Below are positions 1 to 37,518 of a DNA stretch of 37,518 nucleotides, one piece after another. Numbering within the stretch: position 1 is the stretch's first letter; every line of letters starts with the position of its first letter. Below the pieces are notes generated by a model that saw nothing but the letters and a program-made list of their open reading frames with translations, made no database searches and had not been told where the DNA came from. A program made the position numbers and the translations under genes. Source of the DNA: a virus; the IMG/VR virus record IMGVR_UViG_3300046665_000375, positions 1 to 37,518 of that record; one strand, written 5' to 3'.

Positions 1-175
1 CGGCGCAGTCGCGCGGCTGGGCGCCGCTCAACTGCGCGAAGTCGGCGATGGCCGGCGTCGTTGGCGTCCTGGCCGGCTTGCGGCTGGCCGCGTCTGCCGG
101 TGATATCAGGATGGCGCACAGCGCGCATGCCGTCGCGAGCAGGCGGTGGCGGTGCGATGGTCGTGTCGGGGTCAT
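1..175 (-). CDS. Exported host protein, N-terminal fragment (runs off the window)
   Basis: Reading leftward from an ATG at 175, 58 codons are open to the window edge. The first residues are basic (TRPSHRHR), followed by a hydrophobic stretch (LLATACALCAILIS) and a likely signal-peptidase site after PADA. This is a typical Sec signal peptide, so the protein is probably periplasmic or secreted. A GAGGG about ten bases upstream of the ATG can serve as ribosome binding site. The visible mature part is too short to assign a family. It lies outside the prophage and is presumably a host chromosomal gene. Function unknown. Confidence 0.6.
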   Translation of the reverse strand, partial: MTPTRPSHRHRLLATACALCAILISPADAASRKPARTPTTPAIADFAQLSGAQPRDCA

Positions 176-549
176 GAAGATCGGCCCTCATTGAAAGACC
201 TCGGTGCGGGCCGGCGGGAAGCTTGGATCCGTCCGGCGCGCGGAGGTGGTGGTCGCAGCGCGGCGCGGATGGCCGGCGTCTGGACCCGTTGAAAGACTGG
301 ATGCTTCGGATGCATCCGCGATGCGGCGGGGCCGCACGGCGGCCAGGTCAACGTGATGCCTGCCGCTCGTTTTTTAGGTGTGTACCGGGATCAAGTATAG
401 GGCAAATAATTCATTTGCTCAAATATGATTGACGTAAGTACATTTCCGACGTGCATTTTAGTCCAAGCGGAAATAGGGTGGCGTACGGTTGGTCGGTGTA
501 GCCGCATTCGGTATAGTTGGGCTGATACTGACCGAAAAGGCATCGCAAC
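176..549. other. Host intergenic region with a short inverted repeat
   Basis: No convincing gene is seen in these 374 bases. They separate the leftward exported-protein gene from the rightward ASCH gene. A short inverted repeat, GCAAAT-AATTC-ATTTGC, lies at 402-418 in a locally AT-rich patch and could be a regulator site. A TTGACG at 429-434 could be a -35 element for the ASCH gene, but no good -10 follows at normal spacing. AAAAGG at 535-540 is the ASCH gene's ribosome binding site. Confidence 0.35.
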
Positions 550-1140
550 ATGAGTGAGCGCGGCATTTTATTCAGTGCGCCGATGGTGCGCGCGCTGCTG
601 GCCGGCACGAAAACCCACACACGACGCGTGGTCAAAGTGCAGGAGGGCAGCGTCCAAGCGAACTCGCAAAGTCCCTATGGTCGGCCCGGCGACCGGCTGT
701 GGGTGCGCGAGACCTTCTTCGCGTATGGCCGCTGGGACGCGCGCTATAACGAAAAGAAGCAACGCGACGAGTGGCGCTTCGCCGACATGACCCGGGAATG
801 CGGCCTTTCATATCGGTATGCGGCCGACGGTCCAGGCGTGCCGGTGGAAAAGGGGCGCTCCGCGACGCCGGGCTGGCACACTCGTCCGGCACTGTTCATG
901 CCGCGCGCGGCGAGCCGTATCCTGCTGGAAGTCGCATCGGTGCGGGTCGAGCGCCTGCAGGCCATCAGTGACCACGATGCAATCGCTGAGGGCATCGAGC
1001 GTGGCGCCGGCAATACTACCGAATGGTTCAGCAGCCCGGTCGGCAGCTACCGCTCGCTGTGGGAGCAGATCAACGGTACTGGCAGCTGGAACGCCAACCC
1101 GTGGATATGGGTTGTCGAGTTCAGGAGGATGGAAGCGTGA
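550..1140 (+). CDS. ASCH-domain phage-type protein outside attL
   Basis: 196 residues. The N-terminal pattern (ILFSAPMVRALLAGTKTHTRRV) followed by PGDRLWVRETF, and a C-terminal SLWEQING with NPWIWVVEF, is characteristic of the phage ASCH family sometimes labelled morphogenetic protein. ASCH domains have a PUA-like fold and are thought to bind RNA. The start is set by AAAAGG ten bases upstream, and the gene ends just before an intrinsic terminator. The family is found mostly in phages, yet this copy lies outside the attL core of the present prophage and has no phage neighbours on its left. It is either a remnant of an earlier element at the same tRNA or a domesticated cargo gene. No truncation is seen. 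Confidence 0.75.
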   Translation: MSERGILFSAPMVRALLAGTKTHTRRVVKVQEGSVQANSQSPYGRPGDRLWVRETFFAYGRWDARYNEKKQRDEWRFADMTRECGLSYRYAADGPGVPVEKGRSATPGWHTRPALFMPRAASRILLEVASVRVERLQAISDHDAIAEGIERGAGNTTEWFSSPVGSYRSLWEQINGTGSWNANPWIWVVEFRRMEA

Positions 1141-1157
1141 TCGAACATCAAAACGAC

Positions 1158-1196
1158 AAAGGGTTGCAGCGACTACGCTTGCAACCCTTTGTTTTT
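1158..1196 (+). terminator. Intrinsic terminator after the ASCH gene
   Basis: Stem AAAGGGTTGCA (1158-1168) pairs with TGCAACCCTTT (1180-1190), with a further GC pair inside the loop, followed by GTTTTT. It ends the rightward ASCH transcript 18 bases after its stop codon. The A-rich 5' side may let it also work on the opposite strand against transcription leaving the prophage. Confidence 0.85.
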
Positions 1197-1201
1197 ACAG
1201 C

Positions 1202-1256
1202 GAATTCTTGGGGTGGCTGATGGGACTCGAACCCACGACAACAGGAATCACAATCC
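1202..1256. repeat. attL: 55-bp direct repeat containing the displaced 3' half of tRNA-His
   Basis: All 55 bases are identical to 37392-37446. Positions 1209-1256 (minus strand) correspond to the 3' half of tRNA-His, from the anticodon stem-loop to the CCA end. The bases beyond 1256 do not match a tRNA, so this copy is not a functional tRNA. It is the left attachment site left by integration. Confidence 0.95.
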
Positions 1257-1307
1257 GGCCGTCAAACGCCAATTTCCCCTTACTCTTCAATACCTTACAT
1301 TTTTGAC

Positions 1308-1369
1308 TTTCCAACGACAGTCCAAAAAACCTTCAGTATCCATGCGGGTTTCAAGGCATCCGTTGGAAA
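1308..1369. promoter_or_regulatory. Putative integrase arm-type sites near attL
   Basis: The 9-mer CGTTGGAAA occurs on the plus strand at 1361-1369 and in reverse orientation (TTTCCAACG) at 1308-1316. Two further direct copies lie just inside attR at 37315-37323 and 37335-37343. Repeats placed just inside both ends of a prophage, next to the integrase gene, suit arm-binding sites for integrase or its directionality factor. The assignment is inference. Confidence 0.5.
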
Positions 1370-1400
1370 ATTTTCGGGCCGTAGAGAACAGGATAGCACG

Positions 1401-2603
1401 TCACTCCGTGGCCTTCGCGCGGCGCTCCGTTCTCCGGTCGTAATGCCGGTGCGTGGTCGCCGGGTTCGCGTGCGCAGCAAAGTCATAAGCGTCCTCGCTC
1501 CGGTTCCGCAGCTTCGTTGTGATCGCGGCCGGGCGGACGTCGGACAGGGCAAAGTATTCCGGGTGCTCGGTGATCTTGTACCCCTCGTATGGCTCGATTG
1601 CGGTCTTGGACTTCCGGGCCGCCCGGTACCGGACCTCCCATTCCCGCTTCGCCGCAAGCGCGGCCGCTACATCGCGATCGAACGAGGCGATCCAGTCGAA
1701 CATCGCATCCGCCCACAACGACCCCCATCCGCTCTTGGTGTAGGGTGTCCCCTTCGCGTTTGCGAACAGGAACAGCCGGCTCGCCGTGTGCGCCTGCTTC
1801 GCCCTGGCCACCACGGTGCGCAGCCGCGGCGACCACTCGCGCAGCTTCGTCACCTCGTCCTCGCCCATCTTCCGCTTGGCGCTGACCACGCGCACGCCTT
1901 CCTTCGCCAGGCCGGCAACGTGGAAGGGCCGCACTTCCGCCGCCCGGAATCCCGTCAGGTAGGTGAACATCCCGGCGCACCCCATGACCTGGTAGCCGGA
2001 CGTCTGCCGGCGGGACCAGAGGTAGAAGCGCACGACCTGGCCGCGGTAGATCGTCCGCACCTTCTTCTCGGTCCTGTTCTGCATCATGTCCGTGAACGGG
2101 TTTGCCTCCATCAGCCCCCAGCGCACGGCGTAGTGGCAGATCGTCGACATCAGCGACAGCTCCTTGTTCGCCTTCGCAGGCGCGCCGGCTTTCGCACGCG
2201 CATCCAGGAACTGGTACCCGTGCAGCGTCTTGAGTGCCATAGGCCGCATGGCGCCGAAGAACTTCGTCAGGTTGGCGTAGGTGCCGGCCCGCACCGCCAG
2301 GCCGTCCTTCGACTGGTCCCGGTAGTGGGTCGGCGCCACCTCGTCGCGGAAGCGCTCGATCATCTCGGCCACGGATCCGGCCACGACCACGCCCTGCTGG
2401 ATGTCGAGCGCCTTGCGCTTCGCGCTGCGCTCCGCATCGGTGATCGCCTTTCGGTCGCCGAGCGGGGCGCTGGCCAAGGTTTCGCTGGTATTGTCCGGAT
2501 GCTGGTAATACCAGGAGACCTTGCGCTTCCCGACCCTTTTATACAGGCGGTCGATCCCGGTGCGCTCCTTACTGGAATGCGCTGAGGTTTGGTGTTTCGG
2601 CAT
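1401..2603 (-). CDS. int: Tyrosine recombinase, prophage integrase
   Basis: About 400 residues if it starts at the ATG at 2603 (MPKHQ). An in-frame ATG at 2648 would add 15 residues; neither start has a strong ribosome binding site, and both overlap the DUF4224 gene, so translational coupling is likely. Catalytic residues of the tyrosine recombinase family are visible: Arg in TGFRAAE (about 220), Lys in SAKRK (about 243), Arg in SDVRPAA (about 357), His in AAHANP (about 378) and the nucleophile Tyr in HRHYDRR (about 388). The usual His of the HxxR box is Ser here, as far as I can align it. Its position next to attL makes it the enzyme for tRNA-His integration. It is the last gene of the leftward early operon. 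Confidence 0.93.
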   Translation of the reverse strand: MPKHQTSAHSSKERTGIDRLYKRVGKRKVSWYYQHPDNTSETLASAPLGDRKAITDAERSAKRKALDIQQGVVVAGSVAEMIERFRDEVAPTHYRDQSKDGLAVRAGTYANLTKFFGAMRPMALKTLHGYQFLDARAKAGAPAKANKELSLMSTICHYAVRWGLMEANPFTDMMQNRTEKKVRTIYRGQVVRFYLWSRRQTSGYQVMGCAGMFTYLTGFRAAEVRPFHVAGLAKEGVRVVSAKRKMGEDEVTKLREWSPRLRTVVARAKQAHTASRLFLFANAKGTPYTKSGWGSLWADAMFDWIASFDRDVAAALAAKREWEVRYRAARKSKTAIEPYEGYKITEHPEYFALSDVRPAAITTKLRNRSEDAYDFAAHANPATTHRHYDRRTERRAKATE

Positions 2604-2805
2604 ATCGCGATCGCGTCGTCTCTTCGGAAATTCCCATTTTCTTGTCATGATAAGCCCGCGCCACCCGCGGCAGTCCGCTGGCGCCGACCTCGAACCGCCA
2701 CCGGTGCGAGGTCAGCCAGTTGACCATCTTGCTGCGCTGGTTCGGCTTGCAGTCGACCAGCTCTGCCAGTTCGTTGGCGCTCAGGTATGCGTTCGCTGCA
2801 TTCAT
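2569..2805 (-). CDS. DUF4224-type small protein, probable integrase partner
   Basis: 78 residues. The start at 2805 is fixed by a near-perfect AAGGAGG seven bases before ATG. The N-terminal half (AYLSANELAELVDCKPN, then KMVNWLTSHRW) resembles the DUF4224 family, whose members commonly sit directly upstream of tyrosine integrases in proteobacterial prophages. The helical, helix-turn-helix-like N terminus and the location suggest an excisionase or directionality role, but this is inference. Its 3' end overlaps the start of the integrase gene. Confidence 0.8.
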   Translation of the reverse strand: MNAANAYLSANELAELVDCKPNQRSKMVNWLTSHRWRFEVGASGLPRVARAYHDKKMGISEETTRSRYAETPNLSAFQ

Positions 2806-2818
2806 GTTCGTTTCCTCC

Positions 2819-3061
2819 TTATTCCAGTCCCGCTTCGGGATACCGCCGGCGCTCGCCGCGCGGCGGCGCTTCACCGAAACCCGCACGCACTGCACCCGGC
2901 ATAGTAGGGGCGGAATCGGCATTGCTGCTCTGCGCGAGCATGGATCGCAACTCGGCGATTTCCTCTTCCATCGCTCGCTCGACGTCGGTCGGCGCGTGCA
3001 GCGGGAAGTCTGCAGGCTGGCCGATGCGCTCACGCCAAGTCTTCACTGTGCTGCTGTTCAT
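2819..3061 (-). CDS. Small phage protein of unknown function
   Basis: 80 residues, beginning with a short segment (WRERIGQ) and a helical acidic stretch (DVERAMEEEIAELRSML) that could form a coiled coil, followed by a Gly/Arg/Pro-rich tail. GGAAA eight bases upstream of ATG is a usable ribosome binding site, and the ATG overlaps the stop codon of the preceding gene (ATGA). It belongs to the leftward early operon between the ThiF-like gene and the integrase block. I recognise the general look from Burkholderiales prophages but know no function. Confidence 0.65.
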   Translation of the reverse strand: MNSSTVKTWRERIGQPADFPLHAPTDVERAMEEEIAELRSMLAQSSNADSAPTMPGAVRAGFGEAPPRGERRRYPEAGLE

Positions 3062-3252
3062 CTTGTGCTTTCCATATCTTTAGGTTTTCTCATCAGGATC
3101 CGGCTCTGATCGAGCTTTTCTTCGGCGCGCCGACGAAGCGCCTGCTGCAGCTCCAGGTCGAGCCGCATCACCGCTACCTGCTCGAACAGGGCGCGGGCCA
3201 TCTGCTCGTCGCTGCCGTAGAGGGCGCGCGCCTGTTCGAACGTCGTGCTCAT
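3058..3252 (-). CDS. Small helical protein downstream of the ThiF-like gene
   Basis: 64 residues, almost entirely predicted helix (FEQARALYGSDEQMARALFE, then a Leu- and Arg-rich stretch), likely a coiled coil. Its ATG overlaps the stop codon of the ThiF-like gene, and its own stop overlaps the ATG of the next gene. It is therefore tightly coupled to both. No family recognised. It could be an accessory of the PRTRC cassette or an ordinary phage gene; position alone cannot decide. Confidence 0.6.
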   Translation of the reverse strand: MSTTFEQARALYGSDEQMARALFEQVAVMRLDLELQQALRRRAEEKLDQSRILMRKPKDMESTR

Positions 3253-4034
3253 GCGGCCGCCAGGGTGGCAGCCGCCGGCGCCGCAGCCGCATCGCGAACA
3301 TTCAGGGGCCGCATGCTGCCGGTGCGCAGGTTCACGAAGGCTCCGTGCCAGGTCAGCTTCCCGTGGCGGAAAAACTCCCACAGGATTGACAGCGCCGGCG
3401 TCACGATCGACTGGTTCACGAACAGCTCCTGGCGCTCGAGTGCTTCGGCCAGGCCGCAGCTTGGCGTGTCGTCTTCCTTCGCCTGCAGATCGACCAGCTC
3501 GGGCAGCACGTCGTAGGGGCTCGGCAGCAGCACGCTGTCCGCCGGCGCCTGCAGGCCGGCGCGCCCTGCGAATAACTCGCCCAGCAGCACTTGGCCGTCG
3601 GCCGCGCGGTTCCCGAGGTCCATCAGGTAGTGCACGCCCTGGCGCTTCAGCCGGTGGTGGATGTCGTGGCGGGCCCGCGCGCTGTCGACGCAGGCGATCG
3701 CCATGTGGAACTGGCGCTCCCAGCTGTTGTTCTCGTCGTAGCGGCTGTGCACGGCCTCCCAGGCCAGGCCGAAGAAGGCATTGATGCGGTTGACCAGCAC
3801 GTGCGCCTTGCTGGCGCCGACGTCGAAGGCGCCGAACAGCTGCCGGCCCATGTTCGCCTCGCTGACGGTATCCGGGTCGTAGACTTTCACGTGCAGGCCC
3901 GGGTGGCCGAGCGCCGTGATGGCGTGGTTCAGCCGGGCCAGGCCGGTCAGCATCTGGGAGCCGTTGCCGCCGCAGCCGATCAGGGCAATGCGCACCTGGT
4001 GGCTCAGCATGGTGGGGGGCGTGATATGCGGCAT
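3249..4034 (-). CDS. PRTRC system ThiF family protein (E1-like adenylating enzyme)
   Basis: 261 residues with a full ThiF/E1 adenylation domain. The nucleotide-binding loop GCGGNG is at 20-25. The acidic pair and E1 signature VYDPDTVSEANMGRQ spans 51-65 (Asp53, Asp55, Asn61, Arg64). Lys76 lies in GASKAHVLVNRIN and Asp117 in ACVDSARARHD. In E1 enzymes these bind ATP and activate the C terminus of a ubiquitin-like protein. Cys193, in TPSCGLAEALERQELFVN, is a good candidate for the thioester cysteine. The sequence matches my memory of the PRTRC ThiF family. It starts four bases after the stop of PRTRC protein A. Presumed partners are proteins C (Ubl) and B (E2-like). The Ala-rich C-terminal tail is probably disordered. 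Confidence 0.9.
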   Translation of the reverse strand: MPHITPPTMLSHQVRIALIGCGGNGSQMLTGLARLNHAITALGHPGLHVKVYDPDTVSEANMGRQLFGAFDVGASKAHVLVNRINAFFGLAWEAVHSRYDENNSWERQFHMAIACVDSARARHDIHHRLKRQGVHYLMDLGNRAADGQVLLGELFAGRAGLQAPADSVLLPSPYDVLPELVDLQAKEDDTPSCGLAEALERQELFVNQSIVTPALSILWEFFRHGKLTWHGAFVNLRTGSMRPLNVRDAAAAPAAATLAAA

Positions 4035-4038
4035 GCGG

Positions 4039-4812
4039 TCACCCGAAGATCTTCTCGGCCGGCACGTTGATCGCGATGTACAGCCCGAGCACGCACAGGC
4101 GGAACGCGACCGTCGGCTTGTCCTTGTCCAGGTCGCCGAACACGGCCGAGATCTTCACGGCGCCGCAGTCGTCCTCGTCGTCGGTCGTGCTGAAGAACGC
4201 GCCGAGGTGCCCGTGGCTGTGCAGGTCGATCGCGATGCTTTCATCGGGTCCGTGCTCCACCTGGCGGTACTGGATGCGGCTGGCGCTGGCCTCTCCGATG
4301 ATGTCCGGATATTCGATCCGCCACGTCTTCTTCCGGTGGTCCCACAGCAGGCTGGCCGCGGCCTCGATCGGGGCGTCCGTCTTCGCTTTTACCGCGAACT
4401 CCTTCATCTGCGCGAGCGCGCTGCCGATCGAGCCGAAATCCAGCTCGCACTTACCCTGGATGGCGCCGTACGGCATCGCGACGGATTCCTGCTTGGCCAG
4501 CTGGTGGATGTAGTGCAGCCATGGCCGGCGCACCTCGAGGAACAGGCCGCCCTGGGCCAGCAGGAAGCGGTGGCCCGCCTCCTGCAGCGGATGGAAGGGC
4601 GCGTGGCGCGGCACGGCGGCGACCGGCGCCGCGGCCAGCAGGGCCATGTCCATCTGCAGCAGCTCGGCCGGCGCCGTTTCCTCGTCGACGGCCAGCGGCA
4701 GCGGACGGGCCTCGCGCAGCACCGCCTCAGCCGTTTCCAGGAAGGTGGCGAAGGAGCCGCGGGTGATGTCGAGCAGCTCGTCGAATTTGCCGGTGAATTC
4801 TTGCTTGTTCAT
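4039..4812 (-). CDS. PRTRC system protein A (JAMM/JAB metalloprotease)
   Basis: 257 residues; ATG at 4812 preceded by GAGGA at five bases. An intact JAMM zinc motif is visible: His198, His200, then seven residues, Ser208, two residues, Asp211 (DLHSHGHLGAFFSTTDDED). Glu150 in APIEAAASLLW is a possible upstream catalytic Glu. JAMM enzymes cleave isopeptide or peptide bonds after ubiquitin-like domains, so the likely role is processing or removal of PRTRC protein C. The first 120 residues are a family-specific N-terminal region. The gene sits between protein B and the ThiF-like gene in one leftward operon. Assignment rests on the motif and the gene order of the cassette. Confidence 0.9.
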   Translation of the reverse strand: MNKQEFTGKFDELLDITRGSFATFLETAEAVLREARPLPLAVDEETAPAELLQMDMALLAAAPVAAVPRHAPFHPLQEAGHRFLLAQGGLFLEVRRPWLHYIHQLAKQESVAMPYGAIQGKCELDFGSIGSALAQMKEFAVKAKTDAPIEAAASLLWDHRKKTWRIEYPDIIGEASASRIQYRQVEHGPDESIAIDLHSHGHLGAFFSTTDDEDDCGAVKISAVFGDLDKDKPTVAFRLCVLGLYIAINVPAEKIFG

Positions 4813-4827
4813 GTGGTCCTCTTCTAT

Positions 4828-5568
4828 TTAAATGGTGGAGCGGGCGGCGATGCGGACGATCGCCTCCTGCAGGTTTTCTTTCGAATAGACGAGCGCGCGC
4901 TGCATCGCGGCCGGGTCGGGGTTGGCCAACTGGTCACGCCACAGCTGCTGGATCCCGCCCTTGTACTTCACCGCCTTGTCGCGGTTCGGGTGCGTGAAAT
5001 GGCTACGGAAGAAAGCGCTCTCGTAGCTGTGGATAACCTCGGCGCCGAAGGTAGGCGGCAGTTCCACGTTCCCAGTGCAGATCCGGCCGCCGTCCCACAC
5101 GTTGAAGTGCGGAGCGTGGCGCAGGCGCGTGGCAGGTGCCGGGCGAGCATCCTCTGACAGCGCAAACACGAACCAGTCGTTCGGCGTGGCGACAAACACC
5201 AGCGCTGGGTGCGCGGCCTGGCCGTGGCCGTCGACCTTGCCGGAGCCAGCCGCCTTGAACCACGTTGTGCGCAGCTGTGCTGGCGTCCACCATGCGATCA
5301 GGTTCGGCGAGCTGTACAGCAGGTTCGCCGGCAGGAATCCCGAAAATGCTGTGGCCGCGCCGACCGCGCCGGCGAACTTTGCCAGCGCGCCCTTCGACAG
5401 TGGCACGCCTGCGCCGATCACCTTGCGGCCGTCGTGCTGGGAATCGGGCACTACCGGGTGCGAGGTGGCGTACACGTCGCCTCGGGCCGACTCGTACATC
5501 AGCACGGCACCGACAAGGTTCAGCGTCGTTTCGCCGCCGCCGACGATTTCTACAGGATGAAGGCTCAA
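4828..5568 (-). CDS. PRTRC system protein B (E2-like)
   Basis: 246 residues from a TTG start at 5568 that overlaps the stop codon of protein F (TTGA) and is preceded by GGGAG at seven bases. No ATG fits better. Residues about 150-170 read RLRHAPHFNVWDGGRICTGN. A His-x-Asn (His154, Asn156) followed eight residues later by Cys164 closely resembles the HPN...C active-site segment of ubiquitin-conjugating enzymes. PRTRC protein B has been linked to the prokaryotic E2-like families. The inferred role is to accept the activated protein C from the ThiF-like E1. The C-terminal 60 residues are helical and basic. Whether Cys164 is truly catalytic cannot be settled from sequence alone. Confidence 0.85.
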   Translation of the reverse strand: MSLHPVEIVGGGETTLNLVGAVLMYESARGDVYATSHPVVPDSQHDGRKVIGAGVPLSKGALAKFAGAVGAATAFSGFLPANLLYSSPNLIAWWTPAQLRTTWFKAAGSGKVDGHGQAAHPALVFVATPNDWFVFALSEDARPAPATRLRHAPHFNVWDGGRICTGNVELPPTFGAEVIHSYESAFFRSHFTHPNRDKAVKYKGGIQQLWRDQLANPDPAAMQRALVYSKENLQEAIVRIAARSTI

Positions 5569-6620
5569 TATTTTTCTCCCAGCAGCAGGATCAGCTTTTC
5601 GACCAGCACCGCGACCTGAAGCATCTGCTCCGTCAAAGTCATGAACTCGCGCACGCCGGCCGCTGTCATCGGCACCGGGTTCGCGTCGATGAAGTCGGTG
5701 TATTCGCCGCACTGACCGAGGTCATTCAGGTAGTCGTCGATGGTTTCGCCGATGACATCGAACGGCTTCCAGAGCAACACCATGCAGCCCTCGATTGGAT
5801 ACTGGCTGGTGCGGTACACCCCTTTGTCGGCGGGATGCAAGACGAAGCCAGGGCGATTGACCAGCGCATGGATCTGGTCGCACAGTTCGATTACCTGACG
5901 CGCGAGCCGGTCGTTGCCGGCAGCCGCCGCGATCTTTTCCCGGGACAGCGTCCGCTTCGGCGCACATACCCATTCGGGGACTTCGGCGAAGAACACGGCG
6001 CGCGTGACCACGTGTTCGTTCTCCAGCAGCTCCTGAACCGTTTTGTAGCCGCCTTCCTCGCGCCGCATCTCGAGCAGTTCGACGTCGTCGCGCGATTCCC
6101 TCCAATAAGCCTGGTCTGCCCAGTCGAGCGCGGTCCATGGGTTGAACGACTCCGGCAGCAGCAGCACGGCGTCGCGCAGCACCGCCAGGACGGTCTGGCC
6201 GAAGCCCTCCAGCAGCAGTTCCAGACGCTCGATCCCGCGCCCCAATGCGAAGCGCGGCATGTCGTCGCCCATCCGGCTGAAGCAGAACCATGCCGTCGTC
6301 AGCGCGTCGTAGTTCGTATCTTCGATCTGCTGCACCTGCAGGCTCCAGCGGAAAAACTTGCACGGCGTTTTGCGGATCAGCTTCGTCCACCAGTGCGACA
6401 GCGCGCGCTCCGACAACAGCTTCTCCTGCTCGCCGAACACGTCCACCAACAGCGCATTACGGGGCGTGCGCAGCATCGGCGCGGTGATGACGTCCGCTTC
6501 GAGGAGCGCGATCGTCAGCGGCACCGTGAGCGCATCGACGCCCGGGATCACGTAGCGCGTCGGGATCTCGGCCGCCAGCTGCGGCAGGGCCAGTGCGGCG
6601 GCGGGCAGCATGGCGGTCAC
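5565..6620 (-). CDS. PRTRC system protein F
   Basis: 351 residues from a GTG at 6620 overlapping the stop of protein C (GTGA); an in-frame ATG at 6611 is an alternative. It has no motif I can tie to an enzyme. The sequence is rich in Trp and aromatic residues (HWWTKLIRKTPCKFFRWSLQ; NPWTALDWADQAYW) and ends in a long amphipathic helix (MLQVAVLVEKLILLLGEKY). The identification as PRTRC-F rests on overall resemblance and on its place between proteins C and B. It may be a target, scaffold or substrate-selection subunit of the conjugation cassette; this is inference. Confidence 0.82.
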   Translation of the reverse strand: MTAMLPAAALALPQLAAEIPTRYVIPGVDALTVPLTIALLEADVITAPMLRTPRNALLVDVFGEQEKLLSERALSHWWTKLIRKTPCKFFRWSLQVQQIEDTNYDALTTAWFCFSRMGDDMPRFALGRGIERLELLLEGFGQTVLAVLRDAVLLLPESFNPWTALDWADQAYWRESRDDVELLEMRREEGGYKTVQELLENEHVVTRAVFFAEVPEWVCAPKRTLSREKIAAAAGNDRLARQVIELCDQIHALVNRPGFVLHPADKGVYRTSQYPIEGCMVLLWKPFDVIGETIDDYLNDLGQCGEYTDFIDANPVPMTAAGVREFMTLTEQMLQVAVLVEKLILLLGEKY

Positions 6621-7018
6621 GGCAGCACCAGGTGGTTCGAGGACGGCGCCAGGCAGCGCACACCACCGGCGCGGCCGGCTTGGTCGAGGACACGCTTCAC
6701 CTGCTGGGCCAGCGGCTGGCGCGCCTGCTCGGCGGTCAGCACGTTCTGCGGCCGCGCAGCGGCATCGAGGCGGCCGCCGTCGCGCAGGCGCTGCAGCGCG
6801 ACTTCGCGCGCGCTGGCGCCCTTCGTGCCGACGGCGCGGCGGAACGTGTAGATAACCTTGCCGCCCATCTGCTCGGGGCCCTCGATGTCAGCGCTCGTGA
6901 TCTCCGGGTAGACGTTGGCGTAGAAGTCGCGCACCTGCGGCAGGCTGAGCATCTGGCCGGGATCCGGCAGGGCCACGCCGTTGTAGCGGAATTCGCGCGT
7001 GAGGTTCTGGATATCCAT
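6617..7018 (-). CDS. PRTRC system protein C (ubiquitin-like), with C-terminal extension
   Basis: 133 residues, ATG at 7018 after GGAGG at five bases. Residues 1-67 (REFRYNGVALPDPG, then VRDFYANVYPEITSADIEGP, then VIYTFRRAVGTKG) match the short PRTRC-C / prokaryotic ubiquitin-like family, which I remember as about 65-75 residues ending near GTKG. Here a further 66 residues follow, containing a helix (LAQQVKRVLDQAG) and a Gly-Gly at 118-119. If the Ubl must expose a terminal glycine, the JAMM protein A could remove this tail. It is encoded between proteins E and F with overlapping or near-contiguous signals. Confidence 0.85.
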   Translation of the reverse strand: MDIQNLTREFRYNGVALPDPGQMLSLPQVRDFYANVYPEITSADIEGPEQMGGKVIYTFRRAVGTKGASAREVALQRLRDGGRLDAAARPQNVLTAEQARQPLAQQVKRVLDQAGRAGGVRCLAPSSNHLVLP

Positions 7019-7030
7019 GTCGACCTCCGC

Positions 7031-7723
7031 TTAGAACAGGTCGAGCGTGAACTTGTCCACAGGCTCGTCGGCTGCAGGCGCCTCGGGCGCGGCCTCCTTG
7101 ACGACGTCGGTGGGTTCCATTGCGGGCGCCGGCCCGGCCTGCGGCCCAGGTTCGGCACCCGCGCCGTCGCTGACCGGCTGTTGAGCGCTCTGGTCCAGCG
7201 CCGCGTCTGCGCTGGCGCTCGCTTCATCGCCGCCGGCAGGCAGCTGCTCGCTCGTGGCCGTGCTGGCGCTGGCGGGCATCACCTCGTCGGCGGCCGCCGC
7301 GGCTTCGCCAGCCGCCGCTGCCGCGCCCGGCACGGCATCGACCTTCCTCTCTTCGTCGCCGCCTTTCCCGCCGCGCCCCTTGCGCGCCGGCTTGTCGTTC
7401 TTGCCGTCGACCTTGGCTTCCGCCTTCGGCGCGGGCAGGCCCAGTGCGGGTGCTGCAGCGGCGGGCGCGGCTACGCCGGCGGCGTCCTGAGCCTGCTGGA
7501 GCAGGGAGCGCTTCGGCGCCTGCCAGGTCGCGAGCGCAGCGATGAAGTCCGCGTCGAACTCGCCCGGCGTGGCGCGCAGGGACAGCGGCTGCGGCAGCTT
7601 GGCCTTCGTCTTCGTGTCGGCCGGCACAGGCGTGACGTTGACGCGCAGCTCGTCGTCGCCCTCGGCGGCTATGGTGATCATCAGCGTCGCCTGTTTGGCG
7701 AGCGCGTGCAGGGAGGTGAACAT
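7031..7723 (-). CDS. PRTRC system protein E
   Basis: 230 residues; ATG at 7723 preceded by GAGGA at eight bases. The first 85 residues form the conserved part (SLHALAKQATLMITIAAE, then LRVNVTPVP, then PLSLRATPGEFDADF). The rest is a long low-complexity Ala/Glu/Pro/Lys region, probably disordered, closing with a hydrophobic end (VDKFTLDLF). It is the first PRTRC gene transcribed in this operon. No enzymatic motif is seen. Identification is by similarity to the remembered PRTRC-E N terminus and by context. Confidence 0.85.
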   Translation of the reverse strand: MFTSLHALAKQATLMITIAAEGDDELRVNVTPVPADTKTKAKLPQPLSLRATPGEFDADFIAALATWQAPKRSLLQQAQDAAGVAAPAAAAPALGLPAPKAEAKVDGKNDKPARKGRGGKGGDEERKVDAVPGAAAAAGEAAAAADEVMPASASTATSEQLPAGGDEASASADAALDQSAQQPVSDGAGAEPGPQAGPAPAMEPTDVVKEAAPEAPAADEPVDKFTLDLF

Positions 7724-7751
7724 TGACGGTTCCTCGTGGGTTGGTGGGTGG

Positions 7752-7940
7752 TTAATCGTTGTCGTTGGCCTGGAGCTTCTTCACGTCGACCTGGGCGCGG
7801 CGCCGCATGTGCCGGCGGGCCAGCGTGTGCAGGATCACCTTGCAGGCGGGATCCGCGAGCAGGGCGTCGAGCGGCACGTGCACGTCGAGCATGCGAAGCG
7901 CGACTTCCAGCGCGGCGCGGTCGGGTTCGACGCGGGGCAT
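7752..7940 (-). CDS. Small protein upstream of the PRTRC genes
   Basis: 62 residues (MPRVEPDRAALEVALRMLDV start), helical, with a basic C-terminal half (HMRRRAQVDVKKLQ). It begins one base after the stop of the preceding small gene and ends 28 bases before PRTRC protein E. No family recognised. It is part of the leftward early operon and may be a nucleic-acid-binding or accessory protein. Confidence 0.55.
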   Translation of the reverse strand: MPRVEPDRAALEVALRMLDVHVPLDALLADPACKVILHTLARRHMRRRAQVDVKKLQANDND

Positions 7941-7941
7941 G

Positions 7942-8142
7942 TCAGGCCCCGTCGGCCGGCGGGCGCACGCCGAGCATCTTGCGCAGCGCGGCGGCGGCGT
8001 CGCGGTGGTCGAGGCCTTCCATGGCGCCGCACAGCATCTGGGCGAACGCGGTGGCCCGACGCTCGACGTCGCCGGGACTCTGGGCGGTCGCATCTTGGGT
8101 CGCCAGGACGATCACGCGTGCGATCTGGTTGGAGGTGGCCAT
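7942..8142 (-). CDS. Small helical protein of the early left operon
   Basis: 66 residues (MATSNQIARVIVLATQDATA start; DHRDAAAALRKMLGV later). The N terminus MATSxxIxR resembles that of the next gene upstream (MATSTKIGRAIKF), so the two may be diverged duplicates. GGAGA lies about eleven bases before the ATG. No known family. Expressed from the CI-controlled left promoter. Confidence 0.55.
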   Translation of the reverse strand: MATSNQIARVIVLATQDATAQSPGDVERRATAFAQMLCGAMEGLDHRDAAAALRKMLGVRPPADGA

Positions 8143-8144
8143 GT

Positions 8145-8351
8145 TCAGCGGATCTCCGTTTCCTGCGCCTGATCGAAGATCGTGAACACCTCGTCCGACA
8201 GCGCTTCACCCTCGGCGCCGCAATTCTTGAGAGCGCCCGACAGGTAGCATACGAAGGCGTCGAGCCGGTCGAACTCGCTCTGGGCGTGACGTTTGTGCGC
8301 CGCGGCGGCCGCGAACTTGATGGCGCGCCCGATCTTGGTGGACGTTGCCAT
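8145..8351 (-). CDS. Small helical protein of the early left operon
   Basis: 68 residues (MATSTKIGRAIKFAAAAAHK start), helical, with two Cys (FVCYLSGALKNCGAEG) and an acidic C terminus. The ATG overlaps the stop codon of the preceding gene (TAATG), which indicates coupling. Its N terminus resembles its downstream neighbour. Function unknown. Confidence 0.55.
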   Translation of the reverse strand: MATSTKIGRAIKFAAAAAHKRHAQSEFDRLDAFVCYLSGALKNCGAEGEALSDEVFTIFDQAQETEIR

Positions 8352-8500
8352 TAGCGTGCCCCCGCGATGACGGTGATCCCGCACGGCATGTCGCCGAGGA
8401 ACTGGGCCGTCAGCATGGCGGCTTCGCTGCTCGAGCGGGCGAGGGCGCTGAACGTGATCGCCATGGTGGCTGTGCGCGCTGTGATGAGGTAGGTGCGCAT
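8351..8500 (-). CDS. 49-residue protein of the early left operon
   Basis: Starts at the ATG at 8500 (MRTYLITARTATMAITFSAL), with GGAGA about eleven bases upstream. It contains an Ala/Met-rich hydrophobic middle and ends PCGITVIAGAR. It is tightly packed between a 40-residue membrane protein gene and the next small gene. No family recognised. Confidence 0.5.
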   Translation of the reverse strand: MRTYLITARTATMAITFSALARSSSEAAMLTAQFLGDMPCGITVIAGAR

Positions 8501-8502
8501 GG

Positions 8503-8625
8503 TCAGATGCTCTCCAATCCGGACAGGACGCAAAAGACGGCGCCGACGGCACACGCGGCGGTCAGGATCGCGACGGCAAAATCAGATGCAGAAAAACGGG
8601 GCTTCGAGGTGCTGGAACTGGACAT
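8503..8625 (-). CDS. 40-residue single-span membrane protein, first gene of the left operon
   Basis: Reading leftward from the ATG at 8625: a polar Ser/Lys-rich N terminus (MSSSSTSKPRFSASD) and one hydrophobic segment (FAVAILTAACAVGAVFCVLSG). GGAGA lies seven bases before the start. It is the first coding sequence after the left promoter. A small inner-membrane protein at this position could act in exclusion or lysis timing, but nothing in the sequence proves this. Confidence 0.55.
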   Translation of the reverse strand: MSSSSTSKPRFSASDFAVAILTAACAVGAVFCVLSGLESI

Positions 8626-8668
8626 CGTGGTCTCCATCTGCCCTGCTGGGCTCGGTTGCGATGGAGAC

Positions 8669-8698
8669 ATACTAAAGGCAACTTGAGTTCGTAGTCAA
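8669..8698 (-). promoter_or_regulatory. Early left promoter (PL-like)
   Basis: On the minus strand, TTGACT (8698-8693) and TAGTAT (8674-8669) are separated by 18 bases, giving a start about 35 bases before the first gene of the left operon. The -35 overlaps the 14-bp operator, and a second operator-like element lies in the spacer. Repression by CI is therefore expected. This promoter would drive the small genes, the PRTRC cassette and the integrase. Confidence 0.7.
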
Positions 8699-8708
8699 GC
8701 TGGCTTGA
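8679..8708. promoter_or_regulatory. Left operators for CI/Cro
   Basis: TCAAGCTGGCTTGA at 8695-8708 is a near-perfect dyad (TCAAGC-NN-GCTTGA) and is identical to 10732-10745 in the cI-cro region. CAACTTGAG at 8679-8687 is also shared with 10782-10790. Both sites overlap or lie between the promoter hexamers. Identical operators at two control regions, flanking the repressor operon, match a lambdoid OL/OR arrangement. Confidence 0.78.
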
Positions 8709-8783
8709 TATAATTTTTTAACCTAACTTGGGTATGAGGGGCTGCAGTGTCCAAGTAGAACATGGTCACTCGACGCAAGGTGC

Positions 8784-8807
8784 AAAAAAGCCCGCTCGCG
8801 GCGGGCT
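8784..8807 (-). terminator. Terminator of the immunity operon
   Basis: On the minus strand, AGCCCGC (8807-8801) and GCGGGCT (8795-8789) form a strong stem with a five-base loop, followed by a run of T (plus-strand A run 8784-8789). It ends leftward transcription from cI and the genes behind it before the early left promoter. Confidence 0.85.
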
Positions 8808-8934
8808 GTCCTAGTCGGTGAAGTGGCACGTTACGTTTGCGCGGGCACGGCTTTGCGCGCCGAGACCAGCTGCTACACCTGTTCGAGCAGAGCAGCGCTC
8901 TTGTCTACCTGCTTTCCAGGGTGTTTAGATTAAA

Positions 8935-9120
8935 TTATTGAACAAATTTTTTTATCACCCAGGCCGGCGTCCAGAACAAGAGAAAGAAAAGAGCGCCCAT
9001 TATCAATCCGAGCACTGGGCTATTGTCGCTAATTCCTACAATTGCCCAGCCACCGCCAAAGACTATCGCCATCACTTTAAGCACTTTGGTAATCGCCAGC
9101 ATTCCGTCTTTGAGTGCCAT
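8935..9120 (-). CDS. Small two-span membrane protein in the immunity operon
   Basis: 61 residues with two hydrophobic segments (VLKVMAIVFGGGWAIVGI and VLGLIMGALFFLLFW), ending in a basic tail. GAGGAG lies a few bases before the ATG. It is the last gene of the leftward transcript that begins with cI, so it should be made in lysogens. Small membrane proteins in this position are often superinfection exclusion factors, but no known family is recognised here. The local sequence is less GC-rich than the rest, suggesting a mobile moron. Confidence 0.65.
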   Translation of the reverse strand: MALKDGMLAITKVLKVMAIVFGGGWAIVGISDNSPVLGLIMGALFFLLFWTPAWVIKKFVQ

Positions 9121-9127
9121 GCTCTCC

Positions 9128-9544
9128 TCACATTTGCTTGAACTTCAGCCACCACCATTCCCATTTTGGAACCGACCTGGAGGTCGCGTCGTCCGCTGGC
9201 AGCCCGGCAAGAACACCGTCTACCATTTGATCATAATTCGTGTGATGCTCAACGCACGACCAATTTTTCACATCGACAATGGCACAGTTATCGTATTTGT
9301 TTGGCGGCGCGCCATCCGTCCAATAAACTACTGTCTTTGTTTCTGTGCTGGTCCGGAAATTTACCTTCCCACCGGCGACCCATCCATTAATTGGACAGCT
9401 ACCATTTACTAATTCGAGTGCGCACCTTGCCTCGTACACAGCAACCTCTTTTCGGAAAGGGACCCAATCACTTAACCATATAGCTAGTATTGCAAGGGCT
9501 ACTAGCAGCAATCCACCTAAGCTTTCTGAATTACTCGTGCTCAT
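9128..9544 (-). CDS. Membrane-anchored protein of the immunity operon
   Basis: 138 residues with one N-terminal transmembrane segment (GGLLLVALAILAIWL) and a mostly polar domain containing four Cys (ARCALELVNGSCPINGW; YDNCAIVDVKNWSCVEH), which could form disulfides if periplasmic. GGAAGG precedes the ATG. Base composition is clearly lower in GC than its neighbours, typical of a late-acquired lysogeny gene. No family recognised. Possible roles include exclusion of other phages; this is inference from position. Confidence 0.65.
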   Translation of the reverse strand: MSTSNSESLGGLLLVALAILAIWLSDWVPFRKEVAVYEARCALELVNGSCPINGWVAGGKVNFRTSTETKTVVYWTDGAPPNKYDNCAIVDVKNWSCVEHHTNYDQMVDGVLAGLPADDATSRSVPKWEWWWLKFKQM

Positions 9545-9547
9545 AAT

Positions 9548-10006
9548 TTAAAGCCTTCCGGCTACTACGCGAGTTGGCTGTATTACGACTCGCCCAACAA
9601 TCCCAAGTTGTCCGCTTTTCACGTTAATTGGTTTAAACGTCGAGTTGACGTAATTCAGATACCAATGGCCGCCGCTCTTCACGAGTTGTTGCACACATGC
9701 TTCGCCGTTCCAGTTCACGGCATAGACCTCACCGTTGCGCAGAGCCGTGTCTGCGGTATTAATCACGAGCCAGTCGTCCTCGAAAAACATTGGCTCCATG
9801 CCTTGATCCCTGACGCGAAGCGCGAGTAATCCGGCAGCATCGGAATTGAGTGCACGCAGCGCCGCCGTTGGCACCAGTAACGGCTCGGTCGTCGAGAGGT
9901 CGGACTCAACCTCGAAACCGGACACCCCTGCGCGTAGCCGAAGCGTCACACGACGGACCTCCGTCATCCCGGGCCAGAAAGAAAGGTCGCTTTGGAATTT
10001 GGTCAT
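9548..10006 (-). CDS. Catalytically dead S24-like protein without a DNA-binding domain
   Basis: 152 residues. Residues about 60-110 align with the LexA/CI S24 fold (LLALRVRDQGMEPMFFEDDWLVINT, then GEVYAVNWNGEACVQQLV). The nucleophile Ser of the DSMEP box is Gly69, and the position of the general-base Lys is Gln106, so self-cleavage is not expected. There is no N-terminal helix-turn-helix. Its ATG overlaps the stop of the CI gene (ATGA). Possible roles are a dimerisation partner or modulator of CI, or a decoy for RecA filaments. It could also be a degenerate duplicate, but the frame is intact and well spaced. Confidence 0.75.
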   Translation of the reverse strand: MTKFQSDLSFWPGMTEVRRVTLRLRAGVSGFEVESDLSTTEPLLVPTAALRALNSDAAGLLALRVRDQGMEPMFFEDDWLVINTADTALRNGEVYAVNWNGEACVQQLVKSGGHWYLNYVNSTFKPINVKSGQLGIVGRVVIQPTRVVAGRL

Positions 10007-10707
10007 ACATTCGGACGGAATACGATTTTTGGAATATGCCCAAGCACCAGGTGCATGCCGTCAATCTCGGCGCAGTCGATAATGATGTTGGGGTGATCCT
10101 TGTTCACCGACTCGAAACAGGCTTGATCATCGCGTACCCATAGCAGCCGCTTGATAAGTCGGCGCCCGTCCTTGAGAAGAACGATCACCTCGTCGCTGGG
10201 TTGTGCTTCTCCACATGGATCCACGCCAACGAACTCCCCCGGCAGATAGCGTGGGCTCATGCTCTCGCCGCGGATTCGCAATGCGTATGCGTCCTCGCAC
10301 GTGGCATACCAGTCGAGAAAACCATCTGGGTGATCAGCACTGAAATCGTCGATGTGCAAAAGCCCATCCGTCCCGGCCTGAACACGCCCGACGACGGGGA
10401 TGGTCTGTCGCGATCTTACGATGCGGGGCGCATCCTCAACTTCGCTGTCATCCGGGCGCGCAGCTGGCGAGTGTGGTGTCGGTGCGCCTTCTCCAGTCTC
10501 GAGCCACAGCGGGTCGACGCGAAGGTGGGCGGCGACAGCGCGCGCCTTCGGCGCATCCATTCCATGGTCACCCTTCAGCCAGTTACCAGCAGCCGTATCC
10601 GACACACCAGCGACTCGGGCGAGCTCGGCTTTGGTAACGCGCTTTCCATTTCGGCGCGTCCTCTCACGTTCGATGGCCCAGAGCAATCTTTCCGATAGTA
10701 ATTTCAT
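10003..10707 (-). CDS. CI-type repressor (XRE helix-turn-helix plus S24 peptidase)
   Basis: 234 residues. An N-terminal helix-turn-helix spans about 23-47 (TKAELARVAGVSDTAAGNWL). The C-terminal S24 domain has Ser149 in RGESMSPRYLPG and Lys186 in GRRLIKRLL as the catalytic pair. The linker contains an Ala111-Gly112 bond (VGRVQAGTDG) at the usual self-cleavage site, so SOS induction through RecA is expected. No Shine-Dalgarno is seen before the ATG at 10707, so a leaderless mRNA, as for lambda cI, is possible. It lies divergent from the Cro-like gene with shared operators between. Confidence 0.92.
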   Translation of the reverse strand: MKLLSERLLWAIERERTRRNGKRVTKAELARVAGVSDTAAGNWLKGDHGMDAPKARAVAAHLRVDPLWLETGEGAPTPHSPAARPDDSEVEDAPRIVRSRQTIPVVGRVQAGTDGLLHIDDFSADHPDGFLDWYATCEDAYALRIRGESMSPRYLPGEFVGVDPCGEAQPSDEVIVLLKDGRRLIKRLLWVRDDQACFESVNKDHPNIIIDCAEIDGMHLVLGHIPKIVFRPNV

Positions 10708-10731
10708 AAAGGTAGCTTAACAAACCAAAGT

Positions 10732-10790
10732 TCAAGCTGGCTTGACTTTTATGCCAACTGAACTTACGATCACCCTAAAGTCAACTTGAG
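10732..10790. promoter_or_regulatory. Right operators for CI/Cro
   Basis: TCAAGCTGGCTTGA at 10732-10745 is identical to the left operator at 8695-8708. CAACTTGAG at 10782-10790 repeats the second left element. AACTGAACTT at 10755-10764 is a possible third, weaker dyad. The first overlaps the -35 of the right promoter and the last sits at the Cro ribosome binding site. Confidence 0.75.
10742..10770 (+). promoter_or_regulatory. Early right promoter (PR-like)
   Basis: TTGACT (10742-10747) and TACGAT (10765-10770) are 17 bases apart. The -35 overlaps the 14-bp operator, so CI binding would block it. It drives the Cro-like gene and the replication genes. Confidence 0.7.
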
Positions 10791-10797
10791 AGTGAAA

Positions 10798-11001
10798 ATG
10801 AACGCTATCGAAATCATCCAGCGCTTGGGCGGCCCGACAAAAACAGCGGCCCTGTGCGAAGTGACGACTCAAGCGGTATCGCAGTGGCAGCAGAACGGCA
10901 TTCCTAAAGCCCGCTTGCAATTCCTGCGCCTCGCTCGCCCTGACGTGTTCGTACCCGCGCCGGCGGCCGGCGCAGCTCACCCCGAATCCCAGCCGCAGTA
11001 A
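10798..11001 (+). CDS. Cro-like repressor (YdaS/Cro type)
   Basis: 67 residues from the ATG at 10798, with GAGAG just upstream. The helix-turn-helix (GPTKTAALCEVTTQAVSQWQ) matches small Cro/YdaS regulators, and the C-terminal third is a Pro/Ala tail. It is the first gene of the rightward early operon, divergent from CI. Expected role: bind the same operators and reduce cI expression during lytic growth. Confidence 0.85.
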   Translation: MNAIEIIQRLGGPTKTAALCEVTTQAVSQWQQNGIPKARLQFLRLARPDVFVPAPAAGAAHPESQPQ

Positions 11002-11120
11002 CCGTTGCGACTTTTTTGCGCCTCAGCTGTTGCGCACAGGCAGTTGCTCTTGAGCGACCGCATCGAAATACCCATAGCGAATTACCCCCGATCGAGAACC
11101 ACCCACAAGGAGAAGTGCCC

Positions 11121-11375
11121 ATGTCCGCCAAGACCATCGAAGTAAAAGGCCTGCTCAGTGCCGACGAATTCATCGACTACGAAACCGAGCGTGTGTTCGC
11201 CGACGTCAAAACCAGTCCACTCATCCGCGCGTTCCTGAAGCGCTGGACGGCTGAGCAGAAGAATAAGCGCTCCCAGCAGCAGAAGGAATGGCCAGATCAT
11301 GGCCAGAACATGGCCATGTCGTTGCCAGGCCGGGTCTCGCCCGACGAGCTTTACCTGCAGCTCTGCGGCAACTGA
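11121..11375 (+). CDS. Small early protein of unknown function
   Basis: 84 residues from an ATG preceded by AAGGAG. The sequence includes an acidic N-terminal half (SADEFIDYETERVF) and a basic middle (LKRWTAEQKNKRSQQQKEW). It lies between cro and the replication genes, the position of regulators such as CII or other early accessory proteins, but no helix-turn-helix is evident. Family unknown. Confidence 0.6.
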   Translation: MSAKTIEVKGLLSADEFIDYETERVFADVKTSPLIRAFLKRWTAEQKNKRSQQQKEWPDHGQNMAMSLPGRVSPDELYLQLCGN

Positions 11376-11387
11376 ACCGAGGAACAC

Positions 11388-11567
11388 ATGCAAGACCAGG
11401 CACAGCCCAAGAACCCCGACAACGACAAAATCGGCACGGCGGCGCGCATCTGGCGCGCCATCGATAAAGAGGCGATCGCCAACAAATCCGACCACGCCAA
11501 GCGCGCGGCCGAGTACCGTGCGCGCCAGGAACTCCGCAAGGTCGTCGACGAAGCCGGGGAGGCGTGA
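11388..11567 (+). CDS. Small charged early protein
   Basis: 59 residues, highly charged and helical (WRAIDKEAIANKSDHAKRAA start of helix). The ATG lies twelve bases after the stop of the previous gene, with GAGGAA seven bases upstream as ribosome binding site. It ends four bases before the next start. No family recognised; part of the rightward early operon. Confidence 0.6.
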   Translation: MQDQAQPKNPDNDKIGTAARIWRAIDKEAIANKSDHAKRAAEYRARQELRKVVDEAGEA

Positions 11568-11571
11568 CGCG

Positions 11572-11970
11572 ATGGGTCGCCAGGACCGCAAGGTGTCAGT
11601 CGAGGAACTCGATGACGCCATCGATGAGCTGTTGAAGGCCGGGCCCCACAGCGTTACCGAAGTGACGCGCGCGCTCGGTTGGTCCACTCGTGCCGTCTGT
11701 CCTCGACTCGAACAGCTGGAGCTCGAACACCGCGCTCATCGCGTCCGTGTTCGACTTCCCAACACGCCGACTGTCTGCTACCTCTGGCATTCCGGCCCCG
11801 CTCCAGGAAGCGCGGCCGTCGACCAGTGCGTCACTGCCACGGCGCTGCCTCATGCCAGGCAGCGGGCACTCGTCCCGTATCAGCAAAGCGTACGCGTGTT
11901 CGCTGCCGTCGGCCGCCGGGATCCGCTCGTGACCGCGCTGTTCGGGCCCGCGCGACAGGCGGCCGCATGA
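11572..11970 (+). CDS. Winged-helix-like small protein upstream of the initiator
   Basis: 132 residues. The first 65 look like a winged helix-turn-helix (VEELDDAIDELLKAGPHSVT, then EVTRALGWSTRAVCPRLEQL), followed by a less regular region. It could regulate early transcription or assist replication. Its stop codon overlaps the ATG of the O-like gene (ATGA), so the two are translationally coupled. Confidence 0.6.
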   Translation: MGRQDRKVSVEELDDAIDELLKAGPHSVTEVTRALGWSTRAVCPRLEQLELEHRAHRVRVRLPNTPTVCYLWHSGPAPGSAAVDQCVTATALPHARQRALVPYQQSVRVFAAVGRRDPLVTALFGPARQAAA

Positions 11971-13052
11971 CGACACCTCAAATCGAGAACGGCTTCACCA
12001 TGATCGCGAACGAGCTGCTCGAGGCGATTCTGGGCGGCGGCTTCTCGCACCGCGAGCAGTCCGTCCTCCTCGCGATCATCCGGAAGACCTACGGCTATGC
12101 CAAGAAGGAAGACGACATGTCGGCCGCCCAGATCGGTGCCCTGTGCGGTGTGGCGCGTCAGCACGTCACGTCGACGCTCAACGCGCTCGCTGGCCGCAAC
12201 GTGATCGGCAAGCGGGCAGGGAGGTTTGGCATGATCATCGGGATCCAGAAGGACCACAGAAAGTGGATCAGCGGCGAGCAGCTGAAGGCCCTGGCTTCAG
12301 CTGCCGATCCTATCGATTTTGCTAGTCCCGATTTGGGACTAGTCCCGAAACAGGACACGTCCCAAAACGGGACGGGGGGTAGTCCCGATTCGGGACAGGG
12401 CGATAGTCCCGAATCGGGACATACAAAAGAAACCCTTCCAAAAGAAAACCACCAAAATAAAAAACCTTGCGCTCCGCAAGCGGACCGCGACCAGGTCGAC
12501 GAGAAGACCCCAGCAGGCCAAAAAGGCCGGGCCAAGACGGGACTCACTGCCGAACTGGCCGACCGCTTCGAGCGCTTCTACGCCGCCTATCCGCTGAAGA
12601 AGTCGCGTGGCACTGCCGAGAAGGCGTTCGGCAAGCTTCGCCCGGACGAGGACATGCTGGCCCAGCTGCTGGCCGGGCTGGAGAAGCGCCGAGCATCGGG
12701 CACGTGGATCGATCCGAAGTTCATCCCGTATCCCGCCAGCTGGCTGAATGCGAAGGGCTGGCTTGACGTCATCGACGTCGAGTACACGCCCGAGGCACGC
12801 GCCGTGATCGACACGTTCAACGAGCTGCTCGGCGCGCAGCTCGGCGAGGTGTCGTCGACGATCTTCGTGCCCGCCCGCGCGGCGCTGATTGCCGATTTCC
12901 TGACGTTCCAGACGAAGCCCGACCTCGCGCGGCGTTACTTCACCTGGCTGCGTGACGACAACGACCTGCCGCCGAAGATCGGCTTCGACCGCCTTGTGGG
13001 TCGACAGGGTTACGCCGATGCGACTGGCGGTAAATTTACGAGGAAACCATGA
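11967..13052 (+). CDS. Phage replication initiator (lambda O-like) carrying iterons
   Basis: 361 residues. The N-terminal 95 residues are a phage O-type DNA-binding domain (NGFTMIANELLEAILGG; LLAIIRKTYGYAKKEDDMSA; GVARQHVTSTLNAL). A low-complexity Ser/Gly/Asp linker follows at about 115-165, encoded by five palindromic repeats and an AT-rich tract. The C-terminal part (about 195-361) begins with a typical replication-protein segment (FERFYAAYPLKKSRGTAEKA). The gene overlaps dnaB by ATGA. The expected role is to bind the internal origin and load the downstream helicase, as lambda O does with its iterons. Confidence 0.85.
   Translation: MTTPQIENGFTMIANELLEAILGGGFSHREQSVLLAIIRKTYGYAKKEDDMSAAQIGALCGVARQHVTSTLNALAGRNVIGKRAGRFGMIIGIQKDHRKWISGEQLKALASAADPIDFASPDLGLVPKQDTSQNGTGGSPDSGQGDSPESGHTKETLPKENHQNKKPCAPQADRDQVDEKTPAGQKGRAKTGLTAELADRFERFYAAYPLKKSRGTAEKAFGKLRPDEDMLAQLLAGLEKRRASGTWIDPKFIPYPASWLNAKGWLDVIDVEYTPEARAVIDTFNELLGAQLGEVSSTIFVPARAALIADFLTFQTKPDLARRYFTWLRDDNDLPPKIGFDRLVGRQGYADATGGKFTRKP
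12324..12475. repeat. Probable phage origin: five 17-bp palindromic iterons and an AT-rich tract
   Basis: Five copies of a 17-bp dyad with consensus AGTCCCGAATCGGGACA lie at 12324-12340, 12341-12357, 12358-12374, 12381-12397 and 12405-12421. The first three are exactly head to tail, the others separated by six and seven bases. An A-rich stretch at 12420-12475 follows and is a likely unwinding element. The repeats lie inside the O-like gene, in the linker codons, as in lambda. Confidence 0.82.
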
Positions 13053-14431
13053 CGAAGCACGACGTCGCCGGCGGCGCGCCGCCACACTCTGTCGAGGCCG
13101 AGCAGGCCGTCTTGGGCGCGCTGCTGCGCTTCAACGATGGCTTCGACCGGATCGGCGCGCTCGAGGCGAAGCACTTCTACCGGGAGGACCACCGCATCAT
13201 CTTCGCCGAGATCGTGCGCATGATCTCGCGCGGCGAGTCGGCCGACACCATGACCGTGTGGGCCGCGCTGGAAGGCCGCGGCGGCGCCATCGTCGATGGC
13301 ATCGGGCCATACCTGAACCAACTCGCGCAAACGGTGCCCAGCGCGGCCGGCATCGACCGCTACGCCGGGATCGTGGTCGACCGTGCCCTGCTGCGCGCGA
13401 CGATGCATGTCGCCGACTCGATCAACGGCCTCGCGATGAATCCGAAGGGGAAAAGCGCGGACGAGGTCCTCGACGCCATGCAGACGATGGTGACGACGCT
13501 GGCCGAGCGCCGCGTGCGCAACGAGCCGAAGATGATCCGCGAAATCCTGCTCGACTTCGTCGACGGCGTCAGCAAGCGCGCCGAGGGCCAGGTGAACGCC
13601 ATCCCCACCGGGCTCCCGAGCATGGACCGTCTGCTCAACGGCGGATTTCGTCCTGGGCAACTGATCATCGTCGCCGGCAGGCCGTCGATGGGCAAAACCG
13701 CACTGACTAGCGACATCGGCCTGAACATCGCGGCCGACCACAGCGTGCTCAATTTCAGCATGGAGATGGAAAGTCAGGAGATCGCCGGCCGCGCGCTGGC
13801 GAACCGCGGCCGCGTGTCGCTGGCCACCGTCATGGGCAGCATCGCGGCCGACGACGAGGCAGCTTGGGCGGGCGTGACGGCGGGCTGCATAAAGCTCGAC
13901 GCGCTCAGCTTCGCGATCGACGACACGCCGGCGATCTCGTTGCTCGAGCTGCGAATGAAGGCGAAGGCTTGGAAGCGGCGGCACGGCCTGCATGTGATCA
14001 CCGTGGATTACCTGGGCCTGATGTCCGGCGGCGATGGCGAGAAGCGGCACGAGCAGATCGGATCGTACTCGCGCGGCCTGAAGGCGCTGGCCAAGGAGCT
14101 CGGCGTGGCCGTCGTCGCGCTGGCCCAGCTGAACCGCAAGGTCGAGGACCGCCCAGACCGGCGTCCAGTGCTATCCGACCTGCGCGACTCGGGCGAGATC
14201 GAGCAGGATGCCGACATCGTGATGCTCGTGCACCGCCCCGAGATGTACGACCCAGAAAATCCGGACCTGCGCGGCTATGCCGAGGTGCTGGTCCGCAAAC
14301 AGCGCAGCGGCCCGCTCGGCGACATCCCACTGATGTTCGACGGGCCCACCTGCAGTTTTTCCGATTGGTCCGGCCCGGCGCCATCGGCGCCCGCGGCGAA
14401 AGGACGCAGCTCAGCGAGGTTCGAAGGATGA
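13049..14431 (+). CDS. Replicative DNA helicase, DnaB-like
   Basis: 460 residues. The N-terminal DnaB domain is visible (PPHSVEAEQAVLGALL; HFYREDHRIIFAEI). The RecA-like C-terminal domain carries Walker A GRPSMGKT at 210-217, a Walker B segment (HVITVDYLGLM), and the DnaB motifs LAQLNRKVEDR and SDLRDSGEIEQDAD. It should unwind DNA at the phage origin after loading by the O-like protein encoded upstream. Start and stop overlap both neighbours by ATGA. Full length. Confidence 0.93.
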   Translation: MTKHDVAGGAPPHSVEAEQAVLGALLRFNDGFDRIGALEAKHFYREDHRIIFAEIVRMISRGESADTMTVWAALEGRGGAIVDGIGPYLNQLAQTVPSAAGIDRYAGIVVDRALLRATMHVADSINGLAMNPKGKSADEVLDAMQTMVTTLAERRVRNEPKMIREILLDFVDGVSKRAEGQVNAIPTGLPSMDRLLNGGFRPGQLIIVAGRPSMGKTALTSDIGLNIAADHSVLNFSMEMESQEIAGRALANRGRVSLATVMGSIAADDEAAWAGVTAGCIKLDALSFAIDDTPAISLLELRMKAKAWKRRHGLHVITVDYLGLMSGGDGEKRHEQIGSYSRGLKALAKELGVAVVALAQLNRKVEDRPDRRPVLSDLRDSGEIEQDADIVMLVHRPEMYDPENPDLRGYAEVLVRKQRSGPLGDIPLMFDGPTCSFSDWSGPAPSAPAAKGRSSARFEG

Positions 14432-15483
14432 GTGCAACTGTTTTCAAAAAAGGCCGGATCTGGCACTTCCGCTTCCAGGTCGGGAATGAGCGCGTGCAGC
14501 GCAGTACCCGCCTGACCAGCAAGGCGAAGGCCGAGGAAATGGCCAGGCGCGAGTACGACGCCGCGGTCGTGCGCGCCAACGGCGGCGAGCCGGTGCCGAC
14601 GCTCGATGAACTAGCCGGCATGTGGGTAGTTGTCCACAGGCCGGTGGCGAGCTCCGCGCACATCCGCAGCGTCGAGACGTTCCGGCGCCTGCACATGTAC
14701 GACCTGGGCGGCATGCCGATCGGCAGCATCACGACGAAGCACGTCGAGCTGGCGCGCGGCCACCACCTGGAGACGCGCGCGCCGTCCAGCGCGAACCACT
14801 GGCTGCGGATCCTGAAGCTGCTCACCATGTGGGCCGTGAAGCGCGACATCCTGGCCGCGTCGCCCTGGCGCGTGAAGATGCTGAAGGTCCAGAAGAAGCC
14901 GCGGCCGTTCCTGCCCGTCGACGTCGCCCGCACGTGGTTCGATGCCGTCGACGACGCTACGGCGCGCACGCCCAGCATCGGCACGGCCGTACGGCTGATG
15001 TTTGGCCTGGGCCTGCGCGAGAGCGAGGCCACGTCGGCGCGCTGGGAGTGGGTGGACTGGGAGCGGTCCACGTACACGCCCGGCATCACGAAGGGACGGG
15101 AGGCCGAGCCGGTGCCGATGCCGGCATGGCTGCGCGATCACCTCGCGCCGCTGCGCCAGGTAGACGGCCTGATCGTCGCGAAGCCGAGCGGACAGGCCTT
15201 CGCGCCCGGGTTCGCGCGCCAGGCCATGCGCCGCGCGAACAAGGCGTGCTCGGTGAAGGGCATCACGCCGCACCGCCTGCGCGGCACGTTCGCCACGCTG
15301 CTGTCCGAGGCCGGCGTGCCGATCCAGACTATTCAGCGCGTGATGCGTCACAAGAGCCATGCGACCACGATGGGCTACCTCGAGAAGAACCTCGACACGG
15401 CGGCGCGCGCGGCGGACGTGATCGGTGAAAAAGTGGGATTCGGTGGCGCGAAAGTGGCGCGAGTCCTCGAAGAAAGCCTGTAA
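14428..15483 (+). CDS. Second tyrosine recombinase, in the replication module
   Basis: 351 residues with all catalytic residues in place: Arg197 (GLGLRESE), Lys222 (ITKGRE), His282 and Arg285 (PHRLRGTFAT), His308 (RHKSHATT) and Tyr317 (MGYLEKN). The N terminus has an arm-binding-like domain (IWHFRFQVGNERVQRST). It is translationally coupled to the helicase gene and far from either att site, and differs clearly from the integrase at 1401-2603. It probably does not perform the tRNA-His integration. Possible roles are resolving replication multimers or acting on a second site. The annotation as recombinase is firm; the role is open. Confidence 0.9.
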   Translation: MSATVFKKGRIWHFRFQVGNERVQRSTRLTSKAKAEEMARREYDAAVVRANGGEPVPTLDELAGMWVVVHRPVASSAHIRSVETFRRLHMYDLGGMPIGSITTKHVELARGHHLETRAPSSANHWLRILKLLTMWAVKRDILAASPWRVKMLKVQKKPRPFLPVDVARTWFDAVDDATARTPSIGTAVRLMFGLGLRESEATSARWEWVDWERSTYTPGITKGREAEPVPMPAWLRDHLAPLRQVDGLIVAKPSGQAFAPGFARQAMRRANKACSVKGITPHRLRGTFATLLSEAGVPIQTIQRVMRHKSHATTMGYLEKNLDTAARAADVIGEKVGFGGAKVARVLEESL

Positions 15484-15591
15484 ATCCAGGCGATACAGAT
15501 TATCAACAGTCATCGGGAATTGGCCCAGCCGGGCCGCAAACCAGCAGCGCGAAAGCGCATCAACCGCAGTGCTACTTGAAAAGGATGCAAC

Positions 15592-16491
15592 ATGAACGAC
15601 CAAGCAATCGAGCAGGAAATCCAGGCCAAGGGCAAGACCGCGCCGCGCGTCACGCCGGCGGACATCGAGGCGAACATTGCGCACGAGGTTTATTTCGTGG
15701 CCGCAGATGCCGTGCGCTTCGCATACCTCACCTCTGATCCGGCCGACCACGAGCAGCGCGAGCGCAAGAACAGCATCATCGACAGCCTGCCCACCAGGTC
15801 GTACAGCGGCGCATGCATCGACATCGACGCGAACACGCACGTTCCGGCGTCGCTGCCGCTGCTCACGTTCTGCGTGCTGGTCCTGCGCAACGGCTTCACC
15901 GTCACCGGCGAGAGCGCCTGCGCCAGCCCGGATAACTTCGACGCGGAAATCGGCCGCAACATCGCGCGCCAGAACGCCGTGCAGAAGATCTGGCCGCTGA
16001 TGGGCTACCAGCTGCGCGACGAGCTGCACCGCCGCGCTCAGTTCGATGCATCTCCGAAGACCAGCGAGGAGTCGCGCATGCAGAAGCATATCGACATGGT
16101 GCGCGAATCGGGATGGGCGCCCGGCGACGGCGACGGCCGGCAGGATGACGACGTGCACGTGGCCGCGCGCGCTGCCGAAGTACGGAAATCCGAAGTGCAC
16201 GACCGCGCACCTTCCCGCTACGAGACGCTGCCCCCGTCGCGCCAGGCGCGCGCTGCGAATCTGCCGGCGCATCAGAAGCGCGTGATCGACGAGAAGCGCG
16301 AGCTGGACGAGCGGAAGGAGAAGCTTGAGGCGTTCTTCGACACGCCGAAGTTTGCCCAGCTGGACGCGGACGAACAAGGTCGGCTGCATGCGCAGCGCGG
16401 TGCGATGGCGGCCTACGCGCGCATTCTCAGCGAGCGCATCAGCGCGTTCGCCGGTGAGCATGCGGTCCTCGACGCCAGTTCCTCCCGCTGA
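15592..16491 (+). CDS. Gp49-like protein fused to a crAss001_48-like helical domain
   Basis: 299 residues. Residues about 18-147 match the phage Gp49 family (TPADIEANIAHEVYFVA; VLRNGFTVTGESACASPDNF; IGRNIARQNAVQKIWPLMGY). Residues about 205-290 resemble a helical domain seen in many phage proteins labelled crAss001_48-related (LPAHQKRVIDEKRELDERKE; AMAAYARILSERISAF). The two are usually separate proteins, so this looks like a fusion. AAAAGG precedes the ATG. Function unknown for both; position is between replication and late control. Confidence 0.72.
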   Translation: MNDQAIEQEIQAKGKTAPRVTPADIEANIAHEVYFVAADAVRFAYLTSDPADHEQRERKNSIIDSLPTRSYSGACIDIDANTHVPASLPLLTFCVLVLRNGFTVTGESACASPDNFDAEIGRNIARQNAVQKIWPLMGYQLRDELHRRAQFDASPKTSEESRMQKHIDMVRESGWAPGDGDGRQDDDVHVAARAAEVRKSEVHDRAPSRYETLPPSRQARAANLPAHQKRVIDEKRELDERKEKLEAFFDTPKFAQLDADEQGRLHAQRGAMAAYARILSERISAFAGEHAVLDASSSR

Positions 16492-16736
16492 TGCGCAGTC
16501 GGGACGCCGACTACATGTGCGGCCTGTGCGACGAGTTCGACGTCGACCAGGCTGCGCCCGAGCTGACAGCGCAGGGAATGGGCCGTTGCCTCGTGCGCGA
16601 TGAGCGCGGCCCGCTCGACTTGCATGTGGCGTGCGGCGACGGTTCGTGTGTCTCCTTTCGCCTCGATCGGGATAACCAGCGCCGACGCCGACAGTTCATC
16701 GACGCGCATCGTCGCGTGCACGACACGGATCAGTAG
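16491..16736 (+). CDS. Small Cys-containing protein
   Basis: 81 residues; the ATG overlaps the stop of the preceding gene (TGATG). Cysteines occur in MCGLCDEF, GRCLV and HVACGDGSC, a spacing that could hold zinc, and the C terminus is basic (DRDNQRRRRQF). No family recognised. It could be a small DNA- or RNA-binding early protein. Confidence 0.55.
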   Translation: MRSRDADYMCGLCDEFDVDQAAPELTAQGMGRCLVRDERGPLDLHVACGDGSCVSFRLDRDNQRRRRQFIDAHRRVHDTDQ

Positions 16737-16831
16737 CAGAGTGAAAACGGTGTTCAAATTCGCTCGATGACTGCCGGAAATTTCTTGTCGGCACCGGTTA
16801 ACATGAACGGGTTGCTCAACTGGAGAAAGCC

Positions 16832-17284
16832 ATGTCCGCCACCGCTACCCTCGGCTTGTTTACTGCCCCGACCCTTCGTCGTGTTCGTCGCGAAGAGCTA
16901 CGCCCGACGACGTTCGTGAAACCGGATGGGCTCGAGCTGTGTCTGGCGTGCTGGAAGGACTGGATGACGGGCGATCAGGATAAAGACCTGGGCATGAAGA
17001 CGATGCGCGGGCTGGCCAGCGGGGTCGACGATGGCGAGGGAGCAGACGAGGCTCGCCAGGATGTCTATGAAGCGCAACAGGTTGCCGATCAGCGCGTGGG
17101 CGCCGCCACGGACGCGATGATCAACAGCTTGAGCCGGATTCACGTGTGGGCTATCTACCGAGCGTGCAGCATCGCCAGCGTATGGAATTTTCCGAATGCG
17201 GACTTTGCAACGGTCGCCGCCGAGGCGCGCGATGAGCTGGCGACGAAACTCAAGCGAAATGTTTGCACGGCAACGCTGTTCTGA
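16832..17284 (+). CDS. Putative late-gene regulator (Q-like by position)
   Basis: 150 residues from an ATG preceded by GGAGAAAG. The N terminus is basic, with a CLAC pair (LELCLACWKDWM). The C-terminal half is helical (IHVWAIYRACSIASVWNF, then a long helix). Sequence alone does not give a family. The gene is the last before a promoter-like pair, a strong terminator and the packaging genes, which is where lambdoid phages encode the late antiterminator Q. The regulatory role is inference from this layout. Confidence 0.5.
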   Translation: MSATATLGLFTAPTLRRVRREELRPTTFVKPDGLELCLACWKDWMTGDQDKDLGMKTMRGLASGVDDGEGADEARQDVYEAQQVADQRVGAATDAMINSLSRIHVWAIYRACSIASVWNFPNADFATVAAEARDELATKLKRNVCTATLF

Positions 17285-17290
17285 TATAGT
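17263..17290 (+). promoter_or_regulatory. Candidate late promoter (PR'-like)
   Basis: TATAGT at 17285-17290 is a good -10, with a weak -35 (TTGCAC, 17263-17268) 16 bases upstream. Transcription would begin near 17297 and meet a strong terminator at once (17321-17354). Promoter, immediate terminator and a preceding regulator gene are the lambda PR'-tR'-Q arrangement. Confidence 0.5.
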
Positions 17291-17320
17291 CGAGGTTCAG
17301 GCGGCATTCGCTCGCCCAGA

Positions 17321-17354
17321 AAAAAGCCCGAACCGTTAAAAGTTCGGGCTTTTT
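17321..17354. terminator. Strong bidirectional terminator ahead of the late region
   Basis: AAAAAGCCCGAAC (17321-17333) pairs with GTTCGGGCTTTTT (17342-17354), giving a 13-bp stem with U-tracts on both strands. It would stop early rightward transcription, and also the candidate late promoter unless antitermination acts. Confidence 0.9.
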
Positions 17355-17654
17355 GCGTTTACGGCCCACTTTGCGGATGGCTCTGGGGTGCGTACGTAGA
17401 AGCGCGACGAAATGCGCACGGGATTACAGTTGCCCGATGAGTTCCGGAGCTCCCGCCCGGATAGTCTCAGGAGACGGCGCCCACGACTACACGAATACGA
17501 GCTGGCATCGGCCAGAACAGACGAGCGTCTACCCGGGCGCGCGACGTCGCCGGACGCTGTAACCGGCACGAATGTCTCCTCCCTGATCCCGGTCAGGGAT
17601 TCAGCCGCCTGCGCAGCGATGTGTCGGCGGCTTTTTTTATTCACGAGGTACACG
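17355..17654. other. Non-coding leader of the late operon
   Basis: About 300 bases with no gene I can support; the open frames here have no ribosome binding site or recognisable sequence. Two hairpins are visible: TCCCTGA/TCAGGGA (17580-17586 with 17593-17599) and the terminator-like stem at 17604-17638. The segment could be a late leader where antitermination acts, or the site of packaging signals near the small terminase gene. Confidence 0.4.
17604..17638 (+). terminator. Terminator-like hairpin before the packaging genes
   Basis: GCCGCC (17604-17609) pairs with GGCGGC (17626-17631) across a 16-base loop and is followed by seven T. It is a second barrier to rightward transcription before the small terminase gene. 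Confidence 0.6.
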
Positions 17655-17750
17655 ATGCAGATGAGCACTGCGGCAGAACGCTCCTGGTTGATGATCCTCG
17701 TCCAGTTGGAGCAGAACCGGATCGCGCTCCTGCGCACATTGCCAGGGTAG
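17655..17750 (+). CDS. Possible 31-residue leader peptide
   Basis: ATG at 17655 preceded by GAGG at seven bases; the peptide MQMSTAAERSWLMILVQLEQ continues for eleven residues to a stop six bases before the next gene. The good ribosome binding site and the tight spacing are the only support. It could be a coupled leader for the small terminase gene or chance. Confidence 0.3.
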   Translation: MQMSTAAERSWLMILVQLEQNRIALLRTLPG

Positions 17751-17756
17751 ATAGCC

Positions 17757-18311
17757 ATGGGACGCCAATCCAAGTTGACAGACGCGCAATGGGAGACGAT
17801 CGGCAAGCGCCTGCTGGCTGGTGAGTCCCCTTCCGCACTGGCACGGGAGTTCGGGGTCAGCAAGTCCACGATCTCTGGCCGATTTTCCGAACGGGTACAA
17901 AACGTAAAAGATGCAGCAAATCAAATAGTTGCCGCTGAGCGTGCCCTGTCGAAACTGAACATTTCCGAACAAATAGCCGCACGTTCGCTTGCCGACGACC
18001 TGAAGGCGATCAGCGAGCACCTGGCCGGCGCCGCGCGCTTCGGGGCCGCCACCGCGCACCGGCTGTCGGGAATCGCGCACAACAAGGCCGCCGAGATAGA
18101 CGACGCCGCGCCGCTGAACGACAAAAGCCGCGAGGCGCTGACCAACATTGCCGCGCTGACCAAGATGGCGAACGACGCCAGCGAGATCGGCATGAACCTG
18201 CTGAAGGCGAACAAGGACACGATCGACGACCTGAATAAGCGCGACACGGAGCAGGCCAGCCCGGCCAACCCAGCGCGCGGCACGGTCTTCAAGATCGTGA
18301 GGCCCGAATGA
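17757..18311 (+). CDS. Terminase small subunit
   Basis: 184 residues. An N-terminal helix-turn-helix (LTDAQWETIGKRLLAGESPS, then ALAREFGVSKSTISGRF) resembles DNA-recognition domains of small terminases. The rest is helical and ends in a short linker. It directly precedes and overlaps the large terminase gene (ATGA). The expected role is to bind the packaging site and bring in the large subunit. Confidence 0.8.
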   Translation: MGRQSKLTDAQWETIGKRLLAGESPSALAREFGVSKSTISGRFSERVQNVKDAANQIVAAERALSKLNISEQIAARSLADDLKAISEHLAGAARFGAATAHRLSGIAHNKAAEIDDAAPLNDKSREALTNIAALTKMANDASEIGMNLLKANKDTIDDLNKRDTEQASPANPARGTVFKIVRPE

Positions 18312-19753
18312 CCGCCGCGCTCGAGCAACCGCTGGAGATCGAGCTGTTCGAAGCCTTCGAGTTTCTGCTGTACCCGAAGCGGGTCAAGGTCCCATTCGGC
18401 GGCCGCGGCGGCGCAAAGACGGAGGAAATCGCCGAGATTCTGGTGTGGATGATGTGGCAGTACGGCACGAAGCTGCTGTGCGCGCGCGAGTTCCAGAATT
18501 CGATCGATGAATCCAGCAAGGCCGTGCTCGAGGCGAAGATCGAAAAGCTCGGCCTCGGAGAGTTCTTCGAAATCCAGAACGACGGCATCTACGGCCGCAA
18601 CGGCGCATGCGCGAAGTTCGTCGGCCTGGCGCGCAATATCACGTCGATCAAGTCGAAGTTCGGCTACAACATCGTCTGGGTGGAGGAGGCGGAAAACGTC
18701 AGCGAGAACAGTTGGAAGGTACTGGTCCCGACCATCCGTGAAGCGAACTCGGAAATCTGGGTCAGCTTCAACCCCAATGAGCCCGACGCACCAACCTACA
18801 AGCGCTTCGTGGTGCCGTACCTCGATCACATCAACGCCGAGATCGCCGCCGGCCGCCCTGGCATATACGAGGACGACTACACGTACGTGCGCAAGGTGTC
18901 GTGGCGCGACAATCCGCGCTTCCCAGATGTGCTGCGCGTCGAGATGGAGCGCGAAAAGGCCATTAACTTCAAGAGGTATCTGCACGTGTGGGAAGGTGAA
19001 TGCAACGCCGACTATGAGGATTCGGTGATAGAGCCCGAGTGGATCGATGCCGCGGTCGACGCGCACAAGAAGCTGAATTACAAAACCCGTGGTGACCGCG
19101 TCGTCGGGTTTGACCCGGCCGACAGCGGCACCGATGCCAAGTCGATCACGAAGCGCTACGGCATGCTCGTCGAGGACGTGAAGCGCTGGAACGACGGCGA
19201 CATCGATGACGCAATCACGCGCACGTTCGACGACGCCTTCGACTACCGGGCCGACATCATCGTCTACGACAGCATCGGCGTCGGAGCCGGCGTCAAGGTC
19301 GGGCTGAAGGAACGCATCGCCGGCCGCAACATCGACGTGCAGGGCTTCGGCGCAGGCGACTCGCCGTGGCCAGGCGTCTACGAGGAAGACCGGAAGAACG
19401 AGGACGTGTTCCGGAACCTGCGCGCGATGGGCTGGTGGCTGCTGCGCGACCGCTTCAAGCGCACATACGAGGCCATCGTCAAGGGCGAGTACCACGACCC
19501 CGCCACCATGATCAGCCTGTCGAGCGACATCAAGGACCTGCAGCAGCTGAAGACGGAGCTGGTCCGCCAGCAGCGGAAGCGCACGGCCGGCTCGAAGATG
19601 ATCCAGCTGGTGAGCAAGGACGAGATGCGCGCGAAGAAGATCCCGTCGCCGAACATGGCGGACAGCTTGATGATGTCCTTCATGGTGCGCGACAAGAAGA
19701 AACCGAAGCACGACTTCACGAAATCCGCCGCGGCGGGCGCAAGGACACTTTAA
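18308..19753 (+). CDS. Terminase large subunit
   Basis: 481 residues. The ATPase has an adapted Walker A GGRGGAKT (31-38) and a Walker B with catalytic Glu in NIVWVEEAE (121-129), followed by a motif III-like segment ending SFNPNEP. The nuclease domain starts with the acidic GFDPADSGTD, with a second acidic site in IIVYDSIGVGAG and the late NMADSLMM. This fits the Terminase_3/PBSX-type family. It powers DNA packaging through the portal and cuts the concatemer. Its stop overlaps the portal start (TAATG). Confidence 0.95.
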   Translation: MTAALEQPLEIELFEAFEFLLYPKRVKVPFGGRGGAKTEEIAEILVWMMWQYGTKLLCAREFQNSIDESSKAVLEAKIEKLGLGEFFEIQNDGIYGRNGACAKFVGLARNITSIKSKFGYNIVWVEEAENVSENSWKVLVPTIREANSEIWVSFNPNEPDAPTYKRFVVPYLDHINAEIAAGRPGIYEDDYTYVRKVSWRDNPRFPDVLRVEMEREKAINFKRYLHVWEGECNADYEDSVIEPEWIDAAVDAHKKLNYKTRGDRVVGFDPADSGTDAKSITKRYGMLVEDVKRWNDGDIDDAITRTFDDAFDYRADIIVYDSIGVGAGVKVGLKERIAGRNIDVQGFGAGDSPWPGVYEEDRKNEDVFRNLRAMGWWLLRDRFKRTYEAIVKGEYHDPATMISLSSDIKDLQQLKTELVRQQRKRTAGSKMIQLVSKDEMRAKKIPSPNMADSLMMSFMVRDKKKPKHDFTKSAAAGARTL

Positions 19754-22017
19754 TGGCAAACGATCTACAACAGGCGCTGGAACAGTACGAGGACGCGATC
19801 TCGTCGACGCGGGAGCAGCGGCAGCAGATCGAGGAGGATCTGAAATTCTCCGATCCGTCGAACCCGCAGCAGTGGGACGAGACGGTCCGCCGCGCGCGCG
19901 AAACCGACCCGGGCGGCGCGCGGCCGTGCCTCGTGATGGACCACACCGGGCAGTACGTGGCAAACGTTTCCGGCCAGATCATCAAATCGCCGCCGGCAAT
20001 CCACACGGTTCCAGTGGGCTCCGGCGCCGACGTGAAGGTGTCGGAACACCTCGACGGCATGCTGCGCCACTTCGAATACGCCAGCCGCGCGCAGACGCAT
20101 TACGGCGTCGCGCTCACCTCGGCGGCCCGTGCCGGCGTCGGCTACTTGATCGTGCGGCCGGCGTACGTCGACCGCGCGCTCGGCTACCAGGAGCCGCGCA
20201 TCAGCTCCGAGGCGGACCCGCTGCGCGTGGTGTTCGACCCATGGAGCGTGCAGCTGGACGGCAGCGACGCCACTTTTGGCTACCTGCTGACGTCGATGAG
20301 CCCGCGCGAATTCGAGCGCAAGTACGGCGCCAAGGCCGAGAAGGTTAGTTTCGGCGCGGACCAGCGATCGATGGATGGCGCATCGGATCGCCAGTCGATC
20401 GTCGTGGCCGAACAGTGGTACAAGGAGGAGCAGACCCGGAACATCATCATCTGGCTCGGCGTCGACGGTCAGGAGGTGAGCGGCGCGGAGGAAGAGTACT
20501 GGGCCGCGTGCAAGAATGCGGGTCTCAAGCTGCAGTTCCTGCGCAGCTACCGCGACAAGATCCAGTGCGTGAAGTGGCGCACGATGAGCGGCGCGGCGAT
20601 CCTCGAGACGGTAAAGGGACAGGACGGCAATGAGGCGTGCTACCCGGCCGACTCCATCGGCATCGTGCCCGTTTACGGCTACTGGGGCATCAGCGATGGC
20701 CGTCTGAAGTACTGCGGCATCCCGCGCCGCGCGATGAATCCGCAGCGCGCCTACAACTACCACAAGTCCGAGGAGCTGGCGTACATGGCCAGCGCGCCGA
20801 AATCTCCATGGACCGCGTCGGTGCGCGCGATCGCCGGCCTGGAAGCAATCTGGGACCGCGCTTCCATCGACACGCGCGCTTACCTGCCGTACAACGACAT
20901 CGACGAGGATGGCCAGCCAGTCGCGCCGCCGACGCGTTCGAACGTCACGATCAACCTGCAAAACCACATCGTGGGCGCGCAGGAAGCGCTGCGCGACCTC
21001 GAGGCGACGATCGGCATGTACCAGGCCAACCTGGGCGCACCGAGCAACGAACAATCCGGCGTCGCCATCGACGCGCGCAAGGAGCAGGGCGAGGCCAGCA
21101 CGGCGCACTTCCCGCAGAACCTGGCCGCGTCGCTGGGCCAGGTGGGGCGCATCGTGATCCAGATGGCGGCGAAGCTGATCGACACGAAGCGGCAGCAGCG
21201 CATCCTCGGCATCGACATGAAGCCGGGCAGTGTCACGGTCGACCCCGAGCAGGAACAGGCCGTGCAGCAGACGGACCACGGTGTCGTCATCAATCCGAAC
21301 GTCGGCAAATACGACGTGCGCGTGGTCATCGGGGCGAGCTACAGCACCCAGCGCAGCCAGGGCCAGGCCGCCTTGTCGGAGGTCATGCGGAATAACCCGG
21401 ACATGACGCCGGCGATCGCGCCGCTGTGGGCACAAAGCTTGGACATACCGCATGCGGACAAGCTGGCCCAGGTCTTGACCGCGATGGCGCCGGCGCCGGT
21501 GCAGGCGATCTTGAATCCGGATGGAGCGAAGCAGCCGAAACCCGAGCAGCTGCTGCAGCAGGTCCAGCAGGCGCAGGCCGCGCTGAAGGAAGCGATCCAG
21601 CACGCGCACGACGCCCAAGCCGAGGCCGACGAAGCGCAGGAGAAACTGCACGACAAAAACGCCGAGCTGGAAGTGAAACGGCGCGAACTGCAGATCAAAG
21701 CGTACGACGCCGCGACGAAGCGGATCCAGGTGACGAGCGCGGCCATGACGCCGGACGAGATCCGGATGATGGTGGCCGAAACTGTGGACGCGATGCTCAG
21801 CCATCCCGACCCGCTGCCGAGCGAACAGGCGACTCAGCCGGTGGACGAGCCAGCGCCGCCGCCCGCGCCGGATCCGGACCAGTTGGCCGCGCCCGACGCA
21901 GCAGCGCCTCCCGAGCCGGACCCCGATCAACCCGATCCCGCTGCACAGCAGCAAACCACGAACCCGCCGAGTGCGGGTTTTTCTTTGCCTGACCCACAAG
22001 AAGGAGCACAGCTTTGA
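19753..22017 (+). CDS. P22-like portal protein
   Basis: 754 residues. The core (YGVALTSAARAGVGYLIVRP; NPQRAYNYHKSEELAYMASA; GAPSNEQSGVAIDARKEQGE) is typical of P22 gp1-type portals, and the total length is close to that of the family. The last 200 residues contain a long coiled coil (QAEADEAQEKLHDKNAELEV) and a Pro/Asp-rich tail, in place of the P22 barrel extension. It forms the dodecameric DNA entry and exit channel. Confidence 0.93.
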   Translation: MANDLQQALEQYEDAISSTREQRQQIEEDLKFSDPSNPQQWDETVRRARETDPGGARPCLVMDHTGQYVANVSGQIIKSPPAIHTVPVGSGADVKVSEHLDGMLRHFEYASRAQTHYGVALTSAARAGVGYLIVRPAYVDRALGYQEPRISSEADPLRVVFDPWSVQLDGSDATFGYLLTSMSPREFERKYGAKAEKVSFGADQRSMDGASDRQSIVVAEQWYKEEQTRNIIIWLGVDGQEVSGAEEEYWAACKNAGLKLQFLRSYRDKIQCVKWRTMSGAAILETVKGQDGNEACYPADSIGIVPVYGYWGISDGRLKYCGIPRRAMNPQRAYNYHKSEELAYMASAPKSPWTASVRAIAGLEAIWDRASIDTRAYLPYNDIDEDGQPVAPPTRSNVTINLQNHIVGAQEALRDLEATIGMYQANLGAPSNEQSGVAIDARKEQGEASTAHFPQNLAASLGQVGRIVIQMAAKLIDTKRQQRILGIDMKPGSVTVDPEQEQAVQQTDHGVVINPNVGKYDVRVVIGASYSTQRSQGQAALSEVMRNNPDMTPAIAPLWAQSLDIPHADKLAQVLTAMAPAPVQAILNPDGAKQPKPEQLLQQVQQAQAALKEAIQHAHDAQAEADEAQEKLHDKNAELEVKRRELQIKAYDAATKRIQVTSAAMTPDEIRMMVAETVDAMLSHPDPLPSEQATQPVDEPAPPPAPDPDQLAAPDAAAPPEPDPDQPDPAAQQQTTNPPSAGFSLPDPQEGAQL

Positions 22018-22847
22018 ACGTCAACGACACCGCATTGCCAACTGGCGACAACAACGCCGCGGCGGGCGATCCCGCGAATAACGGCGCCGCGCACGACATC
22101 GACCAGCCCAACCCGGGCGAAGGAAACGGCGACGGCGCCGCGCCCGGTGACGGTGCGGGCAAGGAGCTTGCAGGGGAGGCGAAGAAGGAGAAGACGCCCG
22201 AGCAACGCGAGATCGATCGCCTGCGCCGCCGCGTCGACAACCTGACTCGCCAGAAGTACGAGCTGCGCGCCGCCGTGCCGGCCGCAGGACAGCCGCAGCA
22301 ACAGGACCAGGCGGACGACGATGAACCCGTGACGCTGACCCGCGCCGAACTGAGCCAGCGCATCGCAGAGCAGGCCAAGCAGCTTGCACCGACGATGCGC
22401 GAGCAGCAGGCCGAAGCCGAGCGTCGCCATGGGGTAGTCACCTCGCTCGCAAAGGAATGGGGCCAGGAGAAGTTCAACAACCTCTCGGCTGAACTGGACG
22501 ACGCCATGGGTGGCCTCGTCGATCGCCGCGGCGCGCCCAAGCCCGCCACCGACGCGATCTTCGAAGCGGACAGCCCGAAGGACGTCATCGAGTACCTGAC
22601 CGACCCCGACAACGCTGACGAGGCCGCCACCATTTCGAGCATGAGCGCGCTGCAGGCCGGGCGCGCGATCGCCAAGATCGAACAGAAGGTCGAGGCCGCG
22701 AAATCGAAGGCCAAGCCCAAGCCCAGCAACGCGCCCGCGCCGATCGAACCGGCGCGCGGCGGCGGCGTGCCCAACAGCATGCCAGACCCATCCAACACCA
22801 AGGCCTACATCGCCTGGGCGAATGCCCAGGAACGGGCACAACGCTAA
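22014..22847 (+). CDS. Scaffolding-like protein
   Basis: 277 residues from a TTG start at 22014 overlapping the portal stop (TTGA); AAGGAG nine bases upstream supports this start. It has a Gly/Asn/Asp-rich disordered N terminus, a coiled coil (REIDRLRRRVDNLTRQKYEL) and helices up to a Pro-rich tail. Position between portal and coat, charge and helical character fit a P22 gp8-type scaffold that guides procapsid assembly and then leaves. No long sequence motif proves it. Confidence 0.78.
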   Translation: MNVNDTALPTGDNNAAAGDPANNGAAHDIDQPNPGEGNGDGAAPGDGAGKELAGEAKKEKTPEQREIDRLRRRVDNLTRQKYELRAAVPAAGQPQQQDQADDDEPVTLTRAELSQRIAEQAKQLAPTMREQQAEAERRHGVVTSLAKEWGQEKFNNLSAELDDAMGGLVDRRGAPKPATDAIFEADSPKDVIEYLTDPDNADEAATISSMSALQAGRAIAKIEQKVEAAKSKAKPKPSNAPAPIEPARGGGVPNSMPDPSNTKAYIAWANAQERAQR

Positions 22848-22860
22848 ATAGGAGCCATCC

Positions 22861-24135
22861 ATGGCAAACGCACTCGTCACTTCGCAGGTCATCACGAACG
22901 AAGTTCTGCGCATCGCGCACAACAGCTCGGCCTTCCTGGGCAACACCAACTCGGACTACAAGGATTCGTGGGACAAGGACCTGAAGCCCGGCCAGACCGT
23001 CAATGCGCGCGCGCCGGTCCAGTTCACCCACCGCACTGGCGAAACCGCCAACGTGCAGGACATCACGGAGCGCAGCGTGCCGGTCACCCTGCAGCCGCTG
23101 CTGGGTCTGGACTTCGCGGTCGGCTCGACCGAACTTACCACGTCGGTCGGCAGCGACGGCAAGGTCAGCAAGGCCTTCAAGGACCGCTACCTGAAACCGG
23201 CCGGCCTGAAACTGGGCGCGATCCTGGACTACAACATCGGCCAGATCCTCAAGAACGGCACGCACCAGATCGTCGGCACGCCGGGCACTCCGCCGTCCAC
23301 CTTCGCTGACCTGCTGCAGGCGGGCGTGCCGCTCGACCGCATGAGCGTGCCGCGCGACGGCCAGCGCATGGCGGCCATCGAGCCGGGCGCCAACGCAACC
23401 ATCGTCGCGGGCCTGTCCGGTCTGTTCAACAACCAGGGCGTGCTGGCCGAGCAGTACAAGACGGGCGTCATCAAGACCGGCGCCGGCCTGGACATCGCCA
23501 TGTCGCAGAACGTGCCGTCGCACACGGTCGGCCCGCTGGGCGGCACGCCGCTCGTCAATGGCGCCAACCAGGGCCTGACCAACGCCGGCTCGACGGACAA
23601 CCCGTACGCCGCGACCACGACGTTGGTGACCGACGGCTGGACCGCCGCCGCCGCACCGCGCCTGAACGCAGGCGACACGTTCACGATCGCTGGCGTGTTC
23701 TCGGTCAACCCGGAGACGAAGCAGTCGACGGGCGTGCTGCAGTCGTTCCTCGTGACCGCTGCCGTGTCGTCGGACGCTGCAGGTAACGCGAGCGTGATCA
23801 TCAGCCCGGCCATCATCGCCGGCGGCGCGTACCAGAACGTCACCGCGCGCCCGGCCGACAACGCCGCGATCACGATCACCTCGGGCGCTGCGAACACGAC
23901 CTACACCCAGAACATGGTGTGGCACCGCGACGCAATCACGTTCGTCTCCCCCAAGCAGGAACTGCCGGGCGGCATGGACATGGCCTACCAGGCGTCGCTG
24001 GCCGACGAGGGCGGCGTCACGCTGCGCTTCGTGCGCGGCTTCGACATCACGAACAACAAGTTCGTCAGCCGCTTCGACATCCTGTGGGGTGCCGCCGTGA
24101 CGCTGCCGAACTTCGCCGTTCGCCGCACGAACTGA
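22861..24135 (+). CDS. Major capsid protein, P22 coat type
   Basis: 424 residues, about the length of P22 gp5. The N terminus (NALVTSQVITNEVLRIAHNS) and later segments (GQTVNARAPVQFTHRTGETA; ERSVPVTLQPLLGLDF; PGGMDMAYQASLADEGGVTL) match the P22 coat family, which has an HK97 fold with an inserted domain. AGGAG precedes the ATG. A terminator follows, which probably helps set high coat expression relative to the downstream genes. Confidence 0.93.
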   Translation: MANALVTSQVITNEVLRIAHNSSAFLGNTNSDYKDSWDKDLKPGQTVNARAPVQFTHRTGETANVQDITERSVPVTLQPLLGLDFAVGSTELTTSVGSDGKVSKAFKDRYLKPAGLKLGAILDYNIGQILKNGTHQIVGTPGTPPSTFADLLQAGVPLDRMSVPRDGQRMAAIEPGANATIVAGLSGLFNNQGVLAEQYKTGVIKTGAGLDIAMSQNVPSHTVGPLGGTPLVNGANQGLTNAGSTDNPYAATTTLVTDGWTAAAAPRLNAGDTFTIAGVFSVNPETKQSTGVLQSFLVTAAVSSDAAGNASVIISPAIIAGGAYQNVTARPADNAAITITSGAANTTYTQNMVWHRDAITFVSPKQELPGGMDMAYQASLADEGGVTLRFVRGFDITNNKFVSRFDILWGAAVTLPNFAVRRTN

Positions 24136-24140
24136 TCCAC

Positions 24141-24169
24141 AACGGGCCGGCGCGCGCTGGCCCGTTTTT
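24141..24169 (+). terminator. Terminator or attenuator after the coat gene
   Basis: AACGGGCC (24141-24148) pairs with GGCCCGTT (24159-24166) and is followed by a T run. It lies between the coat gene and the connector genes, so it may reduce read-through in the middle of the late operon. Confidence 0.8.
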
Positions 24170-24188
24170 CCAACCATAGGAGATTTGC

Positions 24189-24350
24189 ATGTACCCGCTC
24201 AACATGAAACTGATCGATGGCATCGGCTTTGCCGTCGCCAACGACGAGACTGAACACCAGGCGCTCACCGACGCCGGCTACGGCCCGGCCTATGTCCCTC
24301 CGCAGGACGACGCGGTCCCCGCCAAGGCCACCAAGACTGCAGCGAAGTAA
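24189..24350 (+). CDS. Small protein between coat and head-completion genes
   Basis: 53 residues from an ATG with AGGAG upstream. The first half (YPLNMKLIDGIGFAVANDET) is compact, while the second is Pro/Ala/Lys-rich and ends TKTAAK. Small proteins at this point of P22-like operons are often head decoration or assembly factors, but no family is recognised. Confidence 0.6.
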   Translation: MYPLNMKLIDGIGFAVANDETEHQALTDAGYGPAYVPPQDDAVPAKATKTAAK

Positions 24351-24353
24351 GCC

Positions 24354-25016
24354 ATGACGACGGCCCGCACCATCATTTCGCTCGCGCTCGAGGGCATGAA
24401 CAAGCTGTCGCCTGGCGAGGTTCTCGACGCCGACCTGGTGGCCGTCTGCCTACGCCGCCTGAACGCAATCGCCGACGACTGGAGCGCGGGCCGCGACATG
24501 ACGCCGCAGGACGTTATCGCCTCGGGCGCCGTGACCGGGGCCAGTTTGACGCTGGGCACCGCGCCGTTCGCGGCGATCGCATCCGGCGAGGAAGTCATCT
24601 CGGCACAGGCCGACGGTTTCCGGATGACGCCGATCACCATGCAGCAGTACAACGACATTAGGGTGAAGGCGCAGTCGGGCCGCCCGGAGGTTTATGCGTG
24701 GGACGGCCTCGGGACGGTCTTTCTGTATCCGGCCGCCGCCGGCAACACGATCAATCTGCTGACGCGCGCGCCCTTCGCCAGCTTCGTCGACCTCGACACG
24801 GCATACACGCTGCCGTCCGGCTACCAGGGCGCTTTCGTCGCCTCGCTCGCAGTGGCGATGGCGCCGGCACTGCTCGGCGGCGTCCCGCCCGGCCTGCAAC
24901 TGGCCGAGAGAAAGGCGCTGTTCAACGTCGCAAGTGCAAACGTCCGCCCAGCGATCGTCAGCGCGAACCCGCTGTCGCCGCGCGCGTGCGGGAACATCCT
25001 GCAGGGGTGGCGTTGA
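24354..25016 (+). CDS. Tail accessory / head-completion protein, P22 gp4-like
   Basis: 220 residues. The N terminus (ARTIISLALEGMNKLSPGEV, then LVAVCLRRLNAIADDWSAGR) and the middle (WDGLGTVFLYPAA; YTLPSGYQGAFVASLAVAMA) match the gp4-type adaptor family of P22-like phages. The product binds the portal after packaging and helps close the head. It is longer than P22 gp4, as in many betaproteobacterial relatives. Its stop overlaps the next start (TGATG). Confidence 0.82.
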   Translation: MTTARTIISLALEGMNKLSPGEVLDADLVAVCLRRLNAIADDWSAGRDMTPQDVIASGAVTGASLTLGTAPFAAIASGEEVISAQADGFRMTPITMQQYNDIRVKAQSGRPEVYAWDGLGTVFLYPAAAGNTINLLTRAPFASFVDLDTAYTLPSGYQGAFVASLAVAMAPALLGGVPPGLQLAERKALFNVASANVRPAIVSANPLSPRACGNILQGWR

Positions 25017-26401
25017 TGGCCGGCCGGAACTTCATCCCCTGCATCGGCCCGAGCTATCACCTGGACGACCGCAAGGCTGCCGTGCAAACGGCCATCAACT
25101 GCTACCTCGAGCAGATCGAGGGCCTGGGCGAGACGCGCACGCTGACGCAGGTGTCCGTGCCCGGCCTGGCCAGCTACCTGTCGCTCGGCGCCGAGATCCG
25201 GGGCCAGCGCAACGTCGAGGGCCGCTGGTTCGTCGTTGCCGGCGGCACGCTGTTCGAGATCGTGAGCGGCGCCGCCGTGAGCCGCGGCGTGCTGTCGAGC
25301 GTCACGGGCATGGCCGGCATGTCGCACAACAACACCCAGCTCGTGATCGTGGGCGGCGCCGGCGGCGACGTGTTCAACCTCGGCACGAACACCCTGGCGC
25401 CGATCACGTCGCCGGGATGGCGAGGCTCGAAGACGGTAGGCTTCATCGACGGCTACACGATCTTCGTCGCGCCGGCCACCGACCAGTTCTACATCACGGC
25501 GCTGGACGATGCCAGTTCGCTCGATGCGCTGGACTTCTCCTCGGCGGACGCGCAGCCCGACAACATCGTCGCTGCGCTGGTGATGCACCGCGAGCTGATT
25601 CTGCTCGGCCTATACACGACGGAGATCTGGGTCGACAGCGGCGACGGCCTGTTTCCATTCGTTCGCTACAACTCCGCGCAGATCGATATCGGATGCGTGG
25701 GCACGGGCGCGTGCATCGTGGCCGCCGACTCGGTGTTCTGGATCGGCCAGACGCGCACCGGCAGCGGCATCGTGTACCAGATGGCCGGTCACTCGCCGAA
25801 CCGCGTCTCGACGCGCGCCATCGAGCAGATGCTGGCCAAGTCGACCGACATCAGCGCCGCGACCATGTGGACGTACCAGGTCGACGGCCACGAGTTCATC
25901 GGCATCAACGCGCCAGGCCTGTCGACGACGCTGGTGTACGACGCGGCGATGCAGCAGTGGCACGAACGCGCCGAGTGGTTCGACGGCTGGGCGCCGCTGC
26001 GCGTGACGTCGGTGTGCTACGTGAACGGCGGCCAGTACGCAGGCGATGCGAAGGGCAATCTGTACCGGCTGGACGCCGGCGTTTACATGAACGGTACCGA
26101 CCCGCTCGTGCGCGAGCGGACCTGGCCGCACATGGTGAAGGCGAGCATGGAGCCGATAACGTTCCGAGGCCTCGAGCTGGCGTGCACGACGGGGTACGGC
26201 GGGAACGTCACGCTCGAAATCTCAAACGACGGAGGCTTCAACTTCGGGCCGAAGCTGATCCGGTCGCTGGGCGCAGTCGGCCGCTGGATGCAGAAGGTCC
26301 GGTGGATGATGCTCGGCACTGCGCACGACCGCGTCTTCCGGATCCGCTGTTCTGACCCGGTCCCATTCAACATCCACGCTGTGGCGGTCGACGATGCTTA
26401 A
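25016..26401 (+). CDS. Packaged-DNA stabilisation / tail hub protein, P22 gp10-like
   Basis: 461 residues. The start (RNFIPCIGPSYHLDDRKAAV) and a series of beta-rich segments (LLGLYTTEIWVDSG; FPFVRYNSAQIDIGCVGTGA; DSVFWIGQTRTGSGIVYQMA) match the P22 gp10 family. The protein forms the tail hub that plugs the portal and receives the tailspikes. It overlaps the next gene by eight bases. Confidence 0.88.
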   Translation: MAGRNFIPCIGPSYHLDDRKAAVQTAINCYLEQIEGLGETRTLTQVSVPGLASYLSLGAEIRGQRNVEGRWFVVAGGTLFEIVSGAAVSRGVLSSVTGMAGMSHNNTQLVIVGGAGGDVFNLGTNTLAPITSPGWRGSKTVGFIDGYTIFVAPATDQFYITALDDASSLDALDFSSADAQPDNIVAALVMHRELILLGLYTTEIWVDSGDGLFPFVRYNSAQIDIGCVGTGACIVAADSVFWIGQTRTGSGIVYQMAGHSPNRVSTRAIEQMLAKSTDISAATMWTYQVDGHEFIGINAPGLSTTLVYDAAMQQWHERAEWFDGWAPLRVTSVCYVNGGQYAGDAKGNLYRLDAGVYMNGTDPLVRERTWPHMVKASMEPITFRGLELACTTGYGGNVTLEISNDGGFNFGPKLIRSLGAVGRWMQKVRWMMLGTAHDRVFRIRCSDPVPFNIHAVAVDDA

Positions 26402-26909
26402 CGTTCCACCTCCGACTCGGGTCGCCATCGGCACCGTCGAAATCGCCGGCAAGAAGTACGAGGTGTTCGCCTCGATCGAATGGGCACGCTACTTCCAGCA
26501 GCTGAACACGCAGACGTTGGCCAACGCGTCGGCCCTGGGGGCCGCGCAGCCGCACACGGCGCTGCTGAACGACGTGATGGACGCGCCCGACGTGTTTCCG
26601 GGCCCGCCCGGTCCGCCCGGCGCTGCTGGCGATCCCGGCCTGGCGCTGTTCCTGCTGCAGGACAGCGTCGACGACCAGGTCATGCTGGTCCCGCAGGCGC
26701 TCGACCTCTCCGCGCCGCCGCCCATCGGCAACCGGACGGCGGCGTCGGGCAGCTTTACCACCCTCACGGCATCGTCCGGCTTCGGCTGCAACGGGAAGAG
26801 CGCGCAAAGCGCTGTGACCGTCAACGCCGCCTCGACGGACCTTGCCTCTGTTATCGCACTCTGCAACCAGTTGCGCGCCGCACTCATCGCCAACGGCATC
26901 GCCGCATAG
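26394..26909 (+). CDS. Structural protein with a short collagen-like segment
   Basis: 171 residues. After an N-terminal domain (VAIGTVEIAGKKYEVFASIE), residues about 69-81 read GPPGPPGAAGDPG, four Gly-X-Y triplets and a terminal Gly, as found in phage fibres. The C-terminal part ends in helices (LASVIALCNQLRAALIANG). Likely a minor tail or fibre protein, trimeric if the collagen-like stretch is used. It lies between the tail hub gene and a second small structural gene. Confidence 0.65.
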   Translation: MLNVPPPTRVAIGTVEIAGKKYEVFASIEWARYFQQLNTQTLANASALGAAQPHTALLNDVMDAPDVFPGPPGPPGAAGDPGLALFLLQDSVDDQVMLVPQALDLSAPPPIGNRTAASGSFTTLTASSGFGCNGKSAQSAVTVNAASTDLASVIALCNQLRAALIANGIAA

Positions 26910-26919
26910 AAGGAACACC

Positions 26920-27291
26920 ATGGCATCCAACAAGACTTTCCGCTTCGGCCCGGTCGCGCTGACTGCGGCGCTGACCACGAACCTGCTGAACCCGCCGACG
27001 GCGGCCGGTGGCGTGAACGCCGGCGCCGCGCCGCAGTACATCGTGCTCAAGCACCTGCGCGTCACGAACAAAACCGGCTCAGCCGCTTCGTTCTCGATGT
27101 GGCTCGGCGCGACCGGCGCGAACGCGGCCGGCACCGAGGTGATCGGGCAGGGCCAGGTTGTGGCCGCGAACAGCTCCTACGACTGGTATGGCCTGCTGCG
27201 CATCGATGCGACGGACTTCCTCGTCGGCGGCGCGAACGTTGCCAACGCGCTGTCCGTCTCGGGCGAGGGCGAGATCGGAGTGGCAGGCTGA
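26920..27291 (+). CDS. Small beta-rich structural protein
   Basis: 123 residues; AGGAA precedes the ATG at 26920. The sequence is mostly predicted beta strand (YIVLKHLRVTNKTGSAASFS; SYDWYGLLRIDATDFLVG) with Gly/Ala loops, like small tail or decoration proteins in many phages. Its stop overlaps the next start (TGATG). No named family known to me. Confidence 0.6.
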   Translation: MASNKTFRFGPVALTAALTTNLLNPPTAAGGVNAGAAPQYIVLKHLRVTNKTGSAASFSMWLGATGANAAGTEVIGQGQVVAANSSYDWYGLLRIDATDFLVGGANVANALSVSGEGEIGVAG

Positions 27292-27611
27292 TGGACATCC
27301 AATTCCACGGCGGCGACGCCCAATCCGGCAACGTGTTCGCGGTCGAGACCCGCGCGGAAGCCGGCTACATGCTCGAATCCCATGTGCACGAGCATTCACA
27401 CATGTCGGTCCTCGTGTCTGGAACCGCAGACGTGACGATCGACGGCAAGACCGAGCGCATGACCGGCTACCGGCTGCTCACGATCCCGGCCAACACGAAA
27501 CACAGCGTGCAGGCGGTGACGGACGTCGTCTGGTTGTGCCTGTGGGCCGACGACCTGGCGCCGAGGCGGCAGGCTGAAGAATCCCTGAAGCTGGTACCGA
27601 ATTATGAGTGA
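27291..27611 (+). CDS. Cupin-fold protein in the tail module
   Basis: 106 residues. Cupin motif 1 is seen as HVHEHSHMSVLVSG (alternating His, possible metal ligands) and motif 2 as GYRLLTIPANTKHSV (Pro and His). This is a single small beta-barrel. It may bind a metal or a small molecule, or serve as a virion protein. It overlaps the hydroxylase-like gene by eight bases, which suggests the two act together. Confidence 0.75.
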   Translation: MDIQFHGGDAQSGNVFAVETRAEAGYMLESHVHEHSHMSVLVSGTADVTIDGKTERMTGYRLLTIPANTKHSVQAVTDVVWLCLWADDLAPRRQAEESLKLVPNYE

Positions 27612-28143
27612 AAAAATCAAACTGATCGCGAAGAACTGGGATGTCGGTCCGGTCCTCTGGAAGCTGCACAGCCATCCCGAGCTCTGGAACCAGCACACCG
27701 CACGGACGGAGGACCCCGCCAGCCCGCATCACGGCCTGGACGACATCTGGGCGCGGTACGGCGACGCGGCGCGCGCGCATGATGGGCAGGCCCACCAGTC
27801 TCACTGGTATCCGGCATCCGAGGTGCTCGGCATCAAGCAGACCTGCCTCGATCTAATGCACATGGTCGGTGGTACCGAGCTGGGTGGCGTGCTCATCACA
27901 CGCATCCCACCAGGTGCGCGGTGCCGCCCACACGTCGACCCGGGCTGGCACGCACGGAATTACGAGAAATTCGCCGTGCAGATCGCAAGCGCGCCCGGCC
28001 AGCGCTTTTGCTTCGAGGGCGAAAGCCTAGAAACGCGGCCCGGCGACGTCTTCTGGTTCGACAACCAGCATTTGCACTGGGTCGAAAACGACACGCCCTA
28101 TGAGCGCGTGACGATGATCGTTTGCATCAGAAAGGAACCCTGA
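27604..28143 (+). CDS. Aspartyl/asparaginyl beta-hydroxylase-like protein
   Basis: 179 residues. The C-terminal jelly-roll domain has His110-x-Asp112 (RPHVDPGWH), a distal His (Asn-Gln-His156-Leu-His158) and Arg168 (PYERVTMIV), the Fe(II) and 2-oxoglutarate ligands of the Asp/Asn hydroxylase family. GDVFWFDNQHLHWVEN is a typical segment. Such enzymes hydroxylate Asp or Asn side chains in proteins. It sits between tail and ejection genes, directly after a cupin gene and two genes after the collagen-like protein, so a virion protein could be its substrate. That target is a guess. Confidence 0.82.
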   Translation: MSEKIKLIAKNWDVGPVLWKLHSHPELWNQHTARTEDPASPHHGLDDIWARYGDAARAHDGQAHQSHWYPASEVLGIKQTCLDLMHMVGGTELGGVLITRIPPGARCRPHVDPGWHARNYEKFAVQIASAPGQRFCFEGESLETRPGDVFWFDNQHLHWVENDTPYERVTMIVCIRKEP

Positions 28144-28144
28144 T

Positions 28145-28846
28145 ATGCCATGGGCAGCAGCAGCAGCAGTCGGCGGTGCGTTGCTTACCAGCGACGCAAC
28201 CCGTCATGCGGCGAACCAGCAAGCGGACGGTACCGCCGCCGCGCTCGACGAGACAAAGCGCGAGTTCGACGTAACGCAGGCCAATCAGGCGCCGTACCTC
28301 GAGGCTGGCAAAACCGCGCTCGGGAAGTTGGCCGCCGAGAACGACGTGCCGCTCGATCAAAGCACGGTCGAGCTGGATCCGGGCTACCAGTTTGGCCTCC
28401 AGCAGGGCCAGCAGGCGATCGACCGGAAGACGGCGGCCGCCGGCGGCCGCATCTCCGGCGCCGCGCTCAAGGCGGCAGCGCAGTATGGCACCGATTACGC
28501 GACCAGCGGCTATAGCGCTGCGTACTCGCGCACGAACCAGGCGCGCACGGATCGACTGAACCGTCTCGCGGCGCTGGCAGGTGTCGGCCAAACCGCGACC
28601 CAAAATGTGGATGCAGCCGGCGCGAATTCGGCGAATGCGCGCAGCGCCCTGATGGTGGCCGCCGGGGACAACGCGGGTGCTGCAACGATGGCTCAAGCCA
28701 ATATCTGGGGCAATGCCGGCAACCAGCTTGCCGCGCTGTACACGCGTCGCACAGCCACCGCCCCGAACCCGTACACGTCCGCCAACCAATATTCCGGCGG
28801 CAATGACGGATGGACCATGCCGAACGGCGAGAGCCTGGGCACCTGA
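28145..28846 (+). CDS. Ejection protein, P22 gp7-like DNA transfer protein
   Basis: 233 residues. The sequence is Ala/Gly/Gln-rich, with a segment (ELDPGYQFGLQQGQQAIDRK, followed by AAGGRISGAALKA) that is characteristic of phage DNA transfer proteins. It is packaged in the head and ejected into the host to help DNA cross the envelope. It is the first of three consecutive ejection genes. Confidence 0.8.
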   Translation: MPWAAAAAVGGALLTSDATRHAANQQADGTAAALDETKREFDVTQANQAPYLEAGKTALGKLAAENDVPLDQSTVELDPGYQFGLQQGQQAIDRKTAAAGGRISGAALKAAAQYGTDYATSGYSAAYSRTNQARTDRLNRLAALAGVGQTATQNVDAAGANSANARSALMVAAGDNAGAATMAQANIWGNAGNQLAALYTRRTATAPNPYTSANQYSGGNDGWTMPNGESLGT

Positions 28847-28856
28847 GGAGAACCAC

Positions 28857-30287
28857 GTGGCCAATAGCAACATCTTCCAGCAGTACCTGGCGCCGCCGAA
28901 GTCGGTGCTGGACTACTCGGCCGAGCTTGACCAGGCCGATGCACGCAAACAAGCCTTCCAGCAGAACGCGCTGACGCTGGCGGCGGGCCAACAGAAATTC
29001 GACGAGCAACAACAGGCCGGCCAGCGAGTGGCACAGCTGCGCACCGCGCTGCTTGGCCTGCCGCAAGGGGCGACGGACGACCAGCGCGTCGCGGCCATGC
29101 GCGGCACCGCGACGCCGGAAGGTTTCGCTGCGGCGGACGCGCTCAGCAAGTCCCTGATCGAGCAGCGCAAGGGCACGGCCGCAGCGGCAAAGGACGAGGC
29201 GGACACGGCCAAGACCAGCCTGGCGCGCGACGTCGCGCTGCACGACTTTCACGCTCAAAAGCTGGCGACCGTACAGACGCCCGAGGACGCCCTAGCGTGG
29301 GCTCAGGAGGGGCAGGCTCTCGGCCTGTTCAAGCAGCCCGGGCAGTACGAGCGCGGCATCGCGGCGATCCAGCAGGCGGCGCAGGATCCGCAGGCTTTCG
29401 CCAAGTGGAAGGCAACTGCGATGCAGGGCGGCCAATCGATTACCGAGCAGCTGAAACAGCAACTCGAGCAGGCGAAGCAGGCCGAGCAGGTGCGCCAGTT
29501 CAACGTCACGGACAAGCGGATCCGATCCGAGGCGGCGCTCGATCGCGAAGCTGCGGACGCCGACATCGGCTTTACGCCAGACGCCATCGGCAACGCTGCT
29601 GATCGCTACAACGTCGATGGCACCCTGCCGCCGATGGGAATGGGCAAGGCCGGTTCGGCTGGCCGCGCGGCGATCCTCAACGAGGCTGCCCGTCGCAAGG
29701 CAGCGGAAGGTGTCAGCGGCACCGACCAGCGCATCGCCCAGCTCGGTGCCAAGGGTGAAGCCCAGGCGAAGGCCGCGTCGCTGCGCGCGTACTCGGCGGC
29801 GGGCAAGGAAGGCCAGGCGATCCAGGCGACGAACACCGGCCTGAACCACCTAGAGACGATCGAGCAGCTGGCGGCGGCCCAGAAGAACGGTCAGACCCAG
29901 CTGTTCAATAGCATCGCCAACAAGCTTGCCGCCGCAACCGGCCAGCCAGCACCGACCAACCTGGCCGCCGCGATCACGATGGTGTCGCCGGAGGTGTCGA
30001 AGGCGGTCATCGGGGCTGCGGGCGGCCAGGCCGAGCGCGAGGAATTCGCCCGCAACTTCAATCCGAACGCTTCGCCGCAGCAGGCGCTGCAGGGCGTCGG
30101 CGTCATAAAGGAGCTGATGGGCGGTCGTCTGACCGAGGCGCAGCGCACGTACGAGCGCACCACCGGCAGAAAGGACTTCCGCGGAACGATGCTGTCGCCG
30201 GCGGCGCAGCGCGTGCTGGACAAGGCGGGCCATGCTGGCGGTGCCGGCGGCGGCAAACCGTCCCTATCCGACATTTTTGGGCAATAA
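28857..30287 (+). CDS. Ejection protein, middle member (gp20-like by position)
   Basis: 476 residues from a GTG at 28857 with GAGGAG upstream. It is mainly helical with long Gln/Ala/Glu coiled coils (EQLKQQLEQAKQAEQVRQF). The C-terminal quarter (AERAE-like, then NPNASPQQALQGVGVIKELM) resembles internal virion proteins. Order and composition fit the second ejection protein of P22-like phages. Sequence is weakly conserved in this class, so the exact equivalence is inferred. Confidence 0.72.
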   Translation: MANSNIFQQYLAPPKSVLDYSAELDQADARKQAFQQNALTLAAGQQKFDEQQQAGQRVAQLRTALLGLPQGATDDQRVAAMRGTATPEGFAAADALSKSLIEQRKGTAAAAKDEADTAKTSLARDVALHDFHAQKLATVQTPEDALAWAQEGQALGLFKQPGQYERGIAAIQQAAQDPQAFAKWKATAMQGGQSITEQLKQQLEQAKQAEQVRQFNVTDKRIRSEAALDREAADADIGFTPDAIGNAADRYNVDGTLPPMGMGKAGSAGRAAILNEAARRKAAEGVSGTDQRIAQLGAKGEAQAKAASLRAYSAAGKEGQAIQATNTGLNHLETIEQLAAAQKNGQTQLFNSIANKLAAATGQPAPTNLAAAITMVSPEVSKAVIGAAGGQAEREEFARNFNPNASPQQALQGVGVIKELMGGRLTEAQRTYERTTGRKDFRGTMLSPAAQRVLDKAGHAGGAGGGKPSLSDIFGQ

Positions 30288-30290
30288 GCC

Positions 30291-32462
30291 ATGAGCTCGA
30301 TTCAAGACAAGATCGCCCAGGCCAAGGCCGCCGGCTACAGCGACGCGCAGATCGCAAGCCATCTGGCGGAATCGCCGGACTATGCGGACAAGATCAAGGC
30401 GGCAGCGGCGGCCGGGTACAAGGCCGAGGACATCGTCAGCCACCTCGCCGGCAAGCCTGCGGCGAAGGCCGATAGTGCCAGCAGCAACGGCATCGGCGGC
30501 GCGATGGTCGATGGCGTGGTGGGCGCGCTGGCCGGCGCAGGCGCCAGTTTCGGCAAGACAGTGCTGGGCGCGCAGCGGCTCGTCGGCAAGGGCCTTGTCG
30601 CGCTCGGCGATGCGACATCCAACGAAGCGCCGACGCTGTCCGACCTCGTCGCCGGCAGGAAGCCGACGTCGATGGTCGGCCGGGCTGGCAAGTGGCTCGT
30701 CGACGACGCCGACGCCGGCAAGGCGAAGCTGGAGGCGGAGAACGCTCCATACAAGGCCGCCAGCCCGACCGCAAATGCCATGGGCGCAGTCGGCGGCTCG
30801 ATCGCGGCTACTTTGCCGGTGGGCGGCCTGCTGCCGAACGCATTGAAGGCAGCGGCCGGCGCGAAGACGGTCGTCGGCATCGTTCCGCGCGCGGCTCAGG
30901 CAGCCGGGGTCGGAGCGGTCTACGGCGGCGTGACGGGCGCCACGGATTCGAACGCCGATACGTTCGGCGGCATGCTGGCGGACGGCGCGAAGTCGGCGGC
31001 CACCGGTGCGGCTCTCGGCGGCGTGGCGACGCCAGTGACCTCCGCGCTGGGCGCCGTGGCCGGCAACGTGGCACAGCGTATGTCCAAGACCAGTGCCGCA
31101 GAGTATGCGCGGCAGAAGGTGGCCGAGGCGCTGGCACGCGACGCTCGCGGCACGCTGGCCACCAGCGGTGTGACGAACCCGCTGGCCCAGGCGGCCACAC
31201 GCCTTTCCAAGTTGGGCGAGGAGGCGACGCTGGCTGACGCCGGCGGCCGCAATACCAACCAGCTGCTCGACACGTTGGCGATCCTGCCGGGCCGCACGAA
31301 GGAATCGGCATACAACCTGCTGCACGCACGCACGGCCGGCGTCGGCGACCGCATGCGCACCGCGGCGGAAGACGCGCTCGACACGCAGGGCCAGCGCCTG
31401 CCGGCGACGATTGAGTCGCTCATCACGCGTCGGCAGCAGGATTCGGCCCCGTTGTACAAGCAGCTGCGCGGGATCGACATCCAGCCCAGCGCGGACCTGG
31501 CCGAGCTCATGAAGCACGCGGACGAACTCGGCGTGACCAAGCTCGGACGGGAAATCGCTACCGCGCGCCAGATGCCCTTCACCCTCGATGCCGCAGCGCC
31601 GTCGAAATGGAACATGGGCGACCTCGACCACGTGAAGCAGGGCATCGACCAGGTGCTGTCGAGTAGGAAGGCCATGAACCAGGACGGCACGCTGACTCCG
31701 CTCGGCAATGCGTACATGGACCTGCAGAAAAAGCTTGTCGCTGCGCTGGACGAGGCAACCCTGGACGGCAAAACCGGCGAGTCGCTCTACCGGCGCGCGC
31801 GCGAGGCCTTCGCGACGCCGTCCCAGCTGATGGACGCGGCCAACGCTGGCAAGATGGCGATCAACCGCGACGAGTCGAGCATCCAGAGCATGATGAAGGG
31901 CATGTCGGACAACGAGCTGCAGGCCTTCCGGATCGGCGCGTTCGAAGGCCTGCGCGGAAAGCTCGGCACCCAGGGCGGCCAGACCCAGATCATGAATATG
32001 TGGAAGGAGCCAGCCACCCAGGAGAAGCTGAAAGCGGTGTTCGGCGACCTGCCCTCATACCGGGAGTTTGCGTCCAGCGTCGCGAAGGAGGCCCAGCTGA
32101 AGCGCCTGCAGAGCGTCGGCGCCGGATCCCAGACGGCCGCGCGCCAGGCCGGAATGGGCGACCTCGACCTGGCGGCGCTGACGGAGGCGGGCGGGGCGCT
32201 TGGCGCGGCCAAGTCCGGAAACCTGCTGTCGGCGCTGGGCTCGGCCAAGAACGTCTGGAACCGCGTCGCGACGCCGCAGTCGGTGCGCGACGAAATGGGC
32301 GCCTTGCTGCTGGCCAAGGGCGTCAACGGCGCGCGCAACTTGAACAGCCTCGAGGATCTCGTCCAGCGGATCAACAGCCGAAACATGCTGCTCTCGAACG
32401 GCGTCGGCGTGCTGGGAGGCCAACTCGGCGGCAAGCTCGCCGTGCCCGCGCAGCTGAAGTAG
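30291..32462 (+). CDS. Ejection protein, large (gp16-like by position)
   Basis: 723 residues. The N terminus holds two copies of a short helical repeat, about 27 residues apart (AKAAGYSDAQIASHLAES and AAAAGYKAEDIVSHLAGK). A Gly/Ala-rich region that may be membrane-active follows (about 65-250), then a helical C-terminal half. It is the third and largest of the ejection genes and ends just before a double terminator. The large Gly/Ala region suits a protein that forms a channel in the envelope. Confidence 0.7.
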   Translation: MSSIQDKIAQAKAAGYSDAQIASHLAESPDYADKIKAAAAAGYKAEDIVSHLAGKPAAKADSASSNGIGGAMVDGVVGALAGAGASFGKTVLGAQRLVGKGLVALGDATSNEAPTLSDLVAGRKPTSMVGRAGKWLVDDADAGKAKLEAENAPYKAASPTANAMGAVGGSIAATLPVGGLLPNALKAAAGAKTVVGIVPRAAQAAGVGAVYGGVTGATDSNADTFGGMLADGAKSAATGAALGGVATPVTSALGAVAGNVAQRMSKTSAAEYARQKVAEALARDARGTLATSGVTNPLAQAATRLSKLGEEATLADAGGRNTNQLLDTLAILPGRTKESAYNLLHARTAGVGDRMRTAAEDALDTQGQRLPATIESLITRRQQDSAPLYKQLRGIDIQPSADLAELMKHADELGVTKLGREIATARQMPFTLDAAAPSKWNMGDLDHVKQGIDQVLSSRKAMNQDGTLTPLGNAYMDLQKKLVAALDEATLDGKTGESLYRRAREAFATPSQLMDAANAGKMAINRDESSIQSMMKGMSDNELQAFRIGAFEGLRGKLGTQGGQTQIMNMWKEPATQEKLKAVFGDLPSYREFASSVAKEAQLKRLQSVGAGSQTAARQAGMGDLDLAALTEAGGALGAAKSGNLLSALGSAKNVWNRVATPQSVRDEMGALLLAKGVNGARNLNSLEDLVQRINSRNMLLSNGVGVLGGQLGGKLAVPAQLK

Positions 32463-32484
32463 CGAAAGTCGCGTCACCCCAACG

Positions 32485-32511
32485 GCCCACCCTGACCAGG
32501 TGGGCTTTTTT
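32485..32511 (+). terminator. Terminator after the ejection genes, first of two
   Basis: GCCCACC (32485-32491) pairs with GGTGGGC (32499-32505), followed by six T. Confidence 0.85.
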
Positions 32512-32518
32512 ATTTCGA

Positions 32519-32540
32519 CCCCGCTTGTGCGGGGTTTTTT
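32519..32540 (+). terminator. Terminator after the ejection genes, second of two
   Basis: CCCCGC (32519-32524) pairs with GCGGGG (32529-32534) across a TTGT loop, followed by six T. The tailspike start codon lies only 14 bases after the T run, so the tailspike must be made by read-through or antitermination. Confidence 0.85.
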
Positions 32541-32553
32541 GTTAGGACGATCC

Positions 32554-34743
32554 ATGGCAGCCAGTCAGCCAGCAAATTTCAACCTGCAAGAGTTCACCGA
32601 CGCCGGCCAGCTGCTCGTGGGCGGCCGCCTCTACACCTACGCGTACGGGACGACCGCCCAGAAGATCGCCTATACCGATCCGGCCGGCACGGTGCCGCAC
32701 ACGTACACGTCCGACGGGGCGGGCGGCCAATACATCGCGCTGAACGCACGCGGCGAGCTGCCGGCACCGCTGTACCTGGTATCTGGCTCCTACGATATCG
32801 CCCTCAAGCGTGCCGACGGCTCGACGGTTTGGACTCGAAAGGCGGACGGCGTCGAGAACTCCGTGCTTTCGTGGATTGAACAGTTTGCCACCGCGCTCGG
32901 GGCCACGCTGATGGGCTTCATCCAGGCGGGTTTCGGCGCCGTAAAGCGCACCGTCCAGGATAAGCTGCGCGACCGTGTGAGCGCTCAGGACTTCGGCGCG
33001 AAGGGCGACGGAACAGACGACACGGCCGCGATCAAGGCCGCGGCCGCCGCGTTCGTCACGGTCTCGATCCTCCAGAAGAAATTCCTCTACAAGGCGACCG
33101 TGACGGATGACCCGGCGATCTTCAACGTCGAGCACGGCGCGGACTTTGTTGGGATGGGCAACGGCACTACCAGCATCAGTGTGCGCGACGTGGCGGGCAA
33201 TTTCGTTGGATTCCAGCACAACTACAACGAGGAAGCCCAGGTAGCCACGCCGATCACGACCGGCCGTCTTCTGTCTCCGCCGCTGTCGAATAAGGCGCCG
33301 GTCACTTCGGCCGACCTCCTGGCGCATTGGTACAACGACGGCGGCCTGGAATGCGTGCGTGCCGCCGGCGGCGCTATCGGCTCGACGCAGTGGTATTTGT
33401 GGTCGTGGAATTACACGACGAATACTCTCTACGGCGCCTACGACCCGAAACGCCATCCGATTCTGGGCTGGTACCGCGGCGACGATGCGACGGTGCTGGA
33501 CTGGCAGTGCTACTGGTTGCGCGAATACGGCATCAAGGCCGTGATCCTGGTCGCCGAGGACGGCTTCGACACTGGATCGTGGAGCAACCCGCTCGACACG
33601 AACCGCGGCTACTGGATGTACCAGCTGTTCAACAACACGCCGAACTTCAAAGGACTGGGGTACATCTTCAACGGTCCGTTCCAGGGCATCACGGCGGCGC
33701 AGGCAACGGATCGCTGGAACAAGATCACCGACCTGTACCTGGCGCATCCACACTTCTACGTCGCGAACATCGACGGCGGCCTGTACCCATGCATCTACAT
33801 CTTCGACGCTGGCACGATGCGCACGGCGGTGTTCGGCGGCGACGACGCTTTCGAAACGTGGCTGAAGTCCATCGCCACGAAGTTCAAGAATGCCGGCTAC
33901 GCGGGCGTGTGCGTCATGGCGCGCAACGGCACGTATTACACGAACACAGCCGACGCGACCGTGGCGGACCGGTACGCCCGCGCTTTCTACGGTACCGGCG
34001 TGGTGATTTACGAATCGACGTACGCGTGGTCCGGCGCGCCGTTCGGCAACCCGACTACTTACGACGGCTTCGTGAATGCGTTCGACGCGACTTACGCAGC
34101 GAACAAGAACCGCGTGATCCCGAACGTGATGACCTCGCGCGAGAGCAAGTATCACCCGACCGCCTGGACGACCACTGGCAGCACGCCGCAGAAATTCGGC
34201 CAGGTGCTGCGCAAGGCTGTTCAGGCGGTGCGGAACAACACGACGGTGCCGAACATGGTCACGATTTACAACGTCGCGGAGTGGGGTGAAGGTGGGGCCA
34301 GCCTGCAGCCCAATATGGCGGACGGCTACGGCTACCTGGAGCAGTGCCGCACCGTGGACTTTATGTCCATGCAGCGCGGTACCGACCTTTTCACGTACAA
34401 AAAGCAGGTGAACGCCGGGACCAGCATCGCGAACAACAACATCAAACCGATCGGGGACGTTGTCTACATCTACTCGTCGATCGGCATCACGCTCGCGAGC
34501 TTGTACACGGCCTACGCCAGCGGCACCATCGCGCCCGGCTACCCGAACCAGAAAATCAAATTGGTGAACTCGGCCGACGCCGGCAACAACGTCATCAACC
34601 TGTGCGACGTGAGCAATTTCGCGGGCAGTGGCCTGCACCTGAACGCGGCGCAGGTTTCCTTGAACGCATGGAACAGCATCGAGCTGACCTATATCTCCGG
34701 GCGCGGCTGGCAGCAGACCAGCAGCGTCATTGCACCGCTGTAA
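32554..34743 (+). CDS. Tailspike with GH99/WbsX-like glycosidase domain
   Basis: 729 residues. Residues 1-100 are a phage fibre head-binding region (GQLLVGGRLYTYAYGTTAQK). Residues about 145-165 (DRVSAQDFGAKGDGTDDTAA) are the usual entry into a pectate-lyase-type beta helix, but no long helix follows. Instead, from about 250, segments such as HPILGWYRGDDATVLDWQCY, then YGIKAVILV, and later YNVAEWGEGGASLQP with DGYGYLE, resemble GH99/WbsX-like TIM-barrel hydrolases. A beta-rich C-terminal region closes the protein. Likely role: bind and cut host capsule or O-antigen. The Glu in AEWGEG is a plausible catalytic residue. It is the main host-range gene. Confidence 0.82.
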   Translation: MAASQPANFNLQEFTDAGQLLVGGRLYTYAYGTTAQKIAYTDPAGTVPHTYTSDGAGGQYIALNARGELPAPLYLVSGSYDIALKRADGSTVWTRKADGVENSVLSWIEQFATALGATLMGFIQAGFGAVKRTVQDKLRDRVSAQDFGAKGDGTDDTAAIKAAAAAFVTVSILQKKFLYKATVTDDPAIFNVEHGADFVGMGNGTTSISVRDVAGNFVGFQHNYNEEAQVATPITTGRLLSPPLSNKAPVTSADLLAHWYNDGGLECVRAAGGAIGSTQWYLWSWNYTTNTLYGAYDPKRHPILGWYRGDDATVLDWQCYWLREYGIKAVILVAEDGFDTGSWSNPLDTNRGYWMYQLFNNTPNFKGLGYIFNGPFQGITAAQATDRWNKITDLYLAHPHFYVANIDGGLYPCIYIFDAGTMRTAVFGGDDAFETWLKSIATKFKNAGYAGVCVMARNGTYYTNTADATVADRYARAFYGTGVVIYESTYAWSGAPFGNPTTYDGFVNAFDATYAANKNRVIPNVMTSRESKYHPTAWTTTGSTPQKFGQVLRKAVQAVRNNTTVPNMVTIYNVAEWGEGGASLQPNMADGYGYLEQCRTVDFMSMQRGTDLFTYKKQVNAGTSIANNNIKPIGDVVYIYSSIGITLASLYTAYASGTIAPGYPNQKIKLVNSADAGNNVINLCDVSNFAGSGLHLNAAQVSLNAWNSIELTYISGRGWQQTSSVIAPL

Positions 34744-34766
34744 CCCATCTGCCCACATCCTAAATT

Positions 34767-35162
34767 ATGAAAGTACCCAACATGAGCGAACCAATTTCCG
34801 GCGCCGCCGCCGGCGTAGCCGGCTGGAAGATCCTCGGCGGCCTCGCCGGCACCGGCGTCGGCGCGGGCCTGGCGGCCTACATCGTCATGTCGATGACGAA
34901 GCCCAAGACCGACCAGGAATGGCGGATTGCGCTGCTGTGCACGCTGGCGGGCTCGATCGGCGGCGGCGCCGCGCTGATCAGCTGGCTCGGGCTGCAGCGC
35001 TGGGCGGACGACGTGTTCGGCCTCGTCGGCATGTTCGGCATCGCGTTCGCATGCGGCCTGCCGGCCTGGCTGATCATCCGTGCGCTGTTCCTGTACATCG
35101 ACAAGAAGCGTAACGCGGACATTACCGAAATCGTCCATGACGTAAAGGAGCTGATTCCATGA
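34767..35162 (+). CDS. Holin
   Basis: 131 residues with about three hydrophobic segments (ILGGLAGTGVGAGLAAYIVM; IALLCTLAGSIGGGAALISW; LVGMFGIAFACGLPAWLIIR) and a charged C terminus. It lies directly before the endolysin gene and overlaps it by ATGA. Two possible starts, Met1 and Met6 (MKVPNMSEPIS), recall the dual-start holin/antiholin of lambda. It would form the membrane lesion that times lysis. Confidence 0.8.
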   Translation: MKVPNMSEPISGAAAGVAGWKILGGLAGTGVGAGLAAYIVMSMTKPKTDQEWRIALLCTLAGSIGGGAALISWLGLQRWADDVFGLVGMFGIAFACGLPAWLIIRALFLYIDKKRNADITEIVHDVKELIP

Positions 35163-35626
35163 CGCCCGACGAATTCATCGACCAGATGCTGCCGGGCGCG
35201 CGCGCCTGCCAGCGTACCGCCGGGATCCCGGTGAGCTTCACGATCGCGCAAGCCGCGCTGGAAACAGGCTGGGGCGCCCACGTGCGCGGGAACAACCTGT
35301 TCGGCATCAAGGCGGACGCCTCCTGGAAGGGGCCGACCGTCGACGTCCCGACGCACGAGGTCGTGAACGGCAAGCGCATTGCCATCGTCGCGAAGTTCCG
35401 TGCGTACTCGAGCTGGGCCGCATGCGTGCAGGACCGCGCCCAGTTCTTCCTGCGCATGCCGCGCTACGCCAGGTGCTTCAACGAGCACACGGGCGCCGGC
35501 TGGGCCCGGGCGGTCGCCGCCGCGGGCTACGCCACCGACCCGGATTACGCGGACACGCTCGTCTCGATCATGGATGGCCGCCGCCTGCAGCGCCTGGACA
35601 CCCTACCGGGCGAGGTGACGCCGTGA
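35159..35626 (+). CDS. Endolysin, glucosaminidase (GH73/FlgJ-like)
   Basis: 155 residues. The catalytic region TIAQAALETGWGAHVRGNNL with Glu35, then FGIKADASWKG and KFRAYSSWAACVQDRAQFF, is typical of FlgJ/GH73 N-acetylglucosaminidases. No signal peptide is seen, so it needs the holin. It cleaves peptidoglycan glycan strands. Overlaps: ATGA with the holin and GTGA with Rz. Confidence 0.92.
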   Translation: MTPDEFIDQMLPGARACQRTAGIPVSFTIAQAALETGWGAHVRGNNLFGIKADASWKGPTVDVPTHEVVNGKRIAIVAKFRAYSSWAACVQDRAQFFLRMPRYARCFNEHTGAGWARAVAAAGYATDPDYADTLVSIMDGRRLQRLDTLPGEVTP

Positions 35627-36120
35627 ATCCGCTGACAACGCTGGAACGCTGGCTGTGCGGCCTGATCGTGATGACCGCGCTGGTCGCCGTCGGCAGCGTG
35701 GCCGTGCACGCGTATGGCGCCCACCGGTTCGACGACGGCCGCGCCGCCGCGATCGAGGAGCGCGCGCAGGCCGACGCCGCGGCCGTGCTGAAGCGCACGC
35801 GTGAGAACGCCACGCGGGCCGGCGACCAGGCGGCCAGCAACGCAACCATTACGGAGAAAAAACATGAAGAGATTCAGCCTGTGCGCGAGCGCATTGTTAC
35901 TCGCCGCGTGTACGTCGGCTCCGCGCTATGTGGTGACCGACCTCCCGCCCCCGCCGAAGCGCAAGGCGCCGCCGGTGGCGACGAAGCCGATTCATCCCGC
36001 AGGCTGGTTCGACCAGACGTTGAGCGAGATCTTGTCGCGCTGAAGCTGGCGGTCGAGGAAGACCTGGCCACTGGCCGCGCATGTCAGGCCTTGCTCAAGG
36101 ACGAAGGGATGGTGCCGTGA
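35623..36120 (+). CDS. Rz: Rz-like inner-membrane spanin
   Basis: 165 residues from a GTG at 35623 that overlaps the endolysin stop; GAGG lies a few bases upstream. One N-terminal transmembrane segment (LCGLIVMTALVAVGSVAVHA) is followed by a helical periplasmic domain with AAAIEERAQADAAAVLKRTR, typical of Rz. It pairs with Rz1, encoded inside it in the +1 frame, to fuse inner and outer membranes in the last step of lysis. Confidence 0.88.
   Translation: MNPLTTLERWLCGLIVMTALVAVGSVAVHAYGAHRFDDGRAAAIEERAQADAAAVLKRTRENATRAGDQAASNATITEKKHEEIQPVRERIVTRRVYVGSALCGDRPPAPAEAQGAAGGDEADSSRRLVRPDVERDLVALKLAVEEDLATGRACQALLKDEGMVP
35864..36043 (+). CDS. Rz1: Rz1-like outer-membrane lipoprotein, nested in Rz
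   Basis: 59 residues, with its own GGAG before the ATG. A lipoprotein signal with lipobox LLAAC is followed by a Pro-rich region (LPPPPKRKAPP), as in Rz1. It lies wholly inside the Rz gene in the +1 frame, the classic nested arrangement. Confidence 0.9.
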   Translation: MKRFSLCASALLLAACTSAPRYVVTDLPPPPKRKAPPVATKPIHPAGWFDQTLSEILSR

Positions 36121-36263
36121 TGGACTTCCATGTCATCACTCCGACCGAGCAACAGCTCGTCATGCAGACGACAGGAGGCGGGCGCGTGCATCAGGTCTGG
36201 CCGGCGCCTCCGTCGTCGCTTCCCGGCCGTGCGGCGCCCGACGCCTCTCCTGTGGTCGCGTAA
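36120..36263 (+). CDS. Small protein after Rz
   Basis: 47 residues from an ATG overlapping the Rz stop (TGATG). The N terminus MDFHVITPTEQQLVMQTTGG looks like a real compact start, followed by a Pro/Ala-rich end. It overlaps the 3' part of a gene on the other strand. No family recognised. Coupling to Rz is the main support. Confidence 0.5.
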   Translation: MDFHVITPTEQQLVMQTTGGGRVHQVWPAPPSSLPGRAAPDASPVVA

Positions 36264-36399
36264 TCACGCGAATTGCTGTCTCGATCGGTATGCCCAGCTC
36301 GCGTAGCACGAGGGCGGCTTCGCGCTGCCCGATGCTGAGCAAGCCGTTCAGCACGGCATCAATGTAGAGCTGCGTTCGACGGTCGATTCGGCGGTCCAT
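36160..36399 (-). CDS. Small helical protein divergent from imuA
   Basis: 79 residues from an ATG at 36399, with GAGG immediately before it (spacing is short). The first 50 residues (MDRRIDRRTQLYIDAVLNGL, then REAALVLRELGIPIETAIRV and ITRPQERR) look like a conserved helical domain; the Arg/Pro/Ala-rich rest overlaps the preceding gene convergently. It starts 130 bases from imuA, so both could respond to the same LexA site. Function unknown. Confidence 0.5.
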   Translation of the reverse strand: MDRRIDRRTQLYIDAVLNGLLSIGQREAALVLRELGIPIETAIRVITRPQERRRAPHGREATTEAPARPDARARLLSSA

Positions 36400-36496
36400 T
36401 CCTCGATTCTGCGCGGTTTGCCCCGCGCAAGTTTGACGCAACGCAATGTTTCCGCGCCGAACACGTTTCTATTTGTGGTCGATCAGTCACTTGATA

Positions 36497-36516
36497 TACT
36501 GTACAAATATACAGTA
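36497..36516. promoter_or_regulatory. LexA (SOS) box before imuA
   Basis: CTGTACAAATATACAG (36499-36514) has the CTG-N10-CAG form, flanked by TA on both sides as in the enterobacterial consensus. TATACT at 36495-36500 is a likely -10, with TTGTGG 16 bases upstream, so LexA would cover the promoter. The imuA ATG is 14 bases further on, with AGGG between. Confidence 0.9.
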
Positions 36517-36529
36517 TTTCAGGGCAACC

Positions 36530-37270
36530 ATGACCACTCTTCCCGATCCCGAAGCGCTCCATCCATCGCTGTGGCGAGCCTCCCAGCTCGCGCGCAGCCA
36601 GACGCGCTGCGTCGACACCGGATTCCCGAGCCTGTCGAATCAGCTGCCGGGCGGCGGGTGGCCGGTGAGCACGATGGTCGACCTGCTGCTAAAGCAGAAC
36701 GGTATCGGGGAGATGCGGCTGCTCGCGCCGGCTCTGCGCATGGTGGCCGAGCGCCGCGTCGTGCTGCTCCAGCCGCCGCATGCGCCGCAAGCGCTCGCCC
36801 TGGCCGCTCTGGGCCTACCGCCGGCATCCGTGATCTGGCTCCGCGCCGAGCGCACGGGCGACATGATGTGGGCGGCCGAGCAGGTGCTGCGCAGTGGAAG
36901 CTGTGGGGCCCTGCTGTTCTGGCCGGATCAGGTCGGATCGGGTAGCGCGCGGTACCGGCCCGTGCGTTCGGACAACCTGCGGCGTCTGCACCTGGCCGCG
37001 CAGGCCGGGGAAACGCTGTTCTTCATGATGCGCCCGCTCGCGTCCGCGACAGACTCGTCGCCCGCGCCGCTGCGCCTTAGTCTGGAGCCGACCAAGGGCG
37101 GGATCAACGTCGGGTTTGTAAAGCGGCAGGGGCCCGTGCGCGACGAGCCGTTATTCCTGCCGATGCAGGTCGGCCCGGTTCGCCACGTGCTTCCAGAACG
37201 GGATCTTGTTGAGGCGGCGACCGAGATCCGGACTTTTGCGGTCGATTCGACCATGGCCGAGCTGGGATGA
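36530..37270 (+). CDS. imuA: ImuA, translesion-synthesis-associated protein (orphan copy)
   Basis: 246 residues from the ATG at 36530, which follows an AGGG site and an SOS box; an upstream in-frame extension would remove the box and is rejected. The sequence has the ImuA pattern: TGFPSLSNQLPGGGWPVSTM, then GIGEMRLLAPALRMVAERRV, then LGLPPASVIWLRAERTGDMM and WAAEQVLRSGSCGALLFWPD. ImuA is a RecA/SulA-related partner of ImuB and DnaE2 in SOS mutagenesis. Here no imuB or dnaE2 follows; a terminator and attR come next. It is therefore a prophage-carried orphan that would act with host partners or alone. Length is normal for the family. Confidence 0.9.
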   Translation: MTTLPDPEALHPSLWRASQLARSQTRCVDTGFPSLSNQLPGGGWPVSTMVDLLLKQNGIGEMRLLAPALRMVAERRVVLLQPPHAPQALALAALGLPPASVIWLRAERTGDMMWAAEQVLRSGSCGALLFWPDQVGSGSARYRPVRSDNLRRLHLAAQAGETLFFMMRPLASATDSSPAPLRLSLEPTKGGINVGFVKRQGPVRDEPLFLPMQVGPVRHVLPERDLVEAATEIRTFAVDSTMAELG

Positions 37271-37277
37271 CGGCAAC

Positions 37278-37302
37278 AAAAAAGCCACCGCAAGGGTGGC
37301 TT
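37278..37302 (-). terminator. Terminator facing the tRNA-His gene
   Basis: On the minus strand, AAGCCACC (37302-37295) pairs with GGTGGCTT (37289-37282), followed by a T run. It would stop tRNA-His transcription from entering the prophage and also lies just after imuA on the other strand. Confidence 0.75.
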
Positions 37303-37314
37303 CGCTTCAGCGTC

Positions 37315-37343
37315 CGTTGGAAAATCCAAAAATTCGTTGGAAA
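37315..37343. promoter_or_regulatory. Putative integrase arm-type sites near attR
   Basis: Two direct copies of CGTTGGAAA at 37315-37323 and 37335-37343, twenty bases apart (about two helical turns), matching the sites inside attL at 1308-1316 (reversed) and 1361-1369. CCGGAAAA at 37353-37360 is a weaker relative. Expected to bind integrase or the DUF4224 protein. Confidence 0.5.
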
Positions 37344-37391
37344 TTTCACTATCCGGAAAATTCAGATTCGCTTAACTAATTGAATCTAAAA

Positions 37392-37446
37392 GAATTCTTG
37401 GGGTGGCTGATGGGACTCGAACCCACGACAACAGGAATCACAATCC
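37392..37446. repeat. attR: 55-bp direct repeat within the intact tRNA-His
   Basis: Identical to 1202-1256. It covers the 3' half of tRNA-His, from the anticodon stem to the CCA and seven bases beyond. The phage copy restores the tRNA after insertion. Confidence 0.95.
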
Positions 37447-37475
37447 TGGACTCTACCAACTGAGCTACAGCCACC
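37399..37475 (-). tRNA. tRNA-His (anticodon GTG)
   Basis: 77 bases on the minus strand, starting with the extra 5' G of tRNA-His (GGTGGCTGTAGCTCAG) and ending in an encoded CCA. The anticodon GTG is at 37441-37439, and the T arm contains GGTTCGAGTCC. It is nearly identical to tRNA-His of other proteobacteria, complete and presumably functional. Its 3' half is supplied by the prophage attachment site. Upstream (37491-37518) a short inverted repeat GTCTCG/CGAGAC lies in host sequence. Confidence 0.97.
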
Positions 37476-37518
37476 ACTGTCTTACTTGCTGTCTCGTTGT
37501 TGCCGAGACAGAACGAGA

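Follow-up and report, generated by a model that had tools for sequence, protein, structure and literature searches.

The window analysed here (the whole 37,518-nucleotide stretch of IMG/VR virus record IMGVR_UViG_3300046665_000375) contains a prophage that carries a complete set of genes for a ubiquitin-like conjugation system of the PRTRC type. Our account of the cassette, which as a whole is tentative, is that it represents a phage-adapted, ParB-less branch of the PRTRC (type 6d) systems, which would be carried as lysogenic cargo and perhaps directed against competitors. The six consecutive genes that an earlier note on this DNA had read as PRTRC E, C, F, B, A and ThiF at 3249 to 7723 are present and co-oriented at these coordinates, in the E-C-F-B-A-ThiF order of plasmid PRTRC loci. 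The parts of the cassette are as follows.

3249 to 4034, minus strand: ThiF, an E1-like adenylating enzyme (TIGR03736, PF00899), with catalytic Cys193 at 3456 to 3458
4039 to 4812, minus strand: PRTRC A, DUF2016 plus JAMM/JAB protease (TIGR03735, PF09436, PF14464), with E150, H198, H200, S208 and D211
4828 to 5568, minus strand: PRTRC B, E2-like (TIGR03737, PF14460), with Cys164 at 5077 to 5079 and His193 at 4990 to 4992
5565 to 6620, minus strand: PRTRC F, alpha-helical (TIGR03742)
6617 to 6817, minus strand: fused VLP domain of protein C, 66 aa, ending LAPSSNHLVLP
6818 to 7018, minus strand: ubiquitin-like (Ubl) domain of PRTRC C, residues 1 to 67 (TIGR03738, PF14454), with GTKG at 6818 to 6829
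7031 to 7723, minus strand: PRTRC E (TIGR03741, PF19556)

The PRTRC model searches proposed in the earlier note place all six proteins above the curated NCBIfam cut-offs: ThiF scores 316.9 bits against TIGR03736 (cut-off 144.75), A 201.3 against TIGR03735 (101.8), B 192.7 against TIGR03737 (131.45), C 94.8 against TIGR03738 (45.95), E 72.0 against TIGR03741 (37.95), and F 84.0 against TIGR03742 (58.4). In Pfam, matches to ThiF, DUF2016 with Prok-JAB, Prok-E2_D, Prok_Ub, and PRTRC_E exceed their cut-offs; the alpha-hel2 match of F falls below its own. (Protein B probably starts at a TTG codon, and its gene overlaps the stop of F.)

The residues needed for catalysis are retained. Across 67 phage cassettes, the E1 residues named previously (GxGGxG, R64, K76, D117, and C193) are kept, as are Cys164 of the E2-like protein (67/67) and H198, H200, S208, and D211 of A, whose JAMM motif is invariant together with the conserved Arg and Trp of its N-terminal domain. 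The E2 motif proposed as His154-x-Asn156 holds only at its second residue: Asn156 is present in 66 of the 67, position 154 is His in 32 and Tyr in 35, and the invariant histidine is instead His193 (67/67), which lies C-terminal to the cysteine. The expected folds are likewise borne out in part. A search of the PDB with ThiF yields NEDD8 and SUMO E1 enzymes (best E about 4e-5), and the model of C has a bb-a-bb topology, giving weak support for a beta-grasp. The UBC-like fold expected of B is not recovered, since a Foldseek search with its confident model (pLDDT 87.6) gives no significant match in the PDB and only unnamed or uncharacterised proteins in BFVD; a search of the PDB with F finds no relative. 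Every part tested is under purifying selection, with dN/dS of 0.11-0.32 for ThiF, 0.11-0.51 for the Ubl, and 0.35-0.71 for the VLP tail. Because ThiF falls in the MoeB/ThiF superfamily, the genes could in principle serve a sulphur-carrier (ThiS/MoaD-type) pathway, or be a decayed passenger, rather than conjugate proteins; however, an E2-like protein and a JAMM protease are present with invariant active sites, biosynthetic genes are absent alongside, and dN/dS lies well below 1, leaving this explanation very improbable. Judged from its sequence, the cassette very probably performs conjugation chemistry; the literature searched reports no Ubl conjugate.

Protein C had been described as a ubiquitin-like protein. 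This is correct for its first half, which matches PF14454 and TIGR03738, but a fused second domain had been overlooked: the 133-aa protein consists of a 67-aa Ubl ending in GTKG followed by a 66-aa domain. This second part, a component of 60-70 aa with an invariable VLP ending, is encoded on its own, as a free protein, by 41 other phages, and is fused to the Ubl behind its invariant GTKG in 21 (the window among them). (Locus L019 is left out of the fused count because its contig begins inside C.) On the ThiF and B trees, the free and fused states change five times, and well-supported branches force at least four and at least three changes, respectively. The VLP protein is a previously unnamed seventh component of the cassette. 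Small plasmid ORFs between C and F occupy the same place, but homology with the phage protein is unsupported (hhalign 2.9%), making them positional analogues only. GTKG stays constant even though the tails that follow it range from 0 to 100 aa, and such tails are present in 73 of 81 JAMM-bearing cassettes versus none of nine that lack JAMM (Fisher 3.4e-8, with no phylogenetic correction; 0.005 for plasmid-type cassettes only, likewise uncorrected); eight JAMM-bearing cassettes have no Ubl tail. Since tails are found only with JAMM, these data support a role for JAMM as the Ubl maturase, and on such sequence patterns it is probable that protein A cleaves the C precursor.

The setting of the cassette is that of an apparently intact podovirus prophage, as had been thought. 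The prophage is 36.2 kb long and is bounded by an exact 55-nt direct repeat of tRNA-His, and the features that frame the cassette are the following.

1202 to 1256: attL, a 55-bp copy of the 3' end of tRNA-His, exactly repeated at 37392 to 37446
1401 to 2648, minus strand: tyrosine integrase (phrog_1, E 4.6e-15); relatives use the same att site
3246 to 7746, minus strand: the cassette as a discrete insert; a related phage (L119) matches both flanks and lacks everything between
10003 to 10707, minus strand: cI-type repressor with HTH and S24 domains (PF00717, 2.2e-13; PF01381), at a conserved position in relatives
37392 to 37446: attR, within a complete tRNA-His at 37399 to 37474, minus strand

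The remaining genes include those for O/DnaB replication, TerL, a P22-type portal, scaffold, capsid, ejection, tailspike, and endolysin. The cI-type repressor and the cassette share an orientation; the structural operon runs opposite to the cassette, which groups with int and cI. Phage L119 is similar and has the same integrase, and it matches the window at 3113-3245 and 7747-7959 with the intervening ~4.5 kb absent, so the cassette is dispensable.

The cassette had been noted in a single prophage. It is indeed in a prophage, but it is not a lone case: the survey found relatives at 66 IMG/VR loci, 20 genome loci, and in one isolated phage, BgVeeders33, which packages it. The phage cassettes form their own clade (67 rows, SH-aLRT 100), and in nearly all loci they lie in a slot between the cI-type repressor and the integrase. 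Their carriers comprise sheath-bearing (contractile) phages (8/29), phages with an HK97 capsid (11/29), and P22-portal podovirus genomes, making the cassette a cargo that recurs in many unrelated temperate phages. In some relatives the slot contains other lysogenic or defence-like cargo (caspase-like, DUF4062, and reverse transcriptase/DGR genes), and in cassette-less relatives ordinary phage genes also occupy it, which argues against its being purely a defence hotspot; PADLOC likewise gives only weak matches there. With the cassette proteins, PADLOC finds no match for B, A, C, E, or F and only weak E1-E2 matches to ThiF.

This distribution bears on what the cassette may modify, which had been suggested to be host or virion proteins. 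In favour of a self-directed function, in which the phage would tag lytic proteins or those of its own virion, or time its lytic switch, are the location of the cassette on a phage and the tail-assembly proteins of lambda-type phages, which include a Ubl (TAPI) and a JAB (TAPK) (PMC1779556). Yet the same cassette is found in phages whose capsids and tails are unrelated, is dispensable, and sits in the repressor-integrase slot, outside the structural operon; because of this, the virion part of the suggestion is weakened, self-directed tagging becomes quite improbable, and a host- or competitor-directed role is favoured. The operon is probably expressed in the lysogen, because it follows cI and is oriented the same way; a search for a cassette-specific promoter found none, so that the case for lysogenic expression rests on position. 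A non-virion role at the lysogenic stage is likely. Such a role could be lysogenic conversion, with host proteins conjugated to improve stress tolerance or fitness apart from any phage competition; the position downstream of cI would suit this, and a similar bacterial Ubl system, encoded by Bub operons, may serve as a stress or immune pathway (PMC13373217). However, nothing specific points to any host pathway, and this form of the role appears unlikely.

The window cassette lacks one component that its plasmid relatives usually have. A ParB-related protein is by family definition the P of PRTRC, and ParB is usual beside plasmid PRTRC cassettes. TIGR03734 (ParB) gives no match in the phage-clade records tested, either beside the cassette or elsewhere, versus 764 bits for the control plasmid, and tblastn of the window with a PRTRC ParB query gives none. 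The claim of a ubiquitin-like conjugation set on an intact prophage stands, the set being complete, with its catalytic residues kept and under purifying selection; that of a full PRTRC cassette does not, and because ParB was not found the cassette is filed as PRTRC-related and ParB-less. It should be noted that no adjacent PRTRC ParB was found at plasmid loci L148, L153, and L154 (the sequence of L155 ends at E), and that two IMG/VR loci have ParB, L077 above the cut-off and L074 weakly, both outside the 67-row phage clade. ("PRTRC" in a Rhizobium tropici paper is a plasmid name, pRtrC..., and not this system.)

Protein E raises a further possibility. Its N-terminal domain leads through a disordered A/P/E-rich linker to a conserved tip at the C-terminus, which in the window reads FTLDLF (7034-7051). 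The pattern [LIVM][DNES][LIMV][FL] terminates 57 of 66 phage E proteins, versus 3.2% of long ORFs, and plasmid E proteins have tips such as DLASLL/F, DDLQLF, and VTAELF. The beta-clamp motif is QL(S/D)LF. The tip resembles it and might dock the machinery on the sliding clamp of host, plasmid, or phage, with the Ubl modifying replisome proteins and so controlling how its own mobile element or its competitors replicate or are maintained, in a loose parallel to PCNA ubiquitination. Plasmid cassettes usually have ParB, dnaN lies within 10 kb in 7 of 22 sampled plasmid cassettes, and a DnaN-like protein directly follows ThiF in four phages (hhalign 94%, E 1.4e-7). However, the tip lacks the key Gln and could equally bind another partner, as SSB tips do; dnaN may be shared backbone of big plasmids; and the DnaN-like family, absent from the window, has only 4 of its 76 loci beside a PRTRC cassette, for which it was rejected as a PRTRC-specific partner. 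Replisome modification is thus rather unlikely. Quite improbable is a combination of clamp docking by E with a cleavable Ubl-VLP fusion, in which the prophage would tag replisome proteins of invading or host replicons and the fusion would be comparable to eukaryotic ubiquitin-ribosomal protein precursors.

In the ParB-less conjugation system proposed here, protein C would be produced as a Ubl-GTKG-VLP precursor, which A would cut after GTKG to release free Ubl and free VLP protein. ThiF would adenylate the C-terminal glycine of the Ubl and take the Ubl on Cys193, from which it would move to Cys164 of B, with His193 in place of the classical E2 histidine. B would conjugate the Ubl to targets with the help of F and of the disordered arm and docking tip of E, and A would later remove it. 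In the lysogen, the operon may act on incoming competitors, as superinfection exclusion or anti-phage defence. This anti-competitor role, together with the target, is among the least certain points, and we hold it tentatively. As precedents for defence, CBASS Cap2/Cap3 (PMC10097602) and Bil (PMC11354881, PMC13373217) use E1/E2/JAB modules against phages, and Iyer et al. 2006 predicted processing by the JAB and suggested a function in addiction or in protecting against invasive replicons (PMC1779556).

PRTRC/6d operons have been predicted bacterial ubiquitin systems for 20 years, and the literature searched contains no experimental function for them. The compact ParB-less phage form, present in isolated BgVeeders33 and with a natural empty-site relative, makes function testable, and the fused and free VLP protein offers a direct assay for the protease as well as pointing to an unnamed component. 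If the system is active, phages themselves deploy ubiquitin-like tagging, beyond its use by bacteria against phages.

Among the known systems closest to the cassette is the type 6d operon predicted by Iyer, Burroughs, and Aravind in 2006, whose E2-like protein lacks the classical His and has, downstream of the Cys, a His that is absolutely conserved (PMC1779556). All of its components have counterparts in the window: a single-domain Ubl with a C-terminal Gly (here by PF14454, TIGR03738, and the invariant GTKG, the beta-grasp being weakly supported and the extension fused), an alpha-helical protein, an E1-like protein, an E2-like protein with the downstream His, and a JAB with an N-terminal Arg/Trp domain. 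The bacterial Ubl of 2006 is standalone, whereas here it is fused and the cassette is temperate-phage cargo. Plasmid PRTRC systems (TIGR03734-03742) share the gene order and all matches above cut-off, but the window cassette lacks ParB, belongs to a separate phage clade, and has a VLP protein whose homology to the plasmid small ORFs is unsupported. Bil (BilABCD) has the same set of Ubl, E1, E2, and JAMM (PMC11354881); however, BilA has two Ubl domains where C has one, the Bil E2 has a CEHH motif, and B, A, and C have no PADLOC match. CBASS Cap2/Cap3 share E1-E2 and JAB chemistry at a single C-terminal Gly (PMC10097602), but CBASS conjugates the cGAS-like enzyme, and the window cassette has neither CD-NTase nor effector. 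In lambda-type TAPI/TAPK, the phage Ubl likewise carries a further C-terminal domain beyond its glycine, where the JAB is predicted to cut (PMC1779556), but these genes are located in the tail operon without E1 or E2.

The 37,518-bp IMG/VR record carries an exact 55-nt repeat, at 1202-1256 and 37392-37446, which corresponds to the 3' end of tRNA-His; since its two copies bound the element, the prophage is about 36,190 bp long. The integrase adjoins attL, and the prophage also encodes a cI repressor of the S24 type, the replication proteins O and DnaB, a large terminase, a P22-type portal, scaffold, capsid, head-closure, DNA-ejection and tailspike proteins, and an endolysin. The minus-strand genes E, C, F, B, A and ThiF are located between the repressor gene and the integrase gene. 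The earlier note had named these as PRTRC proteins; each scores over its curated PRTRC cut-off in profile searches, and the observation was correct, even understated. None of A, B, C, E and F has a PHROGs family, so phage annotation based on that resource would overlook these genes. Other features of the window are:

37399-37474: complete tRNA-His
550-1140 (+): gene of phage family phrog_874 (E 3e-64), outside attL (window 1-1201)
9548-10006 (-): second S24 (LexA/UmuD-type) protein, 152 aa, immediately beside the S24 cI repressor
32500-34743 (+): tailspike candidate, its C-terminal part with a WbsX-type glycan-related domain (PF14307)

The DNA of 1-1201 is common to phage loci L088 and L125. 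Because this shared DNA and the phrog_874 gene lie beyond attL, the window prophage may adjoin another prophage, or a remnant of one, at the same tRNA-His.

Insight into the boundaries of the cassette comes from L119, a similar phage without it, whose integrase is 93% identical to that of the window and whose att site is the same. Its DNA aligns with the window up to 3245 and resumes from 7747; these breaks delimit the cassette as a discrete insert of 4.5 kb, running from the E start to the ThiF stop. In most loci the cI-type repressor is followed by small genes, then by E-C-F-B-A-ThiF and finally by the integrase, and the cassette points the same way as the repressor. The carrier virions vary: a tail sheath is present in 8/29 and an HK97 capsid in 11/29, some carriers having both; strong P22-type portal matches are seen in the window and in carrier G008, and few carriers have a capsid of the window's family. 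Near the integrase, other cargo is seen in relatives: an FGE-type protein accompanied by a reverse transcriptase, a caspase-like peptidase, or DUF4062. Individual occupants are:

L089:10790-14022 and L019:4341-8264: FGE-type protein and reverse transcriptase in the ThiF-integrase slot, a diversity-generating retroelement layout (shown for L089; in L019 the members were assigned by eye)
L035:11806-13254 (-): caspase-like (Peptidase C14) protein in the cassette-integrase interval, on the reverse strand; possibly defence cargo
L126:5792-7969: 725-aa ParB-type protein (ParB_N and HTH_ParB) in the slot of a phage that has a related integrase and lacks the cassette

A single scan with the window ThiF as query gave 66 IMG/VR loci with relatives. 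The 20 genome loci are mostly from Burkholderiales (Massilia, Duganella, Janthinobacterium, Cupriavidus, Paraburkholderia, Trinickia, Caballeronia, Burkholderia); beyond these are Rudaea and Novosphingobium (L107), the latter with ParB. A full relative is present in just one of 50,697 phage records, that of Burkholderia phage BgVeeders33, where most of the cassette genes are annotated as hypothetical. ThiF relatives occur in 392 plasmid records, every one below 60% identity. In a quick ThiF tree, whose deeper branches are long and weak, the 67 phage rows form a single clade (SH-aLRT 100) separate from the plasmid rows.

ParB lies upstream of the cassette in 12 of 12 plasmid cassettes of the first set fetched, yet none is shown at L148, L153 and L154 of a second set (at L148, dnaN occupies its usual place); thus ParB is usual, not universal, on plasmids. 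The PRTRC ParB model (plasmid control, 764 bits) was searched across 48 whole virus records and BgVeeders33, and was not found in the phage-clade records among them. The only matches are one in L077, which passes the cut-off, and a weak one in L074; both loci are outside this clade, from which ParB is absent as sampled. At L077/L107 (Novosphingobium sp. ST904) a PRTRC cassette with ParB lies on a contig that is listed as viral and has genes resembling integrase and repressor; the ThiF of this cassette falls among the plasmid rows.

The window protein C (133 aa) consists of a ubiquitin-like protein (Ubl) ending in GTKG at residue 67 and a 66-aa tail, whose homologue in other phages is a gene of its own, 60-66 aa long, in the C-F interval. 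Profile searches found this protein in 73 phage loci, with a VLP-stop terminus in all. In a non-redundant set, 21 phages have VLP as a fusion and 41 as a separate gene; the state changes five times on the ThiF tree and likewise on the B tree. The stretch after GTKG ranges from 0 to 100 aa among phages, and in some whose VLP gene is separate, C bears different tail domains. Of 81 cassettes that include a JAMM gene, 73 have a tail on C, versus none of nine that lack the gene (Fisher 3.4e-8; plasmid types alone 0.005; the value ignores relatedness, and the nine represent about five lineages by our count); in those nine, C terminates at a glycine-type motif. JAB proteins were predicted in general to be Ubl maturases (Iyer et al. 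2006, PMC1779556). Because C tails occur solely in JAMM-bearing cassettes, the simplest reading is that protein A would mature the Ubl, thereby freeing VLP. A small C-F ORF is likewise present in plasmid cassettes (59-74 aa; Pro/hydrophobic ends DLPMVF, MPPLG, LLPPLF), in several cases masked by an over-extended F annotation; comparison did not establish homology between these ORFs and phage VLP:

L087:7376-7591; L115:7368-7586: plasmid C-F small ORF
L117, L147, L156, L110, L086, L113, L148, L152: plasmid C-F small ORF

Protein E combines a disordered linker, rich in Ala, Pro and Glu, with a conserved tip at its C-terminus (TLDLF, TLNLF, GVDLL, GVDIF); the tip fits [LIVM][DNES][LIMV][FL]-end in 57/66 versus 3.2% among other long ORFs. 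Its resemblance to a clamp-binding peptide, though without the Gln, together with dnaN near 7/22 plasmid cassettes, means that a replisome role for the cassette must be taken seriously as a rival reading. In phages, the DnaN-like protein that adjoins four cassettes is not cassette-specific. This family is related to plasmid dnaN by profile comparison, and Pfam and NCBIfam do not recognize it.

L112, L114, L116, L148, L149, L150, L151: plasmid dnaN (sliding clamp) within 10 kb of a PRTRC cassette
L035:10780-11472, L081, L034, L019:3694-4344: phage family that shows a DnaN-domain-like motif (D-x-RYYLN ... NGH) and is found in 76 viral loci

The best-supported account is that the cassette is lysogenic cargo performing predicted Ubl conjugation on non-virion targets, probably in competition with other phages. 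Between the window and eight relatives, dN/dS is below 1 for every cassette part: low for ThiF, mostly low for the Ubl, and highest for VLP (0.35-0.71). The AlphaFold model of B (pLDDT 87.6) is confident, with a helix, strands, a cysteine loop and C-terminal helices; it has no significant match in PDB, and its BFVD matches are all unnamed or uncharacterised proteins. The C model (bb-a-bb, moderate confidence) has Ubl and ubiquitin domains among its top PDB matches at non-significant E-values, and the PDB relatives of ThiF are NEDD8 and SUMO E1 chains.

The catalytic residues proposed earlier for the E1 (GxGGxG loop, R64, K76, D117, C193) and the JAMM protein (H198, H200, S208, D211) are kept in 67/67 phage cassettes, as is JAMM E150. 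In B, C164 (67/67) and the Asn of the 'HPN'-like site (66/67) hold, but the proposed His two residues before the Asn is H or Y; the invariant histidine is His193, C-terminal to the cysteine. The type 6d E2-like protein has the same pattern, with an invariant His downstream of the cysteine (Iyer et al. 2006, PMC1779556). A description of a phage form was not found in that paper; the Ubl, the helical protein and the JAB with an N-terminal domain are alike in type 6d and the window, and by this match of residues and components the system was predicted long ago. By the sequence features tested, the window cassette belongs among the type 6d Ubl operons; it is related to PRTRC yet ParB-less.

Follow-up and report, generated by a model that had tools for sequence, protein, structure and literature searches.

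Genes of the ImuA family have been described on mobile elements before, as members of whole imuA-imuB-dnaE2 cassettes. The imuA2B2C2 genes of pRalta (PMC4151985) share with the locus described here the ImuA family, the CTGT-N8-ACAG LexA box and residence on a mobile element, and the imuABC cassette of ICEPni2 (PMC7466150) shares the ImuA family and the mobile element. Phages are known to carry components of other error-prone systems. P1 HumD is a phage-borne UmuD' homologue acting in mutagenesis (McLenigan 1999, as cited in PMC4713147), and prophage CP5 of Acinetobacter baumannii has damage-induced umuD-rumB close to its integrase (PMC3978071). LexA controls the dinI and antirepressor loci of the Gifsy phages, and likewise Tum of phage 186 (PMC3121763). 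The role of ImuA in the mutasome is itself still unclear (PMC11791113).

Here we analysed a window of 37,518 b, a whole IMG/VR record, in which imuA stands without imuB at the end of a prophage. The comparisons below indicate, at the level of sequence, that temperate phages of Massilia-related soil bacteria carry a lone imuA of a separate lineage in a predicted damage-controlled slot beside the integration site.

The prophage and its imuA gene

The prophage is intact between its att repeats. A perfect 55-bp direct repeat, representing the 3' part of tRNA-His, forms attL (1202-1256) and attR (37392-37446), and the integration target is a tRNA-His with a GTG anticodon (37399-37474, minus strand). 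A tyrosine integrase gene (1401-2648, minus strand; PHROG 1 integrase, 5e-15) adjoins attL, and genes for DnaB, terminase, major head and tail spike are also present. An endolysin with a glucosaminidase domain (35159-35626, plus strand; PF01832, 2.6e-30) is followed by an Rz-like spanin (35623-36120, plus strand; PHROG 2466), the final gene of the lysis cassette. The imuA gene (36530-37270, plus strand), whose stop codon precedes attR by 121 bp, does lie between the lysis genes and attR as originally predicted. The CI-type repressor with an S24 peptidase domain (10003-10707, minus strand) has a legible Ala-Gly site and Ser/Lys dyad, which leads us to expect RecA-dependent induction.

Three other features of the prophage deserve mention. 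A second LexA/UmuD-like S24 protein (9548-10006, minus strand) shares 4 bp with the CI gene; its catalytic Ser is lost (VRDQGMEPM), as, by eye, is the Lys, and the same Ser-to-Gly arrangement recurs in two other imuA phages (L173 and L174), which suggests that the repressor has a conserved partner that cannot be cleaved. The left arm holds a PRTRC cassette (3249-7723, minus strand) encoding a ThiF-family protein along with proteins A, B, E and F, each of which scores above its NCBIfam cut-off; PRTRC cassettes are known chiefly from plasmids. A tail-spike-like ORF (32500-34743, plus strand) has a WbsX-type domain (PF14307; 9e-8, above cut-off) after its tail-spike N-terminal region.

The empty site was found in G027, a genome placed in one genus group with Massilia phosphatilytica (G002). 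The left flank of the window is present there at 92.7% over 1258 bp and the right flank at 100% over 127 bp, with the tRNA-His intact, the right flank directly adjoining and no imuA. The concern that the att borders had been misplaced, with imuB or dnaE2 adjoining the site in a relative free of the prophage, is dispelled by the 55-bp repeat and by this empty site, which has neither imuA nor imuB. G059 (Massilia sp. PDC64) has the same attL followed by different sequence, consistent with another element at its tRNA-His. The stretch of about 0.7 kb left of attL (493-1201), which includes a PHROG 874 gene, occurs in G027 and G059 and is largely missing from G002 and G024; this stretch was probably inserted earlier at that tRNA-His.

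The 246-aa product matched NF033429, 'translesion DNA synthesis-associated protein ImuA', at 210.5 bits (E 1.8e-62) in an NCBIfam profile search for which the curated cut-off is 150 bits, and it covers the profile in full (1-181). The ORF is a full-length member of the ImuA family (NF033429; ImuA1 of PMC12926913), in agreement with the original prediction. Alignment to RecA pairs GPESSGKTT with KQNGIGEM; GKT is missing, and the Walker A ATPase motif of active RecA recombinase is absent. The AlphaFold model (mean pLDDT 79.5) matched RecA with Z 17-18 over ~200 residues and rmsd 3.2-4.0, and by Foldseek at E about 1e-9, so that the protein is modelled as a RecA fold that has lost Walker A. A SulA identity is rejected by a TIGR00623 score of 24.1 bits against a cut-off of 150, and a Pfam search gave no SulA match. 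A SulA-like inhibitor of cell division, made in SOS so that the cell is kept undivided through induction, would at least draw on a related fold (24 bits for TIGR00623; E 0.0019 for P. aeruginosa SulA, 1ofu) and would fill a vacant role, since no SulA family member occurs in the 62 host-genus genomes. With the SulA score so far under 150 while that of ImuA is 210, and with RecA chains scoring about equal to SulA in the PDB search, we regard such a function as highly improbable.

An exact LexA box, CTGTACAAATATACAG (36499-36514, plus strand), ends 15 bp before the imuA start and is enclosed by a longer palindrome, ATACTGTA-N6-TACAGTAT (36496-36517). It is the sole exact CTGT-N8-ACAG in the window, where 0.28 are expected. 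A chance occurrence is ruled out because homologues keep a strict box upstream of imuA: it is present in 43 of 44 IMG/VR relatives and in all five in-clade contigs found later (48/49 together), and its end lies 15-18 bp ahead of the start codon in 45/46 loci, with the consensus TATACTGTATAAACATACAGTATTT. The claim that imuA has an SOS box of its own is borne out by this perfect and conserved motif, and the promoter is a LexA-box promoter at which repression is predicted. That a lysogen would make extra ImuA on DNA damage is likely. In having its own promoter, in lying outside the lytic operons but inside the att borders, and in its sporadic presence in related phages, imuA is best explained as a putative prophage moron or lysogenic-conversion gene.

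Distribution, ancestry and the proposed cargo slot

Orphan imuA at the attP end is carried by at least 49 further IMG/VR phage contigs, namely 44 viral contigs from the first scans and five later contigs of the same clade. There is no imuB in the 37,518-b window, nor downstream of the mobile imuA in any of the 44 or of the five, and the description of the gene as an orphan therefore holds. Prophage-type imuA was also found in six isolate genomes (G001, G003, G019, G029, G043 and G044), in two copies in G003 and again at tRNA-His in G029, and a Massilia putida plasmid has an orphan imuA as well. Compared by blastn, the 9 kb upstream of imuA sort into 22 groups. Viral or prophage backbones make up about 18 of them, and the rest are a plasmid and contig-end cases; the phages carrying imuA thus have many unrelated backbones. 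In nine of ten continuing contigs tested the first gene past imuA encodes a tyrosine integrase, of divergent families, and imuA is therefore at attP, on the integrase-distal side. The tenth has a GmrSD-type restriction gene (PF03235; L120:10924-11949) directly past imuA, possibly further cargo. Y-family polymerase (Pfam IMS) was found in none of 37 imuA phage records, which may be fragments; a polymerase hidden elsewhere in these phages is rejected to that extent, and any polymerase partner must be the host's. S24-type repressors are present in 20 of the same 37 records, as expected for RecA-dependent induction.

In a tree of 49 mobile and 33 operonic ImuA sequences a branch supported at 100/93, recovered in all 200 bootstrap trees examined, separates the mobile proteins from the rest, so that mobile ImuA constitutes one clade apart from the host imuA-imuB copies. 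Most simply, the mobile gene would have been taken once, without imuB, from an Oxalobacteraceae imuA-imuB operon. Three viral-contig copies fall outside this clade and look like separate captures: L224 and L225 have a lone imuA with a LexA box, and in L226 (5983-8977) a dnaE2-like ORF (738 aa) comes within about 90 bp after imuA, with no imuB between.

The mobile lineage is under purifying selection, with dN/dS of about 0.22 (core values 0.217 for mobile and 0.252 for operonic ImuA). Of 122 conserved columns in operonic ImuA, 115 have the same majority residue in phage ImuA. The final 34 residues of mobile ImuA are nearly free (dN/dS 0.84). The ImuA tail in host operons overlaps the imuB start, a constraint lost in the phage copy, and for this reason the conservation of the host tail tells little about ImuA and was rejected as an interaction signal. 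A broken imuA copy in a related viral contig (L229) might be taken to mean that imuA is a mere passenger, either a recently captured host gene useless to the phage or an artefact of the prophage border. Against this are dN/dS of about 0.2 across a deep clade, the tight promoter spacing, the many unrelated backbones and the verified empty site; the selection and empty-site data already contradict the passenger explanation, which we consider scarcely credible.

The original prediction that imuA is alone stands with regard to imuB but not with regard to other genes, as a conserved small gene for a 79-aa protein (36160-36399, minus strand) diverges from it. Such a gene is present at 43 of 53 non-operonic imuA loci, a set that includes the plasmid copy and contig-end cases, which are not phage loci, and at none of 88 host imuA-imuB loci (Fisher p about 6e-27). 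The product has 58-80 aa in most loci and the gene most often starts 91-132 bp from the imuA start. These proteins have no match in Pfam, PHROG or INPHARED and represent a new family. A search of viral contigs with this family gave 62 loci, of which 22 also have imuA whereas the other 40 lack it in the available flank, and since the small gene is found in phages of the latter kind its role as an obligate partner of imuA is not supported.

Of the 40 loci lacking imuA, ten show an exact LexA box in the 350 bp that lie upstream of the small gene, against about 0.1 expected by chance as estimated from the shuffle rate. Two families sit in imuA's place, one of about 98 aa (L251, L289) and one PHROG 32761-like (L257, L281, L282). 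Several members of both have a LexA box 23-33 bp before their start, and neither family is found among the imuA loci. Overall, the two small-protein families hold the imuA position at L247, L249, L251, L253, L257, L281, L282, L289 and L290. The replacement families are candidate SOS-controlled phage effectors, and we read the locus as a putative SOS-controlled cargo slot whose occupants, among them imuA, can replace one another.

Possible functions of phage ImuA

The likely host genus has all the native genes: of 62 genomes, 60 gave an ImuA, 61 an ImuB and all 62 a DnaE2. In G027 the native imuA-imuB (3.57 Mb) and dnaE2 (3.60 Mb) are far from the tRNA-His site (0.42 Mb), with 3.1 Mb between imuA-imuB and the empty site. 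The premise that imuA is ordinarily accompanied by imuB and dnaE2 is only loosely true here, because in Massilia dnaE2 is usually tens of kb away from imuA-imuB.

The reading we favour, at a probability of roughly 0.5, is that the phage supplies extra ImuA to the ImuB-DnaE2 mutasome of the host. DNA damage in a lysogen would lead to cleavage of host LexA and expression of prophage imuA at the time when ImuB and DnaE2 are being produced by the host. Phage ImuA, whose RecA-like groove is conserved, would then use this groove to dock on the RecA-NT motif of host ImuB and could increase or prolong mutasome activity, so that surviving lysogens, and damaged phage genomes during induction, would be copied past lesions at the cost of mutations. 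ImuB binds ImuA' via the RecA-NT motif, and this binding is required for mutagenesis (PMC11791113). The proposal is backed by the hosts, as all six isolate genomes with prophage-type imuA also have native imuA, imuB and dnaE2. The helix and strand at residues 110-131 have the same consensus in phage and operonic ImuA and lie within the region aligning with the RecA segment that corresponds to the reported ImuB contact. This region is not specially spared (consensus positions shared 0.82, against 0.855 elsewhere in ImuA); a special sparing is thus rejected, and the ImuB-contact argument rests on the overall conservation of ImuA. Several points weigh against a contribution to the mutasome. It is not obvious what the hosts, which already own imuA under LexA, would gain from additional ImuA alone, and the C-terminal tail of phage ImuA is nearly unconstrained although a C-terminal deletion of mycobacterial ImuA' appeared, with a caveat, to abolish ImuB binding (PMC11791113). 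The shared purpose of the slot may also be other than mutagenesis, because its other occupants are small proteins with no link to a polymerase.

One difference from operonic ImuA also speaks against the mutasome reading and bears on a second possibility. After W131, 30 of 48 mobile ImuAs have a loop of 13-14 residues and the other 18 a loop of four; four is also the length in 76 of 78 operonic proteins, the remaining two having five and nine. Residues 133-142 of the window protein are the extension of the phage lineage. The 30 long-loop proteins make up one subclade of a quick tree (SH-aLRT 85) and have an invariant Arg (R141 in the window). As placed by alignment the loop falls at the RecA DNA-binding loop L1, with middling model confidence, and it suggests an altered function of phage ImuA.

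Phage ImuA might accordingly act on RecA itself, binding RecA filaments through the RecA-RecA interface and restraining RecA. A shift in the balance between recombination and co-protease activity would tune SOS strength and prophage induction, much as phage DinI homologues stand under LexA. We hold this to be unlikely, if still a serious contender. The ImuA of Myxococcus is reported to bind RecA and to inhibit it (Sheng 2021, cited in PMC11791113), but that protein is an ATPase type, ImuA3 (PMC12926913), and the window ImuA has no Walker A. The modelled RecA fold and the L1-position loop with its Arg, seen in 30/48 mobile and 0/78 operonic proteins, would suit such a role, yet the loop is missing from 18 of the 48 mobile copies and residues facing ImuB are retained. 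The phage repressor is apparently of the RecA-cleavable kind and small, putatively SOS-controlled proteins also occupy the slot. The Gifsy phages keep dinI homologues under LexA control, but their deletion left induction unchanged in Gifsy-1 and -3 (PMC3121763).

The mutasome and RecA readings are not mutually exclusive. A more specific version of the latter, which seems to us rather doubtful, takes phage ImuA, with its L1 loop and free C-terminus, as uncoupled from ImuB and as an SOS-induced RecA regulator, one of several interchangeable LexA-controlled effectors of the slot. If true, such a regulator would set the strength of damage induction of the prophage or its competitors, and Oxalobacteraceae phages would have a common slot for effectors of this kind, with the new family of small proteins encoded on its other side.

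Relation to known systems

A selected, phage-adapted ImuA without ImuB would provide a natural case of separation of function. It would also tie damage-induced mutation or induction in common soil bacteria to the prophages that they carry, and the cargo slot offers a route to further SOS-controlled phage effectors. ImuA had no match at E 0.01 in 50,697 isolated-phage records and was not found in PHROGs, and the right-hand two thirds of the window phage gave only a 156-170-bp match to isolated phages, in three records. Among the titles, abstract openings and passages of a few papers that were covered, none pairs ImuA with a phage or prophage. Phage-borne Pol V parts (HumD, UmuDC alleles), RecA modulators and plasmid or ICE imuABC are already known; with no earlier report found, the lone phage-borne imuA lineage is new among the collections searched.

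The promoter of the window imuA has a LexA box as in the imuA-imuB(-dnaE2) SOS cassette, but the downstream imuB is missing. Whereas pRalta and ICEPni2 carry the whole cassette, the window imuA travels alone on phages and is part of a separate clade that has a loop and neighbours of its own. CP5 umuD-rumB is likewise an error-prone-repair moron near an integrase, but it encodes a polymerase and not ImuA, and Acinetobacter is without LexA (PMC3978071). The Gifsy loci and 186 Tum resemble it as phage genes under host LexA whose products may meet RecA or the phage repressor (PMC3121763); their proteins are unrelated to ImuA and their genome position is another. P1 HumD is alike in that the phage contributes a single accessory subunit to an SOS mutasome of its host, but it is a different protein of the Pol V system, and it was shown to act in mutagenesis, a role that is predicted for phage ImuA.
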